Below are positions 1-64,000 of a stretch of DNA of 64,000 nt, in pieces. Both the position numbers and the translations under genes were made by a program. How positions within the stretch are numbered: position 1 is the stretch's first letter; each line of letters begins with the position of its first letter. This DNA comes from an uncultured Oscillospiraceae bacterium (GTDB lineage Bacteria; Bacillota; Clostridia; Oscillospirales; Oscillospiraceae). The notes under the pieces were generated by a model. It did not search any database and was not told the origin of the DNA. It saw only the letters and a list, made by a program, of their open reading frames with translations. The stretch covers positions 1 to 64,000 of the forward strand of contig CATKZW010000007.1 in assembly GCA_949841465.1 (NCBI GenBank). The letters run 5' to 3'.

Positions 1-32
1 TTGGGGCAACTCCCATAAGGAAGTTGCCCCAA
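1..32. terminator. Hairpin at the left edge, downstream of the recombinase
   Basis: Arms TTGGGGCAACT (1-11) and AGTTGCCCCAA (22-32) are a perfect 11-bp inverted repeat with a 10-base loop. It lies 49 bases beyond the stop of the leftward recombinase gene, so it could terminate that transcript or belong to the element end. The window edge hides what follows. Confidence 0.5.
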
Positions 33-80
33 CCGGGGGCCGCAAGTGGCAAGTTACCTATTTGGACGGCGCAGCTTCGG

Positions 81-1765
81 CTACGCTGTCTTTTTATTCC
101 GCTTCTGCATGGCCTGATAGTAGGTCATATATTCCTGTTCCAGCGTTTCTGGCTCTGGGGCTACCCACAAGCCAATGGTATTGTAGTGGATATTCACCCG
201 CTGGTGCCGCTTGCCATCTACCTTATCAGGCTTGGACACTACGATTTTGTCAATGAACTCATGGACGATCTCAGGCGTCAGCTCCGTCAACCGTGTTACC
301 TGTCTGGCCCGCTCAATGAACCGCTGTAAGTCAGCAGTTTTGTCCTTGGTGGCCTCCAGACTGGCCTCCATCTCCGGGATAGCAGTTTTCAACTGCTTCT
401 GCTCGGTTTCCAGCGACACGGACAGGGTGGCGAAACGCCCCTCAGACAGCAGGCCCTTGCTCATGTCCTCATAGCTTTTCTGGATAAGCTGGTCAATCTC
501 CGTTACCCGCTGCTTGACTTTATCCAACTCCCGGCTCTTGGCGGTCAGGGCTTTTTTCTCTTGCAGTCCAAACCGATCCATCTGCTCCTGGGTAAACTGC
601 TTTTCATAGACCTGGACGTACCACAAAAGCCGTTGCAAACCCTCAAGGACAAGCTGTTCCACCACTTTCTTCCGAATATAGTGAGCGGAACACAGGTCTG
701 TATTCTTGCGGTAGCTGGAACAGAAAAATAGGCTTGCTCCCGCTTGTAGTTGTTGGTGGCGCTGTACCCCAGCTTGCTCCCGCAGTCGGCACAGTAGAGA
801 AGCCCGGAGAACATACTCACAGCGCCCGTCCTTGTGGGCCTGAGGCGGTGCTGGCGGAGATTTTGAACCAGGGCAAAGGTTTCTCTATCGATGATGGCGG
901 GGTGAGTGTCAGGGAAGATTTTCCATTCCTCCTGGGGCCTGTCCAACTGCTTCTTCAACTTGAAAGACTGCCGGTAAGTACGGAAGTTCACCGTATCGCC
1001 CACATACTCCTGCCTGTCCAAGATTTCCGCTACCGTGTGAGAACACCACTTATGCGGATATTCGGGGAGTTTGGTTGGGCAATTCACGCCGACACTGCGC
1101 TGGTACTCGCTGGGCGTCAGCACACCGTCAGCCTTCAGCCGCTTGGCAATCTGAGTAGGCCCCAGGCCAATGACACACATCTGAAATATCCGCCGTACCA
1201 CCTCCGCCGCTGGCTCATCCACGATCCACTTGTTCTTGTCCTCCGGGTCTTTCTTGTAGCCAAAAGGGACGTTGGTAGTCAGGGGTATTCCGGCATTGCC
1301 ACGGCTTTGCATGACGCGCCGTACCTTGTCGCTGGTATTTTTGGCGTGCCACTCGTTGAAAAGGTCTTGCATTGGAACAATATCGCTGACCCCGTTGGCG
1401 GTGTCGATGTTGTCCATGATGGCAATGTACCGCACGTTCAGCCGCACAAAATCTTCTTCCAGAAGCTGGCCCACCACAAGGCGGTTCCGGCCCAACCTGG
1501 AGTGGTCTTTCACCACGAGGTTTGCCACAAGTCCTTGTTCGGCCAGCTCCATGATCTCCATAAAAGCCGGACGGGTGAACGAAACGCCTGAGTAGCCGTC
1601 ATCAAAGAAGAATTTTGGGTTGGGCAGGCGGTTGTCGCTGGCGTATTTCTCCAAAATAGCCTTTTGATTCTGGATGCTGCCGGAGATACCATCTTTCTCG
1701 TCGTCACGGGACAATCTGGCGTATAATGCTGTAATTCTCTGATCATTTGGCTACTTTTTCTTCAA
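81..1765 (-). pseudogene. Large serine recombinase (TnpX/TndX type), broken
   Basis: Family role: cuts and rejoins DNA through a catalytic serine to excise and insert Tn4451/Tn5397-type elements. Seen here: the motif ALYARLSRDD with the catalytic serine, the resolvase core, a recombinase domain, a Cys-containing zinc-ribbon segment (LLYCADCGSKLGY) and a long C-terminal coiled coil. Two lesions break it. A good ribosome site (GGAAAGGAG) precedes a TTG start at 1763-1765, but codon 5 is TAG (1751-1753), where CAG would restore KKKQPNDQRITALYARL. Within the A-run at 724-728 one base is missing; adding one A:T pair joins YKREQAYF to the C-terminal half (FCSSYRKNTDLCSAHYIRKKVVEQ). The next possible start, TTG at 1714, would begin right at the catalytic serine and lose the preceding strand. 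The frameshift alone could be a sequence error; with the amber codon it suggests real decay. Confidence 0.88.
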
Positions 1766-1848
1766 AATATGCTCCTTTCCGCAGCCGGGTGTGATATGAA
1801 TTGCAGGGTAACCTTATCATACCACACCCGGCGCAAAACTTCAACACT

Positions 1849-2121
1849 TTACAGTGTGATATTTTGATTGAGAATACGGCTGACCTTTCCTTCTGCGGTT
1901 TCGGCAGCGTCCTTGTTGAAATAAGCATTGACGGTATAGATTGTCCCGTCAATCTCCCGCTCAAAACTGATGGGGTGGGGGTATTGGTGCTTTTTCAGCC
2001 AGTCCAGCCGGTCAGCGTGGGACAGTCCGGCGAGAAAAACTGCCGTTTCATCAACCTTTTTCATCGCTTCATCATATATTTCTGCCTCTCTCTCGGTCAA
2101 TTCAAGTATTATCGTGTCCAC
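1849..2121 (-). CDS. tnpW: TnpW-family transposon-encoded protein
   Basis: A 90-residue protein whose C-terminal half (GTIYTVNAYFNKDAAETAEG) matches the TnpW family carried by Tn4451-like mobilizable elements; its function is not established. The N-terminal half is charged and predicted helical. The GTG start at 2119-2121 overlaps the relaxase stop by 13 bases, so translation is probably coupled. The recombinase starts 84 bases further on. The assignment rests on family resemblance and on its position between relaxase and recombinase. Confidence 0.75.
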   Translation of the reverse strand: MDTIILELTEREAEIYDEAMKKVDETAVFLAGLSHADRLDWLKKHQYPHPISFEREIDGTIYTVNAYFNKDAAETAEGKVSRILNQNITL

Positions 2122-3500
2122 CTGGCAACGCTCCTTCCCCTGTGCTTATCCTGAGTTCGGCCCATGCGCTGGGCCTTCATTTCCTGTTCCAGCTTCAAAT
2201 TCTCTTTTAGCCTATCGCTCTGGGAGAGTACGCCTTCGGCAGTTTTGATATCCTTTCGACAAACGGCCATCGCCACCGTCAGCCGGTCACGCTGAGTCTT
2301 GATTTGGGCGATCTCCGCCCCATCATCACAGCGGCGCAGGCAGTTATAGCACTTCTGTCGGGCGGCACCCAGCTTCTTTATTTCAGCCCGTTTTCCGTTG
2401 ATGAAATCCTCGACATCCTGTCGGGTATCCAACTTTTCCCGGCAGATCAACTGCGCCTGTCGGCTGATAGTGTCCAGACGGCGGCACTCCTCCCGCAGTT
2501 CCGGGGAGAACGGACAGTGGCCGCTCTCTTTCGGCAGGATGCCCAGGCAGTAGCAGTAGTGGAGATACAGACCCCGGAAACCGCCGATCTTCTTCACTGT
2601 GCTAAAAGAGCCTTTTAACCGTAAGCGCCTGGGCTGTGGCCGCTGGATGTGGACAGGCTTGTACCGCTGATAGCCCAGGTCATAGGCGTACCGCTGGCGG
2701 TTTTCCTCAATCCGTTCCCAGAGGGCCGGGAGGTCGTAGTTTTCGCCCAGTCGATAGAGCCGCACCGCCTTTTTACTGCCGATCCGCCGCAGGGTGGCGT
2801 ATTTGTGGGCAGAATTGGCGCCTAACTCATAGCCCTGCTCCCGGAGGGCTTTCCGCAGGTCGTTCCCGTCCACGCTGACCTTGAGGGCGGCATCCAGGGC
2901 CTCCCGCATCAGGTTGTACTTAGTGGGTTCGCCCCTCTTTTCAGCAAAGTAAATGCTCCGGGGCGTTTTGCCTTTCGGATTTGTGATGGTGGAAAGCTGG
3001 TATTCCCTGCATAAATCATCGGATAACTGGCGAAACTGATAGTAGGCCCGTTTGCCGCAGTTAAATTTCTTGCCATCCCACAGACCCACGGAATTGACGA
3101 CAAAATGATTGTGGTAGGTTCCAGTGTTGAAGTGGGTGTCGACCAATACCTGGTACTCGTCGCCCCACATCCGTTTTGCCAACTCCACCCCGAGCCGGTG
3201 GCACAGCTTCGGGGTGACTTCGCCGGGTTTGAAACTTTGGTAGGCGTGATAGGCCACGTTACCGCCCGTCTTGCCAAACCGTTCCTTTACCGCCTGCATT
3301 TCCTGGAAAGCGGTGTCCCGGTTGCAGTTTATGCCGGTGACGAACATGGCCCGTTCCTCACCCTCAACAGTCTTTTCCTCGTTGGCGGCGTAGTGGAGAA
3401 TTTTTTGCAGATTTGAGTAGATAGTCTTATCCGGGTTTTGGGCGTAGTCCACCACGCGGGCCAAACTGTCCTTGACAGGCCAGATTTTAGTTGTCGCCAT
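2109..3500 (-). CDS. Relaxase / mobilization nuclease
   Basis: A 463-residue relaxase of the MobA/VirD2-like group. Family role: nicks the element at its oriT, stays bound to the 5' end and leads the strand into a recipient cell, using a conjugation apparatus supplied by another element. The metal-binding histidine cluster is visible as THFNTGTYHNHF (H123, H130, H132), and Tyr19 in VVDYAQNP is a candidate catalytic tyrosine. The C-terminal third is a charged helical region with several Cys. Its ATG overlaps the end of mobC by 14 bases and its stop overlaps tnpW, forming one mobC-relaxase-tnpW cluster. The frame is intact. No type IV secretion genes occur in the window, so the element would be mobilizable rather than self-transmissible. 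Confidence 0.87.
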   Translation of the reverse strand: MATTKIWPVKDSLARVVDYAQNPDKTIYSNLQKILHYAANEEKTVEGEERAMFVTGINCNRDTAFQEMQAVKERFGKTGGNVAYHAYQSFKPGEVTPKLCHRLGVELAKRMWGDEYQVLVDTHFNTGTYHNHFVVNSVGLWDGKKFNCGKRAYYQFRQLSDDLCREYQLSTITNPKGKTPRSIYFAEKRGEPTKYNLMREALDAALKVSVDGNDLRKALREQGYELGANSAHKYATLRRIGSKKAVRLYRLGENYDLPALWERIEENRQRYAYDLGYQRYKPVHIQRPQPRRLRLKGSFSTVKKIGGFRGLYLHYCYCLGILPKESGHCPFSPELREECRRLDTISRQAQLICREKLDTRQDVEDFINGKRAEIKKLGAARQKCYNCLRRCDDGAEIAQIKTQRDRLTVAMAVCRKDIKTAEGVLSQSDRLKENLKLEQEMKAQRMGRTQDKHRGRSVARWTR

Positions 3501-3792
3501 CGTCTACACCCCCGCTGGTGTAGGCCGTCAGGATCAGTCCCGCCAATTCGTCCAGTTGGGCCGCTGTCCGCTCCATGGGCTGAGTGGTGAGGTTACCCCG
3601 CAGGACATTAACCTGCTGATAGAGGGCCTGGAACCGCTGACGAGGAAACGCCTCCGCAGGCTTCCCCGCGCCTACCCGCCGGAGATACCCGGACAGGGAC
3701 AGGCCGCACCGTCTGGCCTGACGTTCCAGCTTCCGCTTTTCCTGCTCAGTCACCCGCACCTGGATGGCTGTCGTTCTCTTTCTGTCGGTCAT
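3487..3792 (-). CDS. mobC: MobC-like relaxosome accessory protein
   Basis: A 101-residue basic protein starting MTDRKRTTAIQVRVTEQEK, with the ribbon-helix-helix-like N-terminus and the LSLSGYLRR segment typical of MobC proteins, which bind near oriT and help the relaxase reach the nick site. The ATG at 3790-3792 is preceded by GAAAGGAGCG, a good ribosome site, so this start is preferred. The same frame stays open upstream to 4059, which would make a 190-residue protein, but the extra part lacks family resemblance. It overlaps the relaxase gene by 14 bases. Confidence 0.75.
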   Translation of the reverse strand: MTDRKRTTAIQVRVTEQEKRKLERQARRCGLSLSGYLRRVGAGKPAEAFPRQRFQALYQQVNVLRGNLTTQPMERTAAQLDELAGLILTAYTSGGVDDGDN

Positions 3793-4059
3793 TTGACGCT
3801 CCTTTCTGGCCGGGGTGATAGGGGTGGGACCCCTCTCGGCGCAAAGCGCCGCCCGCTTTTGGGGTGCCCCCGGCAACACAAAAGCTATGCTCGCTACCCC
3901 ACAAGACAGGGTTGCGGGCTGTCGGTCAGTGGCTTCTTTTCTGCGAATCACAGCGGGGTCAATATCATATAAGAGTGACGGCAAAAGTTCCGTCATGGTG
4001 GTTTGGCGCGGTTCATGTGACGGCGATTTGCCGTCACGCTGTTTTGTTGTTTTCTCCAT
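3793..4059 (-). other. mobC upstream region, candidate oriT, with an open frame
   Basis: This stretch precedes mobC, where mobilizable elements usually keep oriT. It contains the small hairpin GGCGCAAAGCGCC near 3838-3850 followed by GC-rich clusters and the segment GCTCGCTACCCC near 3890. An open frame starting at ATG 4059 runs through it in phase with mobC (MEKTTKQRDGKSPSHEPRQ...), so it may instead be a small separate gene or an N-terminal extension. I cannot identify a nick site, so oriT is an inference from position. Confidence 0.35.
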
Positions 4060-4169
4060 ATGGTGTTCCTGCCCCTTTTCAGCGGCGTTGTCTCGCTCGC
4101 CCCTCGGTGAAGGTCATGGCGGAGTATCCCATTCAGACGGTCATTCAGTTGTCAGAGGTAAAAAAGAAA

Positions 4170-4244
4170 CCGGTACATAGACGCACCAACCCCAGCGGGA
4201 GCTTTCCTCTCGCTGGGGTTCTTGTGTGGTTGTCTATGTACCGG
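4170..4244. repeat. 75-bp nested palindrome
   Basis: Outer arms CCGGTACATAGAC (4170-4182) and GTCTATGTACCGG (4232-4244) are perfectly complementary. Inside them AACCCCAGCG pairs with CGCTGGGGTT. The result is a long cruciform or hairpin at the junction between the mobilization module and the AT-rich cargo. It may end transcripts from one side, or be a recombination or cargo-junction mark. From 4245 to 4528 no gene is visible; that stretch is AT-rich with no clear signals. Confidence 0.7.
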
Positions 4245-4528
4245 CTGAAAAGCCGTATTCAGTTCACCCATTAAATGGGATTTTAATTTAACATATAGAA
4301 CCGTTGTTTGTCAATACCCCAACTCATAATTTTAACTAATTTTGCTTTAGATATGTTAGAATACAAAAGTCCTATAATTCTTTGCCCGTATAGCTCAACC
4401 AATATAATGAACTGGCATCAAATTACTATTGACATTAATGACGGAAACCCGACATTAATGATAGCCATGATATTCTATGAGAGGTATTACAAAAGATCTG
4501 AATTTAAAATGCAACTTTGCTCTTTTAA

Positions 4529-5847
4529 TCAGCATATGTTAATGATAAATTCTTTGCTTTTTGCTACACAAGCCCCTTTCTTAATTATAAAGCATTGTAC
4601 TGAATGCGAACCGGTATATGCAGTAGATTCACGCTTACCATGAGTACCTTCATCAGATGATTCAAAAGTTCCTCTCATACAATTTGCATTTGCAGCTTCA
4701 ACACCAGTATTCACTATCTGCCACATAACTCGATATGGAGGTTTAACTCCAGTAAAAGCGCGGAAATGGAGAGAATATCCCTTTTCTAAAGGTAAACCAT
4801 TATTTTGGTATTCGATAATATCACCTATTGGTGTAATAACTTTTGCAGAAATGAATGCCGCTCCACCTTTTTGCATTGGCCACATTGGACGTTGTTTATG
4901 AGGTGCAGATAAGCAAACATTTTCGCAGATGAGTGCGTGTGCATTATTACTTGAAACCGTTGAATCTTTTGGAAACTGGTTTCCAAGTATTTCTCTCCAC
5001 GTTTCATTGCCGGTTCCTTTTAAATTCAGTAATTCTGCATGTTCGATCAATTTATAGATGAATTCTTTGAAGTCGTTTGTACTATATCTTGAAAGAAGAT
5101 CGTTCCTCTCAATTTTCTCAGAAGGATCATCAATAATAGGGTTTATCCCGATATCGGCATAGTCCTCTTTATATGCTGATATTATATTCTGAATAGTTGC
5201 AATCAGAAAATCCTCTGTACTTAAAGATGAATCACCTAAATTGTCAGCAATGATTTTTTCCAGAGTTATTCCTTTTGGGTACTTAACATCGCTGGGACAG
5301 TTTACTCGGCGCCACCACTTAAAAATCTTTACCAAAGGTTTATATTCACTGTCATTGTCGGCATTTACTTTTGTAGACCATGATTTATGGCCTTTGGGGT
5401 CAGTAACTGTCCAGTCCCCAAGTTTGGAATTACCAATATAGTATAAAGAATCATCATCTACATCTTTGATTACTGGAACAACATCTATGCTGATACCACC
5501 CATTTCAATGCCAACTGAATGTGATTGAATAGTGGCAGTTTTGTATATGTCCTTCTCCAATAACACATGTTTTAGTTCTGTTAAGACATCTATCGAGTTG
5601 GCATTAGACGTATATGATGTTACTACGATAATATCCACGTCCCGTTTTTTATCTCCCGATACAGGGCGGATCGATGTATGTTTGGCATACGAGCCAGAAA
5701 GGAATGTATCTAAATGTACATTTTGTATTTGTCATGGGTTTGCAAATACGCGCGCAAGTTTGTCTGAACACTACTTATGTACGAAACAGTAGTGTTGCTC
5801 GGTTCGATGTTTGATAAAAAGTTATTAAAATCAACCTGTTTTGACAT
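4529..5847 (-). pseudogene. CD-NTase with AGS-C-like sensor, frameshifted
   Basis: Family role: CD-NTases make cyclic oligonucleotide alarms during phage infection (CBASS). Reading from ATG 5847 (MSKQVDFNNFLSNIE...) gives 45 residues, then a TAG stop. In the next frame the catalytic core continues: DTFLSGSYAKHTSIRP (the GS motif), RDVDIIV (metal-binding DxD) and IDVVPVI (third acidic residue), then helical regions. The C-terminus (WQIVNTGVEAANANCMRGTF ... SVQCFIIKKGACVAKSKEF) resembles the AGS-C sensor domain of bacterial nucleotidyltransferases. One missing base in the short A-run at 5712-5714 explains the break; restoring it gives YKMYILDTFLSGSY. As written, the downstream frame opens only at 5638 and lacks the GS motif, so the enzyme would be dead. 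It begins 3 bases after the DUF6602-like gene. Confidence 0.82.
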
Positions 5848-5850
5848 TTT

Positions 5851-6636
5851 CTACCTCCCAGTCTTTTTGTAGTATTTAGAATTGATCGCTTCTGCGTACT
5901 TTGAAAAGTCAATAGCAGGAACAGTACCTATATCCTGTAGTTTTTTCAGCAGATTAAGTAAGAGAAAAACTAACGATTCGTTCTTTTCGCAAAATTTGAC
6001 TTCAGGAGTGGTCCCATCCTTATAGTCATCTACGAAAGTATTGTTGCCAGCAATATAAGTTCCATCAGACATTGAACTTACAATATCGATCCGTTTCAAA
6101 CGGTCAGTTTGAAGATTTTCGACAACGTGTGACACTATCGGGGAAACCCAATCAGACTTGGTGGTAAGGATTCCGGAAATAATCTCATGAAGCGGTTTTG
6201 GAGGGTACTGTCCCCCTGCGTGTTTTATTGGGGCCGATGTGCGGTACAACGTACGAACACTTTGGGCTTTTTCCCCTGCATATTCCATATGTTCTTTATT
6301 TAGGTTGGGTTTTACCTCAAAAACTGCATACACACTCTCAGCGGGGATTAATAATGAATTATCGTGATGGAATACAAAGTACGAATACTGTGTATCGTAA
6401 ATAACAACATCAATTTGATCGCTCTGCGCTCCAGTATAATCGATAATTATTCCCTTATCAACAGCGTACCTCTTGGGGAGATAGTTTCTAAGCCATTCAA
6501 TCCAATTTGCCTCAACCTCATCGCCCTTTGTGCCAGGATGTACAAATGCCGCACTACCGGTTGAAAGTTTCTCTTTCATTTCTTTCTGCATATGTGTATA
6601 CAGTTCATTCAGACTAATTTCAGGCATTATCATCAC
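5851..6636 (-). CDS. DUF6602-like protein, putative PD-(D/E)xK nuclease
   Basis: A 261-residue protein resembling the DUF6602 group, whose function is unknown. The first 110 residues hold an acidic pattern typical of PD-(D/E)xK enzymes: HPGTKGDEVE (E40), SDQIDVVIYD (D76) and FEVKP (E107, K109) on predicted strands. The remainder is helical with no recognised motif. It sits 5 bases after the endonuclease stop and 3 bases before the CD-NTase, so all are one transcript. By position and fold pattern it could be the effector for the CD-NTase or an accessory of the R-M system; both are inference. Start choices are GTG 6636 or ATG at 6633 or 6627, the last having the best spacing from AAAGAG. Confidence 0.68.
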   Translation of the reverse strand: MMIMPEISLNELYTHMQKEMKEKLSTGSAAFVHPGTKGDEVEANWIEWLRNYLPKRYAVDKGIIIDYTGAQSDQIDVVIYDTQYSYFVFHHDNSLLIPAESVYAVFEVKPNLNKEHMEYAGEKAQSVRTLYRTSAPIKHAGGQYPPKPLHEIISGILTTKSDWVSPIVSHVVENLQTDRLKRIDIVSSMSDGTYIAGNNTFVDDYKDGTTPEVKFCEKNESLVFLLLNLLKKLQDIGTVPAIDFSKYAEAINSKYYKKTGR

Positions 6637-6641
6637 TCTTT

Positions 6642-8330
6642 CTACCTGTGATTTGCTACAACCGTATCAATATGCTGTTTCCATTCTGGTGCTTCCAAAT
6701 TGTCACGCCTTTCTTCACATTTTAAGAGTACATCCCTTATGTATTCAGGCTTTACTTTATTTGTATCAAACATGGAGATAAAACACCGTTGAAATTGTGC
6801 CAGAGTCAACGGAATGATAGTAAGTCTCTGCTTTACATCATCCTTTGTATACCAAACCCCATGTCTAAAAGTCTCAGCTGTATTGGTATCAATCCGAACA
6901 GCAATAAACATTCCATATACAGGCTTGTTGTATTTCAACACAGCATCAGAGACATGGCGGCGGACAGGCTCCCCCTCCATGGCCTCCTGCCTTGAGGATG
7001 TAGACATAGTTACCTCTGTCAAAATTGTAAAATCGGCGTATTCGCAGTACAAATCACCCTTGCCACCACCAGCAGCAGAAACGGGCATGAAGTCAGAATC
7101 CAGCTTAAATCCACGGACTTCATATGGCTCGTTTACCATGTGGTCAATCGCCAAGGCCGCCCGCCAAAGCGTCCACTCTAAATATGCAGGAGTTTCGTCT
7201 TTCGGAACTTCAATTACATTATCTTCATCATAGACTAATTTCCCACCGCCCTTAATCAGCAGGGTCATATAGTCTGCAATCTCTCTCCACTGATTGCGCT
7301 GGTCATTAGCGTATTGAATTTCATCCGTTTGCGACATAATGTTTTCAAGTCGTTGTCTTGCTATGTTAATCTCAGTTGGAGTGGTCAGTGGTAGATCTGA
7401 AATATCAAACAAAATATGTCGTTCTCTCATCTGTTTCGTCAGATCATCGAGCAACGCTTTTGCAACCTCTACATTATCAGTAGGTAATGGTGCCCCGTTG
7501 CAAAGAAGCACATACTGTTCCATAAGCGGTGTCGTACTTGCTGTACTTTTGGCGAGCTTTTCAGCAAGCACATGCTTTGTGGGTACAATAATAAGGCCCC
7601 TGCCTTTGCGCTGGAGAACTCCTGAAATGCGGAGGTATCTCATATTCATGTCACTGTAATCTAAAAAATTATCTGCCTTTTTATCATAGTTTTCACCTCT
7701 TTTGGCAATCTCTTTTTTATCAAATGGACGCTTTGCTGGGGCCAGCGCTCTCCTTGTCCGCAGATCAAGAATGCTGTCTACGACTTCATTAAGGTTATAA
7801 CAGGGATTGGTTGTATGTCCCCACAAGGCGAACTCAATTCTTTTAAATTCAGACGAACCTGTTCGCTTTTCCAGTTCTAACATAATTGCTAAAATCCATC
7901 TTAGTGGGGAAAAGTATCCATTCCCATCTGGCATTGGAAATTGCTCCACACTCATAGAGCGCAGGAAGCATTCCTGCATTGCTGGGTATGTATCAGCCTG
8001 CAAGAAAGATCGCCCAAAAGGCGTAATATCGTCCAAATTACCTAAATCCTCTTGAAGACCATCCTTTTTCTTTACCTGCGGATAAATGAATCCGTTCTTT
8101 GCAAACATCAGTCGCCATTTACGGGCATGACTGCCAGAAGCATCTTTCCCGTCCTCGTTAGAAATAATGCCCTTTTCGTCTAAAAAATCCATAAATCCAA
8201 GTTCATTTTCTCGCCCATGAAGTTTGCCGACAAACGGGGAGTTAGCATAAGCGGCGAATCCTTCTTGAATACGGTTGGGATTGCGCAGGCCTGTATTGCC
8301 AACCAGCCATATTTCGATTCGTTCATCCAT
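6642..8330 (-). CDS. Type IIS restriction endonuclease, AlwI/BstNBI/MlyI-like
   Basis: A 562-residue endonuclease. The C-terminal part aligns by eye with the BstNBI/MlyI/PleI/AlwI family, which bind a short asymmetric site and cut a few bases to one side. Conserved pieces are YLEWTLWR (E385), PVSAAGGGKGD (D426), FTILTEVTMS (E439), MEGEPVRRH (E452) and TIIPLTLAQF near 505; the 13-residue spacing D426-E439-E452 matches the family's active-site acids. The N-terminal 370 residues would be the DNA-recognition part. ATG 8330 follows GGAGG at good spacing. It lies 14 bases after the methyltransferase. The frame is intact, and with an intact methylase this pair should work. The recognition site cannot be read from sequence; GGATC- or GASTC-like sites are typical of relatives. 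Confidence 0.88.
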   Translation of the reverse strand: MDERIEIWLVGNTGLRNPNRIQEGFAAYANSPFVGKLHGRENELGFMDFLDEKGIISNEDGKDASGSHARKWRLMFAKNGFIYPQVKKKDGLQEDLGNLDDITPFGRSFLQADTYPAMQECFLRSMSVEQFPMPDGNGYFSPLRWILAIMLELEKRTGSSEFKRIEFALWGHTTNPCYNLNEVVDSILDLRTRRALAPAKRPFDKKEIAKRGENYDKKADNFLDYSDMNMRYLRISGVLQRKGRGLIIVPTKHVLAEKLAKSTASTTPLMEQYVLLCNGAPLPTDNVEVAKALLDDLTKQMRERHILFDISDLPLTTPTEINIARQRLENIMSQTDEIQYANDQRNQWREIADYMTLLIKGGGKLVYDEDNVIEVPKDETPAYLEWTLWRAALAIDHMVNEPYEVRGFKLDSDFMPVSAAGGGKGDLYCEYADFTILTEVTMSTSSRQEAMEGEPVRRHVSDAVLKYNKPVYGMFIAVRIDTNTAETFRHGVWYTKDDVKQRLTIIPLTLAQFQRCFISMFDTNKVKPEYIRDVLLKCEERRDNLEAPEWKQHIDTVVANHR

Positions 8331-8344
8331 AAGTGTTCCTCCAC

Positions 8345-10249
8345 TTAATAACCTACGAAAAAGTATTCTTGCACAGAATTTCTATGTGTTTTTGCCTTGC
8401 TCTGGTTTCCAAAAGAATACTTATAGTCCACAGGGATAACTTCAACGTGTTTCTTATACCTTGACATGATTGCGACCATTTCATCCTGTGCAGGAAGGCT
8501 GTTAGACGAATAGGAAACGATTAGGATGCTGTTGGCAAATTTCTTAAATAATCGATCAAACGCATCCGCTGCCCCATTTCGTGTGGAAAACGGGGTAGGA
8601 TAGGACTTAAACTTTTTTGTTAGCGTATGCTGTTGAATTTCAACACCCTGCCAATCTCTCGCTAAGCCTTCGACAAAATGGTATCTGCGGACATACTCGT
8701 TATCAGAGAGCGGTGAATAATAGGGGGGATCAATGTAAACAAGATCGGCCTGCTCAACCCGAAGTTCCATCGCATCACCCTGTTTAGCTCTGTTTTGCTT
8801 TCCATTATCAAAAACAGCTTTATTGATCGCTTCAACCGCTTCTAAGAATTGCTGAGCAAGTGTTTTCTGTAAATCCTTTCGGCCATCATTGTATCGTTCA
8901 CCTGTATAAGTAAAAATGCCTCTCGGTCTCTTTTTAGTGCAAGCCCGAATAAGCGCAGTCATGGCAATTGCATGCTTATACTGATCTCGAATTGTAGAAA
9001 TATTGGTGCGCAGTATATCAATCAGATCATTTTCTTCATCTTTATAGTATAGGCCATGAAATGTATCTGCAACAAAATGGTCAGATACTTTATGTTCCAA
9101 TAGTAACTCAGTTGCTTCTTCAATAGGGAGAATGGTCGAATTGTTCTCAATCATGGCCTTTGCAAAAGTAGCGGACATCGCCATATAGTCATTACTAATT
9201 ACGCACTTACCCTGGGCTTTGAACATATATCCGACAATTCCGGAACCAGCAAATAGATCCACTACGGTATCGACCTTAAACTGTGAAGCGACCGACCAAA
9301 TTTCAGGGAGTAGCTTGCTTTTAGATCCCATAAAGCGTGTAGGAGGATACGCTGTTACTTGCTTTGGCAAAGACTGCGGCATAAGTTTAATCAACGTTTT
9401 CTGCTTTGGCGGTATTGTGACAATTACATCTTCGCCTTTCCTGCTACTTCCGCGGCAGGAAATGTAGCGTTTTGTAGATACAACGTCAATCGTAAACGAT
9501 GAGTATAATTCATGCACCAGAGGATGATTGGAATTTGTCAAAATAACATGACACCCACGCTCATACAAACGCATAATGATCTTTGATAACTCAATATGAT
9601 CTTCTTCATAAAACTGCTCTTTTGTATAACGTTTGAAGTCAGAATATTCCGAAATAGGTAAGTATGGGGGGTCAAGGAAAATGAAGTCGCCCTCTTTTGC
9701 ATAATGCTCCAATACTAAAAAGTAGTCACCACACAGGACCTCCGCTTTTTTCAGCGCATCAGAAGCTGCATACAGCGCATCCTGGTCGCAAATCTTGGGA
9801 TTTTTGTATTTCCCATAGGGGACATTAAACTCCCCCTTTTTATTTACACGGTACAAGCCATTAAAGCATGTCCGATTCAAAAAGATGGTTCTTGCTGCCG
9901 CTTCAGCTTGGGGGAGGGCCTCCCACGTTTGGTTGCGGACATTATAAAACATCTCTTTCGTATTTTCATATTGCTTCAGGTATTGTATGACATTATCCGG
10001 GCAGTCAGAGACTTGTCGATACATATTGATAAGTTCCGGATTGCTGTCGGCTATGATTGCATTTTCAGGTTGTAGAGCAAAGAATAACGCCCCACCACCG
10101 AAAAACGGCTCAATATAGCGACCATAAGAGGATGGTACTTTGGGCAGAAGATCATTTAACATTTGGGTTTTTCCGCCAGCCCATTTCAAAATTGGCTTTG
10201 CAGGGACAATAGCTTGCTTTTTTATGGCCTGTTCTGCCAAGACATCCAC
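8345..10249 (-). CDS. Fused two-domain D12 adenine-N6 methyltransferase
   Basis: A 634-residue protein made of two complete Dam/D12-class domains. Domain one has LKWAGGK (residues 21-27), FFGGGALFF (49-57) and DPPY (193-196). Domain two has RFMGSKSKLL (305-314), DLFAGSG (331-337) and DPPY (507-510). A tandem fusion of this kind, as in M.FokI, protects both strands of an asymmetric site, one domain per strand, which fits the type IIS endonuclease encoded next. It is the first gene of the defence operon, so host protection is made before the nuclease. The GTG at 10249 sits almost on its GGGGG ribosome site; TTG three codons later has better spacing. No key residue is missing. Confidence 0.9.
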   Translation of the reverse strand: MDVLAEQAIKKQAIVPAKPILKWAGGKTQMLNDLLPKVPSSYGRYIEPFFGGGALFFALQPENAIIADSNPELINMYRQVSDCPDNVIQYLKQYENTKEMFYNVRNQTWEALPQAEAAARTIFLNRTCFNGLYRVNKKGEFNVPYGKYKNPKICDQDALYAASDALKKAEVLCGDYFLVLEHYAKEGDFIFLDPPYLPISEYSDFKRYTKEQFYEEDHIELSKIIMRLYERGCHVILTNSNHPLVHELYSSFTIDVVSTKRYISCRGSSRKGEDVIVTIPPKQKTLIKLMPQSLPKQVTAYPPTRFMGSKSKLLPEIWSVASQFKVDTVVDLFAGSGIVGYMFKAQGKCVISNDYMAMSATFAKAMIENNSTILPIEEATELLLEHKVSDHFVADTFHGLYYKDEENDLIDILRTNISTIRDQYKHAIAMTALIRACTKKRPRGIFTYTGERYNDGRKDLQKTLAQQFLEAVEAINKAVFDNGKQNRAKQGDAMELRVEQADLVYIDPPYYSPLSDNEYVRRYHFVEGLARDWQGVEIQQHTLTKKFKSYPTPFSTRNGAADAFDRLFKKFANSILIVSYSSNSLPAQDEMVAIMSRYKKHVEVIPVDYKYSFGNQSKAKTHRNSVQEYFFVGY

Positions 10250-10312
10250 CCCCCTATTTTGTAATTAATAAAAAACTATATCAAGCGTGTTGCCGCATAT
10301 ATCGACATCGCC

Positions 10313-10341
10313 AGTATATCACATGAGTATCTTTTCCGCAA
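10313..10341 (-). promoter_or_regulatory. Promoter of the defence operon
   Basis: On the minus strand a -35 TTGCGG (10336-10341) and a -10 TATACT (10313-10318) are separated by 17 bp. Predicted start near 10306, about 57 bases before the methyltransferase start. No second good promoter is seen between the four operon genes. Confidence 0.6.
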
Positions 10342-10375
10342 TATGGCGTTAACCTTTAGAAAAATAAAAAGTGAA

Positions 10376-10410
10376 ACCCATGCAGCGGGCAAACTGCCCG
10401 CCGCATGGGT
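10376..10410 (-). terminator. Terminator after tnpV
   Basis: Arms ACCCATGC and GCATGGGT with an inner stem GCGGGC/GCCCGC form a strong hairpin, followed on the minus strand by a T-rich run. It separates tnpV from the defence operon promoter. Confidence 0.65.
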
Positions 10411-10426
10411 AAACATTATTTATTAT

Positions 10427-10796
10427 CTACGCATATATGATTTCTGCATTTACAATTTCTACTACTCGCTCTCGGATATTGTTCATATGTCTTACCCATT
10501 CCATCTGGCAATTTGCTTTAAGCTGCTCAGTAACTCTTTCTTGCTTTGCCATCTGTGCCGCAAGCTGAAAAAACATATCCTGGGCCTGCTGGTCGATTTT
10601 GACCAGGTAGCTGTTCAACTCACCTGATAAGAGCAAGGGCGGTATAAAAAGCTTGACGATGCTTCTTCAAGTATCGCAAATGCCGTTGGCCCCAGATACC
10701 CACAGGGGTACTTTCCTGCACAGCGAGATTCGGACGAAAATAATCTCCCTCTTGGTGATAAGTCCCACCCGTTTGCTCAAATATAGACTTTTCCAT
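10427..10796 (-). pseudogene. tnpV: TnpV, transposon-encoded protein, frameshifted
   Basis: TnpV is a small protein of unknown role carried by Tn4451-like elements. The start (MEKSIFEQTGGTYHQEGDYF) has a good GGAGGT ribosome site, and the end (QMEWVRHMNNIRERVVEI) is the family signature. The two halves are in different frames: after HRQAFYTAL the written frame gives ALIR and a TGA stop. Removing one G from the GGG run at 10637-10639 restores YTALLLSGELNSYLV and a 122-residue protein. It marks the right part of the mobile element, opposite the recombinase. Confidence 0.82.
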
Positions 10797-10862
10797 TGTA
10801 GTTACCTCCAAATACATTGAATTTCCCTGCAATCCAATCACTTTCGGCTGTCTACAAATAGT

Positions 10863-10898
10863 AAGGGAGAGGTAACTTCCTTACGTTACCTCTCCCTT
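10863..10898. terminator. Hairpin between tnpV and nifJ
   Basis: Arms AAGGGAGAGGTAAC (10863-10876) and GTTACCTCTCCCTT (10885-10898) are perfectly complementary. It lies 38 bases beyond the nifJ stop and probably terminates it. AGGTAACTT (10870-10878) is the inverse of AAGTTACCT at 51-59 near the other end of the element, so the hairpin may overlap the element boundary. Confidence 0.6.
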
Positions 10899-10935
10899 TG
10901 AGGGGGGCTGCTTGATGCAATGCGGTAAGAGCTGA

Positions 10936-14607
<3,672 letters not shown>

Positions 14608-14674
14608 AGGCGTTTTTCCTCCTTTTCATATGAGAACGTGCACCCATACGGTTTCGTTCCGTTTCGCGGTAACC

Positions 14675-14703
14675 AGTCTACCACATTCCCGCCGAATTTG
14701 CAA
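14675..14703 (-). promoter_or_regulatory. nifJ promoter
   Basis: Minus strand -35 TTGCAA (14698-14703) and -10 TAGACT (14675-14680) with a 17-bp spacer, giving a leader of about 60 bases before nifJ. Confidence 0.6.
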
Positions 14704-14860
14704 TTGGAAAAGCTCATTTTTTCGGTAAACTTTCTGGACAATATGGATGTATCCCCGCCTCTTGGGACGTTCCTGCTCCGGGAGGAAAAGCATGGAGGTC
14801 TTGCGGAACGGGATAAATCGTGGTAAAGTATTGAAAAACGACAGGAAAGGGGCGAGTATC

Positions 14861-16384
14861 GTGGTATGCTGCGTGACCTCCCTGGGCCTGCGGGGGGTGG
14901 AGGGCTATCCGGTCACCGCCGAATGCGCCCTGTCCGGGGGGCTGCCCGCCTTCGACGTGGTGGGCCTGCCCGACGCCGCCGTGAGGGAGGCCCGCGAGCG
15001 GGTGCGCTCGGCCATCAAGTCCAGCGGGTTTGACTTCCCCGTCTCCCGCATCACGGTGAACCTGGCCCCCGCCGACAGGCGCAAGGCGGGCACGGTGTAC
15101 GACCTGCCCATTCTGGTGGGCATCCTGGCGGCGGGCGGGCAGCTGTCCCTGAAAAAGGAGCGGGACTCCGTCTTTTTGGGGGAGCTGTCCCTGGACGGGC
15201 GGCTGAGGCCGGTGTCCGGGGTGCTGCCCATGGCGCTGGCGGCCCGGCGTGCGGGGGTGACCCGCGTCTTCGTCCCCGCCGACAACGCCCCTGAGGCCAC
15301 TTTGGCCGACGGTTTGGAGGTCATCCCCGTGGGCACGGTGAGGGAACTGGCAGACCATCTCTCCGGACAGGCCCCCATCCCCCCCGCCCCCCTGTGGCAG
15401 GCGGAGCAGGCCCCCATCCAGGGCCCGGACTTCAGCGAGGTGAAGGGGCAGGAGCAGGCCAGGCGGGCGCTGGAGATCGCCGCCGCGGGCGGGCACCACG
15501 TGCTCATGTCGGGCAGCCCCGGCTCGGGCAAGTCCATGATGGCCAAGCGCCTGCCCGGCATACTCCCGGACATGACCAGGGCAGAGGCCCTGGCCTGTAC
15601 GGAGATCTATTCCGTCATGGGCCTGACCACAAGGGAGCACCCCATGGTGCGCCGCCGCCCTTTCCGCTCCCCCCACCACACCATCTCCGCCGCCGGGATG
15701 ACCGGGGGCGGGACCAACCCCCGGCCTGGGGAGATCTCCCTGTCCCACAACGGGGTGCTGTTCCTGGACGAGCTGCCCGAGTTCCGCGCCGACGTGCTGG
15801 AGGTGCTCCGCCAGCCCCTGGAGGACGGACAGACCCAGATTTCCCGGGCGTCCGGCTCGGTGACCTACCCCAGCCGGTTCATGCTGGTGTGCGCCATGAA
15901 CCCCTGCAAGTGCGGCTGGTACGGCCACCCCTCCGGCCGGTGCACCTGCACGGAGCAGGCGGTGCGGCGATACCTGTCCCGGCTGTCGGGGCCCATGCTG
16001 GACCGCATCGACATCTGTGTGGACGTGCCGTCGCTGGACTACGACGAGCTGTCCGGGGCCGCGCCCCCGGCGGAGCGCTCGGAGGTGATCCGGGCGCGGG
16101 TGAACGCGGCGCGGGCCGTCCAGACCGCCCGGTACGGCCCCGACGGTCCCCCCTGCAACGCCCAGATGGGCCCCAGGGAGCTGCGCGGCCACTGTCAATT
16201 GGACCGGCCCTGCCAGCAGCTCATCCGCGACGCCTATGACCGGCTGGGCCTCACCGCCCGGGGCTACGACCGCATCCTGCGGGTGGCCCGGACCATCGCC
16301 GACCTGGACGGGGCGGAGGACATCGCCGTCCATCATCTCGCCGAAGCGCTGCAATACCGGCTTCCGGAGTACCTCAGGGGATGA
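14861..16384 (+). CDS. yifB: YifB/ComM-family Mg-chelatase-like AAA+ ATPase
   Basis: A 507-residue ATPase of the YifB/ComM family. ComM acts in natural transformation as a helicase helping branch migration; the role in Clostridia is untested. Seen: an N-terminal Lon-protease-like fold (SLGLRGVEGYPVTAE ... LPAFDVVGLPD), Walker A GSPGSGKS (218-225), Walker B VLFLDELPEF, a Cys cluster CAMNPCKCGWYGHP ... CTCT, and a C-terminal Mg-chelatase domain (RGYDRILRVARTIADL). The frame is open from 14747, but the family starts just before the SLGL motif, so GTG 14861 after AGGAAAGGGG is chosen. It is divergent from nifJ. Confidence 0.9.
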   Translation: MVCCVTSLGLRGVEGYPVTAECALSGGLPAFDVVGLPDAAVREARERVRSAIKSSGFDFPVSRITVNLAPADRRKAGTVYDLPILVGILAAGGQLSLKKERDSVFLGELSLDGRLRPVSGVLPMALAARRAGVTRVFVPADNAPEATLADGLEVIPVGTVRELADHLSGQAPIPPAPLWQAEQAPIQGPDFSEVKGQEQARRALEIAAAGGHHVLMSGSPGSGKSMMAKRLPGILPDMTRAEALACTEIYSVMGLTTREHPMVRRRPFRSPHHTISAAGMTGGGTNPRPGEISLSHNGVLFLDELPEFRADVLEVLRQPLEDGQTQISRASGSVTYPSRFMLVCAMNPCKCGWYGHPSGRCTCTEQAVRRYLSRLSGPMLDRIDICVDVPSLDYDELSGAAPPAERSEVIRARVNAARAVQTARYGPDGPPCNAQMGPRELRGHCQLDRPCQQLIRDAYDRLGLTARGYDRILRVARTIADLDGAEDIAVHHLAEALQYRLPEYLRG

Positions 16385-16409
16385 GGGGCCCCGGAGTGTT
16401 TTCGGGCAT

Positions 16410-16444
16410 AAAGAATCCCCTGTCCGATGGACAGGGGATTCTTT
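16410..16444. terminator. Bidirectional terminator between yifB and secG
   Basis: Perfect 16-bp arms AAAGAATCCCCTGTCC (16410-16425) and GGACAGGGGATTCTTT (16429-16444) with a 3-base loop. A- and T-rich flanks suit both convergent genes. Confidence 0.85.
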
Positions 16445-16453
16445 ATGTGTCGT

Positions 16454-16699
16454 TTACGCGGAGGGCAGCAGGCACTGCACCAGGGTCAGGACCATGAACA
16501 CGATGGCGATCCACTTGGTCATGCGGGCCAGGCGGGCGTCGGCGGACTTGGCCTTGTTCTTGGACAGGAAGGTGTCCGCGCCGCCGGCGATAGCGCCGGA
16601 CAGACCGGCGCTCTTGCCGGACTGGAGCATGACGACGGCGATGAGGGCCACAGCCACGATGAAATAGATGATGGACACGACGAGCTGGAGGGTGGTCAT
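16454..16699 (-). CDS. secG: Preprotein translocase subunit SecG
   Basis: An 81-residue inner-membrane protein with two hydrophobic helices (about residues 5-24 and 60-78) around a glycine-rich loop (GLSGAIAGGADTFLSK), the standard SecG layout. It assists SecYE during export. A monocistronic gene whose own promoter lies at 16764-16792. Confidence 0.93.
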   Translation of the reverse strand: MTTLQLVVSIIYFIVAVALIAVVMLQSGKSAGLSGAIAGGADTFLSKNKAKSADARLARMTKWIAIVFMVLTLVQCLLPSA

Positions 16700-16763
16700 T
16701 TTAACTCAAATCCTTTCGGTAACAGCTTCATATCAGCGGGTATGGCCCGCACAGGTATCAGAT

Positions 16764-16792
16764 ATGATACCACACACCGGCCCGGATTGCAA
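16764..16792 (-). promoter_or_regulatory. secG promoter
   Basis: Minus strand -35 TTGCAA (16787-16792), 17-bp spacer, -10 TATCAT (16764-16769), about 57 bases before the secG ribosome site. Confidence 0.55.
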
Positions 16793-16819
16793 GTCCCATT
16801 TTTCGCGGAACCGGATTTT

Positions 16820-18307
16820 TTACTTGTGGTAAAGCTGGCTGCCCTGGTAGCGGGGGGTGCAGGTCAGCCGCAGGCCCAGCTTAGAATAGGTCCCGCTGTC
16901 GGCGGCGGTGAGGATGACGGAGGAGTGGGCCTCACAGTCCCGGAGCTTGTCCAGGCTGTCCAGCGCCCGAGCCGCCAGGGGCACCGTGGCGGTGGAGATG
17001 GCCAAGGCAATCAGCACCTCGTCGCTGTGGAGCCGGGGGTTGCGGCTGCCTAGGTGACCCACCTTCAGGGCCTGGATGGGCTCGATGGCTTCCCGGGAAA
17101 TGAGGTGCACCTCATCGTCGATGCCCGCCAGCATTTTCAGCGCGTCCAGCAGGGCGGCGGCGGCCGCCCCCATCAGGTCGGAGGTCTTGCCCGCCGCTAT
17201 CCGCCCGTCAGGCAGCTCGATGGCGGCGGCGGGCTCCTCTGTCTCCTCCGCCTTGTCCTCGGCGGCCTGGATCACGGGCCGCAGCCCCTGCCCCGCCTGG
17301 GCCTGCTTCATCAGCAGCTCCAGCTTGTACACGATCTCGTCGCTGCCCTGGCCCCGGCGGCGGTCGCACAGGGCGGTGTAGTACCGCCGGATGATCTCCT
17401 GCCGCGCGGCGGCGCACACCGCCTCGTCGTCCACAATGCAGTACCCCGCCATGTTCACCCCCATGTCGGTGGGGGACTTGTAGGGGCTCGCTCCGATGAC
17501 CTGCGCAAAAATGGCCTGGAGCACCGGGAACACCTCCACGTCCCGGTTATAGTTCACGGTGGTCTCCCCGTAGGCCTGGAGGTGGAAGGGGTCGATCATG
17601 TTCACGTCGTTCAGGTCCGCCGTGGCCGCCTCGTAGGCCAGGTTCACCGGGTGGTTCAGGGGCAGGTTCCAGATGGGGAAGGTCTCGAACTTGGCGTACC
17701 CCGCCCGCACGCCCCGGACGTGGTGGTGGTAGAGCTGGGACAGGCAGGTGGCCATCTTCCCCGAGCCGGGGCCGGGGGCGGTGACCACTACCAGGGGCCG
17801 GGTGGTCTCGATGTAGTCGCTGCGGCCAAAGCCCTCGTCGGATACGATACGGGCCACATCGTGGGGATAGCCGGGGATGGGATAGTGGAGGTACACCTTT
17901 ACCCCCAGGTTTTCCAGGCGGCGCTTGAAGGCATCCGCCGCTGGCTGGGCGGCGTACCGGGTGATGGCCACGCTGCCCACGTACAGCCCCTCCCCCCGGA
18001 AGGTGTCGATGAGCCGCAGCACGTCCTCGTCGTAGGTGATGCCCAGGTCCCGCCGGACCTTGTTCTGCTCGATGTCGGCGGCGTTGATGACCACCACGAT
18101 TTCCACGCTGTCCCGCAGCGCCAGCAGCATTCGGATCTTGCTGTCCGGGGCGAAGCCGGGCAGCACACGGGCGGCATGGCAGTCGTCGAACAGCTTGCCG
18201 CCGAATTCCAGGTACAGCTTGCCGCCGAACTGGGCGATGCGCTCCCGGATGCGGGCGGACTGGGTCTCTACATAGCGCTGGTTGTCAAATCCGATTTTAT
18301 TTGGCAT
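16820..18307 (-). CDS. DUF1846 family protein
   Basis: A 495-residue cytoplasmic protein of the DUF1846 family, widespread in Firmicutes and of unknown biochemical role. The diagnostic start KIGFDNQRYVETQSARIRERI and the segment VVTAPGPGSGKMATCLSQLYH, a glycine-rich P-loop-like turn, are present, as is the conserved core around SPTDMGVNMAGYCI. ATG 18305-18307 is preferred because the family begins there; the frame continues to 18364 without resemblance, and no strong ribosome site is visible. It lies downstream of its own promoter and is separate from the catabolic operon. Confidence 0.88.
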   Translation of the reverse strand: MPNKIGFDNQRYVETQSARIRERIAQFGGKLYLEFGGKLFDDCHAARVLPGFAPDSKIRMLLALRDSVEIVVVINAADIEQNKVRRDLGITYDEDVLRLIDTFRGEGLYVGSVAITRYAAQPAADAFKRRLENLGVKVYLHYPIPGYPHDVARIVSDEGFGRSDYIETTRPLVVVTAPGPGSGKMATCLSQLYHHHVRGVRAGYAKFETFPIWNLPLNHPVNLAYEAATADLNDVNMIDPFHLQAYGETTVNYNRDVEVFPVLQAIFAQVIGASPYKSPTDMGVNMAGYCIVDDEAVCAAARQEIIRRYYTALCDRRRGQGSDEIVYKLELLMKQAQAGQGLRPVIQAAEDKAEETEEPAAAIELPDGRIAAGKTSDLMGAAAAALLDALKMLAGIDDEVHLISREAIEPIQALKVGHLGSRNPRLHSDEVLIALAISTATVPLAARALDSLDKLRDCEAHSSVILTAADSGTYSKLGLRLTCTPRYQGSQLYHK

Positions 18308-18371
18308 ATCACATTGGGGCCGCCATCCCGTGCGGCCCCTTCCCCCCTCTCTCTTTACGTACACTTTTCAA

Positions 18372-18400
18372 ATTCTACCACATTTCAAAGAAGGGGGCAA
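18372..18400 (-). promoter_or_regulatory. Promoter of the DUF1846 gene
   Basis: Minus strand -35 TTGCCC (18395-18400), 17-bp spacer, -10 TAGAAT (18372-18377), about 65 bases upstream of the start codon. Confidence 0.5.
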
Positions 18401-18455
18401 GGGTGAATGTCAAGAGCTCATTCCCGATCGGCATCAAATCAAGTTAGACGAGATT

Positions 18456-18482
18456 GACACCACCCCCATGTGGGGTGGTGTC
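18456..18482. terminator. Hairpin after the catabolic operon
   Basis: Arms GACACCACCCC (18456-18466) and GGGGTGGTGTC (18472-18482) lie 43 bases beyond the last gene of the TRAP operon. There is no strong T-run, so its strength is uncertain. Confidence 0.55.
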
Positions 18483-18524
18483 GCAGCTCAACATTTTAGT
18501 GTGCAGGACGGCCCCCATCGTGTA

Positions 18525-18977
18525 TTACACGGGAACCTTCACGACGATTTTATTTACCGCCATCGGCGTCCCCGCGGCACAGCGGGGCTTGTGGGCGTCC
18601 TGTGGAGAGAGCACCACAAAGTCCCCCGCACGCAGCAGCGCGGTGCCGGAATACTCCGGGTCGTGGAAGAAGGCGATGTCGTTCTCCGGATCATAGGGAA
18701 TCTTGTTTACCAGATTCCGGGCGTCTACGATGCCCACCTGCTCTATGCCGTTCACCATGTACTGCACATCAAAATATTTCTCGTGCGTCTCGAAATCCAG
18801 CTCCGCCGCCGGACTGGTCACGTAGCGTTGCACGCTGGCCCGGACGCCGTGCTCCAGCTCCACCCATCCCTCGGGGAGCTGGCCGAGATCCTCTCGACGC
18901 AGGAAATCAAAGGCGGCCTGGAACTTGGGCTCGGAAAGATCATATTGGTACTCATGGGGAAGAAATGCTTGATACAT
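18525..18977 (-). CDS. YhcH/YjgK/YiaL family protein
   Basis: A 150-residue cupin-like protein of the YhcH/YjgK/YiaL group (also called the beta-galactosidase beta-subunit family). Seen: HEKYFDVQYMVNG and LSPQDAHKPRCA, which hold the conserved His, Asp and Gln thought to bind a metal and a sugar-derived ligand. Relatives accompany sialic-acid and, as YiaL, the YiaMNO TRAP transporter operon, which fits its place as the last gene of this TRAP operon. Its exact reaction is not known. The ATG follows AGGAG at good spacing. Confidence 0.85.
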   Translation of the reverse strand: MYQAFLPHEYQYDLSEPKFQAAFDFLRREDLGQLPEGWVELEHGVRASVQRYVTSPAAELDFETHEKYFDVQYMVNGIEQVGIVDARNLVNKIPYDPENDIAFFHDPEYSGTALLRAGDFVVLSPQDAHKPRCAAGTPMAVNKIVVKVPV

Positions 18978-19063
18978 GCTTGTATGCTCCTATCTTTCCG
19001 CCCCGGGCTGGCCGGCGGCCCGCCCGGGGCTTGATTTTCCGGGAAATGGGGAGGCGCTGCGGC

Positions 19064-20083
19064 TCACATGCGCTTCAGCTGAATGCAATAGTGGTCCTCA
19101 TTGGCGGTATTGGGGAATAGGAACAGGTCCCCCTTGCTGTTGCAGGCAATGCCGTGGGCCCTGAGCTCGCTGTTGAAATAGCCGATTTGGGCCGCCACAT
19201 CGAACTCTGGCGTGAATATGGTGAGATATCCGCCCCGGCCCACACAGTAAATGTAGTTCTTGTCCGCCACAATGCCGGAGGGCTGGCCTAAGTTGCCTTT
19301 GCAGTAGGCCAGGACATTGCCCTCCTCATCAAAGACGTGCACAGCGTTCTGGTCCCGGTCGCAGACCCAGATCTGATCCTTGCTGTCTATGGTGATGGCG
19401 TGGACCATCAGGAACTTGCCCGGCTCATCCCCCATGCCTCCCCAGGTCTTCACCAGCTTGCAGTCCTTGTCAAAATGATGGACCGCCACATTGCCGTAAC
19501 CGTCGGCGAAGAAGTATTCGCCCTTGGAGTTGATGGCGCAGTCGGTGGGCATGCAGAAGGGGGTGCCCAGCTTCTTGATGGTGTTGCGCTCGGCCTCGGT
19601 GAGCACCGTGAGGTCGGGAATGCGGAAATAGGGCTCGGGCGGATAGAGATTGCCCAGCCGGCGCTGCTGGCGGTAATAGTTCAGGTTGAACCCGCTGTCC
19701 CCCGGCTTGCCATAGTTGCCGAACTCCCGGATGATATTGCCGCTCTCGTCGATCTCCCGGAATACGTGCATGGCGGCGTCGGCGACGACCACGGTGCCGT
19801 CCTTGGTGCCCTCCAGAAAGTGGCAGTTGCGGATCAGCCCGCCGCCGAACTCGCCCGCGTAGTTCCCCTCCGGGTCCAGCTTGACGACGGGGTTGGGCAT
19901 GCCGCGCACACCCAAAAGCAGATTGTCGTGGATATCGCAGGTGCCGCCGGCAATGCCGGTATAGGTCAGGTAGCCGGGCAGGCCCTTCGCGTAGTCGGCG
20001 ATGAACTCATACTGAAAGCCGCCGCCCTGATAGACGATGGACATATGCTTTTCCCGGTCATAGTCACACTTCATCAATTTCAT
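19064..20083 (-). CDS. NHL-repeat six-bladed beta-propeller protein
   Basis: A 339-residue protein made of repeated blades, each with a pattern like FDEEGNVLAYCKGNLGQPSGIVADKN and ending in a short YIYCVGRGG- or YFFADGYGN-type strand, as in NHL and peptidylglycine-lyase-like propellers. No signal peptide is visible, so it is probably cytoplasmic. It lies between the 2H-like gene and yhcH in the TRAP operon and may be a lyase or lactonase-like enzyme for the imported acid; this is inference. The ATG at 20083 follows AGGAGG at a spacing of about 9 bases. Confidence 0.72.
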   Translation of the reverse strand: MKLMKCDYDREKHMSIVYQGGGFQYEFIADYAKGLPGYLTYTGIAGGTCDIHDNLLLGVRGMPNPVVKLDPEGNYAGEFGGGLIRNCHFLEGTKDGTVVVADAAMHVFREIDESGNIIREFGNYGKPGDSGFNLNYYRQQRRLGNLYPPEPYFRIPDLTVLTEAERNTIKKLGTPFCMPTDCAINSKGEYFFADGYGNVAVHHFDKDCKLVKTWGGMGDEPGKFLMVHAITIDSKDQIWVCDRDQNAVHVFDEEGNVLAYCKGNLGQPSGIVADKNYIYCVGRGGYLTIFTPEFDVAAQIGYFNSELRAHGIACNSKGDLFLFPNTANEDHYCIQLKRM

Positions 20084-20118
20084 AATTTACGTCCTCCTGT
20101 TTTGATAAAATAGCGGAA

Positions 20119-20685
20119 TCATGTCAGCGGGATGTATTTGCAGCAGAAGAAGGAAGAGGCGCTGATGGCGGCCTCGTCATAGTAAAACACGCCCAGGCCG
20201 TCGAAAACCAGCTTTCTGCCCCGGAATGCGGCCCTGTCCGCCCCGTCCGCGTAGTCCTTATACGCCTGGTAGGGCGCCTTGCCAAAGCCCAGCGTGATGT
20301 TCCGGCTGCCGGTGACGCCGTCCTTTTCCGGGACCTCCAGCCCCAGCTCCTCCCGCACAGTCTCCACCGTCCGCAGGCGGAGCGCGTCCAGGTCGGCTTC
20401 GGTCTCAAAGCGGAAGCAGTAATTGCCTGTGGCATCGCCCAGCGGAGCGCAGGCCATGTCCGTCAGGACAGCCTCAATGGGACGCAGCGTTTTGGCGTAC
20501 CGTTCGGCAAAGGCCAGATAGGCGTCGAAATCGCCAACCTCATAGGGCATGCCCAGGGAGATGTGCCGCGGCAGAGAGGCCGCAGCCACCCCCAGGCCGC
20601 CCCGCATCGCCCCGTCCAGCATGAATCTGCGGCAGAAATTTTCCGCCTCCAGGCTGGCCGTATAAACCAACGTGCCTTTTTTCAT
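20119..20685 (-). CDS. 2H phosphoesterase-like (LigT-like) protein
   Basis: A 188-residue protein with the two-lobed pattern of 2'-5' RNA ligase/2H phosphoesterases. The first motif is intact, RHISLGMP (H41, S43). The second reads RNITLGFG, with Asn129 where the catalytic His should be, so normal 2H chemistry is doubtful. The nearby segments LRPIEAVLTDMACAP and GKAPYQAYKDYADG are not diagnostic. ATG 20685 is chosen over GTG 20691 because AAGGAG is correctly spaced for it. The start lies 12 bases after dctM. Confidence 0.5.
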   Translation of the reverse strand: MKKGTLVYTASLEAENFCRRFMLDGAMRGGLGVAAASLPRHISLGMPYEVGDFDAYLAFAERYAKTLRPIEAVLTDMACAPLGDATGNYCFRFETEADLDALRLRTVETVREELGLEVPEKDGVTGSRNITLGFGKAPYQAYKDYADGADRAAFRGRKLVFDGLGVFYYDEAAISASSFFCCKYIPLT

Positions 20686-20697
20686 GTTCACAGCTCC

Positions 20698-21996
20698 TTA
20701 TAATACCAGATTGGGATAGAACGTGACGATTGCGGGGAAAAAGACCATCAGGATTACCAGCAGCAGCAGGGCCAGGATGAAGGGGATGGACTCCTTGGCC
20801 ACCTTCATGGCGTCGGTGTCCGCGATCTTTGCCGTCAGGTAGAGCAGGGCCCCCACCGGCGGGGTGTTCAGACCTATGGCGGTCACAATGGCGGCGGCTA
20901 CGGCAAACACGTAGGGGTCCACACCGGCGGCCACCAGCGGCGTGGCGAGGACGGGCAGGAATACCAGAGTGATGATGTTGGTCTCCAGAATCATCCCAAG
21001 GATGAAGATGATCAGCAGAGCCAGCAGGAACATGGCGGTGCCGGACAGGCCAGTGCCGGCCATGAAAGCCGCCAGCTTGCCGGAGATGCGCAGGGTGCCG
21101 ATAATCCAGATAAACACCTGGGCGGCGGCCAGCATGCTCAGCACGGTGCAGATCTGGCGGCCCGTGGTATACAGCGCCTTCGCCAGCCCTTTGAAGTCCA
21201 TCTCCTTGTAGACCAGGTAGGCGATCAGGAACGCCAGCACGCAGGAGACGGCGCCGATCTCTGTAACGGTGCCGATGCCCACAGTCAGGCAGATGACAAT
21301 GCCCACAGGCAGCAGCAGGGCCCAGAAGTTTGTTTTAAACTCCGTCCAGATATTTTTCCACCCGCCGAAGGGGATGGCGGGATACCCGCGCTTGTGCGAG
21401 ATGTAGACGGAATAGCCCAGCTCCATCAGGCCCATGCCGATGCCGGGGAGCAGCCCGCACAGGAACAGCTTGCGCACCGACAAATCCATCATGCTGGCGA
21501 TGAGCACAAAGGTGGTGGAGGGCGGGATGATCGGCCCGATGATGGAGGACATCTGGGTGACGGCGGCGGAGTAGGGCGCGTCGTACCCCTGCTTTTTCAT
21601 CATGGGGATCATCAGGTTGCCGATGGACGCGGTGTCGGCGGCGGCGGAGCCGGAGACGCCGGCAAAAATTACGGATACGATGATGTTGATGTGGCTCAGG
21701 CTGCCCTTCAGGTGGCCGATGCAGGCGTTTCCGAAGCGGACCATGCGGTCTCCCAGGCCGCCCGCATTGAGGATCGCGCCCAACAGGAAGTAGAAAATGA
21801 CAGCCGCGTAAGTCTGGTTGCTCAGGCCCTGCACAAAGGTCTGTCCAAAGACGAAGGCGGGCATAGCCCCGGGCCAGATGACGGCATAGGCTCCCGCCGC
21901 GATGAAGCAGGACAGGAAGAACGGGAAGCGCAGGAACATGGCCAGGAACAGCACGCCGAAAATAACCGCCAGCTTCAATACCAGATCAATTGTCAT
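20698..21996 (-). CDS. dctM: TRAP transporter large permease DctM
   Basis: A 432-residue membrane protein with about 12 hydrophobic segments, forming the transport pathway of a tripartite ATP-independent periplasmic-type (TRAP) importer driven by sodium or protons. Family hallmarks are visible: FAGVSGSAAADTASIGNLMIP, IIGPIIPPSTTFVL and GLNTPPVGALLYL. Its start overlaps the dctQ stop by 4 bases (ATGA), so the two membrane subunits are translationally coupled. Confidence 0.95.
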   Translation of the reverse strand: MTIDLVLKLAVIFGVLFLAMFLRFPFFLSCFIAAGAYAVIWPGAMPAFVFGQTFVQGLSNQTYAAVIFYFLLGAILNAGGLGDRMVRFGNACIGHLKGSLSHINIIVSVIFAGVSGSAAADTASIGNLMIPMMKKQGYDAPYSAAVTQMSSIIGPIIPPSTTFVLIASMMDLSVRKLFLCGLLPGIGMGLMELGYSVYISHKRGYPAIPFGGWKNIWTEFKTNFWALLLPVGIVICLTVGIGTVTEIGAVSCVLAFLIAYLVYKEMDFKGLAKALYTTGRQICTVLSMLAAAQVFIWIIGTLRISGKLAAFMAGTGLSGTAMFLLALLIIFILGMILETNIITLVFLPVLATPLVAAGVDPYVFAVAAAIVTAIGLNTPPVGALLYLTAKIADTDAMKVAKESIPFILALLLLVILMVFFPAIVTFYPNLVL

Positions 21997-22490
21997 GCCT
22001 CAGCACCCCCTTCCTTCCATTCGGCAAGCCTCTCGGCAATACACTCCACCGCCGCCACAATGAGCAGCCCGCCGCCTACCAGCACCGGCCAGTAGCGGAA
22101 GGACTCGTCAAAGCCGATGACCGACTGGACAAAGCCCGTATTGGCGGCCTGGGACATCCGCCCCAGCCAGATCATGACAACGCCGGCCGCCACGCCCACG
22201 ATATCCTGAAACAGAAGCAGACGCTCCATTCCGCGCTGGCTGAGCATCTGGTCAACCAGGTTGATCAGCAGGTGCTCCCGGTTGATCCAGCCCACGCTGA
22301 CGCCGAGGCCCATGATCCAGAGCATACTGATGACGGTGATGTCTTCCGTGTAGGTAAAGCTGGCGCTGGTCAGATAACGCACGACGACATTGACCACGTT
22401 GATAACCAGGATGACTGTGCAAAGCACTGCGCAGATTGAGACCAGCGCGTCAGTAAAGAGCTTTTTAAATCGTTTCAGTGCAGTTAACAT
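21993..22490 (-). CDS. dctQ: TRAP transporter small permease DctQ
   Basis: A 165-residue membrane protein with four hydrophobic helices and the DctQ signature around SFTYTEDITVISMLWIMGLG and GWINREHLLINLV. It pairs with DctM. The open frame extends to 22679, but ATG 22490 (MLTALKRFKKLF) has an ideal GGAGG ribosome site and matches family length. Confidence 0.93.
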   Translation of the reverse strand: MLTALKRFKKLFTDALVSICAVLCTVILVINVVNVVVRYLTSASFTYTEDITVISMLWIMGLGVSVGWINREHLLINLVDQMLSQRGMERLLLFQDIVGVAAGVVMIWLGRMSQAANTGFVQSVIGFDESFRYWPVLVGGGLLIVAAVECIAERLAEWKEGGAEA

Positions 22491-22566
22491 ATTGCATCCT
22501 CCGCGTAAAGTCTGTAGCGGGAGGGCGCACCCCGCGCCACGCCGCGCAGGGCGCGCCCCTGTGTCC

Positions 22567-23688
22567 TCACTTTTGGTAGAGCGCCTGAATCTCCTCATAC
22601 AAGCCGGTGCGGAAGTATTTGCCGTCGAACTCGCTGAGAACAATATTGGTGAAGAATTCCTTCCATTCGTCGTAGTCAAACTCCACGATGGTGCCGCCGT
22701 TGTCGATCACCGCCTGCTTCGCCTCGGAATACTTGCTCAGATACGCCTCGCTGCAGGCGTCGCAGGCGTCTGCCAGGGCCTCCTTCCACCAGCCGCGCTC
22801 CTGCTCGTTCATCTTGTTCCAAGTTATCTCGGACATATAGGCCATCAGGCACTGGCGGATATAATCGATCTCCGTGTAATAAGGGCACACCTCATAGATT
22901 TTCAGGCTGCCGGAACCCACGATGTCGTTCTCCTGCGCGTCGGCCACACCGGTATCCAGGGCGGAGTACATCTCGGTGGCGGCAATCTGCATGGGGGACG
23001 CGCCGGCCTGGGTCCAAACCCGGATCTGCACGTCAGATTCGGGCACGCGGATCTTCAGGCCCGCCACATCGCCGGGATGGACAATCTCGCGGGTGCTTGT
23101 CAGGATGCGGGGCAACTGATGGCCGTACAGCCCGGCGTAAACGATGCCGTTGTTTGCCCGCAAGGCCTCCGTCATCTGGGCCCACAGCTCGGACTCCAGG
23201 AAGATGTCCATGTGCTCGTCATTGTCAAACACGAAGGGCATGGCCACGGCGTAGAAGTCCTCCGTCCCCGTCAGGTTGGTGGCCACGTCGAAGCCGGAGA
23301 TGAAAGCATCCAGCGTGCCCGCCTTGAGCTGGGCAAAGTGCTGCACCGTAGATCCATAGACGCCGCCCATGACCAGCTCAAAGCCCATGGTGCCGCCGGA
23401 CAGCTCCATCAGCCGCTCGTTGAGCACCTGATGCGCCCGGACAAAGCCGTTGGTGGGGTCGGTGGTGTTGGGGGCGGTGCAGCCGGCGGTGATGATATAA
23501 GGGCTGCCCGAGGTGCCGCCCAGACCGGGGCCGTAGTTTCCGGCCGGCTCCTCGCTCGGGGCGGGAGCCTCCGATTTCTGCGCCGGAGCGGACGACGGCG
23601 GGGAAGACGGTCCGGCGGCGGCTGGAGCGCACGCGGCCAGCGACAGCGTCATCACGGCGGCAAGAAGCAATGCGATCCTTTTCTTCAT
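22567..23688 (-). CDS. dctP: TRAP transporter solute-binding lipoprotein DctP
   Basis: A 373-residue DctP/TAXI-type binding protein. It starts with a lipoprotein signal peptide (lipobox LAAC, Cys20), a Pro/Ser-rich tether to about residue 55, then the binding domain with DAFISGFDVATNLTG, LKIRVPESDVQIRVWTQAG and the conserved arginine expected to hold a carboxylate. Anchored outside the membrane, it would deliver an organic acid to DctQM. The substrate cannot be named; the neighbours suggest a sugar acid or related carboxylate. It is separated from dctQ by 76 bases. Confidence 0.93.
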   Translation of the reverse strand: MKKRIALLLAAVMTLSLAACAPAAAGPSSPPSSAPAQKSEAPAPSEEPAGNYGPGLGGTSGSPYIITAGCTAPNTTDPTNGFVRAHQVLNERLMELSGGTMGFELVMGGVYGSTVQHFAQLKAGTLDAFISGFDVATNLTGTEDFYAVAMPFVFDNDEHMDIFLESELWAQMTEALRANNGIVYAGLYGHQLPRILTSTREIVHPGDVAGLKIRVPESDVQIRVWTQAGASPMQIAATEMYSALDTGVADAQENDIVGSGSLKIYEVCPYYTEIDYIRQCLMAYMSEITWNKMNEQERGWWKEALADACDACSEAYLSKYSEAKQAVIDNGGTIVEFDYDEWKEFFTNIVLSEFDGKYFRTGLYEEIQALYQK

Positions 23689-23721
23689 GTTTGTTTCCTC
23701 CTATTTTTGTTTTTTGGTGGA

Positions 23722-23982
23722 TTACTTCAGGTCTTTATCCCAGCCCAGCCATTCCTCAGTGCGGTTCAGCTTGTACATCAGGGGCCTGGCCTGAGCTTCG
23801 TCGATCTTTCGGATGATATCGAAGTCGCTGCCCTCGCGCAGGGCGGATGCCGCAAAGTCCTGGATTCCCACGATAGCGCCCAGCATACCGATGGTGGGCA
23901 TGGACATCATGGTAAACCCGAGATCGGCGCAGCCCCGGAAGGTGCGGCTCATCTGTTCCTTAGTGGCATCCAGCGCACCGTT
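23722..23982 (-). pseudogene. C-terminal remnant of an isocitrate-lyase/PEP-mutase-like gene
   Basis: A frame open for 86 codons but without its own convincing start (upstream TGA at 23983-23985) encodes GALDATKEQMSRTFRGCADLG followed by FTMMSMPTIGMLGAIVGIQ and a helical tail ending EEWLGWDKDLK. The pattern of a strand, then MPT and a helix, looks like the end of the isocitrate lyase/PEP mutase barrel. About 200 N-terminal residues are absent. The cyclase gene stops 17 bases before it. A deletion inside the operon would explain this. The family call is tentative. Confidence 0.42.
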
Positions 23983-23998
23983 TCAGCGTTTGGCCCGT

Positions 23999-24682
23999 TC
24001 AGCAAAACCCTTCCAGGCCCTCGATGGCGTAAACGCGGACTGGGCAGGAATCCAGCCCCTTGATATAGAGCGGCGCAAAAGAGAGGAAGAAAGTGTCCCG
24101 CCTGAGTTCTTCCAGGTTGCAGAGAACCTCCAAAAAAGTGATGTTTTCCGCCATGCAGATGTCATGGAACGGCTTAACGTCTTCATTGCAGTTCTCAATG
24201 GAAACGCCGTCGCCGAACCCCACGCATTTGACCTTGTGGTCCACCATCCACTGGGCGGTCTCCCCGTTGACAAAGAGCCGCTGGTCGGCCTCCGTGTTGG
24301 TGGCAGAGGTGAAGGGGGTCAGCTTGTATTTGGAGTCCAGAATTACCACATCCCCCTCCCGAATTCTGCCCAATAGGGCCTTGTCCAGCATCGAGGCTGT
24401 AATGTGGCTGTTTGGGGCGGCGTCATCCAGGCTGACATAGATCCCCCGCCCGATAAAGCTGGTAAGCGGCAGCGCGGCAGCGTCCGCCCAGTTATCGTCG
24501 TGATGGTAAGGGCATTCGCAGTGGGTGCCCAAGTGGCTCATCAGATCCATGATCGTGTGGTAGTCGGGGATCGGCCCGCCGGTGTTGAACCGATACAGGT
24601 GGCAGCGGCGCGTCTCAGTGGCGGGGTCCAGGCGCTTGGTCAAATCTATAATGCGCAAGCCGTTCATCTCGTAAACACTCAT
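23999..24682 (-). CDS. Cyclase-family metal-dependent hydrolase
   Basis: A 227-residue protein of the cyclase/kynurenine-formamidase-like family (PF04199-type), which are metal-dependent amide or lactone hydrolases. The signature is visible as SHLGTHCECPYH (H50, G52, T53, H54, E56, P58, H60); Glu replaces the usual Asp at position 56. Later motifs: GDVVILDS and VKCVGFGDGVSIE. It shares a 4-base overlap with the ketopantoate-reductase-like gene before it, so the two enzymes are probably made together. The substrate is unknown; hydrolysis of a lactone or amide of the imported acid is inference. Confidence 0.85.
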   Translation of the reverse strand: MSVYEMNGLRIIDLTKRLDPATETRRCHLYRFNTGGPIPDYHTIMDLMSHLGTHCECPYHHDDNWADAAALPLTSFIGRGIYVSLDDAAPNSHITASMLDKALLGRIREGDVVILDSKYKLTPFTSATNTEADQRLFVNGETAQWMVDHKVKCVGFGDGVSIENCNEDVKPFHDICMAENITFLEVLCNLEELRRDTFFLSFAPLYIKGLDSCPVRVYAIEGLEGFC

Positions 24683-25614
24683 CTTCCGTCTCTCCTTACT
24701 TGTTCAGTTTTCTCCTCCAGTGCGTGGATTACATGGACGATGAACTCGTGGCAGGGCGCAGGAATCCCATTTCGGCGGCTCGCACGGACCACGCTGCCGT
24801 TGATGGAGTCCACCTCGCTGCGCCGCCCGTCCCGCAAGTCCGCATAAATGCTGGTGAGCCCCCCGGCGCTGCGCTCGCAGAGCCTGCGCACCGCGGTAAG
24901 CTGTTCATCCACATCAAAACCCATATGATCGCCGTTGGCTACCGCCACCGCCTCGCGAATGAGCGTTTCGCACACTGCCCAAGCGTGCTCGTTGCTTGAA
25001 ATATAGCCAAGCGGCGTCTGAAGCGCACCGGTAAGCACGCTGGCAGAGGCATTGGTAAACAGCTTTTCCCAGATAAGCTTTTGAACGTTGGCGCTGCAAG
25101 TGGTCTCCAGCCCGCACGCCGTAAACGCATCCGCAATGAATTGGAGCCGGTCCGCATCCCCCTCCAGGCAGCCGATATGGCTTGCGCCGCCGCCGCCGTG
25201 CAGGACCTCTCCCGGGGCGATCATGGAGCTGTTGTGCAGGGTTGTCCCAATCACCACATGATCCCTCTTTGTAAACTCCAGAAGCGTGGATTCGTGGCCG
25301 CTCCCGTTTTGCAGCGTCATTAGGAACGTGTCGGGGCCGATCAGGCCCAAGTTGCTCGACAGCGCACTGCGGCTGAACATGGATTTCACAAATACGATGA
25401 TCAGATCCACCGGAGACATCCCCGTGGTATCGGTGCTGGCCGCAGGATAGAACGTGTCCGTCCGGCCATCCGCCTCCCGAATCCGCACGCCCTGCCGGTT
25501 AATCGTCTCTACCAGATCTCGGTTTATGTCAGCAAGGCAAACCTCGTTGCGCCGGCTCAGGTATCCGCCTACCAGCATCCCCATGGCGCCAGCGCCTAAA
25601 ATCGCAATTCTCAA
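24679..25614 (-). CDS. Ketopantoate-reductase-family (ApbA/PanE) dehydrogenase
   Basis: A 311-residue NAD(P)-dependent reductase with an N-terminal Rossmann fold (GAGAMG, residues 7-12), the family stretch FVKSMFSRSAL and a helical C-terminal domain containing LIWEKLFTNASASVLTGALQT, where the Lys and Asn are the conserved catalytic positions. It is the first gene of the catabolic operon, so a role in oxidising or reducing a branched or hydroxy acid intermediate is more likely than pantothenate synthesis. ATG 25614 follows AAGGAAG. Confidence 0.87.
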   Translation of the reverse strand: MRIAILGAGAMGMLVGGYLSRRNEVCLADINRDLVETINRQGVRIREADGRTDTFYPAASTDTTGMSPVDLIIVFVKSMFSRSALSSNLGLIGPDTFLMTLQNGSGHESTLLEFTKRDHVVIGTTLHNSSMIAPGEVLHGGGGASHIGCLEGDADRLQFIADAFTACGLETTCSANVQKLIWEKLFTNASASVLTGALQTPLGYISSNEHAWAVCETLIREAVAVANGDHMGFDVDEQLTAVRRLCERSAGGLTSIYADLRDGRRSEVDSINGSVVRASRRNGIPAPCHEFIVHVIHALEEKTEQVRRDGR

Positions 25615-25680
25615 AAGGGCATCTTCCTTTCAAACGATGTGGTAGCCAGGTCCTGCTAGTGCAGGCGCCCTTTAGCGGCA

Positions 25681-25692
25681 GCAATCGATTGC
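25681..25692. promoter_or_regulatory. LacI-family operator O1
   Basis: GCAATCGATTGC is a perfect 12-bp palindrome with a central CG, the shape of LacI/GalR-family operators. It lies just downstream of the operon's -10 box, where a bound repressor would block transcription. Confidence 0.65.
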
Positions 25693-25698
25693 AATTAA

Positions 25699-25727
25699 TA
25701 TATACCACTTTTTCACCCAGATTGCAA
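25699..25727 (-). promoter_or_regulatory. Promoter of the TRAP catabolic operon
   Basis: Minus strand -35 TTGCAA (25722-25727), 17-bp spacer, -10 TATATA (25699-25704). Operator O1 covers the start-site region immediately downstream. Confidence 0.65.
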
Positions 25728-25830
25728 CATCGTTTTCAGCCTCATGAGCATTTTTGTCGAATTGCTTATTTTTATCTATGTCTTTATGTGTATAATGACC
25801 AATATTCTCTTTGCATTCATGAAATAAAAT

Positions 25831-25864
25831 GATCGTCGAGTGCAATCGTTTGCACTCGACGATC
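25831..25864. promoter_or_regulatory. LacI operator O2 within a hairpin, also lacI terminator
   Basis: Arms GATCGTCGAGTGCAA (25831-25845) and TTGCACTCGACGATC (25850-25864) form a perfect 15-bp stem with a 4-base loop, followed on the minus strand by ATTTTATTT, so it can terminate lacI. Its centre, TGCAATCGTTTGCA, is also a CG-centred operator-like site resembling O1, about 161 bp away. Confidence 0.6.
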
Positions 25865-25888
25865 TGAAATTTATCCATTCTCAACTCT

Positions 25889-26881
25889 CTATGTGCTCTC
25901 GCGTTCCACAATGCTGGTCAGCAGCATCGTCCGCTGATTTGTAGAATCGCCGTTGAGCACGTCCACCAGCTTGTGGGCGATGGTCACGCAGGAGTCGAAA
26001 ATCATATTGTCAAGCGAGGTGAGCCTGGGAGTGCAGATTTCGGCATAGCTTGAATTGTCCACCCCGATGACGGCCACATCTCCGGGGATAGACCGCCCGC
26101 TCTTCTGGATGGCCCGCATAGCCCCGCAGGCGATGATATCCTGGCTGCAGATAAGCCCGTCCACCTCCGGATGTTCGGCGAGAAGCCGTTTCGCGGCCTC
26201 GTACCCGCCATTCTGGCTTCCCTCCACATCCCGGTAGATCCACAGGCCGGCTTCCTCCCTGCCCAATGCCGCCATGCCGCGGATGAAGCCCTCCGTTTTA
26301 AGGGCGCTGCTGGGCGTGGGCTGGTCCACGAAAAAGGCAATGGACCTCTTCCCCTTCCTGCCCAGCATGGCCACACAGTCAGCAATGCCCCAGCGCTCGT
26401 CGCTGAGGACGCCATATACATTGGGGAGATCGATAAAGCCGTTCATTATAAAAATGGGCGTATCCGGCAGGAATTGCTCAATGGCGACCTGAACCGCCGC
26501 AGTCCGAAAGGTGGAACCCATCAGCACCGCCGCTTCCGCCTGCCGCTGGCGCAGGAGCTGGATGCAGGCTGTCCGCTCTTCGTCGCTGTTGCCCGTATTC
26601 AGGATCATACAGAAGTAGTTGTGGCGCGCCAGCTCATTGGCAATATGATACGCGCCCCGGATATGATGCTGCGCCCGGATATCGGCAATCAGAACCCCCA
26701 CCAGCTTGCTGTTACTGGTGACGAGGCCGCGGGCCGCTTCGTTTGGAACATAGTGATATTTCTCCAGGAGCTGCTGAATCTTCACACGCATCTGCTTGTT
26801 TACGCCGGGCTTATTGTTGATCACGCGGGATACCGAGCTGGCGGACACACCTGCTTCCCGGGCGATTTCATAAATCGTCAT
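25889..26881 (-). CDS. LacI-family transcriptional regulator
   Basis: A 330-residue repressor: helix-turn-helix at residues 2-25 (IYEIAREAGVSASSVSRVIN), hinge helix with QLLEKYHYVPNEAARGL, and a periplasmic-binding-protein-like ligand domain (VGVLIADI, DGLICSQDIIACGAMRAI, VAVIGVDNSSYAEI). It is expected to sense an intermediate of the pathway it sits beside. ATG 26881 has a perfect GGAGG ribosome site; the frame is open to 26947 but the family starts here. It is transcribed in the same direction as the operon, separated by the O2 hairpin and a new promoter. Confidence 0.92.
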   Translation of the reverse strand: MTIYEIAREAGVSASSVSRVINNKPGVNKQMRVKIQQLLEKYHYVPNEAARGLVTSNSKLVGVLIADIRAQHHIRGAYHIANELARHNYFCMILNTGNSDEERTACIQLLRQRQAEAAVLMGSTFRTAAVQVAIEQFLPDTPIFIMNGFIDLPNVYGVLSDERWGIADCVAMLGRKGKRSIAFFVDQPTPSSALKTEGFIRGMAALGREEAGLWIYRDVEGSQNGGYEAAKRLLAEHPEVDGLICSQDIIACGAMRAIQKSGRSIPGDVAVIGVDNSSYAEICTPRLTSLDNMIFDSCVTIAHKLVDVLNGDSTNQRTMLLTSIVEREST

Positions 26882-27279
26882 GGCAGTCCTCCTGACCTGC
26901 GGGTCTTTTCGCGCCCATCCGGCTTTTGGACGCAAAAGGATCCGCAAGAAATGATTTTAACATGTTTTTAAAGTTATCACAGCAGCTTACCTGTTCAGCC
27001 GGTTTGCTGCGGCGTCATCATCATGCTGTCTCCCCTGCCGCAGCGCGCTTCCCTTTCCGAGCAATTTGCCTTCCTACTTATTATTTATAACGCATTTTCA
27101 GTGTTTGCGCAAGCCCTTTGCGCTTTGGCGCCCATATTTTTTCCGGCGCCTCCTGCTGGGTGATCCGCAAGTACGGCCTGCGCAAGATCAGGTTCCATGA
27201 TGGGAGTGTTATGGAAGCACTGATTTAATTTTCTCATGACAGAAAATATGATAGAATAAGGGAGAAGGGGGCGCAGGAA

Positions 27280-27342
27280 ATGAAACAGGAAAGTTTCAGT
27301 GATATGCAAAAACACCTTGCGCCCTGCGCTCAAATGGTGTAG
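27280..27342 (+). pseudogene. Possible 5' remnant of an IS5/IS1182-like transposase gene
   Basis: After a purine-rich ribosome-site-like run, ATG 27280 opens a frame reading MKQESFSDMQ and then unrelated residues to a TAG. MxQESFSDxEY is how many clostridial IS5/IS1182-type transposases begin. Only about nine residues resemble that start, so this is a weak call. The rest of 26882-27316 shows no gene. Confidence 0.3.
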
Positions 27343-27345
27343 AAT
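27317..27345 (+). promoter_or_regulatory. Rightward promoter of a convergent pair
   Basis: TTGCGC (27317-27322), 17-bp spacer, TAGAAT (27340-27345). The predicted RNA would run right across the small leftward reading frame at 27330-27392, and faces the promoter at 27455-27483. Confidence 0.45.
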
Positions 27346-27392
27346 AGGGGCACCGAGGCAAATAAAGGCAGGGCGTGAAGTGTCGTCACCAC
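27330..27392 (-). CDS. Possible 20-residue hydrophobic peptide
   Basis: From GTG 27392 the leftward transcript reads VVTTLHALPLFASVPLFYTI then TGA. The peptide is hydrophobic but contains two prolines. GGGGCGTGAG upstream could serve as ribosome site. Its only other support is the strong promoter behind it and the opposing promoter in front, as in type I toxin loci. It may be decayed or non-coding. Confidence 0.3.
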   Translation of the reverse strand: MVTTLHALPLFASVPLFYTI

Positions 27393-27454
27393 CTCACGCC
27401 CCTATGCGGGAGCGCATACCTCCCACACAATAGCAATATGCTACGCCAACCCCC

Positions 27455-27483
27455 ATTATAGCGGAAATCCCGCCGTTTTACAA
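27455..27483 (-). promoter_or_regulatory. Leftward near-consensus promoter
   Basis: Minus strand -35 TTGTAA (27478-27483), 17-bp spacer, -10 TATAAT (27455-27460). No full-length gene lies downstream; the transcript would cover hairpins at 27402-27417 and 27371-27401. Confidence 0.55.
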
Positions 27484-27647
27484 GGGGGCATGTGTCTGTG
27501 TATATCTGCGGTGTGGGGTTTTAAATCCCGCGCCGCTTTGTGTTTGCCTCGATGGGAAGGCCCGCCGGGGGCCGGGAAGGGAAGTACCACCCCCTGGGGC
27601 CGTACCATTGAGAAAGCCAGCAACCATATAAAAAAGGAGAGAACAAC

Positions 27648-29285
27648 ATGAGGAAAAAACTGTTTTCCCTGGCGCTGGCCCTGGCGCTCTGCCTGGGCCT
27701 GACTGTCCCGGCGTTCGCGGCGGAGGTGAAGATCGTCCAACTCCCCGCCCCCATTGTGGAGGAATACGAGGGTAAGGTAAAGTATAGCACAGATAACTTC
27801 TACGAGGGCCTTGCGCGGCTGTGGGTATATGAGAAAGATGGGACAAAGACAGGCTATATCGACAAGACGGGTAAGGTGGTGATTCCCGCTGAATATGGCT
27901 CGGCTTGGGAATTCTCCGAGGGCTTGGCGGCGGTAGAGAAGGACGGCAAAATTGGTGTTATCGACAAGACCGGAAAGACAGTGATCCCCTTCCAATATTC
28001 CTGGGCTGAATATTTGTGGCCTGATGGTTCCTCCTCGATGTTCAAACCTTTGGCGGAGTTCCACGAGGGCTTGGCGACAGTGCTGAAGGACGGAAAATAT
28101 GGCTACATTGACAAAACCGGCAAGGAGGTAATTCCCCGCCAGTATCAAACAGCGAAGTCTTTTTCCGAGGGCCTTGCGGCGGTGCAGAAGGACGGCAAAT
28201 GGGGCTTTATCGACAAAACCGGCAAGGTGGTCATCCCCTTCCAGTATGGCGACGCTGTTTCCTTCTCCGAGGGCCTTGCGGCGGTGCAGAAAAACGGAAA
28301 ATGGAGCTATATTGACAAGACCGGCAAGGAGTTCCTTTCCGTCTCGTATGATGACGTTTATTCCTTCTCCGAGGGCTTGGCGGCGGTGAAGGAGGACGGC
28401 AAATGGGGCTATATTGACAGGACCGGCAAGCTGGTCATCCCCTGCAGGTACGAAGCGTACGCGAACTCCTTCTCCGGGGGCTTCGCGATAGTATCTGATT
28501 GGTATAACGATGAGCAAGCCTCCAAGCCTCAGAAGCGCCCTATGGCCGGCATCATTGACAAAACCGGCAAGGAGGTGGTTCCGCCCGAGGTGCATACGGA
28601 AAACGGCGCGGAATATATCCTTTTATATGGCGGCAGAAGTTCCTATTTCTGCAACGGCATTGCGCAGTTGTTGAACTTTTGTGTAAACGGCAGTGAGGAT
28701 AAATCTATCGCCTATGGGGACACTTCTGTGGCTTATTTTGCCATCACCGTAGACGCCAAGGTCGCCGACTGGGCGCGGGAGCAGGTGGACAGCGCGGCGC
28801 TCAAGGGCCTCATGCCGGACAGCCTGGGGGATGATTTCACGGTGAACATCACCCGCGCCCAGTTCGCGGCTGTAGCCGTGGAGCTGTACGAGGCCATGAG
28901 CGGCGAGGAGGCCCCCGCCCCCGGCGGCAGCCCCTTCTCCGACACCGACGACCCCGCTGTCATCCAGGCCAACGCCCTGGGTATTGTGGACGGCAAGGGC
29001 GACGGGAAGTTTGCCCCTGACGATTTGGTGACCCGCCAGGAGGCCGCGCTGATGCTGTCCCGCGTATATACCAGGCTGGGCGGCGAGATTCCCAAGGTAG
29101 AGGCCACCACCTTTGCCGATAATGACAAGGTGGCGGGCTGGGCCATGGACGCGGTGGCGTTCATGTCGGATAACAAGATCGTAAACGGCAAGGGGGACAA
29201 CAAGTTCGACCCCCTGGGCAGCGCCAGCGTCCAGGAGGCCATGGTGATCGCCCTGCGGATGTTTGAGAATTTGGACGTGGAGTAA
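27648..29285 (+). CDS. Secreted WG-repeat protein with SLH domains
   Basis: A 545-residue exported protein. Residues 1-24 are a signal peptide (ending AFAAE). About residues 45-310 hold WG-type repeats of roughly 35 residues, each like FSEGLAAVQKDGKWGFIDKTGKVVIP, predicted to form beta structure and probably bind other proteins or glycans. From about residue 380 the chain has two clear SLH-like modules (DAVAFMSDNKIVNGKGDNKFDP is the second) preceded by a weaker one; SLH modules attach proteins to pyruvylated cell-wall polymer. ATG 27648 has an AAGGAG ribosome site. The near-identical WG units could recombine and vary in number. Confidence 0.85.
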   Translation: MRKKLFSLALALALCLGLTVPAFAAEVKIVQLPAPIVEEYEGKVKYSTDNFYEGLARLWVYEKDGTKTGYIDKTGKVVIPAEYGSAWEFSEGLAAVEKDGKIGVIDKTGKTVIPFQYSWAEYLWPDGSSSMFKPLAEFHEGLATVLKDGKYGYIDKTGKEVIPRQYQTAKSFSEGLAAVQKDGKWGFIDKTGKVVIPFQYGDAVSFSEGLAAVQKNGKWSYIDKTGKEFLSVSYDDVYSFSEGLAAVKEDGKWGYIDRTGKLVIPCRYEAYANSFSGGFAIVSDWYNDEQASKPQKRPMAGIIDKTGKEVVPPEVHTENGAEYILLYGGRSSYFCNGIAQLLNFCVNGSEDKSIAYGDTSVAYFAITVDAKVADWAREQVDSAALKGLMPDSLGDDFTVNITRAQFAAVAVELYEAMSGEEAPAPGGSPFSDTDDPAVIQANALGIVDGKGDGKFAPDDLVTRQEAALMLSRVYTRLGGEIPKVEATTFADNDKVAGWAMDAVAFMSDNKIVNGKGDNKFDPLGSASVQEAMVIALRMFENLDVE

Positions 29286-29326
29286 ACCGGGCCTTGGCCC
29301 GTGAGCGATTTGGAAAACAGGCAGAA

Positions 29327-29366
29327 AAAAGGGGAGCGTCAGCTTGCGGGCCGGCGCTCCCCTTTT
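29327..29366. terminator. Terminator between the WG/SLH gene and the WYL regulator
   Basis: Arms AAAAGGGGAGCG (29327-29338) and CGCTCCCCTTTT (29355-29366) suit both convergent genes. Confidence 0.75.
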
Positions 29367-29415
29367 ATTCCAGTTGCCGCGCTGCCCCTGTTCACGGTGC
29401 GCGGCTTCGCGCTTT

Positions 29416-30663
29416 TTACTTTTTCCAGCGCTTCAGCAGGGGGAAGAACTGGTGCATCTGGGCCTTAGCCTGCTCGGCAGTCATGCCGGGATTGGCCTGG
29501 ACCATCATGGGGGTGCAGAAGTCGATCATCTCCTCCATGGTCATCTCCCCCACGAACTTCCCATCCTTGTAGCAGTAGGAGCAGTAGTCGGCGTTGGGGG
29601 AGCCGTCCGCCTCGGTGCCCAGCTCCACGCCGGGGGTAAGAGGCATCCCGCAGGACTGGCAGAATTTCATGTCTTTGTAGTTTTCCATAGTTGGAACCTC
29701 CTTTGTTTTGGATGATCCCATGGTAACATCCTGAACCGGACAAGGTATGTCAGGTTTCTCAGAGTGAGCCCGAAAAATTTCCTGGCCCAATGCGGCCAGC
29801 CTCCGGCGGAGCGTATCGGGCGAAAGCACCTCCACCCCCGCGCCAAAGCTGAGCAGGTAGCCGTACAGCCACTGGTCCTCGGGAAACACCGTCTCCACCA
29901 GCAGGGAGCCGTCCTCCTGCCGGGCCACACAGCTCTGGTCAAACTCGTCGTACACCCGGTAGGCCATGCAGGAGGCAAAGCGGAGCTTCACCTCCACCCG
30001 GAACAGAGGTGGGATATCGCCGGAGTAGTCAATGCCCGGCGGGGTCAGGCGGCGGTGGAACACCTCCCCGGCGAAGGCGGGGGACAGGATGCGGGACAGG
30101 CGGAAGGTGCGGTAGTCCTCCCGCTCCAAATCGAAGGCTTGCAGATACCACCCCTGGCCTTTGAACACCAGCCGGGCGGGGAGCACCTTCCGCGCCCGGC
30201 TGGAGCCGTAGGAGCTGGCGTAGTCGAAGGCCAGGACCTGCCGCTCCAGCACGGCTTGTTTCAGGAGCTGGAACTTCTCGTTGTCCGCGTCCCCCGCCCC
30301 CCAGCGGGAGAGATTGACCTGCAGCCAGTCCTCCTGCCCCCGGCGGAACAGGGCGGACAGCTTGGTCAGCGCCTGCTCCCCCTCCTGGTTGGGGAGGCTT
30401 TGGAGGGCTGTGAGCAGCTGCTGCTGTTCCTGGTCGGTGAACGCGGCACGGTCCAGGACGTAGCCGTCCAGCAGGGCCACGCCGCCCCCAGCCCCCTGGG
30501 TGGTGTACACCGGCACCCCGGCGGCGGACAGGGCGTCCACGTCCCGCAGCACCGTGCGGGTGGAGACCTCCAGCCGTTCGGCCAGCTCCCCGGCAGTCAT
30601 GCGGCCCTTCTCCAGCAAAAGGTACACCATCTGGAATTGCCGGGCGACGATGGACATGGTCAA
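29416..30663 (-). CDS. WYL-domain regulator fused to a zinc-ribbon protein
   Basis: A 415-residue protein. Residues 1-60 are a DeoR-like winged helix (GRMTAGELAERLEVSTRTVLRDVDAL), residues about 130-310 a WYL domain (LAFDYASSYGSSRARKVLP, GWYLQAFDLEREDYRTFRLSRI) that senses ligands or nucleic acid, and residues 326-415 a treble-clef zinc ribbon (KFCQSCGMPL ... DYCSYCYKDGKF). The ribbon part is usually a separate small protein. Inside the gene AAAGGAGG (29697-29704) stands 8 bases before ATG 29688, an ideal start for MENYKDMKFCQSCGMPL, so a second 91-residue product is likely. The frame runs through without a stop between the parts. Confidence 0.83.
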   Translation of the reverse strand: MTMSIVARQFQMVYLLLEKGRMTAGELAERLEVSTRTVLRDVDALSAAGVPVYTTQGAGGGVALLDGYVLDRAAFTDQEQQQLLTALQSLPNQEGEQALTKLSALFRRGQEDWLQVNLSRWGAGDADNEKFQLLKQAVLERQVLAFDYASSYGSSRARKVLPARLVFKGQGWYLQAFDLEREDYRTFRLSRILSPAFAGEVFHRRLTPPGIDYSGDIPPLFRVEVKLRFASCMAYRVYDEFDQSCVARQEDGSLLVETVFPEDQWLYGYLLSFGAGVEVLSPDTLRRRLAALGQEIFRAHSEKPDIPCPVQDVTMGSSKTKEVPTMENYKDMKFCQSCGMPLTPGVELGTEADGSPNADYCSYCYKDGKFVGEMTMEEMIDFCTPMMVQANPGMTAEQAKAQMHQFFPLLKRWKK

Positions 30664-30858
30664 GCCCCCTCTCTTTTCTTTATTGTACCATAGACGGGAA
30701 AAAAGGGAAAGGTCCTTCCATATCCTTCTTTTTCTTAAAAGACGCCGAAGGATTTTCAGACCGCTGACAGGAAGGGCCGATTGATATCAGCAGCCGTGAC
30801 CCTCAATCCAGATTCAGCACATGGGCCCTGCTGCAATCGCAAAAAGCGCCGCCCCCTC

Positions 30859-30887
30859 TTGACAAGCTGGTTTATATGTTGTAAACT
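30859..30887 (+). promoter_or_regulatory. blaI promoter with overlapping operator
   Basis: TTGACA (30859-30864), 17-bp spacer, TAAACT (30882-30887). The spacer and -10 contain the dyad GTTTA...TAAAC (30870-30886), well placed for autorepression by the BlaI-like protein. Confidence 0.6.
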
Positions 30888-30938
30888 AAAGCCAGGCTAC
30901 AAGCAGTAAACCAACATCAGCCCGAGGAGGGACCGCGT

Positions 30939-31307
30939 ATGACGCAATACACACAATACAAGCTGGGCGAGGTGGAGTCCGCCTTCGCCGCCCTGATCTG
31001 GGACAACGAGCCGCTCCCATCCAGCCGCCTGGTGGAGCTGTGCGCCGAAAAGCTGGACTGGAAAAAGTCCACCACCTACACCGTCCTGCGCCGCCTGTGC
31101 CAGAAGGGCATCTTCCAAAACCAAAACGGGGTGGTGAGCTCCCTCATCGGCCGGGAGGAGTTCGCCGCCCGCCAGAGCCGGGAGTTCGTGGATCAGGCCT
31201 TTGACGGCTCCCTTCCCAAATTCCTGGCCGCCTTCGCCAGCCGCAAAAAGCTGAGCGCCGAGGAGATTGAGCAGCTCCAGCGGCTCATCGACGAGAACAG
31301 GGGGTGA
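30939..31307 (+). CDS. BlaI/MecI-family repressor
   Basis: A 122-residue winged-helix repressor: LGEVESAFAALIWDNEPL at the start, recognition helix in KKSTTYTVLRRLCQKGIF and a C-terminal dimerisation helix. Family members bind a dyad over their own promoter and leave DNA when cut after a BlaR1-type signal. It precedes the BlaR1-like gene by 4 bases. No beta-lactamase gene is nearby. Confidence 0.9.
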   Translation: MTQYTQYKLGEVESAFAALIWDNEPLPSSRLVELCAEKLDWKKSTTYTVLRRLCQKGIFQNQNGVVSSLIGREEFAARQSREFVDQAFDGSLPKFLAAFASRKKLSAEEIEQLQRLIDENRG

Positions 31308-31311
31308 GGGC

Positions 31312-33411
31312 GTGGAAAAGCTGTTCCTCACCGTTCTGGGCATGAGCGGGACCGCGGCGGTGGTCATTTTGCTGGTGCTGCTGGCCCGGCTGGCCCTGCG
31401 GAGAGCGCCCAAGGTGTTCTCCTACGCCCTGTGGGCGGTGGTGCTGTTCCGGCTGCTGTGCCCCTTCACCATCCCCAGCACGTTCAGCCTGCTCCCCGCG
31501 GTGCAGACCTCCCCCGCCGGCGCGGAGCTGACCCGGGTCACGGTCTACACCGGCATTGCGGCGGTGAACATCCCGGTAAATGATTATCTGTCCGAGCACC
31601 CCTACCCTGTGGAATTCACGCAGTCTGAGCGGAAAGGGGACCCCTGCGCCCAGTACCTGGAGGGCATCGGCCGCATGGTGGGGACCGCCGCCCCGGACTG
31701 GGTCTTCATCGCCTGCCGGGTGTGGCTGGCGGGAGCCGTCCTTCTGCTGGGGTACGGCGCGGTCTCCCTGCTGATTCTCCGGCGGCGGCTCGTCGGGTCC
31801 GTCCCGCTGGCCGGGGAGAAGCACGTCCGGCTGGCCGACCATATCCCCTCCCCCTTTGTGCTGGGGCTGTTTCGGCCCCGCATCTACCTACCCTCCGACC
31901 TGCCCGAGGAGGAGCGGGACTATATCCTCCTCCACGAGCGCACCCACATCCGCCGGGGGGACCACGTCTTCCGGGCGCTGGCCTGGCTGGCGCTGGCGGT
32001 CCACTGGTTCAACCCGCTGGTGTGGCTGGCCTTCCACCTGGCGGGGAAGGACATGGAGATGTCCTGCGACGAGGCGGTGCTGCGCAAAATGGGCCGGGAC
32101 GTCCGAGCGGACTACTCCTCCTCCCTGCTGCGGCTGTCCACGGGGAGGCGTCTCCCGGCGGGCCCCCTGGCCTTCGGCGGCGGCGACCCCCAGAGCCGCA
32201 TCAAGAACGTGCTCCGCTACAAAAAGCCCGCCCTGTGGGTGATAGCGGCAGCGCTGATCCTGGTGCTGTGCGCGGGAGCGGCGCTGGCCACCAACCCCGG
32301 CGTCGTGCTCGGCTCCCCCGAGCCGGCCCCCATCGAATTTCACGAGCCCGGTCTGGCGGAGACGTGGCTGGACACCGGATTCCCGGACAGCGTCGAACCA
32401 TTCTCCCCCACCGCCGACCTGACCTTTACCATGGACGAGTCGGACCCATCCGGCCCGGTGGTCCGCATTGACGGCGCCGTGAGCGGCGTGAAGCTGACGC
32501 GGGGAGCCTTCTGGTACCCCGAGCAGGCGGTGTGGGGCGAGCATCCTATGGGGGAGCTGTCCATGATAGTTCCCGCCTTCACCGACGAGATTGCAGGACA
32601 CGTTTTCGCATGGTGGACGGATGAGACCCACACGTCGGTCACCGTGTCCACCAAGATGTCGGCCCTGCTCAGCAGTCTGTTTAATGTGGGCTGGTGGGAG
32701 TTCACCGTAGACCTGTCAAACGGCGGCACGGTGACCGAGATGACCGCCCATCCCCTCCGCGATGTGCCGGGTCAGCCGGATCGCTTGACCGGCGAGACGC
32801 GGATGTACCCCGCGTCCATCACGGACGCGGAAGCGGTGCAGGCCGCCCTCGTTGCCGCCAAGCTGATGACTGCGGCGGAGGACTACTACAACAACGCGCG
32901 GCCCTCTGTTGCGGAGCCGCTGCCAATTCAGCAGGTTTTGTCCTACCACTGCCCTGACGACGGCAACCGGCTCATCGTGGACGGGCTGGGTGCTTACGTG
33001 GAATGGGACAATGTGCGCCACGGGGAAGGAACACCAGAGAATGCGGTAGGTATCCTCAATTTCGCCGGGGACCCCGCCTTTTTCTGCCCCAGTCTGGCGG
33101 GCACGGCGGTGGAGGGCAATGCCGGATGGATGGATCGGGACGGAACCGTCCTGTATACCCATTTCACCGTCAAGGTCAACCGCGCCGCCGGCGGAACCCT
33201 TTCCGGCTTCACAATGGAGTTCATTGCGGACTTGAGCCGCGGCACAGCCACCCAGCGGGCTTTTCTGTCCGATGAGGAGGGCGAAACCCTGGAGCTCACC
33301 GACCAGGAGATGGCCGACATGGCCCGGGTCCTGGCCCAGGTTCTGGATGGGGCGGAGGCGTATTTCTATGACGCCGCCGCAAACGGGCCGACCAATATGC
33401 CGGTTTCTTAA
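31312..33411 (+). CDS. BlaR1-like M56 metalloprotease with an unusual outer domain
   Basis: A 699-residue membrane protein. Hydrophobic helices lie near residues 10-28, 33-55, 130-150 and 305-325. The M56 zinc protease motif is intact: HERTH (208-212) with the following ALAVHWFNPLVW and DMEMSCDEAVL. Normally the C-terminus is a penicillin-binding sensor. Here residues 330-699 have no SxxK transpeptidase motif and resemble nothing I recognise, so the signal sensed is probably not a beta-lactam. GTG 31312 after GGGTGAGG is chosen because the frame upstream lies inside blaI. It forms an operon with the repressor. Confidence 0.85.
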   Translation: MEKLFLTVLGMSGTAAVVILLVLLARLALRRAPKVFSYALWAVVLFRLLCPFTIPSTFSLLPAVQTSPAGAELTRVTVYTGIAAVNIPVNDYLSEHPYPVEFTQSERKGDPCAQYLEGIGRMVGTAAPDWVFIACRVWLAGAVLLLGYGAVSLLILRRRLVGSVPLAGEKHVRLADHIPSPFVLGLFRPRIYLPSDLPEEERDYILLHERTHIRRGDHVFRALAWLALAVHWFNPLVWLAFHLAGKDMEMSCDEAVLRKMGRDVRADYSSSLLRLSTGRRLPAGPLAFGGGDPQSRIKNVLRYKKPALWVIAAALILVLCAGAALATNPGVVLGSPEPAPIEFHEPGLAETWLDTGFPDSVEPFSPTADLTFTMDESDPSGPVVRIDGAVSGVKLTRGAFWYPEQAVWGEHPMGELSMIVPAFTDEIAGHVFAWWTDETHTSVTVSTKMSALLSSLFNVGWWEFTVDLSNGGTVTEMTAHPLRDVPGQPDRLTGETRMYPASITDAEAVQAALVAAKLMTAAEDYYNNARPSVAEPLPIQQVLSYHCPDDGNRLIVDGLGAYVEWDNVRHGEGTPENAVGILNFAGDPAFFCPSLAGTAVEGNAGWMDRDGTVLYTHFTVKVNRAAGGTLSGFTMEFIADLSRGTATQRAFLSDEEGETLELTDQEMADMARVLAQVLDGAEAYFYDAAANGPTNMPVS

Positions 33412-33414
33412 CGC

Positions 33415-33455
33415 AAAACAGCTTCTCCGCCCAATCCGGGCGGGGAAGCTGTTTT
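33415..33455. terminator. Bidirectional terminator between blaR1-like gene and thyX
   Basis: Arms AAAACAGCTTC (33415-33425) and GAAGCTGTTTT (33445-33455) around an inner CCGCCC/GGGCGG stem. Confidence 0.85.
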
Positions 33456-33492
33456 GATATACGTTCCAATGGCGCGGGCGCTTTCCCTTGCC

Positions 33493-34131
33493 CTACGCCC
33501 GGTCCCCCGTGTCCGCGATGCCGTCGAAGACCACGGGCACCGCCTCCTGGAAGGCCCTGAGCATGGGCAGGGCGATCTCCCGCATCTGAGGATGGGCGGG
33601 GGCCGCCGCCCGGAGCTTGAAGAAGTGCCGCCACTCCCGCAGATCCATGGTGGCCACCAGCTCCGTTTTCAGGCTGTTGGGCAGCACCGTCCGGGCCTCC
33701 TGGGCCGTGGCCCCCAGCTCCAGCAGGGACAGGTACGCCCGCTCCGCCGCGGCCATGGCCTCCTCCCAAACCCGGAACTTCTCCGGCTCGTCGTTCCAGA
33801 AAAACGGTCGGATGAAGGTCACCTCGTTCTGGAACTTGTCCAGGGAGTAGTTGCAGTACCGGGTGCTCTCCTGGCTGTAGCTGGCGATGCGGTGGCGGAC
33901 AATCTCGTGGCTGACCCCCCGGTCGCACACAATCCGCACCGACAGCTTTTCGTGCTCCAGCACCGATTCATGGCCGTTTTCCAGAATCCGGCGGACAAAT
34001 CCGGCAGCGGAATCCGGGGTGATTTTCGCCTCGCTCTTGTAGCACACGCGGCCGGCCAGCTCAATTTTTTGCAGCAGGGCCGTCCCGTCCACGCGGTCCA
34101 GCAGTTCAAAGGAAGGGGGGATGATGTTCAT
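33493..34131 (-). CDS. thyX: FAD-dependent thymidylate synthase ThyX
   Basis: A 212-residue flavin enzyme that makes dTMP from dUMP with methylene-tetrahydrofolate. The ThyX motif RHR-x7-S is visible as RHRIASYSQESTRY (from residue 79), with GHESVLEHEKLS before it and NSLKTELVATMDLREWRHFF for substrate binding. ATG 34131 (MNIIPPSF) sits after AAAGAGGTG; GTG 34140 is the alternative. It lies 54 bases after niaR in the same direction. No thyA is present in the window. Confidence 0.95.
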   Translation of the reverse strand: MNIIPPSFELLDRVDGTALLQKIELAGRVCYKSEAKITPDSAAGFVRRILENGHESVLEHEKLSVRIVCDRGVSHEIVRHRIASYSQESTRYCNYSLDKFQNEVTFIRPFFWNDEPEKFRVWEEAMAAAERAYLSLLELGATAQEARTVLPNSLKTELVATMDLREWRHFFKLRAAAPAHPQMREIALPMLRAFQEAVPVVFDGIADTGDRA

Positions 34132-34185
34132 GTCAGGCACCTCTTTTGTTGGATTGATGTTTTTATGCCAGCCCCTGTAGGCGCG

Positions 34186-34695
34186 TTACCGGGCCAGGAA
34201 ACCCGCCCGCTCCAGCTCCGCCGTCACCCGATCCAGGGTCTCCTGATCGGGGCAGCGCAGGGTGTGCAGATGGATGCCGCCGGTCAGCGCGGACAGGGGC
34301 CGGGCGGCGTTTTCCTCAACTTTACGTATAAACTCTCTCACATCATACCGGGAGGAGAGCTCCAGCGGCCCGGTGAGCTGGCCGTACACCGGGTGCTCCA
34401 CGATGACGTTTTCCACCGTGCAGCCCTGGTCCACCATCAGCGTCAGCTCCCGCTCCATGTCCTCCGAGCTGTGGAGGCAGGCCACCGCGCCCACAACGCC
34501 CTCACGGGGGCGCTCCAGCACGTACCCCCTTGGGGTGGCGGTGACCGCCTCCCCGCCCGCCCGGAGCAGGGCCACGTCCCCCACGATAATCTGACGGCTC
34601 ACCGACAGCTTCTGGGCCAGCAGGGTGGCGGACAGGGGCCGGTCGGCGGCCCTCAGGTATTCCAAAATGCGCTGGCGGCGCTCCAGGGTGTTCAT
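34186..34695 (-). CDS. niaR: NiaR-type niacin-responsive repressor (HTH + 3H domain)
   Basis: A 169-residue regulator with an N-terminal helix-turn-helix (LSATLLAQKLSVSRQIIVGDVALLRA) and a C-terminal 3H domain whose conserved histidines appear in ACLHSSED, VIVEHPVYGQL and GGIHLHTL. NiaR binds niacin and represses NAD-synthesis and niacin-uptake genes. ATG 34695 (MNTLERRQRIL) has an AAAGGAG ribosome site. No NAD gene is adjacent, so its targets lie elsewhere or include its own promoter. Confidence 0.88.
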   Translation of the reverse strand: MNTLERRQRILEYLRAADRPLSATLLAQKLSVSRQIIVGDVALLRAGGEAVTATPRGYVLERPREGVVGAVACLHSSEDMERELTLMVDQGCTVENVIVEHPVYGQLTGPLELSSRYDVREFIRKVEENAARPLSALTGGIHLHTLRCPDQETLDRVTAELERAGFLAR

Positions 34696-34737
34696 GGGAA
34701 AGGCTCCTTTCGGCGGTGTGGATCTGTGTCTTGACAA

Positions 34738-34766
34738 AGTATAACACAGACCAACCCCCTTGACAA
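34738..34766 (-). promoter_or_regulatory. niaR promoter
   Basis: Minus strand -35 TTGTCA (34761-34766), 17-bp spacer, -10 TATACT (34738-34743). The partial dyad GTGTTATAC...AAGACAC around the -10 is a candidate NiaR autoregulation site. The -35 lies inside the arm of the preceding terminator. Confidence 0.55.
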
Positions 34767-34798
34767 GTCCGGCCCCGCGGACACGGGGCCGGACTTGT
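34763..34798. terminator. Terminator of the GH18-like gene
   Basis: Arms ACAAGTCCGGCCCC (34763-34776) and GGGGCCGGACTTGT (34785-34798) are perfect and reach the stop codon of the GH18-like gene. Confidence 0.75.
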
Positions 34799-35568
34799 TA
34801 CGTCCCAGGCCCGAAAATCTCCTCCAAATGATCCTCCACCTCCGGCTGGGGCAGCAGGGCGGCGGCGATTCCCAGCCGGTTGGCCGTCTCCAGCTTCTCC
34901 CGGATGGACCTGGGGGTGTCGAACAGCACAAAATGGGCCTGGGGGCCCTTCATGTAGGTGTAGTAGTGGGCGCACAGCCCCCGGTCGAAAAACACCGCGG
35001 GCTCCAGCCGCTCCAGCTGGCCCTCCAGCTGCTCCCGGCCCAGCGGCTCCCCCCGGCCCCGGGCGGGGAGAAGAAAGTCCTCCCGCACCCACTCCACCGC
35101 CAGGGCGGTCCGCCCCGCGCCGTACCGCTCCGCCGCCTCCCGCAGGCGGCGCTCCAGGGTGCCGTGGCTCAGCGCAGAGGGCACCAGCACCCGGGCCTGG
35201 GGCGCGTGGGCGGCGTAGCATTCGGGCACGTACAGCGTCCAGCTCTGGGCGGCGCAGTTGCGGTCCAGAATCTCCACCAGCTTGCCCAGGCAGCCCACCG
35301 GCATCCCCTCAAAGTCGCATACGATCCCCCGGAAGGACCTCCGGCGGCACTCGCCCAGAATCTGGCGGCAGCAGCCCACCGGGTCCCCCGCCCCGTCAAA
35401 CCCGGCGCAGTCCACCTGCATCAGCCCGCCCCGCAGCCCCTGAGGCAGACGGATGCCCAGCAGCTTGGGGCCCGGCCCAACCCGGTAGGCCATGTGGGCC
35501 GGGGTGAGGCCGTAGCTGCGCCCCCCGGTCTCCCGGCCGGCGGGCAGGGCCAATAACAGTTCTTTCAT
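34798..35568 (-). CDS. GH18-like barrel protein of unknown function
   Basis: A 256-residue protein without a signal peptide. It is predicted to form a TIM-like barrel: strands such as GGLMQVDCAGFDG, RGIVCDFEGMP (placed like the DxxDxDxE strand of family 18 glycosidases, but with DFEG only), SWTLYVPECYA and the end AHFVLFDTPRSIREKLETANRLGIAAALL, which resembles the barrel closure of YaaH-type GH18 enzymes. The catalytic motif is incomplete, so it may be a non-catalytic relative. It is divergent from yqeG and upstream of niaR. Confidence 0.45.
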   Translation of the reverse strand: MKELLLALPAGRETGGRSYGLTPAHMAYRVGPGPKLLGIRLPQGLRGGLMQVDCAGFDGAGDPVGCCRQILGECRRRSFRGIVCDFEGMPVGCLGKLVEILDRNCAAQSWTLYVPECYAAHAPQARVLVPSALSHGTLERRLREAAERYGAGRTALAVEWVREDFLLPARGRGEPLGREQLEGQLERLEPAVFFDRGLCAHYYTYMKGPQAHFVLFDTPRSIREKLETANRLGIAAALLPQPEVEDHLEEIFGPGT

Positions 35569-35580
35569 GGGTGTTCCCCC

Positions 35581-35609
35581 TTGCTAACGGCAGAATTTCG
35601 TGATACTAT
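35581..35609 (+). promoter_or_regulatory. Promoter of the yqeG operon
   Basis: TTGCTA (35581-35586), 17-bp spacer, TACTAT (35604-35609), about 50 bases before the yqeG start. Confidence 0.5.
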
Positions 35610-35667
35610 ATCAATCAGTGTTGTATCATAAATCTATGCTCGTCCCGAGCGGAATAGAAGGTGGACT

Positions 35668-36171
35668 ATGGCATGGTTCCGGGCCCGCTTTGTGGCCCAT
35701 GATATCTACGAGCTCACCGGCGCGGCCCTGGAGCGCCGAGGCTTCAAGCTGCTGCTGGCGGACCTGGACAACACCCTGGTCCCCTACGGCGTGCCCCTGC
35801 CGGACGACAAATTGAAGGCGTGGCGGGACGATTTGGCCGCCCACGGGGTGACGCTGTTCGTGCTGTCCAACAACCGGCACGAGAACCGTCCCCGCGTCTT
35901 TGCCGAGGGGCTGGGCGTGCCCTACATCGGCCACGCGGGCAAGCCCAAAACGCCCTCCTTTTACAAGGCCATGGAACGCATGGGCGTGACCCGGGCGCAG
36001 ACCGCCATCGTGGGCGACCAGGTGTTTACCGACGTGTTGGGCGGCAACCGGGCGGGGGTGTCCGCCATCCTGGTGGAGCCCATCCGGCTGGCGGGCAACC
36101 CGGGGCGGTATCTGCGGTACGCCGTGGAGATTCCCTTCCGGCTGCTGTCCGGGAAAGGAGAAAGACTATGA
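35668..36171 (+). CDS. yqeG: YqeG-family HAD phosphatase
   Basis: A 167-residue HAD-IIIA phosphatase. Motif I is DLDNTLVPYG (D32, D34), motif II LFVLSNN, motif III the Lys of HAGKPKTPSF, motif IV VGDQVFTDVLGG. YqeG proteins are common in Firmicutes, often near ribosome or replication genes, and their substrate is uncertain. ATG 35668 follows GAAGGTGG. The stop overlaps the next start as ATGA. Confidence 0.92.
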   Translation: MAWFRARFVAHDIYELTGAALERRGFKLLLADLDNTLVPYGVPLPDDKLKAWRDDLAAHGVTLFVLSNNRHENRPRVFAEGLGVPYIGHAGKPKTPSFYKAMERMGVTRAQTAIVGDQVFTDVLGGNRAGVSAILVEPIRLAGNPGRYLRYAVEIPFRLLSGKGERL

Positions 36172-37040
36172 GCGCCATCTTCGGCCCCGCGGGCAACGCG
36201 GAGAGCTTCCCCTATAAGTCCTCGGCCGACGCGCCCAGGTGGCTGAGGGAAATCGGCCTGGACTGCTACGAGTACCAGTGCGGCAAGGGGGTCCACGTGG
36301 GGGAGGACACCGCCCGCAAGGTGGGCCTTGCCGCCGCGGAGCACGGAATCACCCTGTCCCTCCACGCGCCCTACTTCATCAACCTGGCAAACCCGGACCC
36401 AGAGGCTTTGCAGAAGACCATCAGCTACATCACCGGAGCCTGCCTGGTGGCGGACTGGATGGGGGCCGGGCGGGTGGTCATACACTCTGGGGCGCTGATG
36501 AAGCGCACCCGCCGGGAGGCCCAGGACATCGCCCTGCGCTCCCTAAAAGAGGTCATCGCCGCCTGCGACGGGGCGGGCTTCGGCCACATCACCCTGTGCC
36601 CGGAGACCATGGGCAAAATCAACCAGCTGGGCGATTTGGACGAGGTGCTGGAGCTGTGCACCGTGGACGAACGCCTTCTCCCCTGCGTGGACTTCGGCCA
36701 CCTGTACGCCCGCTCCCTGGGCGCGGACGACGGCGCGGAGGCCATGGAGCGGATGCTGGACCGGATGGAGCAGGTGCTGGGCCCGGAGCGGGCCGGCCGT
36801 TTCCACAGCCACTTTTCCCACATTGAGTTCACCCCCAAGGGCGGCGAAAAGTGCCATCGCACCTTTGCCGACGACGGGGGCTACGGCCCGGACTGGACGC
36901 CGCTGGCCGCGGCGGTGGCCCGCCGGGGGTGGAGCCCCGCCTTCATCTGCGAGAGCGCGGGCACCCAGGCGGAGGACGCGCTGACCATGAAAAAAATTTA
37001 CCAGGATTTTGAGGTAAAGTTCGGGCAAAAAGTGAGATAG
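36168..37040 (+). CDS. Endonuclease IV-like (AP endonuclease family 2) protein
   Basis: A 290-residue TIM-barrel enzyme of the endonuclease IV/xylose-isomerase-like superfamily. Zinc-binding residues of endonuclease IV are recognisable: SLHAPYF, VIHSGA, CPETMGKINQLG, CVDFGHLYAR and FHSHFSHIEF, then CESAG at the end. Endonuclease IV cuts DNA at abasic sites during repair. Family members of this length in Clostridia are usually called deoxyribonuclease IV. ATG 36168 overlaps the yqeG stop. Confidence 0.8.
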   Translation: MSAIFGPAGNAESFPYKSSADAPRWLREIGLDCYEYQCGKGVHVGEDTARKVGLAAAEHGITLSLHAPYFINLANPDPEALQKTISYITGACLVADWMGAGRVVIHSGALMKRTRREAQDIALRSLKEVIAACDGAGFGHITLCPETMGKINQLGDLDEVLELCTVDERLLPCVDFGHLYARSLGADDGAEAMERMLDRMEQVLGPERAGRFHSHFSHIEFTPKGGEKCHRTFADDGGYGPDWTPLAAAVARRGWSPAFICESAGTQAEDALTMKKIYQDFEVKFGQKVR

Positions 37041-37051
37041 GGAGGGATATC

Positions 37052-37294
37052 ATGCTGCCAATCGCGTTATATGGGATCCAGGTTTCGTCCAAGGCGTTCC
37101 TGGTGCTGGCCGCGCTGCTGGTGATCGCGGGGCTGTACATCATCATCAACCCCAAGGCGTTCCTGCGCTGGGGCCGACGCGGGAACTATTCCGGTAAGGA
37201 GCCGGAAAAGTCGGCGGTGCTGGCCGCCCGGCTGGTGGGCGCGGCGGTCATCGCCATGGCCGTCATCGCCTACATCGGCACCAATCAATCATAA
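37052..37294 (+). CDS. Small two-helix membrane protein
   Basis: An 80-residue protein with hydrophobic helices at about residues 14-32 and 57-75 joined by a basic loop (NPKAFLRWGRRGNYSGKEPEKS). The layout resembles small DUF6199-like proteins; function unknown. Good ribosome site GGGAGGG; 11 bases after the endonuclease gene, so probably in its operon. Confidence 0.7.
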   Translation: MLPIALYGIQVSSKAFLVLAALLVIAGLYIIINPKAFLRWGRRGNYSGKEPEKSAVLAARLVGAAVIAMAVIAYIGTNQS

Positions 37295-37362
37295 TTGCGC
37301 CCTGATTCCCCCCTTTCAGGCGGGGATATCAAAAAAATCATAAATAATTGGAGATGGTTTCA

Positions 37363-38427
37363 ATGACACACTTTGAAAAGATCGCCGCCGGTTTGAAGGA
37401 CCGGGGCCTGGACGCCATGCTCATCACCAGCGAACCCGGCGAGTTCTACGCCGTGGGCTTCCACGGGGAGGGCGTGGCCCTCATCACCCCGGACAAGACC
37501 TGGTACTACACCGACTCCCGGTATATCGAGTCCGCCCAGCAGCTCATTTCCGGCGCGGAGGTGGGCCTGCACCCTAAGGGCGGCAGCTACTACACGGTAA
37601 TGGCGGAGTTGGTGAAGGAAAACAGCATCGCCAAGCTGGGTTTCGAGGAGGAATATATGTCCGTAGCCCATCATACCGGCTGGACGAAGCATGTGGAGGC
37701 CGAGTTTGTTCCCGCATCCTCTCTGCTCACCGAACTGCGGCAGGTGAAGGATGCCGACGAGTTGGCCGCCATGAAGGAGGCCCAGCGCATCACCGACGAG
37801 GCCCTGCTGGAGATTTTGAACTTCCTCAAGCCCGGCCTCACTGAGCAGGAGGTAGCCGCCCGGCTCACCTACATCATGGCTCGGAAGGGCGCGGAGCGCA
37901 ACTCCTTTGACCCCATCGTGGCCTGCGGCCCCAACGGCTCCAAGCCCCATGCCGTCCCCGGCCCGGACGTCATCCAGAAGGGCCAGTTCGTCACCATGGA
38001 CTTCGGCTGTGTGGTGAACGGCTACTGCTCCGACATGACCCGCACGGTGGCCATCGGCCAGCCCAGCGAGGAGATGGAGCTGGTGTACAACACCGTCCTC
38101 AAGGCCCAGCTGGCGGGCATCGCCGCCGCCCATGCCGGGGTTACCGGCGTGGAGGTCCACAACGCCGGGGCCAAGGTCATTGAGGATGCGGGCTACGGCG
38201 AATATTTCGGCCACGGCTTCGGCCACTCCCTGGGCATCGAAATCCACGAGGACCCCGGCTTCCACACCAAAAACGACAAGCCCATCCCCGCCGGAGCCCT
38301 GCTGTCCGCCGAGCCGGGCATCTATCTCCCCGGGAAGTTCGGCGTGCGCATTGAGGACGTCATCATGCTCACCGAGGGAGGCTGCATCGACATCACCCAC
38401 TCCCCCAAGCAGCTCATTATCCTTTAA
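37363..38427 (+). CDS. M24-family Xaa-Pro aminopeptidase
   Basis: A 354-residue cytoplasmic aminopeptidase. After an N-terminal creatinase-like domain (LDAMLITSEPGEFYAVGF) comes the pita-bread catalytic domain with all five metal ligands: D213 (MDFGC), D224 (SDMTR), H288 (GHGFGHS), E317 (SAEPG) and E331 (RIED). It removes N-terminal residues before proline. ATG 37363 is chosen because GGAGATGG is spaced for it; a TTG at 37348 is in frame. Confidence 0.93.
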   Translation: MTHFEKIAAGLKDRGLDAMLITSEPGEFYAVGFHGEGVALITPDKTWYYTDSRYIESAQQLISGAEVGLHPKGGSYYTVMAELVKENSIAKLGFEEEYMSVAHHTGWTKHVEAEFVPASSLLTELRQVKDADELAAMKEAQRITDEALLEILNFLKPGLTEQEVAARLTYIMARKGAERNSFDPIVACGPNGSKPHAVPGPDVIQKGQFVTMDFGCVVNGYCSDMTRTVAIGQPSEEMELVYNTVLKAQLAGIAAAHAGVTGVEVHNAGAKVIEDAGYGEYFGHGFGHSLGIEIHEDPGFHTKNDKPIPAGALLSAEPGIYLPGKFGVRIEDVIMLTEGGCIDITHSPKQLIIL

Positions 38428-38501
38428 AAATTTGAAACGCGTATAAAACCCCGCCGCCGGCGCATACTGACCACAGTTACGCAGGAAAGGCGGCGAGGGG
38501 C

Positions 38502-39242
38502 TTGATAAGCTGGAAAAAACGTCTTCAGGCGGGGGCGCTGACCCTGGCAGTGCTGGCGCTGGCGGCGGCGCCGTATTGGCCCTGGGAGGAACCCCGCACT
38601 GTTCAGGCGGTGCTTGGCGGGGCAAATATTCCCGACGGCCCCTATGTGGCCCTCACCTTTGACGACGGCCCCCGGAACTCCACCACCACCGCCCTGCTGG
38701 ACGGCTTGGCTCAGCGCGGCGTACTGGCTACCTTTTTTGTCATCGGTGAGAACGTGGAGGGCAATGAGCTGCTCCTTCAACGCATGGAGGGTGAGGGCCA
38801 CCAGATCGGCCTGCACACCTACCACCACAAGGTTCTGGCAGAGCTGAACGCGACGGATTTCTACGCCGAGGTAGATGAGCTGCGCGCCACCCTCTCCGCC
38901 CTGCTGGGCCGGGAGGACTTCATGCTCCGCCCGCCCTACGGCATGATGAACGCCGCCACCCAGGCCCGGGCGGCGGCTCCCATCATCCTGTGGTCGGTGG
39001 ACCCGGAGGACTGGTCCGACCGAAACACGGAACGTCAGGTCAGCCTCATCCTGAACGACGTGCGGGACGGCGACATCATCCTGCTCCACGACATCTACCC
39101 TGCCAGCGTGGACACGGCGCTGCAGGTGGTGGACGCGCTGCTGGCCCGGGGCTTTCACTTTGTCACCGTGGAGCAGTTGTTCGCCATCCGGGGCCGGACG
39201 CCGGAAAACGGCAAGGTATACCGCCAACTGCCTCCAGAGTAA
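38502..39242 (+). CDS. Membrane-anchored polysaccharide deacetylase
   Basis: A 246-residue NodB-fold deacetylase with an N-terminal membrane anchor or signal (residues 8-25). Motifs: VALTFDDGP (catalytic base and metal Asp), GLHTYHH (metal His pair), RPPYG, and LLHDI with the catalytic His. It acts outside the membrane on acetylated glycans, probably peptidoglycan or a spore/cell-wall polymer. The start is TTG 38502 with GGCGAGGGG before it; no ATG is well placed. Confidence 0.9.
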   Translation: MISWKKRLQAGALTLAVLALAAAPYWPWEEPRTVQAVLGGANIPDGPYVALTFDDGPRNSTTTALLDGLAQRGVLATFFVIGENVEGNELLLQRMEGEGHQIGLHTYHHKVLAELNATDFYAEVDELRATLSALLGREDFMLRPPYGMMNAATQARAAAPIILWSVDPEDWSDRNTERQVSLILNDVRDGDIILLHDIYPASVDTALQVVDALLARGFHFVTVEQLFAIRGRTPENGKVYRQLPPE

Positions 39243-39251
39243 ATATTAAAC

Positions 39252-39279
39252 GCCTCCCCTGCTCCAGGGGAGGCATTTT
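39252..39279 (+). terminator. Terminator after the deacetylase
   Basis: Stem GCCTCCCCTG/CAGGGGAGGC (39252-39261, 39265-39274) with a 3-base loop, followed by ATTTTC. Confidence 0.85.
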
Positions 39280-39339
39280 CTGTCTGCGGGCGTACAGCGC
39301 ACGCCTGCCGGTAATGATTGGGAGAGCTTTTTATCCGCC

Positions 39340-41046
39340 TCACGGCTGACCGTGGTCCGTCGCCGTGGCTTCCGGGGTGTTGGCATAGTCCCACTGGTGA
39401 TTCGCCGCCATCTCATCGCTGGTGACGTTGAAGTACCGCCACTGGTAGCCGCCCCCCAGCTGTTCCCGGCCGTTGGCGTCCCAGGTCACGTCCACGCAGT
39501 ACCACTGGCCGTTCAGCCGCACCATGTTCCAAGCGTGGTCCTCCTCGCTGTTGAAGGCCGCCCCCACCACGGTGATGCACTCCACCCCCGACAGGTCCAT
39601 CAGCAGCTGGAAACTAGTGGCGTAGCCCAGGCACACCGCCGTGCGGTCCACCAGTCCGCCGTAGGGCTGATAGGACGTACGAGGCGTCTCCATCATGATA
39701 TTCTGGTGCCGCCAGTCGTAGTCCACGCTGTTTACCAGCCAGCGATAGATGGCGGTTTCCTTCTCCAGCTCGGTCATTCCATTTTGGACGATCTCATCCA
39801 GTATGGCTTCAGCCGCGTCGTACACCGCCCGGTCTTCGTCGGACAGTCCCGCAGGGCCGCCCCGCTCCCAGGCGGCACGGATGGCCGAGGTGTCGTAAAT
39901 GCTCATGTCGTCCTTCCCCGGGTTCACAAATCTGGTCCGGCTGGGATCGTCCGGATCTGGGTCGGCAACGGGCCTTGACGAGCTAAAATGGCGTTGGGCC
40001 GACTCATACCCGTTGGTTCCCAGGAGACGCATGGCCTCTCTGGCAGTTTTTTCAACCTCCTTGCACACCATGAGAATCACAAAATCAGTGTCCCTCGGAT
40101 GGATAGCCAGAGCGGCGCTCAGCAATTTGGCCTGGGCCGGAAAGTGGGTTTCATTCTCTTTGACGTCCAGGTATTCAGTGGTCATCGTAGCGCAAAAGCG
40201 GAATCCGCTGACTTCATTCTGATCCTCCGCCACCCGCAGCACGGCAATCTCGAAGGCGGAGCCCTTCGTTCCCCGGGCAATGACAGCCTCCTCCCAGGGA
40301 TAATCCGCCAGCATGTACTCCTCCTCAATGATGGATTTCAGCCGGTCCGGGTCGCCGCCGTCCACCCGCTCCAAATCGGACACATCGTCCCCCTGTGTTT
40401 CGCAGAAGGCCAGCAGCCCCTCCAGCAGCTCGTTTATATCGTCGATGGATTCCGGCGGCGCGGGCGATGGGGTGGGCTCCGGTGCCTCCCCGGTCTGGAC
40501 CATGGTCACGAAAACCTGCCGCGCGTAACCGCTGTCCTCCACAATGAACAGACCCACGTACACCCCCTCTATTACCAGAGCCGCGTCGGCCGCCAGCTTG
40601 GCCTGTGCGGGGGCATAGCCGGTGAAGTCCCCCTCACGGGCATGGAGATATTCTTTCAGGCAGTCATAGCCATGCTGCGCGGCGTCCTCGTCGGCGAAGC
40701 GCAGCGCCGCCAGCTCCACGGCGGACATGCCGCCATCCCGGACGATACAAGCTTCCTCCCACTCCCCCTCGCTCAGGCCGTATGCGCCCTGTATGTAGGC
40801 GTCCATTTCCTCCGGGCTTTTGGAGGAATCTGAGTCAAAAGCGGGTTCGAAGCCATAATACTCCGAGCCGGCGGGCATACCGATACCGAGCCCGCTCCAT
40901 ACGCCGCTCACAATGTCGGAACAGGCCGCCTCCCCTGCCGGGGCGGAGGCGGGCGGGTCTGACTCCGCGGCGGGCTGCTGGCAGCCTGTCAGCAGCGACA
41001 GCAAAAGGGAAACGATCAGCAATAGGGAGATCCTTTGTCTCATCAT
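39340..41046 (-). CDS. Lipoprotein with DUF4358-like repeats and transglutaminase-like domain
   Basis: A 568-residue exported lipoprotein (lipobox LLTGC, Cys22). Two related segments of about 140 residues follow (GEWEEACIVRDGGMSAVELAALRF and YPWEEAVIARGTKGSAFEIAVLRV are their matching parts), which resemble DUF4358. The C-terminal 170 residues form a transglutaminase-like protease fold with the Cys-His-Asp triad in TAVCLGYA, EDHAWNMV and CVDVTWD. It probably acts on cell-wall or surface proteins. ATG 41046 with AAAGGAG is chosen; the frame runs on to 41823 only as a shadow of mgtC. Confidence 0.85.
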   Translation of the reverse strand: MMRQRISLLLIVSLLLSLLTGCQQPAAESDPPASAPAGEAACSDIVSGVWSGLGIGMPAGSEYYGFEPAFDSDSSKSPEEMDAYIQGAYGLSEGEWEEACIVRDGGMSAVELAALRFADEDAAQHGYDCLKEYLHAREGDFTGYAPAQAKLAADAALVIEGVYVGLFIVEDSGYARQVFVTMVQTGEAPEPTPSPAPPESIDDINELLEGLLAFCETQGDDVSDLERVDGGDPDRLKSIIEEEYMLADYPWEEAVIARGTKGSAFEIAVLRVAEDQNEVSGFRFCATMTTEYLDVKENETHFPAQAKLLSAALAIHPRDTDFVILMVCKEVEKTAREAMRLLGTNGYESAQRHFSSSRPVADPDPDDPSRTRFVNPGKDDMSIYDTSAIRAAWERGGPAGLSDEDRAVYDAAEAILDEIVQNGMTELEKETAIYRWLVNSVDYDWRHQNIMMETPRTSYQPYGGLVDRTAVCLGYATSFQLLMDLSGVECITVVGAAFNSEEDHAWNMVRLNGQWYCVDVTWDANGREQLGGGYQWRYFNVTSDEMAANHQWDYANTPEATATDHGQP

Positions 41047-41310
41047 CAGCACTCCTTTGGATATGTTCCAGCGGGTCGGGACGCTGCGGCTGTTTCCCCA
41101 CCTGCATAAAGCACAGCGGCTTTCTAATAGTTTAGCACATTTTCGCTTTACTGTAAAGAAACCGCCGGATTTGGGTGACTCCGCTTCTCTGCTGTGGCTG
41201 CCTGTGGGACAGACGGACGGCAAAAATTTTATTTGGGCTGTTGACACCCCTTCCCCATCCGCCGTATAATGAGAAAAACCGGCCGTGCCGGGAGAGAGAA
41301 GGCGCTTGTC

Positions 41311-41994
41311 ATGGGTCCAAACACCTGGGAATTTATTCTGCGTCTCGCCCTGTCTGCCCTGTTCGGCGGGATTATAGGCTTGGAGCGTGAAATCCGGCTG
41401 AAGGGCGCGGGCATCCGCACCCATCTCATTGTCTGCTTCGCCTCCTGCATGATGATGCTGGTCTCCAAATACGGCTTTTTCGACATGCTGGAGTTCGCCT
41501 CCCAAAACGGCTATGAAACCCTGAAACTGGACCCCAGCCGCATCTCCGCCGGGCTGGTTACCGCCATCGGTTTTGTGGGCGCAGGCACCATTTTCGCCCG
41601 CAAGCGGGGCGTCGCCGGGCTGTCCACCGCCGCCGGGCTGTGGGCCACGGTGGGCATCGGGATGTCCACGGGGGCTGGCATGTACCCCATCAGCCTCATC
41701 GGAACGGTATTCCTGGTGGTGGTTCAGGCCGCCCTGCACCGGGACCACGACGTGCTGGGCAGCGCCTCCGCCACCATCCTCATTCAGATTGAGGACCGCC
41801 CTGAAGCGCTGGACAGCCTCCACTCTGAGCTGACCGCGCTGGAGCTGGAGCCCCGCGGCTTTAAATATGAGCGCTCCGGCGGTGTACTATCGGTGGAACT
41901 CCAGATGGACCGCTTTCCCTGTTCCGACCGGAAGATGGAGCAGCTCCTAGTTCCGCTGATGAAGCAGCCCTTCGTCAAGTCTGTCCTTTGGTAA
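41311..41994 (+). CDS. MgtC/SapB-family membrane protein
   Basis: A 227-residue protein with four to five hydrophobic helices in the first 140 residues and the MgtC signature GGIIGLEREIRLKGAGIRTH and TAIGFVGAGTIF, then a cytoplasmic ACT-like C-terminal domain (ATILIQIEDRPEALDSLHSEL). MgtC proteins inhibit F-type ATPase or affect magnesium homeostasis; the role in commensals is unclear. ATG 41311 is taken as start; the frame opens earlier at 41269. Confidence 0.88.
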   Translation: MGPNTWEFILRLALSALFGGIIGLEREIRLKGAGIRTHLIVCFASCMMMLVSKYGFFDMLEFASQNGYETLKLDPSRISAGLVTAIGFVGAGTIFARKRGVAGLSTAAGLWATVGIGMSTGAGMYPISLIGTVFLVVVQAALHRDHDVLGSASATILIQIEDRPEALDSLHSELTALELEPRGFKYERSGGVLSVELQMDRFPCSDRKMEQLLVPLMKQPFVKSVLW

Positions 41995-42051
41995 GCCTGG
42001 GGCCATATTGGGGCCGCTGTCCCGCTTACATAACCCCATCCAAACATAAAA

Positions 42052-42084
42052 CGGCGGCGGGAAGAATCAATCCTCCTGCCGCCG
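42052..42084. terminator. Terminator between mgtC-like gene and the AI-2E-type gene
   Basis: Near-perfect arms CGGCGGCGGGA and TCCTGCCGCCG with one wobble position, between convergent genes. Confidence 0.65.
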
Positions 42085-42092
42085 CTCCTCAT

Positions 42093-43310
42093 TTATGTAG
42101 GTCCGGGCCCGGGGTCGGGGTCGCTGTCTCCGCCACCGGAGAGCACCTCCAGCTTGCCGTGCTTTTTCAAGCCGATCACAATCCAACGCCGCGCCAGGTC
42201 ATAGATAACGGCGAACACCGGCACCCCCACCAGGATGCCCACAAAGCCGAACATCCCCTGGAACAGGGTGATGGCGAACAGCACCCAGAACCCGGTGAGG
42301 CCCACGCTCCCCGCCAGCAGCTTGGGACCCAGGATATTGCCATCAAACTGCTGCAAAATCACGATGAAAATCAGGAAAATGAGGCAGTTTCGGGGGCTGG
42401 ACATGAGAATCAGCAATGCGGTGGGCACCGCCCCGATGAAGGGTCCAAAATAGGGGATCACGTTGGTCACGCCGATGATAACGCTGATGAGGACGGCGTT
42501 CTGGAAGTCGGTCACAAAGGTCATGACCATGCAGAACACGTAGCAGATCAGCCCCACAATGGCGCTGTCCAGAATCTTTCCGCCGAAGAAGCCCACAAAT
42601 GTGCTGTCGATGAAGGAGCACTCCTTGAGCAGCGCCTCCGCCTGCTCCGGCTTGAAGACGGCATACACCAAGGCCTTGCCGTGTTTGGCGAATTTTGTAC
42701 GCCCCGCCAGCAGGTAGATGCAGATGATGATGCCCAGCACAATGTCCTTCACCACGGTGAATACCGAGCCCACTGTGGTGACCACGCCGCCCATCATCCC
42801 CTGCGCTGTGGGCAGCAGGTCTGTCTTAGCCCAGTTCATCAGCCAGTTTTCGATGCTGGTAAAAGCGTTCATCACGTAGTTTTGCAGAACCTCGTTCCCC
42901 TCCAGATGCCGCAGCACCCACTGGATGAACTCATCGATTTTGGGCGGCACCACCACTGCCAGCGTCATGATGCTCCGCCCAATCTCCGGGATAATCATGC
43001 TCAGCAGGAGATAAATCACAAACACGCTGATCATCAGCACCGCCAGCACCGCCAGCATATTTGCCTTGCTCTTGTGCTTCTCCGGCAGCACAGCCCCGAT
43101 CTTCTTCTCCAAAAACTTGCAGGGCGTTTTCAGCAGATACGCCATTGTGCCACCATAGATGAAGGGCGCCAAAATATTCATCACCCACCGGAAGGTTGAC
43201 TGAAGCTGATTCATCTGCTTAATGCAGAAATACAGCAGGATGGCCAGCGCCAGGGAGAGGAAACCGGTCAGCGATTGGAAAAAAATCTTTTTCAGGAACT
43301 CTTTATTCAT
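42093..43310 (-). CDS. AI-2E (YdbI/PerM) family transporter
   Basis: A 405-residue membrane protein with about eight hydrophobic helices. The family signatures NVIPYFGPFIGAVPTALLIL and NILGPKLLAGSVGLTGFWVL are clear. Members export small molecules or act as Na+(Li+)/H+ antiporters; the substrate here is not known. The C-terminal tail ends DSDPDPGPGPT. ATG 43310 follows a weak purine-rich site (GGAAAGGACGGAGGGC). Confidence 0.9.
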   Translation of the reverse strand: MNKEFLKKIFFQSLTGFLSLALAILLYFCIKQMNQLQSTFRWVMNILAPFIYGGTMAYLLKTPCKFLEKKIGAVLPEKHKSKANMLAVLAVLMISVFVIYLLLSMIIPEIGRSIMTLAVVVPPKIDEFIQWVLRHLEGNEVLQNYVMNAFTSIENWLMNWAKTDLLPTAQGMMGGVVTTVGSVFTVVKDIVLGIIICIYLLAGRTKFAKHGKALVYAVFKPEQAEALLKECSFIDSTFVGFFGGKILDSAIVGLICYVFCMVMTFVTDFQNAVLISVIIGVTNVIPYFGPFIGAVPTALLILMSSPRNCLIFLIFIVILQQFDGNILGPKLLAGSVGLTGFWVLFAITLFQGMFGFVGILVGVPVFAVIYDLARRWIVIGLKKHGKLEVLSGGGDSDPDPGPGPT

Positions 43311-43468
43311 GCCCTCCGTCCTTTCCTTGTCGGAATTGTTTTTATCTTACAACATCCGGCCCCCCATTTCAAGATATTTCGGTTTTCCTTTTCATTAAAT
43401 TTTCTTTTAGACAACCCCGCTGCCACCGGCCTAATCTGGTGACATACTGATTTGAAGGAGGTATCGTC

Positions 43469-43687
43469 ATGCTGTTCCGCAGGAAAAAATCCCCGTCGAC
43501 CTTTGACACCACCGGCAAAACCCCCGTCATCCGCACCAGCATCTGCACCGGGGAGCAGACCGCCGGATTCCGGGACGCAGCTTCCGGAAAGTTCTTCGAA
43601 ATCATGCTCATCCGCACCGACGCCGACCTCCGGGAGTTTTTGGCGACCTACGGCGTGGCAGAAGCGGACCTGCGCCGTGAATATTGA
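43469..43687 (+). CDS. Small conserved protein of unknown function
   Basis: A 72-residue soluble protein beginning MLFRRKKSPSTFDTTGKTPV, then a compact alpha/beta part (FRDAASGKFFEIMLIRTDADLREFLATYGV). I recognise the type from Clostridia but know no function. It has an excellent GAAGGAGG ribosome site and its own terminator, so it is a real single-gene unit. Confidence 0.75.
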   Translation: MLFRRKKSPSTFDTTGKTPVIRTSICTGEQTAGFRDAASGKFFEIMLIRTDADLREFLATYGVAEADLRREY

Positions 43688-43700
43688 CCCTGTACGCAGA

Positions 43701-43730
43701 AAGCGACCCGGCCAGAAGCCGGGTCGCTTT
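43701..43730. terminator. Bidirectional terminator
   Basis: Arms AAGCGACCCGGC (43701-43712) and GCCGGGTCGCTT (43718-43729) followed by TTTT, between the small gene and the S-layer-like gene. Confidence 0.88.
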
Positions 43731-43752
43731 TTGCGTTAAATCCTTGCTTTCC

Positions 43753-46700
43753 TTACGCGAGCTTATTGGTCCGGTCGCGGTACAGGAAGGTCACCGCCTG
43801 GGCGCGGGTAACGGCGGCGTTGGGATCAAACATGGTGTTGGTCTTGCCGGTGGTGATGGGCACAGCGCGGTTGGCGGCCCAGCTCACGGGCTTGGCGTAA
43901 TACTCGGTGGAAGGCACGTCATAGAACTGGCTGGTGGTGCCTGCGGGGGGCTGCTTCTCAAAGCGGTACAGGAAGGTCACCGCCTGGCCGCGGGTCACGA
44001 TGTCGTTCGGCGCAAACCGAGTTGCGGTCTTGCCGTCGGTGATGCCCTCGGACACGGCCCACAGAATGGCGCTGTAGTAGTCGCCCGGAGTCAGGGTGGG
44101 GCTCACGTCCACAAACGGGTTGCGGATGTTTGTCACGGGGGGACGACCCGCCGCACGCCACAGGAAGGTCACCATCTGGGCACGGGTGCAGTAATTATTG
44201 GGGCTGAAGGTGTAGGTGCTGGTGCCGTCGGTGACGCCGTTGCTCACAGCCCACGCCACGGGGTTGGAGTAATACTCCTTGGCCCACACGTCGCTGAACA
44301 CGGTGTTGTTGTTCACGTCGAAGGTCGGGGTGACCACCACGTTGGTGGCGTTGGAGGGCACCGTGAACTGGAAGGTGTTCACGCCGGTGCGGACCGCGGT
44401 GGTGCTGCCGCCGTTGGTGGAGACGTTCAGACCCATGGTGCGCTGGCCGCTGGCGGGATAGGTGGTCACGGTGACCACGCTGCCGGGGGTGACCTGGTTA
44501 TTGAGCGCGCTGGTCACGGCGCTGCCGGTGTTGGGGCTGGAAACGGTGACAGTTGCGGTGGTCTGAGTCTGACCCTGACGGAAAGCCGGGGTCACGGTCA
44601 CGCTGCCGGCGGGCATGGTGAAGGTGTAGGTGTTGCCGGAACCGGTGACGGGCACGTTGGTGCTGGCCGTGCCGGTGGTGGCGTTGGTCCTGACGGTCAC
44701 GCCGTTGGACACGTAGCCGGTGTTGGGACGCAGGGTGATGGTAACGGTCTGTCCCACGGTGGCGGGGTTGACATTGACGCTGGCAGACCCGCCGGTGGCG
44801 CTGGCCACGATAATGTTCTGGCCTGGAGCCACGGTGTTCTTGAGTAGCTGCACCTGATACTCATGACCTGCCCGGATGGTGGTCACGATAGTGCCACTTG
44901 CACCTGCAACGATATTGGTGTTGCCATTGGACACAACCTTGATCGTGCGAGCCTCTCCGGTGAGGGAGAGCGTCTGGGTGCCTGTATAGTTGGACTCAAT
45001 GGTAATGACATCCTCATATCCCTGCGGGCGGGGCTTGGTGTCGTTTGCGGCAGCCTGGAGGGAGGTATAATTGCCGATCCGATACCCCGCACTGGTATCC
45101 ACTCGCACAGAGTAGTCATTATTGTTCAGCGACATGCTGCCCAAGCCAGCATTGCCACCGTGGGTAATAGTATACGAACGAGAGTTATTTGCAGTCGCAG
45201 CAGAGGAAAGCGTGTACACATAGGTACTGTCCTGATGCAGGTTCGCCTCATTAAAGGTCTCAGGCAGGTTCTTCAGCTTCAGCACTGCGCCAGGCAGCAC
45301 CAGCTCAGAGTCCAGATTCCCCAGAGTAGTGCCGGGCTTAGCGATGTACGCACGGTTGGGATGAGTGGCGTCGTCGGGGAACGCATAAGGTCCACTTTCG
45401 CCGCCGCGCACCTCAATACGATAAGAAGGCACCGCAGTGAAGGTCAGCGTACCGCTGTTCAAATACTGGGACACGGTCACATTCAGATAGGGAACCAGAT
45501 AAACTTGATTATAAAGAGTAGAGGTCAGGTTCGCTTCATTGGGGCTGGTACTGTTCCACAGGGTCCAAGCCGCGCGCTGGGCGGCGGTGCGGTAGCCGTT
45601 CACAGTGGTGGCATTGCTGATACCCTTCAGAGCCTCATTCACAGCCTGACGGATAGCAGTAGAGTTAGTCCAATCAAATTCCTCAAAGATATCGGTCACC
45701 TGGCGCTTCAGACCGTCGGTCCAGCCGCTGCCGGAGAAATTGACCTGAATGCCCTTGGCGCTCTCATCTACCTTGATATTGGCAGCGGGCACGCCCAAGC
45801 CGGATACATTCAGAGTGTAGACATTGTTGCCCACGGTGATGGTGGTGTCCTTCACAACCACGCCTCTGGGCAGGTCGCTGTTAGCACCCAAAGTGCCAAA
45901 CGCACCGGTCCTGGTGGTGGGATTATAGGTCACAGGCACCCTAAAGGACACATACTTTGCTATATTAGTATCAGAATCAACGGTGTTCACCAGGTCAGTG
46001 TAGAAGGTCACTATGATGGTTGCATCACCACCGCCATAAATAGTGGACACTGCACCAGACAGGTTAATCTGGTTATTGCTTACAGTCACCCTCACATCCG
46101 GATTGTTGCTGTCAGACTCAGTAGTGGCATTGATCAACTTAGTCACAGCGCCTACGTCACTTTGAACATTCAACTGGATCGTATTGCCATCAGCAATCAG
46201 TGGGGTTTCCTTATTGATGGGATAGGTCTGTGCACTCTGGTCGTTCTTTCCGTCAGTCCAAGTGACCACTGGAGTGCCATTGATCTTATTCGGCAGGATA
46301 ACACTGGTGTTGAAGTTATAGTCCAAGATTGCCACCAGTAAATTGCCATTCATGAACTGAACGTGGCTGGGATTTCCAGCAGGGGTGGCCGGAGCCAGAA
46401 CGGCAAGCTTATCAGTATTGTTCTTGAGGTCAGCGATGGCATCACTCAACTCGTTTTTGTCATAGTAGTAGTACAAGCTGCCATCTTTACGGGTGAAGTG
46501 CAGCGCATCGTCGAACCACAGCATAGCATCCGCATTAGCGGGAGTGTACTGGAAAGCACCGCCCTTGATGCCCTTGCCCGCGTACTTGCCTAGACTCAGA
46601 TTGCCAAACGTATTAGTGCGGTCATCAGGGATGGAGACCGTGCTCGCCTCGTTGACTGTACCAAAAGCGATATCGCCGATGCTGCTACGGCTGCCAGTGA

Positions 46701-47922
46701 CATTGAGCGCCACCTTGTTATAGCTACCATAAGCTCCATACTGACTCGCATTGTCAGCCAGTACAACATTACCCATCTTGACAGGTCCGTTGATGGTCAG
46801 GGATCCGTTGCCCACAGTAGTGCTAGAATTCACAGTAGCCTGATTGATGGTCACGGTACCGTTCCAGGTCTTGATTGAGCCAATCGTTACACTGCGAACC
46901 GCGGAATTGGCCTGACCAATGGTAATCACGCCGGCGGTTGTGCTGGTATCGTTTGCACGCTCGATATTGTTCACAGTGCCGCCGTTTACGATAACGCTGG
47001 GTACGTTAACAGCTTTAAAATCGCCGTTCTGGCGGCTGCCCACAGTAATATTGCCTACCACAGAGGTGCCGCCGATGGTAACACCGCCTCCGTTACTGGT
47101 CAGGCTGATGTTATGACCAGTGGCATTAGTATCCTGAAGGCTGACGGTACTGCTGTCACCATTGGTAATGGTAATATCACCCGTCAGCTCACCGCCCGTA
47201 GCAGTAATCTTCTGGGTCGCGTAGGTGGTTGAGGTGAGGGTACCCTGGTTGTTATAGGTTTTGGTTTCACCATCCAGAGTGATGGCACCCACCTCCACGC
47301 TGGTAAGGTTGATCGTGTTGGCACGCGCTTTGATATTAATGTTATCCACAGTAATGTTACTAAGGGTCAACGTCATACCGCTTTTGTCACGACTGGTTGA
47401 CATATCGGCAATGCTGAGACTACCAGTCCCAGTGGGATTTAGAGCATTCCAACGGGAATCGCTGACCTTCAGACTGGTCACCTTCGGGTCGATGGCGCTG
47501 ATAATCAAACTCTTGCCATTGACATCCACCGTGAGGTTCTGGTTCAAATCATTAATTGTTTCATTTTGCAACAGGGTGATAGTGGTGCTGACATAGTCGG
47601 TCGAACTGCCATTCTTCAGCATGGCATTCAGACTGCTGTACCACCGGCCACTGTTGCCAGTGCTGGCAACGACGCCGCTGCTCACAGTGTAGTATTTGGT
47701 TTCGTTGCCGACTTTCTGGGACCAGTACCAATCACCGGCCGTCACGCCGATACTGTCATTATTCTTCGCGGCGTAAGTGACGGTAGTTTTGCCCTCCATG
47801 CTGTTTCCTTTGTCATCCTCAGTGGGCGGATTCCGATTACCATCCGCTGCAAACACGCCCACGGGCAGCAGTGTCAGCACCATGGCCAGGGCCAGCGCTG
47901 CTGACAACAGTCGTTTCTTCAT
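43753..47922 (-). CDS. Large S-layer-like surface protein with three SLH domains
   Basis: A 1389-residue exported protein. Signal peptide at residues 1-25 (ending VFAAD). Residues about 100-480 are rich in short beta strands with Asn/Thr/Gly/Val (for example LTLSNITVDNINIKA and GDITITNGDSSTV), predicted as a parallel beta-helix. The middle holds mixed beta domains. Residues about 1060-1190 hold two or three Bacterial-repeat-like modules (VAPGQNIIVASATGG, YTFTMPAGSVTVTPAF). The final 190 residues are three SLH domains (FSDVWAKEYYSNPVAWAV; FVDVSPTLTPGDYYSAILWA; FYDVPSTEYYAKPVSWAA). It would be tethered to the cell wall as S-layer protein or adhesin. Base composition in the beta-helix is less GC-rich than in neighbours. 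Confidence 0.87.
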   Translation of the reverse strand: MKKRLLSAALALAMVLTLLPVGVFAADGNRNPPTEDDKGNSMEGKTTVTYAAKNNDSIGVTAGDWYWSQKVGNETKYYTVSSGVVASTGNSGRWYSSLNAMLKNGSSTDYVSTTITLLQNETINDLNQNLTVDVNGKSLIISAIDPKVTSLKVSDSRWNALNPTGTGSLSIADMSTSRDKSGMTLTLSNITVDNINIKARANTINLTSVEVGAITLDGETKTYNNQGTLTSTTYATQKITATGGELTGDITITNGDSSTVSLQDTNATGHNISLTSNGGGVTIGGTSVVGNITVGSRQNGDFKAVNVPSVIVNGGTVNNIERANDTSTTAGVITIGQANSAVRSVTIGSIKTWNGTVTINQATVNSSTTVGNGSLTINGPVKMGNVVLADNASQYGAYGSYNKVALNVTGSRSSIGDIAFGTVNEASTVSIPDDRTNTFGNLSLGKYAGKGIKGGAFQYTPANADAMLWFDDALHFTRKDGSLYYYYDKNELSDAIADLKNNTDKLAVLAPATPAGNPSHVQFMNGNLLVAILDYNFNTSVILPNKINGTPVVTWTDGKNDQSAQTYPINKETPLIADGNTIQLNVQSDVGAVTKLINATTESDSNNPDVRVTVSNNQINLSGAVSTIYGGGDATIIVTFYTDLVNTVDSDTNIAKYVSFRVPVTYNPTTRTGAFGTLGANSDLPRGVVVKDTTITVGNNVYTLNVSGLGVPAANIKVDESAKGIQVNFSGSGWTDGLKRQVTDIFEEFDWTNSTAIRQAVNEALKGISNATTVNGYRTAAQRAAWTLWNSTSPNEANLTSTLYNQVYLVPYLNVTVSQYLNSGTLTFTAVPSYRIEVRGGESGPYAFPDDATHPNRAYIAKPGTTLGNLDSELVLPGAVLKLKNLPETFNEANLHQDSTYVYTLSSAATANNSRSYTITHGGNAGLGSMSLNNNDYSVRVDTSAGYRIGNYTSLQAAANDTKPRPQGYEDVITIESNYTGTQTLSLTGEARTIKVVSNGNTNIVAGASGTIVTTIRAGHEYQVQLLKNTVAPGQNIIVASATGGSASVNVNPATVGQTVTITLRPNTGYVSNGVTVRTNATTGTASTNVPVTGSGNTYTFTMPAGSVTVTPAFRQGQTQTTATVTVSSPNTGSAVTSALNNQVTPGSVVTVTTYPASGQRTMGLNVSTNGGSTTAVRTGVNTFQFTVPSNATNVVVTPTFDVNNNTVFSDVWAKEYYSNPVAWAVSNGVTDGTSTYTFSPNNYCTRAQMVTFLWRAAGRPPVTNIRNPFVDVSPTLTPGDYYSAILWAVSEGITDGKTATRFAPNDIVTRGQAVTFLYRFEKQPPAGTTSQFYDVPSTEYYAKPVSWAANRAVPITTGKTNTMFDPNAAVTRAQAVTFLYRDRTNKLA

Positions 47923-48075
47923 GTTTCTGTTCCTCCTTATTCTGGTATGGATCGCAGGGGTTCGCCGGTCCAGCCGGCAGGTTTAAGTCCCGTTTAGGGG
48001 TGTGGCCGGGCATACGCCCCTCCTTCCATCGGAATGATTGGCTGCCGCCTCCGACGCCACAGTTATACGGCTACT

Positions 48076-48103
48076 ATTATACTCTATCGGCAGAATTTTG
48101 CAA
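48076..48103 (-). promoter_or_regulatory. Promoter of the S-layer-like gene
   Basis: Minus strand -35 TTGCAA (48098-48103), 16-bp spacer, -10 TATAAT (48076-48081). The leader is about 145 bases and contains AGGAGG before the start. The rest of 47923-48161 shows no gene. Confidence 0.65.
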
Positions 48104-48161
48104 GGCTTAACACCGATTTTTTACAAAAAAAACTGCCAGCCTTGACAAAGTCCGCCAGCCC

Positions 48162-48190
48162 TTGCGCTTGATATATTAATATGGTATAAT
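48162..48190 (+). promoter_or_regulatory. Toxin-like transcript promoter
   Basis: TTGCGC (48162-48167), 17-bp spacer, TATAAT (48185-48190); predicted start near 48197, giving a leader of about 58 bases before the small peptide. Confidence 0.65.
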
Positions 48191-48254
48191 GGATATAAGC
48201 GCTGTCGTACAAAAAAGGCGGTTGGCCACTCCCTTGCGAAAGGGGGTGAAGCAG

Positions 48255-48350
48255 ATGGGAAACGGACGCCGGGCGAAAGTCCTGCGTTTTCTGGTATGGT
48301 TCATCATCACGCTTTTGCTGATGATCTACATATCCCCAAAAGCATATTGA
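48255..48350 (+). CDS. 31-residue membrane peptide, candidate type I toxin
   Basis: ATG 48255 opens a 31-codon frame beginning MGNGRRAKVLRFLVW, followed by a hydrophobic stretch and ending ISPKAY. The order is a basic head, one membrane-spanning helix (about residues 12-27) and a short tail. AAGGGGGTG stands 5 bases upstream. Small single-helix peptides behind their own strong promoter and opposed by an antisense promoter are the hallmark of type I toxins that depolarise the membrane. I cannot name a family. Confidence 0.6.
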   Translation: MGNGRRAKVLRFLVWFIITLLLMIYISPKAY

Positions 48351-48380
48351 CCGCTCGGCTGGCACCCAAGCGGTCAATAT
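48344..48380. terminator. Inverted repeat at the end of the small peptide gene
   Basis: Arms ATATTGACCGCT (48344-48355) and AGCGGTCAATAT (48369-48380) are perfect; the left arm includes the peptide's stop codon and the right arm most of the antisense -10 box. A second hairpin TAAGGGC/GCCCTTA lies at 48402-48432. Confidence 0.7.
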
Positions 48381-48404
48381 AGATCACACTATATTCGATT
48401 GTAA
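48376..48404 (-). promoter_or_regulatory. Antisense promoter facing the small peptide gene
   Basis: Minus strand -35 TTACAA (48399-48404), 17-bp spacer, -10 TATATT (48376-48381). Transcription would start near 48369 and run leftward through the 3' end of the peptide gene, giving a cis-antisense RNA. Confidence 0.55.
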
Positions 48405-48495
48405 GGGCTGACCGCCTGCGGCAGCGCCCTTATATGCTTATGATACACGTTTTCCCCGGATTTGTCAAGGCAATTTCGCGTCAGGAGGTCAGGCC

Positions 48496-49716
48496 ATGGA
48501 GTATGATTTACTGTTGGAGGGCTGCTGCGAGGTAGGCCGCCAGCTTTTGCGCCACGGCGCGGAGATTCAGCGCACGGAGGACACGGTGCGGCGCATCCTG
48601 GCGGCCTACGGCCTGGCGGGAGAGGTATTCGCCATTCCCAACTGCCTCTGGGTAAGCGCGTCCTGTCCGGACGGCCGCACCCGGACGGTGATGCGCCGCG
48701 TTCCTGGCTCCGCGGTGGATATTGAGGGCATCGAGCGGTACAACGACCTGTCCCGGCATCTCTGCGCCGCCCCGCCGGAGGACCCGGGGGACATCCTCCG
48801 CCAATGCCGGGAGACCCGTGCCGCCATGCGGCGGTACCCGGCGGCGCTGCGCCTGTTCGGTTACTTTGTGGGGGCGTTTTTTTTCGCGCTCTTCTTCTCC
48901 GGCGGCTGGACGGAGGCGGCCGCGGCCGGGCTGACGGGTCTGGCCTGCGGGGCCTGCCTGACGGCTCTGGACCGGGCGGGCAGCAACCCGTTTATCTCCA
49001 CCCTGGCGTCGGCCTTCGTGCTGGGGGCGGTGTCCTGCGGCCTGTCGGCGCTGGGCGTGCCCATCAGTCTGGAGATCACCATGGCCGGGAGCATCATGGT
49101 GCTGGTGCCCGGACTGGTATTCACCAGCTTCATGAGCGACCTGCTCACCGGGGACCTGGTGGCGGGTCTGGCCACCTTCGCCCGGGCGGTCCTGTCGGCA
49201 GGGGCCATCGCCCTGGGCGCGGGAGCCGCCATGGCCCTGTTCCGGGAGGCGGTCCCCGCCCAGGCGGGCGCTCCGCTGGTCTACAGCCCGCTGATGTGCT
49301 GCCTGTTTGCCTTTGTGGCCTGCCTGGGCTTCTGCCCGGCCTACAACGCCCAGGGGGTGGGGGTGCTGCTGTGCTCCCTGGGGGGTGCGCTGGGCTGGGC
49401 GGTCTACCTGCTGGTGACGGGCCTGAACGGCACCATCTTCCTGGCCAGCCTCGCCGCCGCCGTGACGGTGGCGGCCTATTCGGAGGGGATGGCCCGGCTG
49501 CGGCGGTGCCCGGCCACGTCCTATCTGGTCATCGCCATGTTCCCGCTGGTGCCGGGCCTGACCATCTATCAGGCCATGGATTACGGCCTCCGGGGGAACA
49601 CGGAGATGTTTCTGGAAACCTTTTTCCGCACTATGGGCATCGCCGGGTGCCTGGCGCTGGGGCTGTTGCTGGTGTCGGCGGCGCTGGGGGTCTGGCAGCG
49701 GTGGAGGAGGCCGTGA
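48496..49716 (+). CDS. Threonine/serine exporter ThrE family protein
   Basis: A 406-residue membrane protein that joins the two halves often encoded separately (YjjP-like, then YjjB-like). Residues 1-110 are the soluble N-terminus (LLRHGAEIQRTEDTVRRI, conserved EDT), then about ten hydrophobic helices. Typical pieces: GSIMVLVPGLVFTSFMSDLLTGD, CPAYNAQGVGVLLCSLGGALGW and MFPLVPGLTIYQAM. It exports small amino acids or dicarboxylates. The ATG follows GGAGGTCAGGCC. Confidence 0.9.
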   Translation: MEYDLLLEGCCEVGRQLLRHGAEIQRTEDTVRRILAAYGLAGEVFAIPNCLWVSASCPDGRTRTVMRRVPGSAVDIEGIERYNDLSRHLCAAPPEDPGDILRQCRETRAAMRRYPAALRLFGYFVGAFFFALFFSGGWTEAAAAGLTGLACGACLTALDRAGSNPFISTLASAFVLGAVSCGLSALGVPISLEITMAGSIMVLVPGLVFTSFMSDLLTGDLVAGLATFARAVLSAGAIALGAGAAMALFREAVPAQAGAPLVYSPLMCCLFAFVACLGFCPAYNAQGVGVLLCSLGGALGWAVYLLVTGLNGTIFLASLAAAVTVAAYSEGMARLRRCPATSYLVIAMFPLVPGLTIYQAMDYGLRGNTEMFLETFFRTMGIAGCLALGLLLVSAALGVWQRWRRP

Positions 49717-49821
49717 GGCTGTTACAAATTCGACATCAATTCGTAACCCTTCGTTCCTTGACCCCCCTCCCCGCCTGTGCTACCATAGCCTGGAAGTCAA
49801 AATAAAGGAGTTCTTGTCGAA

Positions 49822-50706
49822 ATGCACTGCAAAAAGTTCTTCCTCCTCTGCGCCCTGGCGCTGACCCTGCTGGCAGGGTGCTCCACCCCTGGGGCGTCCA
49901 ACCCCGCGTCCCTGGCAAACCCCACCCCCGCGGCAGAGCCCTCCGCCGCCGTCACTCCCACGCCGGAACCCACGCCCACCCCTGCTCCTACGCCGGAGCC
50001 CACCCCCACGCCGGTTTTGGTGGAGCCCTACGAGTTTGGCACACCGCTGGAGGAGAGCGGACCGGTGGCGGACGACAGCTTTTTTGACACGTCGGTATTC
50101 CTGGGCGACTCCCGCACAGAGGGCCTCCAGCTCTTCAGCGGCCTGAAGCACGGGGATTTCTACTGGGCCCGGAGCATGACGGTGTTCCGCGCGGACAGCG
50201 AGGACTACCGGGTGTTCGAGGTGGACGGCCAGAAGTACAGCATGACGGAGACCCTGGCGCTGAAGCAGTATGAGAACGTGTACATCATGCTGGGGGTCAA
50301 CGAGCTGGGCTACTCCGCCGAGGACTTTGAAACGGGCCTGGGGGCGCTGCTGGATAAGGTCATCGAGCTCCAGCCCGAGGCGGTGATTTACCTCCAGATC
50401 ATGCCCCCGCTGAACGATTCCATGTGCCGGAAAAACAGCCTGGCCCACTACATCAACAACGAGAATCTGGCCCAGTTCAACGCGGCCATCGTCCGCCTGG
50501 CGGCGGAAAAGAAGGTAGCCCTGCTGAACACCGCCGAGGCGTACACCGGCGAGGACGGACAGCTCCCCGCGGAGCTGTCCAACGACGGGTGCCACTTCGC
50601 CTACGGCGCGTACAGCCGCTGGGCCGACTACCTGCGCACCCACGTGATGGATCGGGACCGGTACTTCGCCAACCGGGAGCTGGCATTGGCGGATTCTTTT
50701 TCTTGA
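49822..50706 (+). CDS. SGNH/GDSL-family lipoprotein
   Basis: A 294-residue exported lipoprotein (lipobox LLAGC, Cys20) with a Pro-Thr-Glu linker (repeats of PTPEPTP) to about residue 66, then an SGNH hydrolase domain: FLGDSRTEG (S97), GVNELG as the Asn block, and DGCHF (D255, H258) as the acid-base pair. Such proteins deacetylate or acetylate cell-wall glycans outside the membrane. AAAGGAG precedes the start. Confidence 0.88.
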   Translation: MHCKKFFLLCALALTLLAGCSTPGASNPASLANPTPAAEPSAAVTPTPEPTPTPAPTPEPTPTPVLVEPYEFGTPLEESGPVADDSFFDTSVFLGDSRTEGLQLFSGLKHGDFYWARSMTVFRADSEDYRVFEVDGQKYSMTETLALKQYENVYIMLGVNELGYSAEDFETGLGALLDKVIELQPEAVIYLQIMPPLNDSMCRKNSLAHYINNENLAQFNAAIVRLAAEKKVALLNTAEAYTGEDGQLPAELSNDGCHFAYGAYSRWADYLRTHVMDRDRYFANRELALADSFS

Positions 50707-50781
50707 AAGAGCGGCAAAAATGATATAAAAATCTTTTCTTTCTTTTTTTCCTGTGGTATACTTGTAAAACTGTAATTTTGT

Positions 50782-50838
50782 AGGAGGTCCTTCCAATGTA
50801 GATAACTGTTGTTTTTGAATCAAAAAATCAACAGGAGG
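50782..50838 (+). promoter_or_regulatory. prfC leader with AUG-stop element and hairpin
   Basis: A perfect ribosome site AGGAGG (50782-50787) stands 8 bases before ATG 50796-50798, which is followed directly by TAG (50799-50801). Then comes a hairpin (GTTG TTTTTGA / TCAAAAA AT CAAC, 50808-50832), whose last base abuts the prfC ribosome site AGGAGG (50833-50838). A start-stop unit in front of a termination-factor gene suggests control by translation termination. Confidence 0.6.
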
Positions 50839-50843
50839 AACCT

Positions 50844-52448
50844 ATGTCACAATATGAAGCCGAAATCAAGCGGAGAAGAACCTTCGCAATTATTTCCCAT
50901 CCCGACGCCGGCAAGACCACGCTGACGGAAAAATTTCTGCTGTACGGGGGCGCCATCGCCCAGGCAGGCGTGGTCAAGGGCAAGAAGAACGCCCGCGCAG
51001 CCACCTCCGACTGGATGGAAATTGAGAAACAGCGCGGCATTTCCGTCACGTCCTCCGTCATGCAGTTCCAGTACGAGGGTTTCTGCATCAACATCCTGGA
51101 CACCCCCGGCCACCAGGACTTTTCTGAGGACACCTACCGCACCCTGATGGCCGCGGACAGCGCCGTCATGGTCATTGACGCGGCCAAGGGCGTGGAGGCC
51201 CAGACCCGGAAGCTGTTTAAGGTGTGCCGCCTGCGGGATATCCCCATCTTCACCTTCATCAACAAGATGGACCGGGAGGCCCGGGACCCCTTCGAGCTGT
51301 GCCAGGAGCTGGAGCACGAGCTGGGCATCGACACATACGCCGTCAACTGGCCCATCGGCTGCGGCAAGGCCTTCCAGGGTGTGTACGACCGGGAGCGCAG
51401 GCGCATCATCCACTTCACCTCCAACGGCGGCTCCAAGGCGGCCACCGCCACCGAAATCAGCCTGGATGACCCGGAGCTGGCCGCCCTCATCGGCCAAAGC
51501 TGCCGCGACCAGCTCTCCGACGAGATCGAGCTGCTGGACGGCGCGTCCTGTGAGTTCGACATGGACCGGGTGCGCCACGGGCGGCTGTCCCCGGTGTTCT
51601 TCGGCTCGGCGCTGACCAACTTCGGCGTGGAGCCCTTCCTGGAGGACTTCCTGCGCATGACCACCGCTCCCCTGCCCCGCACCGCAGGGGAAGAGCTCAT
51701 TGACTCCTTTGACGACAGCTTCTCCGCCTTTGTGTTTAAGATTCAGGCCAACATGAACAAGGCCCATCGGGACCGTATTGCTTTCATGCGGGTGGTGTCC
51801 GGCCGGTTTGACGCGGACAAGGAGGTCTACCACATCCAGGGCGGCAAAAAGCTGAAGCTGTCCCGGCCCCAGCAGCTGATGGCGGCGGAGCGGGAAATCA
51901 TTGAGGAGGCCTACGCCGGGGACATTATCGGCGTGTTTGACCCGGGCATCTTCTCCATTGGGGACACTCTGTGTATGCCGGGCCACAAGTTCCAGTTCGA
52001 CCCCATTCCCACCTTCGCGCCGGAGCACTTCCGCCGGGTGCGGCCCCTTGACACCATGAAGCGCAAGCAGTTCCTCAAGGGCATGGAGCAGATCGCCCAG
52101 GAGGGCGCGATCCAGATTTTCAAGACCCCCTATTCCGGCATGGAGGAAGTCATCGTGGGCGTGGTGGGCACCCTGCAATTCGACGTGCTGGAATACCGCC
52201 TCAAGAACGAGTACGGAGTGGATCTCTACGCCGAGGGCCTGCCCTACGAATACCTGCGCTGGCTCCGCCACGACGGGGACGAGCCCCTGCGGGCGGACGA
52301 CCTCACCCTCCCCGGCGACGCCATGCTGGTGGAGGACTACCGGCAGAACCAGCTGCTGCTGTTTGCCTCCCAGTGGTCCATCAACTGGACGGCGGAGCGC
52401 AACAAGACGGTCACCCTGTCTGAGTTCGGCGGCACCGCTTTTTCCTGA
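50844..52448 (+). CDS. prfC: Peptide chain release factor 3
   Basis: A 534-residue GTPase that removes RF1/RF2 from the ribosome after termination. GTP-binding motifs: SHPDAGKTTLTEK (residues 18-30), DTPGHQDF and NKMDREARD. The remaining domains (FSIGDTLCMPGHKFQFDPIPTFAPEHF, GVVGTLQFDVLEYRLKNEYGVDL) match RF3 along its length. Strong ribosome site AGGAGG. The unusual leader is described separately. Monocistronic. Confidence 0.97.
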   Translation: MSQYEAEIKRRRTFAIISHPDAGKTTLTEKFLLYGGAIAQAGVVKGKKNARAATSDWMEIEKQRGISVTSSVMQFQYEGFCINILDTPGHQDFSEDTYRTLMAADSAVMVIDAAKGVEAQTRKLFKVCRLRDIPIFTFINKMDREARDPFELCQELEHELGIDTYAVNWPIGCGKAFQGVYDRERRRIIHFTSNGGSKAATATEISLDDPELAALIGQSCRDQLSDEIELLDGASCEFDMDRVRHGRLSPVFFGSALTNFGVEPFLEDFLRMTTAPLPRTAGEELIDSFDDSFSAFVFKIQANMNKAHRDRIAFMRVVSGRFDADKEVYHIQGGKKLKLSRPQQLMAAEREIIEEAYAGDIIGVFDPGIFSIGDTLCMPGHKFQFDPIPTFAPEHFRRVRPLDTMKRKQFLKGMEQIAQEGAIQIFKTPYSGMEEVIVGVVGTLQFDVLEYRLKNEYGVDLYAEGLPYEYLRWLRHDGDEPLRADDLTLPGDAMLVEDYRQNQLLLFASQWSINWTAERNKTVTLSEFGGTAFS

Positions 52449-52562
52449 GTTTCTTTTTCTATAAAAAGAAAACCAAAAAGAGCTTTAGGCCGCTTTCAAA
52501 GCGGTGATAATCGAAACAAATCCGCATGGCTGCGGGATGGCGCGCACTGATGGGATAAGGGC

Positions 52563-53297
52563 ATGAAGAAACTGTTAAAAACTGCAATTCCCCTGGGTTT
52601 TTGGCTGGCCGTTTGGCAGGCCGCCTCCTGGGCGGTAGGACGGGAGCTGCTGCTCCCGGGCCCGGTCCGGGTGGGGGAGCGCCTTCTCGCCCTGGCCGGG
52701 ACGGCGGATTTTTGGCTGGACCTGGGTGCCACGCTGGGGCGGGTGTTCCTGGGACTGCTGTGGGGTGCGCTGGCGGGAACGGTTTTGGCGTTCCTCACCC
52801 ACTTTTCCCCTTGGGCGGACCGGCTGGTGTCCCCAGCCATCCGGGTGGTACGGGCCACGCCGGTGGTGTCCTTCATCCTGCTGGTGTACCTGTGGGTGGC
52901 CCGCGCCGCCATCCCCTGGGTCATCGCCGGGCTGATGGTGCTCCCCGTGGTGTGGGGTGCGCTGTCGGCGGGGCTGGGGAGCATGGACGGAAAGCTGCTG
53001 GAGCTTGCCCGGGCCTACCGCTTCTCCCGGCTCAAGACCCTGCGGCTGGTCTACCTGCCCGCCCTGCGCCCCCACCTCTCCGCCGGGCTGCTCACCGCCT
53101 TTGGGCTGGCCTGGAAGTCCGGCGTGGCGGCGGAGGTCATCTGTCCGCCCGCCCGGGCCATCGGCTCCCGCATCCAGCAGGCCAAGCTGGGGCTGGAGAC
53201 TGCGGACCTGTTTGCCTGGACCCTCGCCATCGTGGCGCTGTCCCTGGCGCTGGAAGGGCTGCTTCGTTGGGGGCTGGAGAGGGGGGACAGGCGGTGA
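52563..53297 (+). CDS. NitT/TauT-type ABC transporter permease
   Basis: A 244-residue membrane protein with about six helices and the permease coupling motif ([30 protein letters not shown]), the SsuC/TauC/ThiX type. It forms the channel of an importer with the ATPase encoded next (overlap GTGA). The ribosome site is weak (AAGGGC close to ATG 52563). No binding-protein gene is adjacent, so the substrate is unknown; sulfonates, nitrate, thiamine precursors or similar are possible. Confidence 0.88.
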
Positions 53298-53875
53298 TAA
53301 AACTGACAGATTTAACTCTTCGTTATGGAGATAAGCTGGTGCTGGACCGCTTTTCCCTGGAAATACCGGACCGGGGCCTCACCGCCCTCAGCGGCCCGTC
53401 GGGCTGCGGCAAGACCACCCTCCTGCGGGTGATGGCGGGGCTGGCGAAGCCGGAAAGCGGCACGGTGTCCGGCATAGACCCGGCCCGGACGGCGCTGCTG
53501 TTCCAGGAGGACCGCCTCCTGCCCTGGCGGACGGCGGCCCAGAACATCACCGACGTGCTCCCCCGGAGCCGCAGGGGGGAGGGGCCGCGCTGGCTGGCCT
53601 TCGCCGAGCTGGACGGGGAGGGAGAGGCGTACCCAACTGCCCTGTCCGGCGGCATGGCGCGGCGGCTGGCGCTGGCCCGGTGCGCGGCGCTGGGCGGGGA
53701 CCTGCTGCTGCTGGACGAGCCCTTTGCCGGGGTGGACCGGTCGCGGACGGCCCGCCTGCTGGACCGCCTGCGGGGACTGGGAGTTCCCGCCGTGCTGGCC
53801 ACCCACCAGCCCCAGGTGCTGGCGGCCTGTGATACCATCATTTCATTGGACGGTCCGCCCCTTTATCGTGTGTAA
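53294..53875 (+). CDS. NitT/TauT-type ABC transporter ATPase
   Basis: A 193-residue ABC ATPase, short for the family (usually 240-260). Walker [11 protein letters not shown]-loop [18 protein letters not shown], signature [14 protein letters not shown], Walker B LLLLDEPF and the switch His in LATHQPQ are all present, so it should be active; the missing part is mostly the C-terminal tail. GTG 53294 overlaps the permease stop by 4 bases. Confidence 0.88.
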
Positions 53876-53933
53876 CAAAGGCTGCTCCGGCGTACTGTGA
53901 GCGGGCCTGGCGAAAACAGGCAATCGACGAGAA

Positions 53934-53972
53934 CCCCCTGATGCAGGAAGGCGCGGGCACTGCATCAGGGGG
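53934..53972. terminator. Terminator after the two-gene ABC operon
   Basis: Arms CCCCCTGATGCA (53934-53945) and TGCATCAGGGGG (53961-53972), followed by an A-rich stretch; it could act in either direction. Confidence 0.65.
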
Positions 53973-54022
53973 TAAAAACATGCCAAAACGAGAGATATCC
54001 ATACAGAAATGTGGCGGAAATA

Positions 54023-54051
54023 TTGACAAGTCGAAGAGAAACTGGTAGAAT
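54023..54051 (+). promoter_or_regulatory. Promoter of the ABC-2 operon with a long leader
   Basis: TTGACA (54023-54028), 17-bp spacer, TAGAAT (54046-54051). The leader of about 200 bases holds the hairpin CCGGAG/CTCCGG near 54068-54085 and a possible 25-codon frame from ATG 54181 whose TGA (54256-54258) overlaps the first gene's ATG. No known riboswitch is recognised. Confidence 0.65.
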
Positions 54052-54255
54052 GTAAATCCTTTTTGTCCCGGAGTTTCCCACTCCGGCTCTGGAAAGAGGG
54101 CAGCTCTGTCCCGCGCGGGGAAGGCTCGTGACCTCCTGCGCGGCTTGCGGGCAGGGCTGTCTCCCGCCGGCTTTTAAGGCCATGACGGCACGCCTGATTG
54201 CCGTCCGCTGGTCTGAACGCGGCGGGGCCATCTTTCGGACAAGGAGCGGAAATTT

Positions 54256-55053
54256 ATGATCGAAATGAAAGGAATCTGTAAAACCTACCGGGTCCGGCGG
54301 CGGGAGGCCGGACTTGGAAATGCGCTGAAAAGCCTTGTTTCCCGGGATTATACCGAGATACCCGCCCTGCAAAGCATGACCTTTACCGTCCCGGACGGCC
54401 AGATTTTAGGCTATATCGGGCCTAACGGGGCGGGAAAGAGCACCACCATCAAGATTCTCAGCGGGATTCTCCGCCCCGACGGCGGGACGTGCACCGTGGA
54501 CGGTCTGACCCCCTGGGAGGACCGGAAAAGGCATGTGGCCCGCCTGGGCGTGGTCTTCGGCCAGCGCAGCCAGCTGTGGTGGGACGTGCCCGTGATGGAA
54601 TCCCTGGAGCTTTTGCGGGATATCTACCGGGTGCCGGAGGGGACGTTCCGGGAAAATCTGGACCGTCTGACGGCCCTGCTGGACCTGGACGGCCTGCTGA
54701 AAACGCCGGCGCGGATGCTGTCCCTGGGCCAGCGGATGCGCTGTGAGATTGCCGCCGCTCTGATCCACGGGCCGCAGGTCCTGTTCCTGGACGAGCCCAC
54801 CATCGGCCTGGACGCGGTGAGCAAACTGAAGGTCCGGGAGTTCATTCTGGAACAGAACAGGCTGTGCGGCACCACGGTGCTGCTGACCACCCACGATATG
54901 CAGGATATCGACGCGCTGTGCAGCCGGGTGCTGCTCATCGGCAAGGGCCGGCTGCTGTTGGACGGCGACACCGCCCAGATCCGCGCCATGGCGGGGGAGA
55001 ACCTGTCCACTGAGGAGTCGGTGGCGGATCTGTACCGCCGATTCGGCATTTAG
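54256..55053 (+). CDS. ABC-2 type exporter ATPase
   Basis: A 265-residue ABC ATPase of the daunorubicin-resistance-like group (COG4586 type). Walker A GPNGAGKSTTIK, Q-loop VVFGQRSQLWWDVPV, signature LSLGQRMRCEIAAAL (LSLGQ variant usual for this group), Walker B LFLDEPTIGLD and LLTTHDM. It powers the two membrane proteins encoded next, 11 and 3 bases apart. Substrates of this subfamily are unknown. Confidence 0.92.
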   Translation: MIEMKGICKTYRVRRREAGLGNALKSLVSRDYTEIPALQSMTFTVPDGQILGYIGPNGAGKSTTIKILSGILRPDGGTCTVDGLTPWEDRKRHVARLGVVFGQRSQLWWDVPVMESLELLRDIYRVPEGTFRENLDRLTALLDLDGLLKTPARMLSLGQRMRCEIAAALIHGPQVLFLDEPTIGLDAVSKLKVREFILEQNRLCGTTVLLTTHDMQDIDALCSRVLLIGKGRLLLDGDTAQIRAMAGENLSTEESVADLYRRFGI

Positions 55054-55064
55054 GGGGCGGCGGT

Positions 55065-55868
55065 ATGAAAAAATACTGGTCGTTCTTCAAAATGCGCCTG
55101 ATGGCGGGGCTGCAATACCGGGCCGCCGCCCTGGCGGGCATGAGCACTCAGTTTGTCTGGGGCTCCATGGAGATTCTGCTCTACCGGGCCTTCTGGCTGG
55201 AGGCCCCGGAGCGGTTCCCCATGGGGATGGAAGCGCTGTCCTCTTATATCTGGCTTCAGCAGGCGTTTCTGACCCTGTTCGCCCTGTGGAACTGGGAGAC
55301 TGACATCCTGGAGTCGGTAAAGACGGGCTCTGTGTCCTACGAGCTGCTGCGCCCCACGGATATCTACAGTATGTGGATGGCCCGGTCCATCGCCAGCCGT
55401 CTGGCCCGGGCGTCCCTGCGGATGGTTCCGGTGCTTGTAATCAGCGGCCTCATTCCCGCGCCCTATGGACTGCGGCTGATGGTATCTCCCGTGGTATTCG
55501 GGCTGTTTCTGCTGTCCATGGCGCTGATGGTGCTGGTGGTATGCGCGTACTCGCTGCTGGTTTACGCGCTGACCTTCTATCTAACGGACCCCAACGGGAT
55601 CATGGTGCTGTCGGTGGCGGCGGCGGACCTGCTGGGCGGAGCCGTCGTTCCGCTGCCCTTCCTGCCGGAGGGCCTGCGGAAGTTCGCGGCTCTGACGCCC
55701 TTCGGCTCCATGCAGAACGTGCCCCTGCGGATTTTCAGCGGGGACATTCCGCCGGCGGAGATACCCGGCGTGATGGGCCTCCAGGCATTCTGGATCGTGA
55801 CGCTGATCCTGGCGGGATACCTTCTCACAAGAAACGGCCTGCGCCGCGCGGTCATTTTGGGAGGCTGA
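55065..55868 (+). CDS. ABC-2 exporter membrane subunit 1
   Basis: A 267-residue protein with six hydrophobic helices, matching the first permease of the three-gene ABC-2 system (COG4587 type). SVSYELLRPTDIYSMWMARSIASR is the conserved cytoplasmic stretch. The stop is followed after 3 bases by the second permease. Confidence 0.85.
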   Translation: MKKYWSFFKMRLMAGLQYRAAALAGMSTQFVWGSMEILLYRAFWLEAPERFPMGMEALSSYIWLQQAFLTLFALWNWETDILESVKTGSVSYELLRPTDIYSMWMARSIASRLARASLRMVPVLVISGLIPAPYGLRLMVSPVVFGLFLLSMALMVLVVCAYSLLVYALTFYLTDPNGIMVLSVAAADLLGGAVVPLPFLPEGLRKFAALTPFGSMQNVPLRIFSGDIPPAEIPGVMGLQAFWIVTLILAGYLLTRNGLRRAVILGG

Positions 55869-55871
55869 GCG

Positions 55872-56645
55872 ATGAAACTGTATTTCAAGTTTTTGTCCAT
55901 CCACTTCCGCTCGGCTATGACCTACCGGGCGTCCTTCCTGCTCAGCTGTTTGGGGCACCTGCTCATTACCACCAACGTGTTCCTCAGCGTGGTGTTCCTG
56001 CTGGACCGCTTCGACTGCGTGGGCGGCTACACCCTGGCCCAGCTGGCGCTGTGCTTCGCTTCGATCCTGGCGGCCACATCCCTGGCGGAGTGCTTCGGCA
56101 GAGGCTTTGACGCGTTTTCCAGGATCCTCTCCCAGGCCCAGTTTGACCGCATGATGGTCCGGCCCCGCGCGCTGGCCTTTCAGGTGCTGTGCCAGGACAT
56201 GAAACCCACCATGCTGGCCCGGCTGCTCCAGGCGGTTATGATGCTGGCCTGGGCCGTGAACTCCGGCGCGGTGGCCTGGACGCCTGCCAAGGCGCTGGTA
56301 CTGGCGCTGATGATCCTGTGCGGCGCGGCGGTTTTCTTTGGCATGTTCCTGATTGGCGCGGCAATGTGCTTTTTTACCATGGAGAGCCTGGAGATCATCA
56401 ACATTTTCACCGACGGCCCCCGAGAGTACGGCAAGTACCCCTTCGGCATTTACGGCAAACCGGTGCTGCTGGTGCTGACCTTCCTGGTGCCCCTGGCGCT
56501 GGTGCAGCACTGGCCGCTGCAATACCTCTTTGACCGGGGCCCGGCGTGGTACGGGCTGCTGCCGGTCGTGTCTCTGCTGTTTCTGCTTCCCTGTGCGCTG
56601 CTGTGGCGGCTGGGGGTGCGGCGCTACCGGTCTACCGGTTCGTGA
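55872..56645 (+). CDS. ABC-2 exporter membrane subunit 2
   Basis: A 257-residue protein with six hydrophobic helices (COG3694 type). Conserved pieces: FDRMMVRPRALAFQVLCQDM and DGPREYGKYPFGIYGKPV. It completes an exporter with the preceding ATPase and permease. Confidence 0.85.
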   Translation: MKLYFKFLSIHFRSAMTYRASFLLSCLGHLLITTNVFLSVVFLLDRFDCVGGYTLAQLALCFASILAATSLAECFGRGFDAFSRILSQAQFDRMMVRPRALAFQVLCQDMKPTMLARLLQAVMMLAWAVNSGAVAWTPAKALVLALMILCGAAVFFGMFLIGAAMCFFTMESLEIINIFTDGPREYGKYPFGIYGKPVLLVLTFLVPLALVQHWPLQYLFDRGPAWYGLLPVVSLLFLLPCALLWRLGVRRYRSTGS

Positions 56646-56698
56646 CGGGCCGGCTCCCATTTTGTCGAAAATACAGGGGGAATCGTCCAGCGATTGCA

Positions 56699-56729
56699 AA
56701 AGCCCGCCGCATCACATGCGGCGGGCTTT
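56699..56729. terminator. Bidirectional terminator after the ABC-2 operon
   Basis: Perfect arms AAAGCCCGCCGCAT (56699-56712) and ATGCGGCGGGCTTT (56716-56729) with a CAC loop, between convergent genes. Confidence 0.88.
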
Positions 56730-56782
56730 CTCCACAGTCCGGGGCCGAATTTCGTGAGAGCAGGACGGCCGAGCCGTTCCTT

Positions 56783-58903
56783 TCAATACTGGTTCACCCA
56801 GTTGGCGATAAGCAGCTGGGGCACCAGCCACGCCGCCATGAAGATGAGGAAATTCACCGCCGTCAGCGAGGCGAAGGCGGCCACCGAGGTGAGGTAGAAG
56901 GTGAGGCACAGCCCGATCACCGACCCGCCCAGGGCGAAGACCAGCCCCAGCACCGTGGCCAGGCGCAGCCGCCGTCCGCCCACCACCGCGTCGCAGTAGA
57001 CGCTGAGCCCCTCCCGGGTGAGCAGGGCCACCAGCCCGCCCACCTCGTCCGGGTCGGGGTGGGACAGCTCCAGCCGCCGCCCCACCGGGGGAAACTCCAT
57101 CTTGTCCACCGGCAGGCGGAACTTCTGTCCCAGCAGGGCGGGGATCAGGTTGGGGTCCCGGGTGGCCAGCACCGGGGCGGCCCCCGCTTTCATCAGGGCG
57201 GACAGGCTGGGGTTCACCGCGCCGCTCATGGCGTAGTTCAGCAGGAACAGCCCGGACAGCTGGCCGTTGATGGCGCAGAAGATGGCGTTTTTGATGTTGT
57301 GGCCCGGAGGCAGGGGCACCTCCATCAGGTGCATGTAGGCGGCGGTGCCCACCAGCACCTCCTGGTTCCGGATGACCCCAGAGGCCCCGCCCTCGTGCCA
57401 CTCCAGGCCGGACACCTCCCGGTACAGGGCCCCGTGGGTGCGCAGCAGGTCGTGGAAGGGCCGGGTCAGGCCGCAGTCCATCACCCGGAGCATGGTGGCG
57501 GTGTAGCCCACCACCTTTTCAGTGGCCGCGCCGCCGAACACCTTCACCTGGGCCACCTGCACCGAGCCGGTGGGAAACAGGTCCAGGTCGCTGACGATGA
57601 CGCCCCCGTGGCCGCACCGGGCGGCCCCCGCCCAGCCCGCCAGGGCGGCGCCGACTTTATTCAGCCGTTCCGTCAGCTTGCGGTAGGGCAGGGCGAAAGC
57701 CAGCAGGGCGGTCCAGGAGCCCGCCGCGGTGAAGCAGGCGGAGGCGGCCCACCAGAACCGCCCCGGGGCCTCCTGCCCCACCGAAGCCATCAGGGAGCAC
57801 AGCAGGGCCCCCAGCAGCAGCAGGGGGGCGGCGGCGCGGTAGACAGCATGGCCGCCGTCCTCCAGCTGGAGCTGGCTGCCGAAGCCCAGGCCGGTGCCGG
57901 AAATTTTTGTGTAGGTGGGCTTGTTGGACCACAGCGTTTCGTTCATGGACACCACGTAGGGCGTCTTGGTCTGGGAGGCGGCCTTGGCGGCCATGCGGTC
58001 CGCCCGGCGGCGCATATGCTCCCCCCGGAGGGCAAAGGCCAGCCCCAGGGCGGTCACCGCCGAGTAGGGCAGGCAGCCGCCCCGGCCCTCCAGCCCGGCG
58101 GCCGTGAGGCCGTCGGCCAGGGTGAAGAGAAAGGCGAACAGCAGCACGCTCTCCGCCCGGGGGCGGAGGGTGAACAGCTGCTTTCCCCCGGCGATGAGAA
58201 TCTCACAGCACAGCAGCCCCGTGATGAGCAGCAGGGCGGTGAGCACCCAGCACCGCAGCCGGAACACCTGGAGCCCCAGCTCCGTCAGCTCCCCGGCCAG
58301 CAGGTCCCAGGACAGGAACGGCAGCTCCACCGAGCACAAAACGGCGGTCAGCGCCGTCAGCGTGGCGAACTTGAGCCGGACGCCCTGGCCCTTCAGCCCC
58401 TTCTGGTACTGGGCCGCCAGCTTGGCGGGAGGGGTGTCCAGCGGCAGGTCCCGGGGCTTGACCATCCGCAGCCTGGGGCGATGGGGGATCGGGGCGTCCT
58501 GGCCGGGCAGCTCCTCCTTGTCCACGCCGGGGGTGTACTTCTCCGCCTTGAGGGCCTCCGGGTCGGGCTCAGCCTGGTCATACATGTGGTCGGCAAAGTT
58601 GTCCGCCTTTCGCAGCAGGGTGTGGAGCCGGGCCCCGATGGTGCGGCCCACGTTTTCCGGCACGATCTCCGGGATGGGCTGGGCGGACTTGTCTACCTTT
58701 TTGGAGGGCTTCTTCACCTCCCGGACGGGGGGAAGGGGCGTCTCGTCCGCATCTTCCTCCCTTGGGGGCGGGCCTGGGCGGTCCTCTGTGGGGAACTCCA
58801 CCACCTTCCGGGAGGCCTTCCGGTACTTGCCGGAGCCGTATTCCGCCAGGATGTCGTCCAGGTCATAGGACGGCCCGCTGTTTTTATCCTTGTCGTCAGC
58901 CAT
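56783..58903 (-). CDS. P-type-ATPase-like membrane protein lacking the phosphorylation motif
   Basis: A 706-residue protein with no confident known function. Residues 1-170 are a charged, proline-rich cytoplasmic region. Then come hydrophobic helices (about 180-195, 216-236, 252-270, 277-292, 358-376, 385-405) and a soluble part ordered like the P and N domains of a P1B-type ATPase: GGVIVSDLDLFPTGSVQV (435-450) stands where DKTGTLTxG should be, HEGGASGVIRNQEVLVG resembles the nucleotide-domain glycine motif, and LATRDPN stands for TGDN. The GDGxNDA hinge is absent, and two to three helices end the chain. Phosphorylation and ion pumping are therefore unlikely. It is transcribed after rlmB. Confidence 0.62.
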   Translation of the reverse strand: MADDKDKNSGPSYDLDDILAEYGSGKYRKASRKVVEFPTEDRPGPPPREEDADETPLPPVREVKKPSKKVDKSAQPIPEIVPENVGRTIGARLHTLLRKADNFADHMYDQAEPDPEALKAEKYTPGVDKEELPGQDAPIPHRPRLRMVKPRDLPLDTPPAKLAAQYQKGLKGQGVRLKFATLTALTAVLCSVELPFLSWDLLAGELTELGLQVFRLRCWVLTALLLITGLLCCEILIAGGKQLFTLRPRAESVLLFAFLFTLADGLTAAGLEGRGGCLPYSAVTALGLAFALRGEHMRRRADRMAAKAASQTKTPYVVSMNETLWSNKPTYTKISGTGLGFGSQLQLEDGGHAVYRAAAPLLLLGALLCSLMASVGQEAPGRFWWAASACFTAAGSWTALLAFALPYRKLTERLNKVGAALAGWAGAARCGHGGVIVSDLDLFPTGSVQVAQVKVFGGAATEKVVGYTATMLRVMDCGLTRPFHDLLRTHGALYREVSGLEWHEGGASGVIRNQEVLVGTAAYMHLMEVPLPPGHNIKNAIFCAINGQLSGLFLLNYAMSGAVNPSLSALMKAGAAPVLATRDPNLIPALLGQKFRLPVDKMEFPPVGRRLELSHPDPDEVGGLVALLTREGLSVYCDAVVGGRRLRLATVLGLVFALGGSVIGLCLTFYLTSVAAFASLTAVNFLIFMAAWLVPQLLIANWVNQY

Positions 58904-58969
58904 AGGCTGCCTCCTTTTCTGCCGCGTGGGCAGGGAGCGTACCCTGCGCGGACTTCGTTTCCGTGAGGA

Positions 58970-59752
58970 TCACGTTCCCCGCTGGCGGACGGCCTCGTAC
59001 AGCACCACCGCCGCCGCTGTGGAGGCGTTGAGGGAGTTGAGCTGCCCCCGCATGGGGATGGACACCAGGAAGTCGCACTGCTCCCGGACCAGGCGGCCCA
59101 TGCCGTCCCCCTCGCTGCCGATGACGATGGCGGCGGGGCCCTTCAAATCCGCGTCGTACAGGCTTGTCCCGCCGTCGGCGGCAGTGCCGAACACCCACAG
59201 CCCCTCTTCCTTCAGCTCCTTGAGCAGGGCGGTCAGGTTGGGCACCCGGGCCACGGGCAGATAGCTCACCGCCCCGGCGCTGGTTTTGGCCACGATGGCG
59301 GTGAGGCCCGCGGAGCGCCGCTTGGGAATGACCACCCCGTGGGCCCCGGCGCACTCCGCCGTGCGGATCACCGCCCCCAGGTTGTGGGGATCGCTGAGCT
59401 CGTCACATACCACGATGAGGGGGGCTTCCCCCTTCTCCCGGGCGGCGCGGAGGATATCGTCCACGGCGGCGTACTCCCGGACGGCGGCCACGGCGATGAC
59501 CCCCTGGTGGCTCTTGGTGCGGCTCATGCCGTCCAGCTTGTGCCGGTCCGCCTCGGTGACTACCACCCCTTTGTTCCGGGCGGTGGAGGCGATGTGGCCC
59601 AGGGTGGCGTCGGTCTCCCCCCGGGCGATGTAAATCTTGTCGATGGCGGTCCCGGCCCGCAGGGCCTCGATCACCGCGTTGCGGCCCTCGATGAGGCCGT
59701 CGGCCTGGGCCTCCATATTCATGGGCCTGGGCTGTTTATTTTTGTCCCGCAT
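58970..59752 (-). CDS. rlmB: 23S rRNA 2'-O-methyltransferase RlmB (SpoU/TrmH family)
   Basis: A 260-residue SPOUT methyltransferase that modifies a guanosine in 23S rRNA. Seen: the substrate-binding N-terminal domain (LIEGRNAVIEALRAG) and the three SpoU motifs: DPHNLGAVIRTAE, AAIVIGSEGDGM and SIPMRGQLNSLNASTAAAVVLYE. The start ATG 59752 follows AAAGGAG. Its stop lies 66 bases before the P-type-like gene. Confidence 0.93.
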   Translation of the reverse strand: MRDKNKQPRPMNMEAQADGLIEGRNAVIEALRAGTAIDKIYIARGETDATLGHIASTARNKGVVVTEADRHKLDGMSRTKSHQGVIAVAAVREYAAVDDILRAAREKGEAPLIVVCDELSDPHNLGAVIRTAECAGAHGVVIPKRRSAGLTAIVAKTSAGAVSYLPVARVPNLTALLKELKEEGLWVFGTAADGGTSLYDADLKGPAAIVIGSEGDGMGRLVREQCDFLVSIPMRGQLNSLNASTAAAVVLYEAVRQRGT

Positions 59753-59895
59753 GGGAAAAACTCCTTTATACGTTTACTTTTTGTCCCTCAGTGTCCCAGT
59801 ATACCATAATTTTGCGGCCGGTGAAAGGGGGATGGGGCATCTTTTCTCCCCCTTTTTTCGTCATAGAAAGTTTACACCCGCGCCAAGAACATTTC

Positions 59896-59924
59896 TTGTT
59901 TTTATTGACAAGGTATGGTATACT
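59896..59924 (+). promoter_or_regulatory. ftsH promoter
   Basis: TTGTTT (59896-59901), 17-bp spacer, TATACT (59919-59924), about 65 bases before the ribosome site. An internal TTGACA at 59905-59910 is at the wrong distance. Confidence 0.5.
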
Positions 59925-59997
59925 TCTCTAACAACGTTTCCTGCGGGAAGTTGAAAACAATCCGGGATATCCCGGTTACATGAAGGAGGTTGTGCCT

Positions 59998-62169
59998 ATG
60001 GCCGGCCCGTTGAAACCAGACGACCCCAACCGCCGGGACGATCCAAACGGCGACGACAAAAAGCGAAGCCCCCTGGGCTTCTTCAGCATCGTATTGTGGG
60101 CGGTGCTGCTGGTGTTCCTGCTCCAGACCTGCCGCAGCACAGTGGAGAACGCCGCGGTGCAGGTGGTGGATTACTCCGATTTCTACGCCTGGGTGGAAGC
60201 AGGGTACGTGGACGAGGTGGACATCGAATCCAGCGTGTATACCTTCACCCTGAAAGAGGGGGCCCCCCCGCTGAAGGAGCTGCTGGACAAGATGGCCGGC
60301 AGCTACGGCACCGGGGCGCTGAACAGCCTGTTCACCCAGTTTGACCACCAGGACCTGGAGACTGCCGCCAGCAGCTCGTTCAAGTTCCAGGTGGGGCCGG
60401 TGAACGACCCGGACCTGGTCCAGCGGCTGGTGGACAACGGCGTGAGGTTCCACAAGGACCCGGTGACGGAGGAGCAGTATATGATCTCCGCCATTGTCAG
60501 CTATGTGCTGCCCATCGTGCTCATGGTGGTGGCCATGCTGTTTATCTACCGCTATATGTTCAAGAAAATGGGGTCCGGCGGCGGCTTTGGCGGCATCGGC
60601 GGCGTGGGCAAGTCAAACGCCAAGGTGTACGTGGAGAAGAAGACCGGCGTCACCTTTAAGGACGTGGCGGGCCAGGACGAGGCCAAGGAAAGCCTGGAGG
60701 AGATCATCGACTTCCTCCACAACCCCGGCAAGTACACCGAGATCGGCGCCAAGCTGCCCAAGGGCGCGCTGCTGGTGGGTCCGCCGGGCACCGGCAAGAC
60801 TCTGCTGGCCAAGGCCGTGGCGGGCGAGGCCAACGTGCCCTTCTTCTCCATTTCCGGCTCCGATTTTGTGGAGATGTTCGTGGGCGTGGGCGCAAGCCGT
60901 GTCCGCGACCTGTTCAAGGAGGCCAGCAAGATGGCCCCCTGCATCATCTTCATCGACGAGATCGACACCATCGGCAAGTCCCGAGACAACCGCATGGGCG
61001 GCAACGACGAGCGGGAGCAGACCCTGAACCAGCTGCTGGCCGAGCTGGACGGCTTTGACCCCGGCAAGGGCGTCATCGTGCTGGGGGCCACCAACCGGCC
61101 CGAGGTGCTGGACAAGGCCCTGCTGCGGCCGGGGCGCTTCGACCGGCGCATCACCATCGACCGGCCCAACCTGGCGGGGCGCTTGGCAACCTTGCAGGTG
61201 CACACCCGCAAGATCAAGCTGGCCGAGGACGTGGACCTGAACAAGATCGCCCTGGCCACCGCGGGCTGCGTGGGCGCGGACCTGGCCAACCTGGTGAACG
61301 AGGCCGCGCTGCGGGCCGTCCGCAAGGGCCGCCGGCTGGTCACCCAGGAGGATTTGCTGGCCTCTTTCGAGTTTGTTATCGCGGGCAGCGAGAAGAAAAA
61401 CTCCGTGCTCACCGAGTTCGAGCGCAAGCTGGTGGCCTATCACGAGGTGGGCCATGCCATGGTGGCCTACAAGCAGAAAAACGCCGAGCCGGTGCAGAAG
61501 ATCACCATCGTACCCCACACCGAGGGCAGCCTGGGCTACACCCTGCTGATGCCCGAGGAGGACAAGACCAACCTGCGCACCAAGGAAGAGCTGATGGCGA
61601 AAATCGCCGTGTCCATGGGCGGCCGCGCCGCCGAGGAGGTGGTGATGAACACCATGACCAACGGCGCGTCCCAGGACATCCAGGAGGCCACCAACATCGC
61701 CCGGAACATGGTGGCCATGTACGGCATGAGCGAGGAGTTCGGCATGATGGCCCTGGGCAGTGTCCGCAATCAGTACCTGGACGGCGGCTACGGCCTGGAC
61801 TGCGCCCAGGACACCGCCGCTGTGATGGACAAGGCGGTCAAGGCGGTGCTGGACGTGTGCTACAAGGACGCGGTGGAGGTCATTAAGGCCAACCGGGAGG
61901 ACATGGACAAGGTGGTGGCCTACCTGCTGGAGAAGGAGACCATCACCGGCGGCGAAATGGTTGCCATCATTGAGGGCCGGGACCCCGCGCTGGTGGAGGG
62001 GGCCTATACCTCCACCAAGGCTAAGCTCCCGTCGGACGTGGAGCCCCCCGCCCGGCACATCCATATCGTGGATGAGCCCATCCCTATGCCGCCCCATGAG
62101 GAGGACGGGGAGGAGAAGCCTGCCCCAGAGGGGGAGCCGGAGAAGCCCGAAGGGCCCAAAGAGAAATAA
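59998..62169 (+). CDS. ftsH: ATP-dependent zinc metalloprotease FtsH
   Basis: A 723-residue membrane-bound AAA+ protease that degrades membrane and regulatory proteins. Two N-terminal membrane helices (about 27-44 and 160-183) enclose an external domain. AAA motifs: GPPGTGKT (261-268), IIFIDEID (316-323) and the second region of homology RPGRFDRRI. The zinc motif is HEVGH (482-486). The C-terminal tail is Pro/Glu-rich. ATG 59998 follows AAGGAGG directly; the earlier ATG 59980 would place the ribosome site inside the gene. Confidence 0.96.
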
Positions 62170-62172
62170 GGG

Positions 62173-62360
62173 CATTAAAATTGTTCCTTTTTCTTGAACG
62201 AAAAGGAAGCGCTGAGCTGTCGTGAGCAGCGCGGATGGACTGAAGCGAGGGCAAAAGCCCAAGGAGAGCCTAAGGCCCGAATGGGTTTTGCCCGAGGCGG
62301 AGGGAAGCCGCGCGTCGCGAACAGGCGAAGCGTGACAAAAGGAACCGAAAAAGAACGTTT
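62173..62360. other. Intergenic repeat-like sequence after ftsH
   Basis: This gene-free stretch has short inverted pieces (GGGCAAAAGCCC; GGGTTTTGCCC as partner; GAAAAGGAA and TTCCTTTTT). The layout looks like a dispersed repeat rather than a gene, but no second copy is in the window. Confidence 0.35.
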
Positions 62361-62362
62361 AA

Positions 62363-62391
62363 CCCCGCCCGGGGCATTGCTCCGGGCGGGG
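62363..62391. terminator. Terminator between ftsH and the anti-sigma-like gene
   Basis: Arms CCCCGCCCGG (62363-62372) and CCGGGCGGGG (62382-62391) with TGTTT after. Confidence 0.8.
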
Positions 62392-62428
62392 TGTTTGCGT
62401 TCCTGCGGTTTGGGTTGGGGTGAGAACC

Positions 62429-63103
62429 TCACCACTCCTGGCCCAGCTGGTCCAGCGCGGCCTGGAACCAGGGGCGGTTTACGGTATCCAGCGCGTAGCT
62501 GGGGTCGTGGTTCAGCTTCTCCACCAGCTCCGGGGTCATCTGGTAAGAGGGCTGACGTACGCCGTCGATGGTCAGGTAGGTGTCGGCGTAGTTGTCTCCG
62601 GTCATGGAGGCCGCCCCGCCCTCAGCCAGGAAGAACTCGGCCCAGCCGTAGTTGTCTGCGGTGCCGCCCACAATGACATAGCCCTTGTTGCCGGTAGCGG
62701 AGTCGGTGTGCTCGTAGATATAGGGCGTGTCCTCGTCGATGAGGCCGGTCAGGTCGGTGCGATTCTCGCCGTTGACGAACCACAGCTTCCCGTCCTCCTG
62801 GACGATGGGGGCGTTCTGTTCGCCGCTGGCGTCCCACTCCACATAGTCCTCAGCGGTATCGCCGTGCTCGGTGCTGGTGATGGACACCATGCCGCCGCTC
62901 ATGAAGTTGTACACCTGGGCGGGCAAGCCCGCCGCGATGGACAGCACGCATCCCACTGCCAGCGCCGCCGCCAGCACCAGAACCTTGACAGAGGGCGTAC
63001 GCCGCTTCTGAGTATCCTTATTCTCCAACATTTCCATGATTTCCTCCTTTTTCTGGTCACTGAGCGTGACCTGCTCCATCATTCGCCGATAGTCGTACAT
63101 CAT
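62429..63103 (-). CDS. Putative anti-sigma factor, membrane-anchored
   Basis: A 224-residue protein with an N-terminal cytoplasmic segment (YRRMMEQVTLSDQKKEEIMEML), one membrane helix at about residues 41-60 and an external domain with no family I recognise (YNFMSGGMVSITSTEHGDTAEDY...). Its gene overlaps the ECF sigma gene by 47 bases, and that arrangement plus the topology points to an anti-sigma role. ATG 63103 has AAGGAG. Confidence 0.65.
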   Translation of the reverse strand: MMYDYRRMMEQVTLSDQKKEEIMEMLENKDTQKRRTPSVKVLVLAAALAVGCVLSIAAGLPAQVYNFMSGGMVSITSTEHGDTAEDYVEWDASGEQNAPIVQEDGKLWFVNGENRTDLTGLIDEDTPYIYEHTDSATGNKGYVIVGGTADNYGWAEFFLAEGGAASMTGDNYADTYLTIDGVRQPSYQMTPELVEKLNHDPSYALDTVNRPWFQAALDQLGQEW

Positions 63104-63554
63104 CGCTCAACTCCTTTTTCAGCATGTCCCGGGCCCGAGACATGCGCGTCTGCACCGCTGTGCGTGAGATGCGCAGGATGTCTCCGATCTCCCCCTGGCC
63201 GTAGCCCTCCCAGTAGTAGAGATGGATCACCGCCCGGTATTTGGGCGGCAGGGCCATCACCGCGTCCCATACCTCCCGGTCGGTGTCGTCCCGGAAGGGG
63301 AGGGATTCCTCCAGCTCTCCCACGTTCTTCTGCCAGAAGGACCGCAGCTGGCTTTTGCACAGGTTGGCGGCGCAGGTGAGCAGCCACGCCTTTTCCTTCC
63401 CGGGCAGCAGGGCGGTTTTGCCCTCCGCCAGCTTGAGAAACACGCTCTGGCAAACGTCCTCCGCGTCGGCGCGGCTGCCCAGGTAGCTGTACGCCAGTCG
63501 GAACACGTCGTCGCCGTATTGGCGGAACAGGTCCGCCAATTGTTCGGTGTCCAT
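63057..63554 (-). CDS. ECF-type RNA polymerase sigma factor
   Basis: A 165-residue sigma-70 family protein with region 2 (QYGDDVFRLAYSYLGSRADAEDVCQSVFLKL) and region 4 (LPPKYRAVIHLYYWEGYGQGEIGDILRISRTAVQTRMSRAR). It should direct a stress regulon and be held by the overlapping anti-sigma-like protein. Start ATG 63554 follows AAAGGGGG. Confidence 0.92.
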   Translation of the reverse strand: MDTEQLADLFRQYGDDVFRLAYSYLGSRADAEDVCQSVFLKLAEGKTALLPGKEKAWLLTCAANLCKSQLRSFWQKNVGELEESLPFRDDTDREVWDAVMALPPKYRAVIHLYYWEGYGQGEIGDILRISRTAVQTRMSRARDMLKKELSDDVRLSANDGAGHAQ

Positions 63555-63658
63555 TGCGGTCGCCCCCTTTTTCCATGTCGTTCTTGTTTGTGGCCACGTC
63601 TATAAAACGATTGAGGAGGCCCGATTATCACACGGCCCCGGAAAATTTTCGAAAAAAG

Positions 63659-63690
63659 GGCGGCTGGCCGGAACATCCCGGCCAGCCGCC
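63659..63690 (-). terminator. Terminator of the gene at the right edge
   Basis: Arms GGCGGCTGGCCGG (63659-63671) and CCGGCCAGCCGCC (63678-63690); read leftward it is followed by a T-run. Confidence 0.8.
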
Positions 63691-63739
63691 TTGCTAAAAA
63701 TAATATATCCGCTTTCGCTGCCGGGCGAAAGCCTGCCGT

Positions 63740-64000
63740 CTATTGCCGCATCCCGCCGGTGGCCATCGTCAGAGCCCGAGAGAGACACTTCACTTGGGTA
63801 ACCTCCTGCTCACCGCCGAACTCGCCGTCCACCGTCCAGGCCACGGGCACGTCGCAGGTAAACGTAATGTCGCTGGCAGAGAAGCCCGCCACCGCGCCGC
63901 CCTCCTCCAGCTCCAGCGTGGTGAGAGCGGTGAGGATGGACTGCCAGTCCTTGCCGTTCTTGGGCTGACGGATCAAAATCACCTCAAACCGCCCGTCATC
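63740..64000 (-). CDS. Diacylglycerol/lipid kinase family protein, C-terminal part
   Basis: The frame is open to the window edge (DDGRFEVILIRQPK...), so the start is outside. The visible 86 residues end with ITFTCDVPVAWTVDGEFGGE, the C-terminal signature of the DagK/YegS lipid kinase family, which phosphorylates diacylglycerol or related lipids at the membrane. The catalytic N-terminal domain is not in view. Confidence 0.8.
   Translation of the reverse strand, partial: DDGRFEVILIRQPKNGKDWQSILTALTTLELEEGGAVAGFSASDITFTCDVPVAWTVDGEFGGEQEVTQVKCLSRALTMATGGMRQ

Follow-up and report, generated by a model that had tools for sequence, protein, structure and literature searches.

The 64,000-nucleotide stretch analysed here (the window), from an uncultured Oscillospiraceae bacterium, carries a type IIS restriction-modification (R-M) pair and a CD-NTase with a DUF6602 protein in a single leftward row, and the question it raises is whether such a row is one coupled immune machine or two separate layers travelling together. 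The original prediction raised the former as a possibility, in that restriction, or its failure, might trigger the CD-NTase, whose product would activate the DUF6602 protein. Here, I argue that the four genes are an exchangeable defence cargo carried by a mobilisable element, in which an R-M system leads, a second module follows and the two layers act independently, a reading to which I assign a probability of roughly two in three.

Architecture of the locus

Table 1. Features of the element, its cargo slot and the adjoining chromosome (window positions)
Feature	Coordinates	Strand	Evidence
Large serine recombinase of the element	545..1714	-	Pfam Recombinase 2.3e-21, Resolvase 6.8e-14
MobA/VirD2-like relaxase	2109..3500	-	Pfam Relaxase 1.6e-38
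NikA-like mobilisation protein	3487..4059	-	Pfam NikA-like 7.5e-17
Conserved left flank of slot	4063..4317	.	72-91% identity to pieces of seven sister copies
Cargo slot, the stretch differing between copies	about 4318..10447	-	Alignment breaks against sister copies
CD-NTase remainder, different frame (SMODS core with GS and DxD motifs, AGS_C)	4529..5710	-	Pfam SMODS 8.1e-24, AGS_C 3.9e-27; B. cereus CdnD 9sa4 2.6e-42
CD-NTase gene, first piece, 45 aa, then TAG	5713..5847	-	Pfam SMODS profile 1-42 of 164, 5.9e-06; PADLOC Cyclase 2.6e-09
NucC endonuclease (DUF6602), predicted CBASS effector, ~259 aa, frame open	5851..6636	-	PADLOC, PDB 6p7o, residue check
AlwI-family type IIS restriction endonuclease, 562 aa	6642..8330	-	Pfam RE_AlwI 8.4e-102; PADLOC REase_II 6.4e-150; N.BspD6I (PDB) 7e-18
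Fused D12-class N6-adenine DNA methyltransferase, 634 aa	8345..10249	-	Pfam MethyltransfD12 7.4e-91, two stretches; PADLOC MTase_II full length, 1145 bits
Conserved right flank, TnpV gene remnant	10448..10909	-	79-80% to TnpV-coding stretches of L077, L096
Chromosomal gene beside the insertion, presumably pyruvate:ferredoxin oxidoreductase-like	10936..14607	-	Matched in same-genus genomes

ORF reading and profile search give the row as fused D12 methyltransferase, AlwI-family endonuclease, NucC (the DUF6602 protein) and CD-NTase, separated by 14 (8331-8344), 5 (6637-6641) and 3 bases (5848-5850). The predicted gene order and spacings are thus borne out by the ORF coordinates, as are, by Pfam, the family calls (MethyltransfD12 in two stretches, RE_AlwI, DUF6602, SMODS plus AGS_C), and the R-M and CD-NTase pairs indeed lie together as a single contiguous stretch. 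The single visible promoter ascribed to the row finds no evidence, the scan having returned 15 promoter-like sites vs 14.5 (sd 4.0) in shuffles. No terminator was predicted in the three gaps, although weak sites resembling terminators occur on that strand inside the genes (e.g. 9244-9230, 8023-8011, 7606-7593), and an Rfam scan of 4000-11000 gave nothing at gathering scores. Since the gaps are short, a shared transcript of the four genes is plausible, and the R-M and CBASS layers are probably co-transcribed.

AlwI-type IIS R-M systems recognise GGATC and cleave at an offset. In the window, profile searches identify an RE_AlwI endonuclease together with an adenine methyltransferase, the latter directly 5' of the former as in 20 of 22 related genome loci (the other two being L024, which starts inside the endonuclease, and L027, a remnant). 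The pair departs from its relatives in the absence of the upstream HTH regulator, present in at least 11 of the 22 (a contig end truncates at least L022 and L024), and in the short endonuclease, 562 aa vs up to 670. Endonuclease matches occur in three of 99 kin genomes, namely its own and two weak ones.

NucC and its cyclase

The DUF6602-like protein with a PD-(D/E)xK pattern was rightly assigned as to family and active site, yet its identity is more specific: by sequence it is NucC, the cA3-activated CBASS nuclease. Besides the DUF6602 profile (Pfam, 2.5e-34), it matches PADLOC NucC (4e-57), the CBASS model 'Effector Endonuclease (NucC)' (1.2e-92) and E. coli NucC (PDB 6p7o, 2.8e-51). All eight residues checked (D73, E104, K106, R53, Y81, H136, Y141, T226, in E. 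coli NucC numbering), covering the PD-(D/E)xK active site and the cA3 pocket, are identical to those of E. coli NucC. PDB 6p7p carries a change at D73. The reading of the DUF6602 protein as a novel effector was rejected; a literature search for DUF6602 found no paper. A single-sequence structure prediction of NucC was set aside (mean pLDDT 35.2, pTM 0.23). NucC is rare, with matches at 1e-25 in two of 398 phylum genomes (its own and the same-genus G011) and two weak ones in phage records, and viral contigs contained no relatives of NucC, the CD-NTase piece or the endonuclease.

The window thus holds a predicted cyclic-oligonucleotide-activated effector beside a cyclase, as in the E. coli MS115-1 NucC CBASS (PDB 6p7o/6p7p), with which NucC shares family, 98 of 236 aligned residues and an adjoining CD-NTase. 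The window differs from that system in that no HORMA or TRIP13 gene is visible beside NucC, the cyclase has AGS_C and a broken frame, and NucC stands behind an R-M pair. The absence of visible HORMA and TRIP13 genes likewise sets it apart from type III CBASS; its neighbours are R-M, NikA-like, relaxase and recombinase genes, the NikA-like gene being only ~470 bp away from the cyclase. Five two-gene CD-NTase/NucC loci (L040, L041, L052, L055, L058) also have NucC directly beside the nucleotidyltransferase gene, but there the cyclase is 5' of NucC, whereas NucC comes first in the window. Those cyclases are also smaller, that of L040 having 254 aa, for example, and in L040 and L041 the match to the window's cyclase piece is limited to its residues 1-108.

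Among solved structures, the cyclase piece comes nearest to the type II CBASS enzyme B. cereus CdnD (PDB 9sa4/9sa5, 2.6e-42); in the alignment its own D24 and D26 fall opposite D73 and D75 of CdnD. CdnD is reported to make cA3, to activate a CRISPR-associated NucC and to be accompanied by Cap4 with Cap2/Cap3 (PMC13424991); the window has instead NucC and an added AGS_C domain. By analogy with CdnD, the signal may be cA3, and the proposed activation of the DUF6602 protein by the cyclase product is, on the precedent of NucC, probably right. CD-NTase piece matches were found at 1e-10 in seven of 391 class genomes, own included.

The predicted CD-NTase with an AGS-C-like sensor is confirmed by the SMODS and AGS_C matches, but it is not one open gene. 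From its ATG at 5847 the frame runs for 45 codons before meeting TAG 5712-5710; the remainder lies in another frame, where the first start codon, GTG 5638, is beyond the GS motif. The GS...DxD catalytic motif is present and the break precedes it. Since the frame is broken in the assembly, the CBASS layer is probably dead, barring sequence error. That the break is such an error, the CBASS layer being live, is possible, if less probable: the genome is a draft of 136 contigs, between them the two pieces cover almost all of the PADLOC cyclase model (positions 1-44 and 48-329), and the other three genes of the row are open. Against it speak the absence of a long homopolymer at the break and the window's TnpV flank, itself without a long open frame, which fits decay; a close comparison is lacking, the cyclase occurring in one of 42 same-genus genomes, its own. 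Programmed frameshifting, which the near contiguity of the pieces might suggest, is scarcely credible and was rejected, as no canonical X_XXY_YYZ heptamer was seen, by eye, in the zero frame just upstream of the stop; to my knowledge, no CD-NTase with a programmed frameshift is known.

The cargo slot and its sister copies

Mobile elements are a known class of defence-cargo hotspots. The window shares with these hotspots the variable defence genes between conserved flanks, the four anti-virus genes filling the slot between the mobilisation flank and the TnpV flank; it differs in that, in five out of five R-M-bearing copies read, R-M leads and further genes stand behind it. The 3' part of the chromosomal gene next to the insertion is matched, as far as its end at ~10935, in 33 of 41 other same-genus genomes, and in G017 a related element (L077) follows that same gene. 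Window and L077 align at 1-2105 (83%), 4065-4317 (86%) and 10448-10977 (79%), with no match between the flanks, i.e. across the cargo. Alignments to sister copies end at 4317 (L077, L095, L097) or 4334 (L096) and resume at 10448 (L077, L096). The TnpV gene of L077 is recognised by Pfam (7.7e-43), while 10448-10909 of the window lacks a minus-strand open frame of 80 aa.

The left flank matches 12 other places, and seven other same-genus copies, chosen for having both flanks on one contig, were read. In four of these the same flanks enclose a different R-M (three kinds) and then different co-directional genes 21-28 bases on, as befits an exchangeable slot. L077 carries an Eco57I-type methylase, a BsuBI/PstI endonuclease and a TIR protein (PADLOC PDC-S66, 1.9e-74); L096 has the same R-M followed by two other genes in place of TIR, the two copies sharing 93.3% identity along 3226 bp that take in TnpV and R-M, and differing thereafter. 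The cargo of L095 consists of a C5 methylase, REase_II, Vsr and genes matching Aga_HEPN (5e-11) and PDC-M36A (8e-20), and that of L100, a block lying in inverted orientation between its flanks, of a type IIG enzyme with specificity subunit and then DUF4238. Across these four copies, 24, 21, 28 and 25 bases separate the R-M (or Vsr) from the gene behind it, against 5 in the window. Among the genes behind R-M, PADLOC finds matches in L077 and L095 and none for the second genes of L096 or the DUF4238 of L100. The remaining three copies are without such cargo: none was seen in L098, and L097 and L099 hold, by eye only, other genes in the slot, those of L099 resembling a BlaI/M56 regulator pair.

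Recurrence of the union

With window proteins as tblastn queries, 22 genome loci with an AlwI-family endonuclease were surveyed. Neither NucC nor CD-NTase lies beside the endonuclease in any of the 22, in the DNA examined around each, nor in any of seven plasmid loci, whose annotation is incomplete; in all 22, similarity to the window is confined to 6664-10240. Three Acinetobacter plasmids carry an HTH-methyltransferase-endonuclease unit. Conversely, CD-NTase and NucC occur together elsewhere without an AlwI-family endonuclease. The exact union is therefore not recurrent: this tabulation, proposed with the original prediction, finds the two pairs next to each other only in the window element and leaves the coupled AlwI R-M/CBASS system unsupported.

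What recurs is the layout, R-M and then a close further module, which is supported by the four sister copies and by relatives of the AlwI cassette. Behind that cassette the modules swap (SIR2-HerA, Gabija, AIPR and others), and the near-identical L010 and L011 keep the R-M with different content behind it. PADLOC matches (E<=1e-3) were found behind the cassette in 8 of 16 cases and in front in 2 of 10 (Fisher p = 0.22); in front lie also Gabija-like genes, by eye, in L018 and a gene annotated AIPR in P. megaterium.

One machine or two layers

A direct coupling would draw on the contiguity of the four genes and on the precedent of PrrC, a suicide effector genetically linked to a type Ic R-M locus, whose protein keeps it silent and from which an anti-restriction peptide of the phage frees it (PMC3874168). 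That source describes the prrC linkage as invariable and functional, whereas here both the R-M type and the second module vary, a conserved effector-to-R-M linkage being found in 0/22 genome and 0/7 plasmid loci. On these counts direct coupling between R-M and cyclase was rejected as very improbable; NucC with CD-NTase exists without R-M, in sister elements R-M systems of other types stand with other genes, and nothing supports a cyclase triggered by restriction. Since sister elements carry other R-M and other genes, the pairing has the look of a package of two exchangeable layers and not of one new machine.

A simpler account is that R-M and CBASS were captured separately and came to lie head to tail by chance, their order and co-expression being unselected. 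Defence genes do cluster in mobile elements, the PADLOC counts behind the AlwI cassette are not significantly different from those in front, and several AlwI loci have no PADLOC-type defence gene behind (e.g. L012, L013, L018, L019, L021). Chance accumulation nevertheless seems rather unlikely, for the genes stand within 5-28 bases behind R-M, on the same strand, in 5/5 copies (window, L077, L095, L096, L100), and two near-identical pairs (L077/L096, L010/L011) retain the R-M while swapping the content behind it.

Under the preferred reading of an R-M leader with an exchangeable second module, the element (serine recombinase, relaxase, NikA-like protein, TnpV) would carry its cargo as two layers on one strand. 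In the leader, here apparently a complete type IIS AlwI-like R-M, the two-headed methyltransferase would mark host sites and the endonuclease cut unmarked DNA. The second layer would be a two-gene CBASS, in which a phage cue activates the CD-NTase, the enzyme makes cyclic triadenylate and the latter turns NucC into a DNase that presumably kills the infected cell. The two layers, though probably on one transcript, would work independently.

Implications

More tentatively, elements of gut Clostridia may possess a two-layer immune slot in which varied R-M systems lead and a swappable second-line module is co-transcribed behind, be it CBASS-NucC, TIR, HEPN-like, SIR2-HerA, Gabija, AIPR or still uncharacterised genes, thereby arming the cell for the failure of restriction. 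If so, the L096 pair, the DUF4238 of L100 and the 701-aa ATPase of L017 would be new defence genes.

The proposed hybrid immune system thus becomes a more testable pattern, namely a fixed slot in which R-M leads and the rest is exchanged. If the order is selected, the position behind R-M would predict second-line defence genes, several of them without any database match, and the slot pattern makes directly testable the question of whether defences in layers have been organised or have simply accumulated.

The four-gene row and its broken cyclase

The genes run in the order originally predicted, with gaps of 14, 5 and 3 bases; two points have to be amended, for the CD-NTase frame is broken and the DUF6602 protein is NucC. 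The latter matches the PADLOC NucC model at 4e-57 and a CBASS effector model at 1.2e-92, and its best match among solved proteins is E. coli NucC (2.8e-51), with 98 of 236 aligned residues identical. Among these are D73, E104, K106, R53, Y81, H136, Y141 and T226, all eight conserved, whose numbering and roles are presumed here. The G+C content of the four genes is 37-43%, against 54-60% in the mobility genes and about 62% in the remaining window; such a low value is expected of acquired cargo.

From its ATG at 5847 the CD-NTase reads through 45 codons to a TAG stop at 5712-5710, and the GS motif, the DxD and AGS_C all lie in a different frame. Since the earliest start codon of that second frame, GTG at 5638, falls 3' of the GS motif and of the first catalytic aspartate, a translation restart there should, as judged from sequence, give no working cyclase. 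The break may be a mutation or a sequence error. The CD-NTase was found in one of 42 same-genus genomes, the window's own, and NucC in two, the window's own and G011, whose copy is itself broken.

The endonuclease measures 562 to 670 aa among its relatives (loci L006-L026) and the window; several relatives have about 110 additional C-terminal residues missing from the window protein. Of the 22 relatives, 11 have a small HTH_26 regulator 5' of the methyltransferase; the window has none.

Recurrence of the AlwI-CBASS union

A scan of GTDB species genomes for the endonuclease yielded 22 loci, in 20 of which tblastn with the window proteins places the methyltransferase immediately 5' of it. Neither NucC nor CD-NTase was found by tblastn in any of the 22, flanks being short in some (1.3 kb past the endonuclease match in L007), and blastn matches of window 1-15000 to these loci are confined to 6664-10240. 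Likewise, CBASS genes are annotated in none of the seven plasmid records examined, of 60 with more distant endonucleases, the gene table being incomplete. The fixed AlwI-CBASS union implied by the original prediction, once its recurrence is tabulated, thus finds no second instance in these genome loci and plasmid records.

NucC occurs in 10 of 391 class genomes, the window's own included. None of the five NucC loci examined (L040-L044, with NucC broken in L042) holds the window's R-M proteins: a CD-NTase adjoins NucC in L040 and L041, while, by eye, L043 resembles a type III CRISPR locus and L044 has a weak homologue beside other R-M-like genes. All five NucC plasmid records examined, of 144, have a nucleotidyltransferase or cyclase annotated beside or near NucC, and AlwI R-M is annotated in none of them. 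Six other class genomes match the CD-NTase piece; four of them cover the AGS_C part, with no NucC match within about 10 kb in any of the four.

Coordinates and neighbours of the features discussed (gap, bases between the endonuclease and the gene behind it)
Locus	Feature	Coordinates	Gap
Window	Fused D12 adenine methyltransferase, AlwI-family endonuclease, DUF6602 protein, CD-NTase with SMODS core and AGS_C (profile matches)	4529-10249, leftward	
L005	Another AlwI-like endonuclease frame of the window's genome, distant from the first (22% identity, 1.2e-9)	G000:C103:453-1490	
L006	Abi_C protein (Pfam match only)		27
L007, L017	ATPase without PADLOC match; broken into short frames in L008		82
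L017 (also L007, L008)	701-aa P-loop protein directly after AlwI R-M; Pfam matches weak	L017:12401-14506	
L009	IrrE-PIN		241
L010	IrrE peptidase and PIN-like gene (PIN match taken from L009 copy)		22
L011	PHP-SMC		41
L014	Methyltransferase, then SIR2 further along		291
L015	Tmn		45
L020	AIPR/AbiU		39
L024	SIR2-HerA		15
L008	~135-bp stretch	13841-13976	
L010	~135-bp stretch	8534-8668	
L011	~135-bp stretch	14637-14771	
L017	~135-bp stretch	14537-14667	
L020	~135-bp stretch	13725-13855	
L024	~135-bp stretch	3941-4077	
L027	~135-bp stretch	13215-13345	
L027	Endonuclease remnant, Gabija GajA/GajB, same ~135-bp element end	10004-13345	
L040	CD-NTase/NucC pair adjoining Qat-like genes (TatD-like, QueC-like, KAP ATPase; by eye)	7597-13927	
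L042	NucC gene of a same-genus genome, disrupted by stops and frame changes	~7427-8170	
L077	Eco57I-type methylase, BsuBI/PstI endonuclease, then TIR protein		
L095	C5 methylase, REase_II and Vsr, with Hypoth_Ymh/Aga_HEPN-like and PDC-M36A-like genes behind		
L096	R-M as in L077, then two function-unassigned co-directional genes	1886-3579 (gene pair)	
L099	Slot with weakly similar flanks; BlaI/M56-like regulator pair (by eye), no defence genes	1489-3545	
L100	Type IIG R-M having a specificity subunit; DUF4238 gene behind it (no PADLOC match)	1630-2559 (DUF4238)	

Exchangeable genes behind R-M

Diverse genes stand behind the AlwI cassette elsewhere (Table). PADLOC matches number 8 of 16 behind the cassette versus 2 of 10 in front, a difference that is not significant (p = 0.22); L012, L013, L018, L019 and L021 have none behind. 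The set behind comprises opposite-strand genes in L012, L018 and L021 and the second frame in L008, and leaves out L016, L022, L023, L025 and L026.

L010 and L011, both with TnpV in front of the cassette, are 93.8% identical over 5937 bp, up to at most 90 bp from the endonuclease stop, and after divergent cargo regain 94.8% identity over 135 bp. This stretch, which probably marks where another integrative element ends, closes the R-M and cargo unit in seven AlwI loci with six different cargos, being weak in L020.

In G017 (L077) a related element occupies the insertion place seen in the window, next to the same chromosomal gene. Window 1-2105, 4065-4317 and 10448-10977 match it at 83%, 86% and 79%, and the window cargo between 4317 and 10448 has no match in that element. 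In G032 (L078) and G026 (L079), similarity to the window stops at 10935, the end of the flanking chromosomal gene. The right flank (10448-10909), without a long open frame in the window, is a TnpV gene in L077 (7.7e-43). The left flank recurs at 12 other places in nine other same-genus genomes; the seven with the TnpV flank on the same contig were examined as sister copies. In four of them (L077, L096, L095 and L100) R-M is followed by further co-directional genes, the gaps to the first of these being, as a set, 24, 21, 28 and 25 bases. L077 and L096 share 93.3% identity over 3226 bp spanning TnpV and R-M, and the genes beyond differ; by its position in place of the L077 TIR gene, the L096 pair is a candidate new defence pair. 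The other three lack R-M-plus-module cargo, L098 with none seen and L097 and L099 with other genes (by eye). Window proteins P0001-P0005 have no tblastn match in any of L095-L100.

Shared transcription or signalling

An R-M with a second module behind it is upheld as a repeated design, found in 4/7 sister copies and with genes swapped between L077 and L096 and between L010 and L011. The coupling originally proposed, in which restriction or its failure triggers the CD-NTase, is not supported, neither NucC nor CD-NTase having been found in any of the 22 AlwI loci. In L027 R-M is worn to a remnant yet Gabija is retained, which argues that the modules act alone. According to PMC13424991, B. cereus CdnD, the nearest characterised cyclase, produces cA3 (cyclic triadenylate) and activates a NucC. 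In the window's system, restriction by R-M would come first and independently, and cA3 would switch NucC on; the link between R-M and CBASS is likely one of shared transcription rather than of signalling.
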